Origin: Thermoplasmata archaeon
GTDB taxonomy: Archaea > Thermoplasmatota > E2 > UBA202 > JdFR-43
Assembly: GCA_021161135.1 (NCBI GenBank)
Contig: JAGHBD010000093.1
Span: 1-13,349 of the forward strand
Direction of reading: 5' to 3'
DNA: 13,349 bases
The notes below the pieces were generated by a model. It was not told the DNA's origin and did not search any database. It saw only the letters and a program-made list of their open reading frames with translations. The position numbers were made by a program, and so were the translations under genes. Below are positions 1 through 13,349 of the stretch, in pieces; positions within the stretch are counted from its first letter, which is position 1, and every line of letters starts with the position of its first letter.

Positions 1-158
1 ATTCCTCCTTTATTTTGACTCGTATCATATTGGCTTACTCCACTGTGCCTTAAATCATGTCCCTGTATTGGCCATGGAGAATCCTGCAAACCTTGCTGCA
101 TGGATAAAGGTGCGAGCAAAATGGCAGCAATGAGAAGAGCAAGTAATGCTCCTTTCAT
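1..158 (-). CDS. Secreted PQQ/beta-propeller-like repeat protein, N-terminal fragment (3' end outside window)
   Basis: Reading the minus strand from the ATG at 156-158 gives 52 codons open to the window edge. The first ~20 residues are a signal peptide: Lys at position 2, then a long Leu/Ala/Ile hydrophobic core ending near MQQG. Directly after it comes SPWPIQGHDLRHSGVS followed by an YDTS stretch. This WPxxxxDxxHTG/S-type opening is typical of exported proteins with PQQ-like (quinoprotein/BamB-type) beta-propeller repeats, where it forms the first blade. Family function is usually ligand or protein binding outside the membrane; no catalytic role can be inferred from this fragment. It diverges from the uS12 operon. 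No Shine-Dalgarno is seen, and a TATA-like element lies about 25 nt upstream, so the mRNA is probably leaderless. Signal peptide call is strong; propeller assignment rests on a single blade start. Confidence 0.7.
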   Translation of the reverse strand, partial: MKGALLALLIAAILLAPLSMQQGLQDSPWPIQGHDLRHSGVSQYDTSQNKGG

Positions 159-177
159 GAAAATAAAACAGCATTAA

Positions 178-187
178 ATTTATGAAA
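178..187 (-). promoter_or_regulatory. TATA box of the PQQ-like secreted gene
   Basis: On the minus strand this reads TTTCATAAAT, centred about 25 nt upstream of the ATG at 158. A start of transcription at or next to the ATG would follow, giving a leaderless message. The element is AT-rich in AT-rich surroundings, so the exact register is uncertain. Confidence 0.4.
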
Positions 188-275
188 TTAATGGCATAAT
201 TGATAGCAAGATAGCATTCATGCACTTTTCTCTAGGAAATGTTCAATCTTTGAAATACTGGCTTAAGCGTTATTC

Positions 276-283
276 TTATATAC
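276..283 (+). promoter_or_regulatory. TATA box of the uS12-uS7-EF-2 operon
   Basis: TTATATAC is centred 27 nt upstream of the ATG at 307, the usual archaeal TATA-to-start distance. This places transcription start at or just before that ATG and rules out the longer in-frame start at 220, which lies upstream of the promoter. Confidence 0.7.
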
Positions 284-306
284 TAAAAGCATATTTGCCT
301 GTTAGC

Positions 307-735
307 ATGGGCAGAGGAATGTATGCAGCTCGGAAGCTGAAGCGAGACAGGCAGAAGTTTAGATGGCATGATCGCTATTATAAGCGAAGAATGCTTGGCT
401 TAAAAAGAAAGACGGATCCATTAGAAGGAGCTCCTCAGGCGAGAGGGATAGTGCTTGAGAAAGTTGGTATCGAGGCAAGGCAGCCAAACTCTGCTATAAG
501 AAAGTGTGTTAAGGTTCAACTCATCAAAAATGGTAAGATTGTTACTGCTTTTGCTCCCGGGGATAAGGCAATCACTTTTATAGATGAGCACGATGAGGTG
601 GTTATTGAAGGCATAGGAGGAAGAATGGGTCGTTCTAAAGGAGATATCCCTGGAGTTAGATATAAAGTTATAAAGGTCAATAATGTGTCGTTGCAGGAGT
701 TAGTTAAAGGTAAGGTAGAGAAACCAGTGAGATAA
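307..735 (+). CDS. rps12: Small ribosomal subunit protein uS12
   Basis: This 142-residue protein is uS12, which sits at the decoding centre of the 30S subunit and takes part in tRNA selection. It shows the archaeal/eukaryotic N-terminus ([15 protein letters not shown], near residues 6-20), then the nearly universal [16 protein letters not shown] and [18 protein letters not shown] loops, and the C-terminal [10 protein letters not shown] and EKPVR ending. Length matches archaeal uS12 (about 140-147). The frame is open back to an ATG at 220, but the extra 29 residues do not resemble uS12 and begin upstream of the TATA box, so the ATG at 307 ([10 protein letters not shown]) is chosen. It is first in the operon, one nucleotide ahead of uS7, and is probably leaderless. 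Confidence 0.97.
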
Positions 736-736
736 A

Positions 737-1297
737 ATGGCTGAGCTGCTGTTTGGAAAATATGAGGTTGAAAATATAGTGATACGGGATAAAGGACTGG
801 CAGCATACATTAATTTAGATACTAAAAAGCTGCACACACATGGAAGACATGCGAACAAGAGATTTAAAAAGGCAAATCTTTCATTGATAGAGAGGCTTGC
901 AAATAATATGATGAGAACAGAGAAATACACTGGCAAAAAATCCAAAGCATTACGAGTAATAAAAGAGGCGTTTGAAATCATAGAAAAAAGAACAAAAGAA
1001 AATCCTCTCCAAGTATTAATAAGGGCAATAGAAAATGCTGCCCCTCGCGAAGAAACAACCCGTCTCTTTTTGAGCGGTATTTATGTTCCTCAGGCTGTTG
1101 ATAGCGCTCCCTTGAGGCGGCTGGATGTTGCTTTACGCAACATTTGTAAGGGGGCTGTTTCGAAAACCTTCAGAAATAGAAAAAGTATTGCCGAGTGTCT
1201 GGCTGATGAGATTATTCATGCTGCGAATGATGATGCAGCAAGTTATGCAATTAGTAAGAAGCTTGAAGTGGAGAGAATAGCACAAAGCGCAAGGTGA
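737..1297 (+). CDS. rps7: Small ribosomal subunit protein uS7
   Basis: This 186-residue protein is uS7, a primary 16S rRNA-binding protein that organises the 30S head and borders the E site. Recognisable features are [16 protein letters not shown] (near residues 31-46), the block [19 protein letters not shown] with its conserved APREET turn, [16 protein letters not shown], and the helical C-terminus [22 protein letters not shown]. Length is slightly short for archaeal uS7 (about 190-215) because the N-terminal extension is brief. The ATG lies one base after the uS12 stop, so translation is probably coupled; only a weak GTGA precedes it. EF-2 follows after four bases. Confidence 0.97.
1293..1297 (+). 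promoter_or_regulatory. Shine-Dalgarno GGTGA of the EF-2 gene
   Basis: GGTGA lies 4 nt before the ATG at 1302 and contains the uS7 stop codon (TGA at 1295-1297). It matches the GGAGGTGA archaeal consensus in five bases and suits an internal operon gene, unlike the first genes of units here, which lack such a site. Confidence 0.65.
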
Positions 1298-1301
1298 GGA
1301 A

Positions 1302-3497
1302 ATGGGAAGGAAGGAAGAAAATATTAGGAAAGCTAAGGAATTAAGATATAAGCCCGAAAGAATAAGGAATATAGGAGTCGTAGCCCACATAGACCACGGC
1401 AAAACAACATTCTCCGATAATCTTCTGGCGGGAGCTGGAATGATTTCTGAAGAGCTTGCAGGCCAGCAGCTCGTTTTGGATTACGACGAGCAGGAGCAGG
1501 CAAGAGGTATAACAATTAACGCTGCAGCAGCTTCAATGGTTCATGAATATGAAGGACAGGAGTATTTAATTAATTTAATCGACACCCCAGGCCACGTTGA
1601 TTTTGGCGGAGATGTCACACGAGCGATGAGAGCCGTGGATGGGGCGATTGTTGTAGTATGTGCTGTAGAGGGCGTGATGCCCCAAACAGAAACTGTGTTA
1701 CGCCAGGCTTTAAGGGAGCGAGTCAAGCCAGTGTTGCTAATAAATAAGGTTGATCGCCTCATAAATGAACTCAAACTCGATGCCCAACAAATGCAGCAGA
1801 GATTCGTTAAAATAATAACTGAGGTTAATAAACTCATCAAGAAAATGGCTCCTGAGGAATTTAAGGATAAGTGGCTCGTCCGCCCAGAAAATGGTTCAGT
1901 TGCTTTTGGTAGCGCATTACATAACTGGGCAATTTCTGTTCCATATATGAAAAAGACAGGCATCACATTCAAAGATATTTATGAGTACTGTAAAAATGAG
2001 GATCAGAAGACGCTTGCTAAAAAGGCACCTATTCATGAAGTTGCTTTAAATATGGTTATTCAGCATCTTCCGAATCCAAAAGAAGCGCAGAAATACAGGA
2101 TACCGAATATATGGCATGGCGATTTGGATAGTGAGATAGGCAAGGCAATGATTGAATGTGATCCAAAAGGTCCTCTTGCCCTTATGGTAACCAAAATAAT
2201 TATTGATCCTCATGCAGGAGAAATAACATTTGGAAGAGTTTTTTCTGGCACATTGAGGGAAGGGCAGGAGGTTTATATTCTTGGAATGCCAAAGCCATAC
2301 AGGATTCAGCAGGTGGCAGTGATGGTTGGCGATGACAGAATACAGGTTGAAGATATTCCAGCAGGTAATATAGCAGCCATTTCTGGCTTAAGAGATGCAT
2401 ATGCCGGCTCAACTGTAACAAGTGTGCCAGACATGGAGCCATTTGAAAGCATTCGCCACATTTCAGAGCCAGTTGTCACTGTAAGAGTTGAAGCAAAGCG
2501 TCCTGCTGATTTACCAAAATTAGTTAAAGTGCTTCGAGACATTTCCAAGGCGGATCCTTCAATACAGGTTGAAATAAATCAGGAAACAGGAGAATACCTC
2601 ATGTCTGGAATGGGAGAATTGCATCTCGAAGTTACAGAATATAGAATAAAGAATGAACATAAGCTGGATATTATAACCTCTGAGCCAACAGTTATATACA
2701 GAGAAACAGTAAGAAAAACCTCACCTGTTTTTGAAGGCAAGTCACCAAATAAACATAACTATCTCTATGTTGTTGTCGAACCACTTGAGGAAGAGGTTGT
2801 TAAAGCATTGCTTGAGGGGCAAATTCCAGAAAATGTAAAGAAATACAGAAAAGAAGTTGCAAAGAAACTCGAAGAGCTGGGAATGAGTAAAGAAGAGGCA
2901 AAGGGAGTATTTGGTATCAAGGGAGCAAACCTCATAACAGATGTAACCAAGGGCATACAGCATTTGCATGAGGCAAAAGAACTCCTCAAGCAGGCTTTCG
3001 AAGAAGTCTGCCAGACTGGCCCCAAGGCGGCGGAGCCGCTGCAGGGCGTGAAAGTAAAGCTTGTTGATGCAAAATTGCATGAAGATGCCATACATCGTGG
3101 CCCCGCCCAGCTTATACCAGCGATGAGAAATGCTATATATGGAGCGATGATGCTTGCTGACCCAATATTGCTGGAGCCAATGCAGAAAGTTTTCATTTCG
3201 GTGCCGCATGAGCTCATGGGAAATGTAACAAGAGAAATAACGCAGAGAAGAGGAACAATCCTTGATATAAAGCAGGAAGGAGATATGAGCATTATACTGG
3301 CTAAAGCTCCTGTGGCAGAGATGTTTGGCTTTGCCTCTGCCATTCGTTCGGCGACGGGAGGAAGGGTTTTGTGGAGTACAGAGAATATGGGCTTTGAGCC
3401 ACTGCCAGACTTCCTGCAGGATGAAGTAACGAGGAAGGTAAGGGAGAGGAAGGGACTGAAGCCAGAGCCGTATCCCGCTGAGCATTACGCTGGATAA
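1302..3497 (+). CDS. fusA: Translation elongation factor 2 (aEF-2), ribosomal translocase GTPase
   Basis: This 731-residue protein is archaeal EF-2, which uses GTP hydrolysis to move tRNA and mRNA through the ribosome. The G domain carries the P loop AHIDHGKT (28-35), the switch I motif RGITI (68-72), DTPGH (94-98) and NKVD (148-151). Domains II-V follow at the usual places. Domain IV has [12 protein letters not shown], in which His598 (codon 3093-3095) is the residue converted to diphthamide, the ADP-ribosylation target of diphtheria toxin. Length is normal for archaeal EF-2 (about 725-735). It ends the uS12-uS7-EF-2 operon; EF-1alpha and uS10, which follow in many archaea, are absent, and the next gene converges after 22 bases. 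Confidence 0.98.
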
Positions 3498-3519
3498 CTT
3501 GAGTTTGCTGGTGCTATAG

Positions 3520-5478
3520 TCAGCAACGAGGCATTATTGAGGAAGGATCTATCACTTTCCATGGAGGATTGAAATCCAGTATTAGGATGAAACCTGGACC
3601 GACACAGTTTATAACATGCGTCTCCTTATTCTGTTTCCTAGTTATACATCCAGGATTTGCTCTATCTTTGCTAAGCCACAGAGCAGCATGCCATGGGTAA
3701 TAGTCTGAGCAACGAGAACCCTGCACAGTTTCTCCCTCAGGTTTTTTATCAAAACTAACTCTCATAAATTCCAAGAAATTGTTATCACTTACTATCCAGT
3801 AGTAAATGCCACCATCCCATCCGTCTTCTCTGAATCCTGGAGCATCCATAACATACATGTGATCGTTAGCAGAAGGTTTTTCACTTTCATCATCATTGTG
3901 GGTATCATCATTTGGTTGCTCGACATGAGTGGGCCATGCCTCATTACCATTTGCATTTTTCACCCAGAATCCCCGATCTCTGTAATGTACTTGCCTTGTA
4001 ATATCAAAATACACCTCCTCCTCATTTCCTATACCAGATGGATAAACTGTAAATTGGAATACAATAACATTTCCATACCACCATTGCCAATTGCCGCCTC
4101 TCTTTAGTTGGAATCTTTGCAAACCAAAGCCACCTATTTTATATGGATCCTTTGTCATATAATCTTTAAGCTGAGCAGGCATATCTCCCCATGGATCCGG
4201 AAAATTACCATCTGAGGCATTGTGTTTTACATCCGTTACATTTGCCCATATTCCTGTTAGTTTTACAGTATCCTTTGCATTTTTATATTGTAGGGTAAAT
4301 GTTATCCCCCTCAATTTTAATTTCTTTGGATTTATTTTCTCTATTTCCACCCAAACCGTTTTTGGCAGATCCTTTACTTTAAAAGTCCATTTATCGACTC
4401 CACTCTTTTTTATCTCATTTTGCTTTGTTTTGCTTTCCCATAATTTCACAACATCTTTGTTGTCACCAGATACAGTAAGAGTTACATCATCATTTGGATT
4501 AACCCCGGTTCCAGTTGGTTTATGGAGCACCATTTTCGATAGATCTACTTCATCTCTTCCTACAGGTGTAGCTACTACCTTATCATCGGCATAATCTGGT
4601 ATTCCATCGCCATCGGAATCATTCATATTCACCACAGTGAATGCTCCCTTGCTCTCTTCCTCATTTTCTGGAACTTCCTGCCCTCCTCCGCTTCCCTCCA
4701 GCCCGTTATATATGGTAAGATCTATTGTTATCGCCTCTGGAGTATACTCCACAATAACTTCATCATATCCAACATTTCCTGCGGCATCGCTCGCTTCTAC
4801 CTTAAGTTTATTCCATCCTTCATGGAGTGTAACAGGAATTTCGAATGGATATTCTATTGGCTCATCTTCTAGAGGCCAGCTGCTTCCCGTTGATCCTCCT
4901 TCCCATTCATGGGTGTAGCCAAATTGAGTTATGCCCTTGTTATCTCTTGCTATTCCCCTCAAAACAATGTCTGGATTGGAAAGCATCGCTCCATCTTCCG
5001 GCTCATCTATCGTTACCTCTGGAGGCTCGGTATCGGGGGGATTATATGTAACATTCACGCTGTCTTCGCCCCATGCACCATATATATTTTTGAACCTAAC
5101 TATAATCAAGTTCCATCCTGGATGAAGTCCGTAAATGTCTATCCTGAAATTGACATATTCTGCTGTTTCAAAATATGATGAATTACCTGTATAGCCCCCT
5201 TGCCAGTGCCATTCCCATTCCCAGTAATTCATTCCAGCTTCATCCATGGCGTAGCCCAAAACGACTAAATGCGGATCAGTAACAACTGCACCATCTTGTG
5301 GCTGTGTTATTACAACCATAGGCTGGAGTGTGGCTGTCGTTACATTATTACTTCTATATGTTATTTTAGCAATAACCGTTCCATTTTTTATATTCACATT
5401 TCTAACTTCTGTACTAATTGTTAAACTTCCAAATACCAAGAGCAGAGCCGTAAATAAGGCCAACAAACCTTTTCTCAT
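3520..5478 (-). CDS. Secreted multidomain protein: two Ig-like modules, Ca-binding repeat and a C-terminal region of unknown fold
   Basis: This 652-residue protein has a clear signal peptide (RK at 2-3, hydrophobic core about 5-19). Two tandem Ig-like (Big/cadherin-like) modules follow at about 54-146 and 154-246. Each opens with a VxIxxPxDGAxxxxPxxVLxG pattern, carries a GGxTGxSS turn, then LHPGWN or LHEGWN, and closes with a short acidic strand. An acidic/Gly linker (about 258-278) leads to DSDGDGIPDYADD (287-299), a thrombospondin type 3-like calcium site. Residues about 310-652 I do not recognise: mainly beta-rich, Trp/Tyr-rich (QWWYG near 465), acidic near 520-535, with Cys590, 611, 625 and 652 that could form disulfides. 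Likely a surface or extracellular adhesin or binding protein; no enzyme motif is seen. The gene diverges from the metalloprotease and has a strong Shine-Dalgarno, unlike its leaderless neighbours. Confidence 0.8.
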   Translation of the reverse strand: MRKGLLALFTALLLVFGSLTISTEVRNVNIKNGTVIAKITYRSNNVTTATLQPMVVITQPQDGAVVTDPHLVVLGYAMDEAGMNYWEWEWHWQGGYTGNSSYFETAEYVNFRIDIYGLHPGWNLIIVRFKNIYGAWGEDSVNVTYNPPDTEPPEVTIDEPEDGAMLSNPDIVLRGIARDNKGITQFGYTHEWEGGSTGSSWPLEDEPIEYPFEIPVTLHEGWNKLKVEASDAAGNVGYDEVIVEYTPEAITIDLTIYNGLEGSGGGQEVPENEEESKGAFTVVNMNDSDGDGIPDYADDKVVATPVGRDEVDLSKMVLHKPTGTGVNPNDDVTLTVSGDNKDVVKLWESKTKQNEIKKSGVDKWTFKVKDLPKTVWVEIEKINPKKLKLRGITFTLQYKNAKDTVKLTGIWANVTDVKHNASDGNFPDPWGDMPAQLKDYMTKDPYKIGGFGLQRFQLKRGGNWQWWYGNVIVFQFTVYPSGIGNEEEVYFDITRQVHYRDRGFWVKNANGNEAWPTHVEQPNDDTHNDDESEKPSANDHMYVMDAPGFREDGWDGGIYYWIVSDNNFLEFMRVSFDKKPEGETVQGSRCSDYYPWHAALWLSKDRANPGCITRKQNKETHVINCVGPGFILILDFNPPWKVIDPSSIMPRC

Positions 5479-5482
5479 TTCG

Positions 5483-5487
5483 CCTCC
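5483..5487 (-). promoter_or_regulatory. Strong Shine-Dalgarno of the Ig-like secreted gene
   Basis: On the minus strand GGAGGCGA precedes the ATG at 5478, matching the archaeal anti-SD partner GGAGGTGA at seven of eight positions. It fixes the start and shows this gene has a leader of about 30 nt. Confidence 0.75.
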
Positions 5488-5532
5488 ATTTCTATACCCG
5501 CGAGGTAGGCCTTAATTTTTCCGCCTCGCCCG

Positions 5533-5541
5533 TTTTAATAA
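5533..5541 (-). promoter_or_regulatory. TATA box of the Ig-like secreted gene
   Basis: Minus strand TTATTAAAA, centred near 5537, predicts transcription start near 5511 and a 5' leader of roughly 32 nt containing the Shine-Dalgarno. A palindrome (5547-5567) lies just upstream, at or beside the TFB-recognition position. Confidence 0.5.
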
Positions 5542-5546
5542 GGAAA

Positions 5547-5567
5547 ACTATCATGATGCATGATAGT
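5547..5567. promoter_or_regulatory. Perfect inverted repeat between divergent promoters, candidate operator
   Basis: ACTATCATG and CATGATAGT are perfectly complementary 9-bp arms around a 3-base centre. The element lies in the 151-bp region between the Ig-like secreted gene (minus) and the metalloprotease (plus), directly upstream of the minus-strand TATA box. Its size and symmetry suit a dimeric winged-helix or ribbon-helix-helix regulator. No regulator gene is in the window. Confidence 0.5.
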
Positions 5568-5591
5568 CTTCCACATGCTTACAATAAACAA

Positions 5592-5599
5592 ATGATGCA
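5592..5599. repeat. Second copy of ATGATGCA, half of the upstream palindrome core
   Basis: ATGATGCA at 5592-5599 repeats the same 8-mer at 5553-5560 inside the palindrome. This copy lies just upstream of the metalloprotease TATA box (5603-5610), so each divergent promoter has one copy at a similar position. Eight bases in AT-rich DNA could recur by chance. Confidence 0.35.
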
Positions 5600-5602
5600 A
5601 AA

Positions 5603-5610
5603 TTTATAAA
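5603..5610 (+). promoter_or_regulatory. TATA box of the metalloprotease gene
   Basis: TTTATAAA, a consensus archaeal TATA box, is centred 24 nt upstream of the ATG at 5630. No Shine-Dalgarno precedes the ATG, so the message is probably leaderless. Confidence 0.7.
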
Positions 5611-5629
5611 TGTTGCTCTCATTAGACAT

Positions 5630-7114
5630 ATGGAAAGACAGGGCTACATTGCCTTCATTATTGTTACCCTCATCATTTTTTCAGGCATTATAATTTACAA
5701 TGAGAGCAGGAAGAAGGGAGGAGTGGCAGAGGCAAAAGAGATATCCATACACGACTATGATCCTACCACTGATATAGAAGTAATCTTCAGAATAGACAGA
5801 ATAAGAAAGATAGAGTTCGAAAGAGGAGAGGCGCCAATGCTTGCCATGGAGATAAGCATCGATGGAAATGCTTTTGAAATAGGATACTGGAAAGGCATCG
5901 ATGTATATCCGAGATGGAGACACATACAGGATGTAAATGATAGCAAGGAAAATGTGAGCATAGAAATAAAACTCTTCGAAATTGTGGGTAATGAAAAAAT
6001 ACCATGTGACATTTCCCCAGCAACTGGAAAATATAGAGGATACGTGCTTAAATTAACCTATTCTCTCAAAAATGGTTCATGGCATGGCGATGATTCGCTG
6101 GGCGATGAAAGCGGATATGGACATGCAGGGGGACATGAAGATGGAAATTATGATGAAAACGATTACGAAATATGGTTTGACATATATCAAACAGATGCAG
6201 ATGGAGATCGCCTCACATGGTATGAGGAAGTTTTTGTATATGGAACGGATCCAAATATAAGTGATGCAGGCATTGATTATGATGGAGATGGTGTGCCAAT
6301 AGAATGGGAAGATAAATGGGGTTATGATCCATTCAAACCAGAAAATCACTCTGAAATTGATGTGGATGGAGATGGAATACAGAATATTGAGGAATATATG
6401 ATGGCTGAATGGCATGCTGACCCTTTCCGCCCAGATATATTCGTTGAGGTAGATTTCATGAAAAATAGATTCTTCGGCCACACTACTTTCCCAGAATATT
6501 CAAAGGAAAAAGTCATCTCCGCATTCACAAAACACAATTTTATGCTCCACATCGACGACGGCCTCATGGGCGGAGGCGGCGAAATCCTGCCGTATGAAAA
6601 ATTCTATACTCCTGAAAAGCTCTCGTATTATTACAAGAAATATTTCTTACACGACGGTCAAAATGAATGGAGGCGGGGAATATTCAGATATTGTGTATTC
6701 GTTCATTACACATTTCCGTCAAAGAAAAATGTGGCAGGCTATTCCTACTGGCCAACCAATGAGGATATTTTCAACTGTTTTGTTATTGGCACCAGAGTAA
6801 TAAAAAATTATCGCTTTACCCCTCTTGCCAGAGAAACTGCAATGGCGAGCCTTTTCATGCATGAACTCGGACATACCCTCGGTATTTTCTGGCATACATA
6901 TCATGGTTGCGATAATATTACATCCACACGTCCATGGTATGATGGATGGGATAAATACGCCAACTATAAAAGCTGTATGAACTATCGCTATGCTTGGAGT
7001 CTCATTGATTATTCAGATGGAAGCCACGGGCAAGGAGATTTCAACGACTGGGCTACTATAGACCCAGCATTCTTTGAAAAGAAATTCTTTGCAGAGCCGC
7101 CAATAATACTTTAA
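5630..7114 (+). CDS. Membrane-anchored, metzincin-like zinc metalloprotease with Ca-binding repeats
   Basis: This 494-residue protein starts with an uncleaved-looking membrane anchor (residues about 6-23), so the rest should be extracellular. A beta-rich segment (about 37-148) and a Gly/Asp/His-rich stretch (150-178) precede three acidic DxDGD-type loops (D189-D193, D216-D220, D244-D248), resembling thrombospondin type 3 or dockerin calcium sites. The catalytic part follows: HELGH (411-415) with Glu412 as expected general base, Gly418, and a C-terminal SCMNY (448-452) resembling the metzincin Met-turn, then DYSDG...DFNDW. The third zinc ligand is shifted: the canonical HExxHxxGxxH position is Trp421 and His422 follows. 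It diverges from the Ig-like secreted gene, which has a similar calcium motif. Protease function is well supported by motifs; substrate is unknown. Confidence 0.8.
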   Translation: MERQGYIAFIIVTLIIFSGIIIYNESRKKGGVAEAKEISIHDYDPTTDIEVIFRIDRIRKIEFERGEAPMLAMEISIDGNAFEIGYWKGIDVYPRWRHIQDVNDSKENVSIEIKLFEIVGNEKIPCDISPATGKYRGYVLKLTYSLKNGSWHGDDSLGDESGYGHAGGHEDGNYDENDYEIWFDIYQTDADGDRLTWYEEVFVYGTDPNISDAGIDYDGDGVPIEWEDKWGYDPFKPENHSEIDVDGDGIQNIEEYMMAEWHADPFRPDIFVEVDFMKNRFFGHTTFPEYSKEKVISAFTKHNFMLHIDDGLMGGGGEILPYEKFYTPEKLSYYYKKYFLHDGQNEWRRGIFRYCVFVHYTFPSKKNVAGYSYWPTNEDIFNCFVIGTRVIKNYRFTPLARETAMASLFMHELGHTLGIFWHTYHGCDNITSTRPWYDGWDKYANYKSCMNYRYAWSLIDYSDGSHGQGDFNDWATIDPAFFEKKFFAEPPIIL

Positions 7115-7128
7115 TCTGCCACAAAAGA

Positions 7129-7136
7129 TTATAATA
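7129..7136 (+). promoter_or_regulatory. TATA box of the C/D box sRNA
   Basis: TTATAATA centred at 7132-7133 predicts transcription start near 7158, which coincides with the 5' terminal-stem strand of the sRNA (7156-7159). It follows the metalloprotease stop by 14 nt. Confidence 0.55.
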
Positions 7137-7155
7137 TCCTTCCCACATCATTTTA

Positions 7156-7213
7156 TTGGATGATGAAGCTTGCTAGGGCTGATTTGATGATGAATAGCAA
7201 GCCTTCTGACCAA
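7156..7213 (+). ncRNA. Archaeal box C/D guide sRNA with two 12-nt guides
   Basis: All four boxes are perfect and in order: C box ATGATGA (7160-7166), 12-nt D' guide (7167-7178), D' box CTGA (7179-7182), 4-nt spacer, C' box ATGATGA (7187-7193), 12-nt D guide (7194-7205), D box CTGA (7206-7209). TTGG (7156-7159) pairs with CCAA (7210-7213) as the terminal stem. The 12/4/12 symmetry is the hallmark of archaeal sRNAs, which bind L7Ae, Nop5 and fibrillarin to direct 2'-O-methylation. By the D+5 rule the D' guide (AGCTTGCTAGGG) would target A in CCCUAGCAAGCU, and the D guide (ATAGCAAGCCTT) the C in AAGGCUUGCUAU. I cannot place these targets in rRNA or tRNA without the host sequences. The gene has its own TATA box. 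Confidence 0.9.
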
Positions 7214-7219
7214 CCTTAT

Positions 7220-7227
7220 TATATAAA
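7220..7227 (+). promoter_or_regulatory. TATA box for the GC-rich structured RNA
   Basis: TATATAAA centred at 7223-7224 is a consensus TATA box with no start codon of a credible gene at the expected distance; it predicts transcription from about 7249, 14 nt before the GC-rich stem-loop. It might alternatively give the YkgJ gene a second, leadered transcript. Confidence 0.5.
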
Positions 7228-7262
7228 TCGAAAGAGATAAATTTCTCATGCAATTTTTTGAA

Positions 7263-7320
7263 TGCCTCCGCCTGCGGAGAGGTGAGGAGCAGTGATTCAC
7301 CTTGACGGGGCGGAGGTACA
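7263..7320 (+). ncRNA. Candidate structured RNA, possibly a single-hairpin H/ACA guide RNA
   Basis: This is a GC island (36 of 54 bases in 7264-7317 are G or C) in AT-rich noncoding DNA. The lower stem pairs CCTCCGCC (7265-7272) with GGCGGAGG (7309-7316), plus a G-T pair. The upper stem pairs GAGGTGA (7279-7285) with TCACCTT (7297-7303), with an 11-nt apical loop. Between them is an internal loop of 6 nt (TGCGGA) and 5 nt (GACGG). ACA (7318-7320) follows the lower stem directly, 14 nt past the upper stem, as in archaeal H/ACA pseudouridylation guides. Against this, the apical loop is not a clear kink-loop, though it contains GGA and TGA. It could instead be a structured leader of the YkgJ gene: GCGGAG occurs twice (7274-7279, 7310-7315), so CTCCGC could pair with either. 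Confidence 0.45.
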
Positions 7321-7326
7321 GTAAAA

Positions 7327-7334
7327 CTTTTATC
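7327..7334 (+). promoter_or_regulatory. TATA-like element of the YkgJ-MGMT-like operon
   Basis: CTTTTATC is centred about 29 nt upstream of the ATG at 7360 and predicts a nearly leaderless message. It is weaker than the TATA box at 7220-7227. Confidence 0.4.
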
Positions 7335-7359
7335 GCAGAGATATTTCCGCATTTTTGAA

Positions 7360-7773
7360 ATGAGGGCTTTAGTGGATAAAGTCCTCAAGTTGTGTGAAGA
7401 AATAACAGAAAAGATAGATGCGTGTGAGAGATGCGGAAAATGCTGTAAATCTCCTCTTTTACTGCCAGAAGATGTAAAGAGGTTGGGAAAATATGCCAAA
7501 ATGTTTAATAAAAATGGTGCATGCCCCTTTTTTGTCGAAGGAAAATGCGAGATATATGAGATACGCCCTACCGTCTGCAGAATATATCCGTTTATGTTCT
7601 TACCCCATGGTCTTTTTTTAATAAATATACAAGAATGCAGGCTGGCAAGAGAAATATACAGAATTTTATTTCCCAATGAAAGAGGAGAGAGGAATATCGT
7701 AAAAGTAGCGATAACAAAACTTGAGGAAATGGAGAAACGAATGATTAATTTAAGGAATCCAGATACATATTAA
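7360..7773 (+). CDS. YkgJ-type cysteine-cluster protein (zinc- or iron-chelating domain)
   Basis: This 137-residue protein belongs to the YkgJ/CxxCxxCC family. The cluster C22-x2-C25-x2-C28-C29 opens the domain, followed by Cys55 (ACPFF), Cys63 (GKCEIYEIRP), Cys73 (RPTVCRIYPF) and Cys93. The CPFF...C.IY..RP..CR.YPF succession is the family signature. Members are proposed to bind Fe-S or zinc; some are linked to oxidoreductase or methylation roles, but no reaction is established for this type. The N-terminal 20 residues and C-terminal 35 residues look helical. Its TAA overlaps the next gene's ATG by one base, so the two are co-translated. No Shine-Dalgarno precedes the ATG. Confidence 0.85.
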   Translation: MRALVDKVLKLCEEITEKIDACERCGKCCKSPLLLPEDVKRLGKYAKMFNKNGACPFFVEGKCEIYEIRPTVCRIYPFMFLPHGLFLINIQECRLAREIYRILFPNERGERNIVKVAITKLEEMEKRMINLRNPDTY

Positions 7774-8213
7774 TGGCGAGTTGGAGAGAAAAATTGTACG
7801 ATACAAAAGATTTGCCAAAAATTACAGAAATCCCTGAAAAACTCCAGAAGAAATGGGGCAAAGGAACGATGCTAATTCCTTCTCCTCTTGAAGTTGATGA
7901 GGTAATGAGAAAAGTTCCGCATGGAAAATTGATCACGACAGATATTATAAGGCGAGTGTTGGCAGCTAAGCATGGAACCATAATTGCCTGTCCTCTCACC
8001 ATAGGCATTTTTATATGGATTGCCGCCAATGCAGCGGAAGAGGCAAGGAGAGAAGGAGAAAAGAATATCACTCCTTACTGGCGAACCCTGAAAACAGGTG
8101 GCTTTTTAAACGAAAAATATCCAGGAGGCTTGGAAGGACATAAAAAACCGCTGGAGAAAGAAGGACATGAAGTGGCGAAAAAAGGGGAAGAAGTATGTGG
8201 TGATGGATTATGA
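7773..8213 (+). CDS. MGMT-fold (alkyltransferase-like) DNA-binding protein lacking the catalytic cysteine
   Basis: This 146-residue protein resembles the C-terminal domain of O6-alkylguanine-DNA alkyltransferase. VMRKVPHGKLITTDIIRRVLA (44-64) corresponds to the 'kVPxGxvtTYgdIA' helix-turn-helix, and ITPYWRTLKTGGFLNEKYPGGLEGHKKPLEKEGHEV (99-134) to the active-site loop and the following GG...K..LL..EG segment. Where alkyltransferases have PCHR it reads PYWR (101-104): Tyr replaces the alkyl-accepting Cys. It should therefore not repair alkylated DNA by transfer; it may bind damaged DNA like ATL proteins (PWHR) or serve as a regulator. The only cysteines are Cys73 and Cys142. An extension (1-35) precedes the domain. 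The family occurs in other archaea, to my recollection. Partner gene is the YkgJ-type protein immediately upstream. Confidence 0.75.
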   Translation: MASWREKLYDTKDLPKITEIPEKLQKKWGKGTMLIPSPLEVDEVMRKVPHGKLITTDIIRRVLAAKHGTIIACPLTIGIFIWIAANAAEEARREGEKNITPYWRTLKTGGFLNEKYPGGLEGHKKPLEKEGHEVAKKGEEVCGDGL

Positions 8214-8233
8214 AAAAGCCCTTATAGAAAAAA

Positions 8234-8241
8234 TTTTTTAA
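8234..8241 (+). promoter_or_regulatory. TATA box of tRNA-Ser
   Basis: TTTTTTAA is centred 26-27 nt upstream of the tRNA 5' end (8264), the expected archaeal spacing. Confidence 0.55.
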
Positions 8242-8263
8242 TGCTGCCTAATTTCTCTTTCGA

Positions 8264-8347
8264 GCGGGGATGGCCCAGCCTGGTACGGCGCAGGATTGCT
8301 AATCCTGTGGGCGAATGCCCGCGCGAGTTCAAATCTCGCTCCCCGCG
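8264..8347 (+). tRNA. tRNA-Ser (anticodon GCU)
   Basis: The acceptor stem pairs GCGGGGA (8264-8270) with TCCCCGC (8340-8346), and the discriminator is G8347. The anticodon stem CAGGA/TCCTG (8291-8295, 8303-8307) encloses TTGCTAA with anticodon GCT at 8298-8300. A long variable arm (GGGC/GCCC, 8309-8320) marks a class II tRNA, and the T arm is GCGAG-TTCAAAT-CTCGC (8323-8339). It decodes AGC and AGU. No intron is present and CCA is not encoded. Confidence 0.97.
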
Positions 8348-8355
8348 CTATCCCC

Positions 8356-8375
8356 TTTATTTTCTCTAATTCTTT
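8356..8375 (+). terminator. T-rich tract downstream of tRNA-Ser, probable terminator
   Basis: After the tRNA the plus strand is pyrimidine- and T-rich (TTTATTTTCTCTAATTCTTT). Archaeal RNA polymerase terminates at T-rich stretches without a hairpin. The tract ends just before the aIF1A promoter. Confidence 0.35.
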
Positions 8376-8385
8376 CCGATATATT

Positions 8386-8393
8386 CTTATACC
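8386..8393 (+). promoter_or_regulatory. TATA box of the aIF1A-RIO1-Dim2 operon
   Basis: CTTATACC is centred 24-25 nt upstream of the ATG at 8414, predicting a leaderless operon transcript. No Shine-Dalgarno is present. Confidence 0.6.
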
Positions 8394-8413
8394 TGATGTA
8401 AATTAACCATATA

Positions 8414-8722
8414 ATGGAAGAGGAAGTGGAACAGCGAGTTCCTTTACCCAATAGACAGCAAGGAGAGATGATGGCTATTGTTGAGCAGCATATGGGGGGA
8501 GGAAGGTTGCGAATAATTTGTGAGGATGGAAAAGCAAGGCTTGCAAGAATACCTGGTAAAATAAGAAAAAGAAAGTGGATTAAAGTTGGCGATTTATTAA
8601 TAATAAAACCGTGGGATTTTCAAGAGGAGAAGGCAGATGTTGTTTATCGTTACACTCCAACACAGGTAGCAAATCTGGCTAGGAGAAATTTAATACCTGA
8701 AAGCCTGAGCGGATTTATATGA
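8414..8722 (+). CDS. eif1A: Translation initiation factor 1A (aIF1A)
   Basis: This 102-residue protein is aIF1A, the archaeal relative of eIF1A and bacterial IF1. It occupies the A site of the small subunit during initiation and aids tRNA and mRNA placement. The OB fold reads through RVPLPNRQQGEMMAIVEQHMGGGRLRIICEDGKARLARIPGK (8-49), then IRKRKWIKVGDLLIIKPWDFQEEKADVVYRY, with the typical basic IRKRKWI strand; a short helix (TQVANLARRNLI) follows. Length is normal. It overlaps RIO1 by four bases (ATGA at 8719-8722), so translation is coupled. Confidence 0.96.
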   Translation: MEEEVEQRVPLPNRQQGEMMAIVEQHMGGGRLRIICEDGKARLARIPGKIRKRKWIKVGDLLIIKPWDFQEEKADVVYRYTPTQVANLARRNLIPESLSGFI

Positions 8723-9432
8723 GTTGGGAAGCTAAAGTAGAAAAATTAATGAGTATTACTGAAGGAGAAGTTTTTGAAAAAGCAACTCTCCAATCATTGT
8801 GGAAATTGATGAATAATGGCTACATAGATACTTTCGAATTTCCCATATCTACTGGCAAGGAAGGAAACGTTTTCAGGGCAAGAAGAAAAGATGAGCTTAT
8901 AGCAGTAAAAATATATCGTATAAACACAGCTACATTCAGAAGCATTTCAAAATATCTCATGTATGAATCTCCTCAAAAAGTAAAAAAGGATAGGAGAAGC
9001 ATAATATTCGCATGGGCTCTCAAAGAATTCAACAATCTAAAAAAGCTATATAACGCTGGTGTAAGGGTGCCAGAGCCCATTGCAAGAGAAGGCAATGTGA
9101 TAGTCATGGAATATATAGGCACGGAGGAGCAGCCGGCGCCGCTGCTGAAAGACGCCCCTCTGGAAAATGCAGAGGAAGTTTTTGAAAAGATAAAAAAATA
9201 TCTCCATCTCATGTTTCATAAGGCGGCGCTGGTTCATGCCGATTTTTCAGAATATAATGTTTTGATGCATAATGGAGAGCCAGTTATAATAGATGTTGGT
9301 CAAACGGTAAGTAGAGATAATCCGATGGCTATGGAATTTTTGCAAAGGGATGTGAAAAATATTGTGAGATTTTTTAAGAAATATATTGAAGTTGATGAGC
9401 AGGAAGTTTTGAAATATATTCTGGAGGGTTAA
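8719..9432 (+). CDS. rio1: RIO1-type atypical protein kinase/ATPase
   Basis: This 237-residue protein is a RIO kinase of the RIO1 class, an ATPase acting late in small-subunit maturation. The N-terminal helical segment precedes the P loop STGKEGNV (44-51), the ATP-binding Lys64 (AVK), the catalytic loop LVHADFSEYN (171-180) with Asp175 and Asn180, and the metal-binding IIDVGQ loop with Asp192. RIO1-specific features are STGKEGNVF and the helical stretch between the lysine and the hinge; RIO2 would carry an N-terminal winged helix, which is absent. Family members autophosphorylate and release 40S/30S assembly factors. It lies between aIF1A and Dim2, a conserved ribosome-assembly neighbourhood, and one base separates its stop from the next ATG. 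Confidence 0.95.
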   Translation: MSWEAKVEKLMSITEGEVFEKATLQSLWKLMNNGYIDTFEFPISTGKEGNVFRARRKDELIAVKIYRINTATFRSISKYLMYESPQKVKKDRRSIIFAWALKEFNNLKKLYNAGVRVPEPIAREGNVIVMEYIGTEEQPAPLLKDAPLENAEEVFEKIKKYLHLMFHKAALVHADFSEYNVLMHNGEPVIIDVGQTVSRDNPMAMEFLQRDVKNIVRFFKKYIEVDEQEVLKYILEG

Positions 9433-9433
9433 A

Positions 9434-9964
9434 ATGAGATATGTTAAGATACCGATGGAGAGGGTTGCCGTTCTTATAGGAAAAAATGGAGAAGTAAAGG
9501 AAAAAATAGAGCAGCATGGCGTAAAGCTTGAGATAGATTCATCTACAGGTGATGTAAAGATAGAAGGAGATGATTCTCTCAGAGAAATGGAAGCAGAAAA
9601 TGTTGTAAGGGCTATAGCAAGAGGCTTTTCTCCAGATAAAGCACTCCTTCTCTTCAACGATGAATATTATTTTGAGTTGCTTGATATGCGCGACTGGGTG
9701 GGAAAGAAGAAGGAGCATGTGAAAAGAATTGCCGGTAGAATAATAGGGAAAGGAGGGAAGGCAAGAAAGTTAATAGAAGAAATGACAGGTGCTTATATCT
9801 CTGTATATGGCCATACTGTTGCCATCATAGGCAGAATAGATGAACTTCAGATGGCAAAGCAGGCTATAGAGATGCTTCTTGAGGGAGCAAATCACAGTAC
9901 AGTATATCGTTTCCTTGAAAAAGAGAGACAGAAAAAGAAATTGCAGGAATTTGGGCTATGGTGA
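9434..9964 (+). CDS. KH-domain ribosome-assembly protein, archaeal Dim2/Pno1 homologue
   Basis: This 176-residue protein carries two KH-type modules. KH1 (about 1-63) has the GxxG loop GKNG (16-19) after MERVAVLI. KH2 (about 95-150) has IIGKGGKARKLIEEMTGA with GKGG (105-108), then YISVYGHTVAIIG. The ERKR-rich C-terminal tail (159-170) is basic. This architecture matches Dim2/Pno1, which in eukaryotes binds near the 3' end of pre-18S rRNA and guides its cleavage; archaeal homologues bind the 16S 3' region. Position right after RIO1 supports this. It ends 10 nt from the 3' end of the opposite-strand tRNA-Arg. Confidence 0.93.
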   Translation: MRYVKIPMERVAVLIGKNGEVKEKIEQHGVKLEIDSSTGDVKIEGDDSLREMEAENVVRAIARGFSPDKALLLFNDEYYFELLDMRDWVGKKKEHVKRIAGRIIGKGGKARKLIEEMTGAYISVYGHTVAIIGRIDELQMAKQAIEMLLEGANHSTVYRFLEKERQKKKLQEFGLW

Positions 9965-9974
9965 ATGTATAAAG

Positions 9975-10049
9975 CGGGCGCGACGGGATTCGAACCCGCG
10001 ACTACTGGCTTAGAAGGCCAGCGCCCTATCCAGGCTAGGCCACGCGCCC
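9975..10049 (-). tRNA. tRNA-Arg (anticodon UCU)
   Basis: On the minus strand the acceptor pairs GGGCGCG (from 10049) with CGCGCCC (9976-9982), with G discriminator at 9975. The anticodon stem CTGGC/GCCAG encloses CTTCTAA; the anticodon TCT is complementary to plus-strand 10012-10014. The T arm is GCGGG-TTCGAAT-CCCGT. It decodes AGA. There is no intron and CCA is not encoded. Confidence 0.97.
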
Positions 10050-10071
10050 TTACAATGTAAAGAAATTATTT

Positions 10072-10079
10072 TTTAAATA
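10072..10079 (-). promoter_or_regulatory. TATA box of tRNA-Arg
   Basis: Minus strand TATTTAAA is centred 26-27 nt upstream of the tRNA 5' end (10049), matching the spacing of the tRNA-Ser promoter. Confidence 0.6.
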
Positions 10080-10122
10080 TTTGCGATTCGATGCTTTGGA
10101 TGCAAACTAAAAAATCCTAAGA

Positions 10123-10130
10123 TTTTTATT
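10123..10130 (+). promoter_or_regulatory. TATA box of the small membrane protein gene
   Basis: TTTTTATT is centred 25-26 nt upstream of the ATG at 10152, so transcription would begin at the ATG itself. It overlaps a small inverted repeat (AAAAATC at 10110-10116 against GATTTTT at 10121-10127). Confidence 0.55.
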
Positions 10131-10151
10131 CTGGAAACACATACACCTTCA

Positions 10152-10316
10152 ATGAAGCTGAAAAACATAGTGTATGCAGTAATAGCGTTTGTGTTGCCCT
10201 GGCTTCTCATAATAGGAGGGGCTATGGCAGAAATATACAATGTATGGCTATATGTGGGCAGCATAGTGTGGTTTGTTATGGCTCTCTATATTTTTCTCTC
10301 CTTTTACAAATTTTGA
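10152..10316 (+). CDS. Small 54-residue protein with two predicted membrane helices
   Basis: This short reading frame encodes MKLKNIVYAV... ending ...SFYKF. It has two hydrophobic helices, about residues 5-25 and 31-51, joined by a short turn (AEIYN); the N-terminus is basic (KLK) and the C-terminus ends in FYKF, predicting a hairpin with both ends in the cytoplasm. A well-placed TATA box and the match of its start to the leaderless rule seen elsewhere in the window support it as a real gene. I do not recognise the family. The sepF promoter begins seven bases after its stop, so the neighbourhood makes a role in envelope or division possible, but nothing in the sequence proves it. Confidence 0.7.
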   Translation: MKLKNIVYAVIAFVLPWLLIIGGAMAEIYNVWLYVGSIVWFVMALYIFLSFYKF

Positions 10317-10322
10317 AAAGTT

Positions 10323-10330
10323 TTTATAAA
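10323..10330 (+). promoter_or_regulatory. TATA box of sepF
   Basis: TTTATAAA is a consensus box whose last base overlaps the first possible ATG (10330), so that ATG lies upstream of transcription start and cannot be used. Expected start of transcription is near 10350, next to the ATGs at 10348 and 10357. Confidence 0.65.
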
Positions 10331-10347
10331 TGCAATGCATTTCTAAA

Positions 10348-10686
10348 ATGATTAAGATGATATTTGGAAAGAGAAAGGAGGAGTATATTGACCTGGAGGA
10401 TATAGGAGGGGAGGAGCTGCCAGAAGCAAAAATGTATGTTAAAGTGGCCGAGTTGCAGAAATACGATGATTTAAAGGAATTCGCAAAATATGTTTATGAA
10501 GGTAATTTGCTTATATTAGACGTTACTCCACTTTCAGTTGACGACATAGAGCTTGAGAGAGTGACAAATGAGCTAAAAAGAATTGCAAAGGATATAAATG
10601 GGGATATCGCAGGCCTTGACAGAAATCATTTCATAATAACTCCAACTGGCGTGAAAATAGATAGAAGAAAACTCAGAAAATTCTAA
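10348..10686 (+). CDS. sepF: Archaeal cell division protein SepF
   Basis: This 112-residue protein is SepF-like (DUF552). In archaea with FtsZ, SepF is the membrane anchor for the FtsZ ring. The start MIKMIFGKRKEEYIDLED gives a short amphipathic membrane-binding N-terminus and the acidic linker typical of the family. The globular domain runs from about residue 28: KMYVKVAELQKYDDLKEFAKYVYEGNLLILDVTPL, then a helix (LERVTNELKRIAKDINGD) and the final strand pair GLDRNHFIITPTGVKI. The ATG at 10348 is preferred over 10330 because of the TATA box position; 10357 (MIFGKRK) remains possible. Its TAA overlaps the opposite-strand RaSEA stop. FtsZ is not in the window. Confidence 0.9.
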   Translation: MIKMIFGKRKEEYIDLEDIGGEELPEAKMYVKVAELQKYDDLKEFAKYVYEGNLLILDVTPLSVDDIELERVTNELKRIAKDINGDIAGLDRNHFIITPTGVKIDRRKLRKF

Positions 10687-11660
10687 CCCTTGAGAAACTC
10701 TTCTATTTCCAGCAAATCAAGCCACTCCTCCCTACATTCACACTCCAATTTTTTGAATACATCAATTTTTTGACTCAGTGAAAAATCCCTGATTGCTTTA
10801 ATGAATGCAGCATCGCATTCGCCACAATTATGTGCCCCTCTCGCCTTTCCACCTGCAACAACATCACATTTTATCAAACCATCATAAATTTCCGCTGCAT
10901 CTTCAATTACCTTCACCACGCTCCAGAGCCATGGAGGGGTGTATAGTTTTTTCCTCCATAAAAGCTCGACTAAGGTTTTGCTATGTATTGCAACTGGATT
11001 GAAGGATATTGTATCTGCAATATCTTTTACTTTTTCCACACTCCTCACTGCATCTTCGATGGCATCCTTTTCTGTCAGGAAAGGTGGTTTAATCAAAATA
11101 TACACTTTCAATTCCTTTCCATATTCCTTTACTTTCTCCGCCGCCTTCCGCCATTCAGCAAATGTAAAGCCCTTGTTTATGGAATATTCGAGCACTCTAT
11201 CATTGGCTGATTCAAGCCCCATTGCCACTTCAAGTCTTGCCTTTGTTTCTATCCTTTCAAGATTTTCTATGAATTCTGGCCTGCTCTCGACTATTATTTT
11301 TTTCGCTTTCGCAAATTTATTCAATATCAATTCCTGCAATTCCAGAGGAATTTCTTTGCTATCCAAAAAACTTCCTGAAGTAAATATTTTCACAATTTCC
11401 TCGCCATTGTAATGGCTATACGCTTCTTCCACCTGCTTTAAGATTTCTTCTTTGCCAGCATCGTATGTTTCCTTAAAATATCCACACATAAGGCAGCCTG
11501 AATCATGAGCCCATTTGCAGCCAACGGTTCGCAAAATAACAACAAATGCATCAACAATTTTGCCATCCAGAACATCTTTTTCCTTCCATATTCTTGGCTT
11601 TTTTACTCTTTTGGGTACATCCCTTTTAAAAGTGGCGGCAAATTCTTCTAAAGCCTTCAT
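10683..11660 (-). CDS. raSEA: Archaeosine biosynthesis radical SAM enzyme RaSEA
   Basis: This 325-residue protein is a COG1244-type radical SAM enzyme. With ArcS, RaSEA turns preQ0-lysine at position 15 of tRNA into archaeosine. The N-terminal part has VILRTVGCKWAHDSGCLMCGY, in which Cys48, Cys56 and Cys59 (C-x7-C-x2-C) would bind the 4Fe-4S cluster, a spacing characteristic of this family rather than the common C-x3-C-x2-C. The barrel follows with FTSGSFLDS, IIVESRPE and VAMGLESANDRVLE. A C-terminal Cys group (CDVVAGG, HNCGECD, LECECREEW) probably binds another metal. The frame is open to a TTG at 11684, but the ATG at 11660 is chosen because it overlaps the upstream stop by four bases (ATGA). 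It is third in an operon after PiT and DUF47. Confidence 0.85.
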   Translation of the reverse strand: MKALEEFAATFKRDVPKRVKKPRIWKEKDVLDGKIVDAFVVILRTVGCKWAHDSGCLMCGYFKETYDAGKEEILKQVEEAYSHYNGEEIVKIFTSGSFLDSKEIPLELQELILNKFAKAKKIIVESRPEFIENLERIETKARLEVAMGLESANDRVLEYSINKGFTFAEWRKAAEKVKEYGKELKVYILIKPPFLTEKDAIEDAVRSVEKVKDIADTISFNPVAIHSKTLVELLWRKKLYTPPWLWSVVKVIEDAAEIYDGLIKCDVVAGGKARGAHNCGECDAAFIKAIRDFSLSQKIDVFKKLECECREEWLDLLEIEEFLKG

Positions 11661-12337
11661 TTTGCAATCATAGCTCGCAACCAATCAGCAACATTTTCGG
11701 CATGGTCAGCCATATCATCTATCCAGTCCACTATTTTAAGCAAATGATATTCATCCATTGGAGAAAGTTTATCCTCTATCTCATAAATTTTTTTGGTAAT
11801 CTCGTATCTTATTTGATCAGCCTCCCATTCCCTTTTATGAACTCTATGAATGTATTCCTTTGTTTCTTCTCTTTCCTTATTCCCAAATCCTGTTTCAGTT
11901 AAATCTCTTAAATTTCCCACTGCCTTTTCCATCTCCCCAATTGTTTCTGCCACTTTCTCCATGTGCTTCTTGAAATCTTCCTTTATTTCTTCCGGTATTT
12001 TAGTATGTCTCAAATCAAGGAGCTGGGCAAGATTTTCAGCATGGTCAAGAATTGCATCCTGCTCTCTTAGAAGCCATAAAAAATTTCTTTTATCCACAGG
12101 CATCAAAATTGAGCGAGGAAGATGAGCACGAATATTACCCTTTATCAAATCAGCTTCATGTTCCAAATCGGATACTTTTTTTGCCACTTCAGCAAACTCC
12201 TCAAAGTTTCCATCTACATATTTAAAAAAACCTTCCTTTAACAACTCAACGCACTCCTTTACTTTATTCATATGCTGAAGCAAACCTTCGAATGGTGATT
12301 TTTTTCTATATACTTTGCCTACAGCTACTCTTGGCAT
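11657..12337 (-). CDS. DUF47/PhoU-like accessory protein of the PiT phosphate transporter
   Basis: This 226-residue, almost wholly helical protein is of the DUF47 (PhoU-related) family. PhoU-type metal-binding repeats appear twice: DLEHEAD (57-63) and REWEADQ (169-175). A second pair, LDHAENLA (97-104) and ADHAENVA (210-217), lies in the matching helices, so the protein is an internal duplication. Such proteins are coded beside PiT transporters and are thought to regulate phosphate uptake at the cytoplasmic face. The ATG at 12337 overlaps the PiT stop by one base (TGATG) and gives MPRVAVGKVYRKKSPFEGLL, a usual family start; an in-frame ATG at 12409 would run back into PiT. RaSEA overlaps its end by four bases. 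Confidence 0.92.
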   Translation of the reverse strand: MPRVAVGKVYRKKSPFEGLLQHMNKVKECVELLKEGFFKYVDGNFEEFAEVAKKVSDLEHEADLIKGNIRAHLPRSILMPVDKRNFLWLLREQDAILDHAENLAQLLDLRHTKIPEEIKEDFKKHMEKVAETIGEMEKAVGNLRDLTETGFGNKEREETKEYIHRVHKREWEADQIRYEITKKIYEIEDKLSPMDEYHLLKIVDWIDDMADHAENVADWLRAMIAK

Positions 12338-13349
12338 CAGAATATTATTCTCAACCCCATATAAATTAATATCGATACTATGGCTGTAAATGGCAGGGTA
12401 AGGAGCCATGAGTAAATTATATTTTTAATAACTCCCAAATCAACAGCATCCAAGCCTCTTGCAAGCCCCACACCTATAACTGCTCCAACCACCGTATGGC
12501 TTGTTGAAATTGGCAAACCAAGTTTTGATGCAACCAGCACAACTGTAGCTGCTCCAAAATCAACGCTAAAGCCTCTGGTATTTGTCAATGCTGTTATTCT
12601 TCCTCCAACAGTTCTTATAACTTTATACCCCCATGTTGTTATTCCTATTGCAAGCCCTATACCTCCAAATGCAAGAAGATAAAGGGTATCAACCTCCTTC
12701 CATGCAAATGCAATTATAACTGCCACAGGTCCAACAGCATTCGCCACATCATTGGCACCATGAGAAAAAGCGACGTAACATGATGTCATTATCTGGAGGC
12801 GTCTGAAAAGCCCTTCAACCAGCTCATACACCCTCTTTTTAACACCCTTTCGCCTTATCAGGAGGAAATAGCCGATCACGCCCAGAAAAATTGAGAGTGC
12901 TAAAGATAATAAAAGATATTCCTCCGTTGTGTATCCAAGCATTGTGCCAACTCTTGTTTTCATAAAAACAGACAGGAAGATTATGAAGAGGGTCAGCGAA
13001 ATAAAAAATGGACTCAATTTTCTGGCAGCAACAAATGGCTCCTTTGCATCAAAAATGAACCTCTTTATTATCATAAACATGATGAAGGCAAGACCTGCTC
13101 CAGCCAGCGGCGATATAACCCATGACGCCGCCACCTTGCCGAGCATCGCCCATTTCACCGCTTCTATGCCACCCTGGGCGAGACCGAAGCCTGCAACGCC
13201 ACCAACGATGGCATGGGTTGTTGAAACTGGGAGCTCTTTCCATGTTGCGAGCGTAACAAAAATTGATGCTGCAAGTAAGGCGGCAAGGAAGCCGAGCATT
13301 GCGTCGTGGCTGCTCATTGAAGAAATATCCACTATCTTTCCCTTTATTG
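12337..13349 (-). CDS. pit: PiT-family inorganic phosphate transporter (5' end outside window)
   Basis: The frame is open to the right edge (the codons before the GTG at 13332 read IKGKI), so this is a fragment of a PiT symporter, which moves phosphate with H+ or Na+ across the membrane. Counting from the codon at 13332, the first-half signature ATWKELPVSTTHAIVGG is at 29-45 and the second-half copies are SHGANDVANAVGP (190-202) and LGLPISTSHTVVGA (272-285); the first-half GANDVANS-type motif must lie upstream. About eight hydrophobic helices are visible. A basic loop near 160-180 separates the two inverted halves. It is co-transcribed with the DUF47 gene. Confidence 0.93.
   Translation of the reverse strand, partial: IKGKIVDISSMSSHDAMLGFLAALLAASIFVTLATWKELPVSTTHAIVGGVAGFGLAQGGIEAVKWAMLGKVAASWVISPLAGAGLAFIMFMIIKRFIFDAKEPFVAARKLSPFFISLTLFIIFLSVFMKTRVGTMLGYTTEEYLLLSLALSIFLGVIGYFLLIRRKGVKKRVYELVEGLFRRLQIMTSCYVAFSHGANDVANAVGPVAVIIAFAWKEVDTLYLLAFGGIGLAIGITTWGYKVIRTVGGRITALTNTRGFSVDFGAATVVLVASKLGLPISTSHTVVGAVIGVGLARGLDAVDLGVIKNIIYSWLLTLPFTAIVSILIYMGLRIIF

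Follow-up and report, generated by a model that had tools for sequence, protein, structure and literature searches.

A putative box C/D guide sRNA gene beside a putative H/ACA guide sRNA gene in a Thermoplasmata archaeon, with closely spaced predicted targets in 23S rRNA

Two putative guide RNA genes in a short intergenic region

The window analyzed here is a 13,349-nt stretch of DNA from a Thermoplasmata archaeon, corresponding to contig C108 of a 1.35-Mb genome assembly (G000; 175 contigs, 87% complete). The elongation factor EF-2 of this genome shares 97% identity (best segment) with those of Thermoplasmatales archaeon JdFR-43 and Candidatus Thermoplasmatota isolate S5B3_HD70, the closest pair among the matches listed, which comprise named genomes only and may lack very near records. 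Between an upstream open reading frame ending at position 7114 and a CxxCxxCC-domain gene starting from 7360, we noted two features on the forward strand, a box C/D guide sRNA gene and a putative H/ACA guide sRNA gene (Table 1). The upstream frame (5630–7114) appears by eye to be zincin-like, with a HELGH motif and no Pfam match, and apparently belongs to a multi-copy family, its DNA also being matched on contigs C58, C95, C118, C140, and C158 of the same assembly.

Table 1. Coordinates of the guide RNA features in the window and the evidence for each.
Feature	Position (nt)	Strand	Evidence and remarks
AT-rich TATA-like stretch ATTATAATAT	7128–7137	+	upstream of C/D sRNA; read directly
Box C/D guide sRNA gene	7156–7213	+	core 7160–7209; boxes, Rfam similarity, conservation
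Terminal stem, TTGG with CCAA, four pairs	7156–7159/7210–7213	+	read directly
Box C, ATGATGA	7160–7166	+	invariant in 5/5 copies
D′ guide, AGCTTGCTAGGG (= AGCUUGCUAGGG)	7167–7178	+	12 nt, directly upstream of box D′
Box D′, CTGA	7179–7182	+	invariant in 5/5 copies
Spacer, TTTG	7183–7186	+	read directly
Box C′, ATGATGA	7187–7193	+	invariant in 5/5 copies
D guide, ATAGCAAGCCTT (= AUAGCAAGCCUU)	7194–7205	+	12 nt; predicted target 23S C2526 (G003 numbering)
Box D, CTGA	7206–7209	+	invariant in 5/5 copies
Putative H/ACA guide sRNA	7264–7320 (about 7262–7322)	+	fold, covariation, homologs; K-loop and ACA by eye
H/ACA lower stem, nine pairs	7264–7272/7309–7317	+	fold, covariation
H/ACA 5′ guide, UGCGGA	7273–7278	+	pairs with 23S 2548–2553
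H/ACA upper stem, seven pairs	7279–7285/7297–7303	+	fold, covariation
H/ACA K-loop with G-A pairs	7286–7296	+	by eye
H/ACA 3′ guide, GACGG	7304–7308	+	pairs with 23S 2541–2545
ACA box	7318–7320	+	by eye; 14 nt from upper-stem closing pair

A preliminary description of this locus had proposed the C/D sRNA from its boxes, and on direct reading the positions of boxes C, D′, C′, and D within 7160–7209 and their 12/4/12 spacing were exact. Allowing up to three mismatches, the fixed-spacing C/D pattern occurs at one place in the window, there with no mismatch, and in none of 200 dinucleotide-preserving shuffles of the window. The feature displays the RUGAUGA boxes, the CUGA boxes, and the two 12-nt guides of its class, guides in archaeal C/D sRNAs being given as ~8–12 nt in the available text of PMC2584109. 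The Rfam family snoPyro_CD (RF00095) matched positions 7157–7212 at 35.7 bits (E 2e-4). This falls short of the family's gathering score of 45, which is a cut-off of single families and not a defining feature of the C/D class; the remaining archaeal C/D families gave weaker matches, all under their cut-offs. The genome also encodes fibrillarin (E 7.7e-77) and Nop5 (E 1.2e-49).

Two further elements of the preliminary description stood only in part. The terminal stem is present in G000 but, by eye, is not formed in the other four copies of the RNA, and we have therefore rejected it as a conserved feature. Likewise, an AT-rich stretch does lie at a plausible distance for the TATA box reported there, but a crude TATA score against TTTATATA, listing the best two places, did not single out this stretch, either in the window or in G002. 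In G001, G010, and G012, a 6-of-8 match to TTTATATA begins 28 or 29 nt before box C, although in G001 and G010 other places match just as well. A promoter at 7128–7137 is plausible.

The H/ACA sRNA downstream was overlooked in the preliminary description. The region 7255–7325 folds with a z-score of −5.89, none of 200 shuffles folding as well, and Rfam gave no match to 7264–7320 at E ≤ 5. The two stems around a pocket, the K-loop, and the ANA-box distance of the class are all present (layout by eye), the layout rules in the available text of PMC4652768 placing the ANA box 14–15 nt from the pocket-closing pair. In an alignment of eight genomes (G000 to G003, G005, G011, G015, and G036), 99.2% of stem cells are paired, both partners have changed in 7 of the 16 pairs (a count equaled by 1 of 500 shuffles), and the covariation score was reached by none of 500 shuffles. 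When the stem partner was slid by 1–3 columns, pairing fell to 41–48%. Four of five pairing measures thus lie above the shuffles (0 or 1 of 500 as high), while the fifth, further pair types, does not (498 of 500 as high), and the pocket-closing pair is broken in G011.

When a covariance model built from these eight genomes was run on 80 class genomes, 23 gave a match at E ≤ 0.001, including the eight that went into the model. Matches in G025 and G037 and a second one in G028 (E 0.25–0.98) were dropped, and a G028 match at E 9.2e-6 was left out of alignment A3. We also noted that G033, a relative within the class, has two copies of the H/ACA RNA on different contigs (loci L209 and L218), identical over a 61-base core.

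Conservation and linkage of the two genes

The strict C/D pattern occurs at 7 places in 6 of 41 genomes, G000 counted. Five of these genomes carry the same C/D RNA, namely G000, G001, and G002 of one genus, and G010 and G012 of the same family, and the remaining two places, one in G023 and one more in G012, hold C/D RNAs distinct from it. By eye, the G023 RNA (L001 1501–1548, minus strand) lies inside an apparent intron-bearing tRNA gene, and may be likened to the tRNA-Trp intron guides in the available texts of PMC2584109 and PMC7994747. The second G012 RNA (L007 1501–1548) has a D guide that pairs with 23S 2589–2599 of G003 through nine Watson-Crick pairs, one G-U, and one further pair. A pattern of box C′, D guide, and box D, with up to three mismatches, was found in 7 of the 41 genomes, at zero mismatches in the five copies; the G016 and G034 matches, with three mismatches each, were taken as chance. 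Besides the four invariant boxes, 11 of the 12 letters of the D guide are identical among the five copies, the last base differing, and the D′ guide varies.

A sequence model of the five copies was scored on 80 class genomes with stricter filters. Its own five members, i.e., 5 of the 17 family genomes, scored 63.5–73.1 bits, the next best genome was G004 (20.7 bits), and outside the family the 63 remaining class genomes stayed at or below 18.9 bits. These lower matches are mostly partial and were taken as chance. The restriction of the high scores to five family genomes fits the suggestion in the preliminary description that such genes are sequence-specific to each lineage. Counting against the guide RNA reading, no close copy was found in the other 12 of the 17 family genomes, seven of these 12 being at least 91% complete.

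The DNA surrounding the C/D gene in G000 differs from that in the other four genomes. G000 and G002 share 51 identical bases across the C/D core, and except for the H/ACA stretch their 1.5-kb flanks gave no alignment at E 1e-3. Over the loci (up to 3 kb) outside the C/D-to-H/ACA stretch, the same threshold of E 1e-3 likewise yielded no alignment of G000 to G001, G002, or G012, and its sole alignment with G010 is 63 bases long. The preliminary description had named loss of the boxes amid conserved flanks as evidence against a guide RNA; we found the reverse, with the boxes and D guide kept and the G000 flanks unshared. Considering the box architecture and spacing, the Rfam similarity, this flank-independent conservation, and the fibrillarin and Nop5 genes of the host, the feature at 7156–7213 is in all likelihood a genuine and ordinary archaeal C/D guide sRNA, as first proposed.

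In three genomes of the genus, no more than 600 nt separate the C/D gene from the H/ACA gene. Counting from box D to where the H/ACA model match begins, the distance is 52 nt in G000 (48 nt when counted from 7213) and 42 nt in G001; the gap in G002 is 566 nt and contains an open frame of 153 codons on the opposite strand. The G000 and G001 gene pairs align over 166 columns with 77.7% identity and unshared flanks, whereas the G001 and G002 loci are syntenic (87–88% identity), and the gene pair of G000 thus occupies another genomic position. We accordingly rejected a common location for the G000 pair, given that its alignment to G001 is limited to these 166 columns. In G010 and G012, the C/D RNA was found but no H/ACA match; conversely, G005, G011, and G015 have the H/ACA RNA but no close copy of the C/D RNA. 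The contig of G003 ends 60 nt upstream of its H/ACA gene, too close to judge a C/D neighbor. Linkage of both guide types with neighboring predicted targets is thus seen in one genus only. By eye, the CxxCxxCC gene of G002 is preceded by a tRNA-like sequence instead of guide RNAs (L222).

Predicted targets and alternative readings

Neither 16S nor 23S genes were found in the G000 assembly, and the other four genomes that carry the C/D RNA (G001, G002, G010, and G012) likewise yielded no 23S gene. The rRNAs of G003, from the same genus, were therefore used as the target reference. The G000 D guide pairs with 23S 2522–2532 through 10 contiguous Watson-Crick pairs and one G-U, and the G010 guide through 11 Watson-Crick pairs. 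The fifth D-guide base lies opposite C2526, corresponding to E. coli position 2491 by pairwise alignment, in a region which we take to be helix 89. Among shuffled D guides, 17 of 5000 (G000) and 8 of 5000 (G010) scored as well, a significance tempered by the fact that the D guide written backwards likewise reaches the same score of 25 somewhere in the rRNAs. The pairing core, AGGCUUGCUA, is present in 12 of the 13 readable 23S rRNAs, G003 included, and differs in G024 (the check drew on 16 rRNA loci, with no row for G027 and with G011 and G004 unreadable there). We thus predict that the D guide directs methylation at 23S C2526, giving one of the two C/D guides a credible 23S target where the preliminary description had named none.

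For the D′ guide, the best rRNA place is 16S 416–427 (score 21), with 23S 2421–2432 scoring 18 for the G000 guide and 23 for the G012 guide, and tRNA-Ala(UGC) scoring 19–20. No significant D′ target was found in rRNA, as 2165 of 5000 shuffles equaled the G000 guide and 457 of 5000 the G012 guide, and none of the candidates in 16S, 23S, and tRNAs stood convincingly above shuffles where these were run. A main role of the D guide in modifying a tRNA, such as tRNA-Ser(GCT) (encoded at 8264–8348 in the window) at its anticodon loop, is very improbable. By eye, the guide pairs with this loop at 9 of 12 positions, but the score is 18 compared to 25 for 23S, and one mismatch falls on the very nucleotide that would be methylated (the tRNA scan covered 59 aragorn matches from the retrieved loci, some repeated by overlap).

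At U2546 of the G003 23S, the 11-nt pocket of the H/ACA sRNA is fully paired (11 of 11), whereas no other uridine in 16S and 23S exceeds 8 of 11. Among 2000 shuffled guide sets, 14 have an 11/11 site and 3 also equal its Watson-Crick count. G003 carries both the H/ACA RNA and its 23S, and here all 11 pairs are Watson-Crick. By pairwise alignment, U2546 corresponds to E. coli U2511, and it lies 20 nt from the predicted C/D target, C2526. In G011, the guide is UGCAGA and its own 23S reads UCUGCA, compared to UGCGGA and UCCGCA in G003, which at the sequence level is a compensatory guide-target change. On the opposing side, the target change of G011 is also present in the 23S of G004, for which the covariance model search gave no H/ACA match. 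Most homologs in family f4 retain the 3′ guide, yet in G022, G028, G030, G033, G038, and G076 the 5′ guide, judged by eye, forms at most about three pairs with the genome's own target; support for the U2546 target therefore comes only from within the window's own family. In family f10 (G036, G041, and G043), no match was found for 23S. With its covarying hairpin, guide-target complementarity, and one compensatory change, the H/ACA sRNA most likely directs pseudouridine formation at 23S U2546.

The D and D′ guides are mutually complementary over 8 nt in G000, a run reached by 94 of 200,000 shuffled guide pairs. The two 23S segments that they would hold, 2422–2432 and 2523–2532, are themselves partly complementary, with 10 of 15 compared positions pairing in the best register (blocks of two, six, and two), and could mispair. 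Double-guide chaperones have been proposed in PMC4644070 and PMC7994747, going by their available text, and the C/D sRNA could accordingly act mainly as an rRNA folding chaperone, with methylation secondary. We regard this as unlikely, since the pairing of the G000 D′ guide with rRNA does not reach significance, the longest perfect guide-guide run is shorter in G012 (6 nt) and G010 (5 nt), and the complementarity favors a hairpin in the free RNA, which could hinder target binding. That hairpin, at −14.8 kcal/mol, would itself be the functional element if the RNA were an attenuator or regulatory RNA with incidental boxes. This we reject as exceedingly improbable: the fold is unremarkable (z −1.56, 15 of 200 shuffles folding as well), the boxes are not given by chance, being absent from all 200 shuffled windows, and they are invariant in every copy though the D′ guide varies. 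Quite unlikely, too, is a broader proposal in which the C/D and H/ACA genes of this genus travel together as a mobile cassette, modify 23S 20 nt apart in the peptidyl-transferase region, and, through the C/D guides, prevent mispairing of the two 23S segments during assembly.

Proposed mode of action and relation to known guide RNAs

We are highly confident that the window of this Thermoplasmata archaeon carries a canonical C/D sRNA with 23S C2526 as its predicted target, together with an H/ACA sRNA that most likely targets U2546. We infer that both genes are transcribed, that their RNAs assemble into RNPs, and that both modifications are made. Following established knowledge of these RNPs, L7Ae would bind the C/D and C′/D′ kink-turns, after which Nop5 and fibrillarin would join the L7Ae-bound RNA. 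Pairing of the D guide with 23S would then allow fibrillarin to 2′-O-methylate C2526, the nucleotide opposite the fifth guide position, and the D′ guide may touch the 23S near A2425 (E. coli 2388), holding the rRNA, not methylating it. The H/ACA sRNA would in turn lead Cbf5 to make pseudouridine at U2546, 20 nt from the methylation target.

The C/D sRNA is similar to known archaeal C/D sRNAs (snoPyro_CD, RF00095; the sR families) in its two C/D box pairs, its 12-nt guides upstream of D and D′, its size (~58 nt), its intergenic location, and its predicted 23S target. It differs from snoPyro_CD in scoring below the gathering score and having guides unlike the Pyrococcus consensus, and from both in the 8-nt complementarity of its two guides. 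The H/ACA sRNA resembles the '10/5/9' type in the available text of PMC4652768, with a nine-pair lower stem, a 5-nt 3′ guide, 14 nt to the ACA box, and ten stacked layers to the K-loop G-A pairs (by eye); a U2546 (E. coli U2511) target is not named in that text. Unlike this type, the window RNA is a single hairpin that lacks an Rfam match at E ≤ 5.

Pseudouridine 2880 of yeast 25S rRNA, presumably assigned to the H/ACA RNA snR34, is the same nucleotide as the one predicted here (E. coli 2511). In the available text of PMC11121408, yeast and E. coli positions differ by a constant offset of 369 (2826/2457, 2870/2501, and 2921/2552), and 2880 is a pseudouridine; the text points to snR34 by elimination, since of the three RNAs deleted no other is of the H/ACA type. 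We claim no homology between the yeast and window RNAs. In Nanoarchaeum equitans, the tRNA-sRNA dicistronic genes in the available text of PMC3491384 likewise have a guide gene adjoining another stable RNA gene, whereas here a C/D gene adjoins an H/ACA gene and the predicted targets lie 20 nt apart in 23S.

Judged by titles and the beginnings of abstracts, none of the papers listed in our literature searches describes a C/D-H/ACA tandem with neighboring targets or mutually complementary C/D guides, and among those listed for Thermoplasma none is, by title, devoted to the guide RNAs of the class. The present analysis adds two guide RNAs with predicted targets for the class Thermoplasmata, both of known kinds. 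The more informative result is the H/ACA sRNA beside the C/D gene and the closeness of their predicted targets. Given that the predicted H/ACA site coincides with a yeast pseudouridine near the peptidyl-transferase center, whether this modification is shared or convergent becomes testable.
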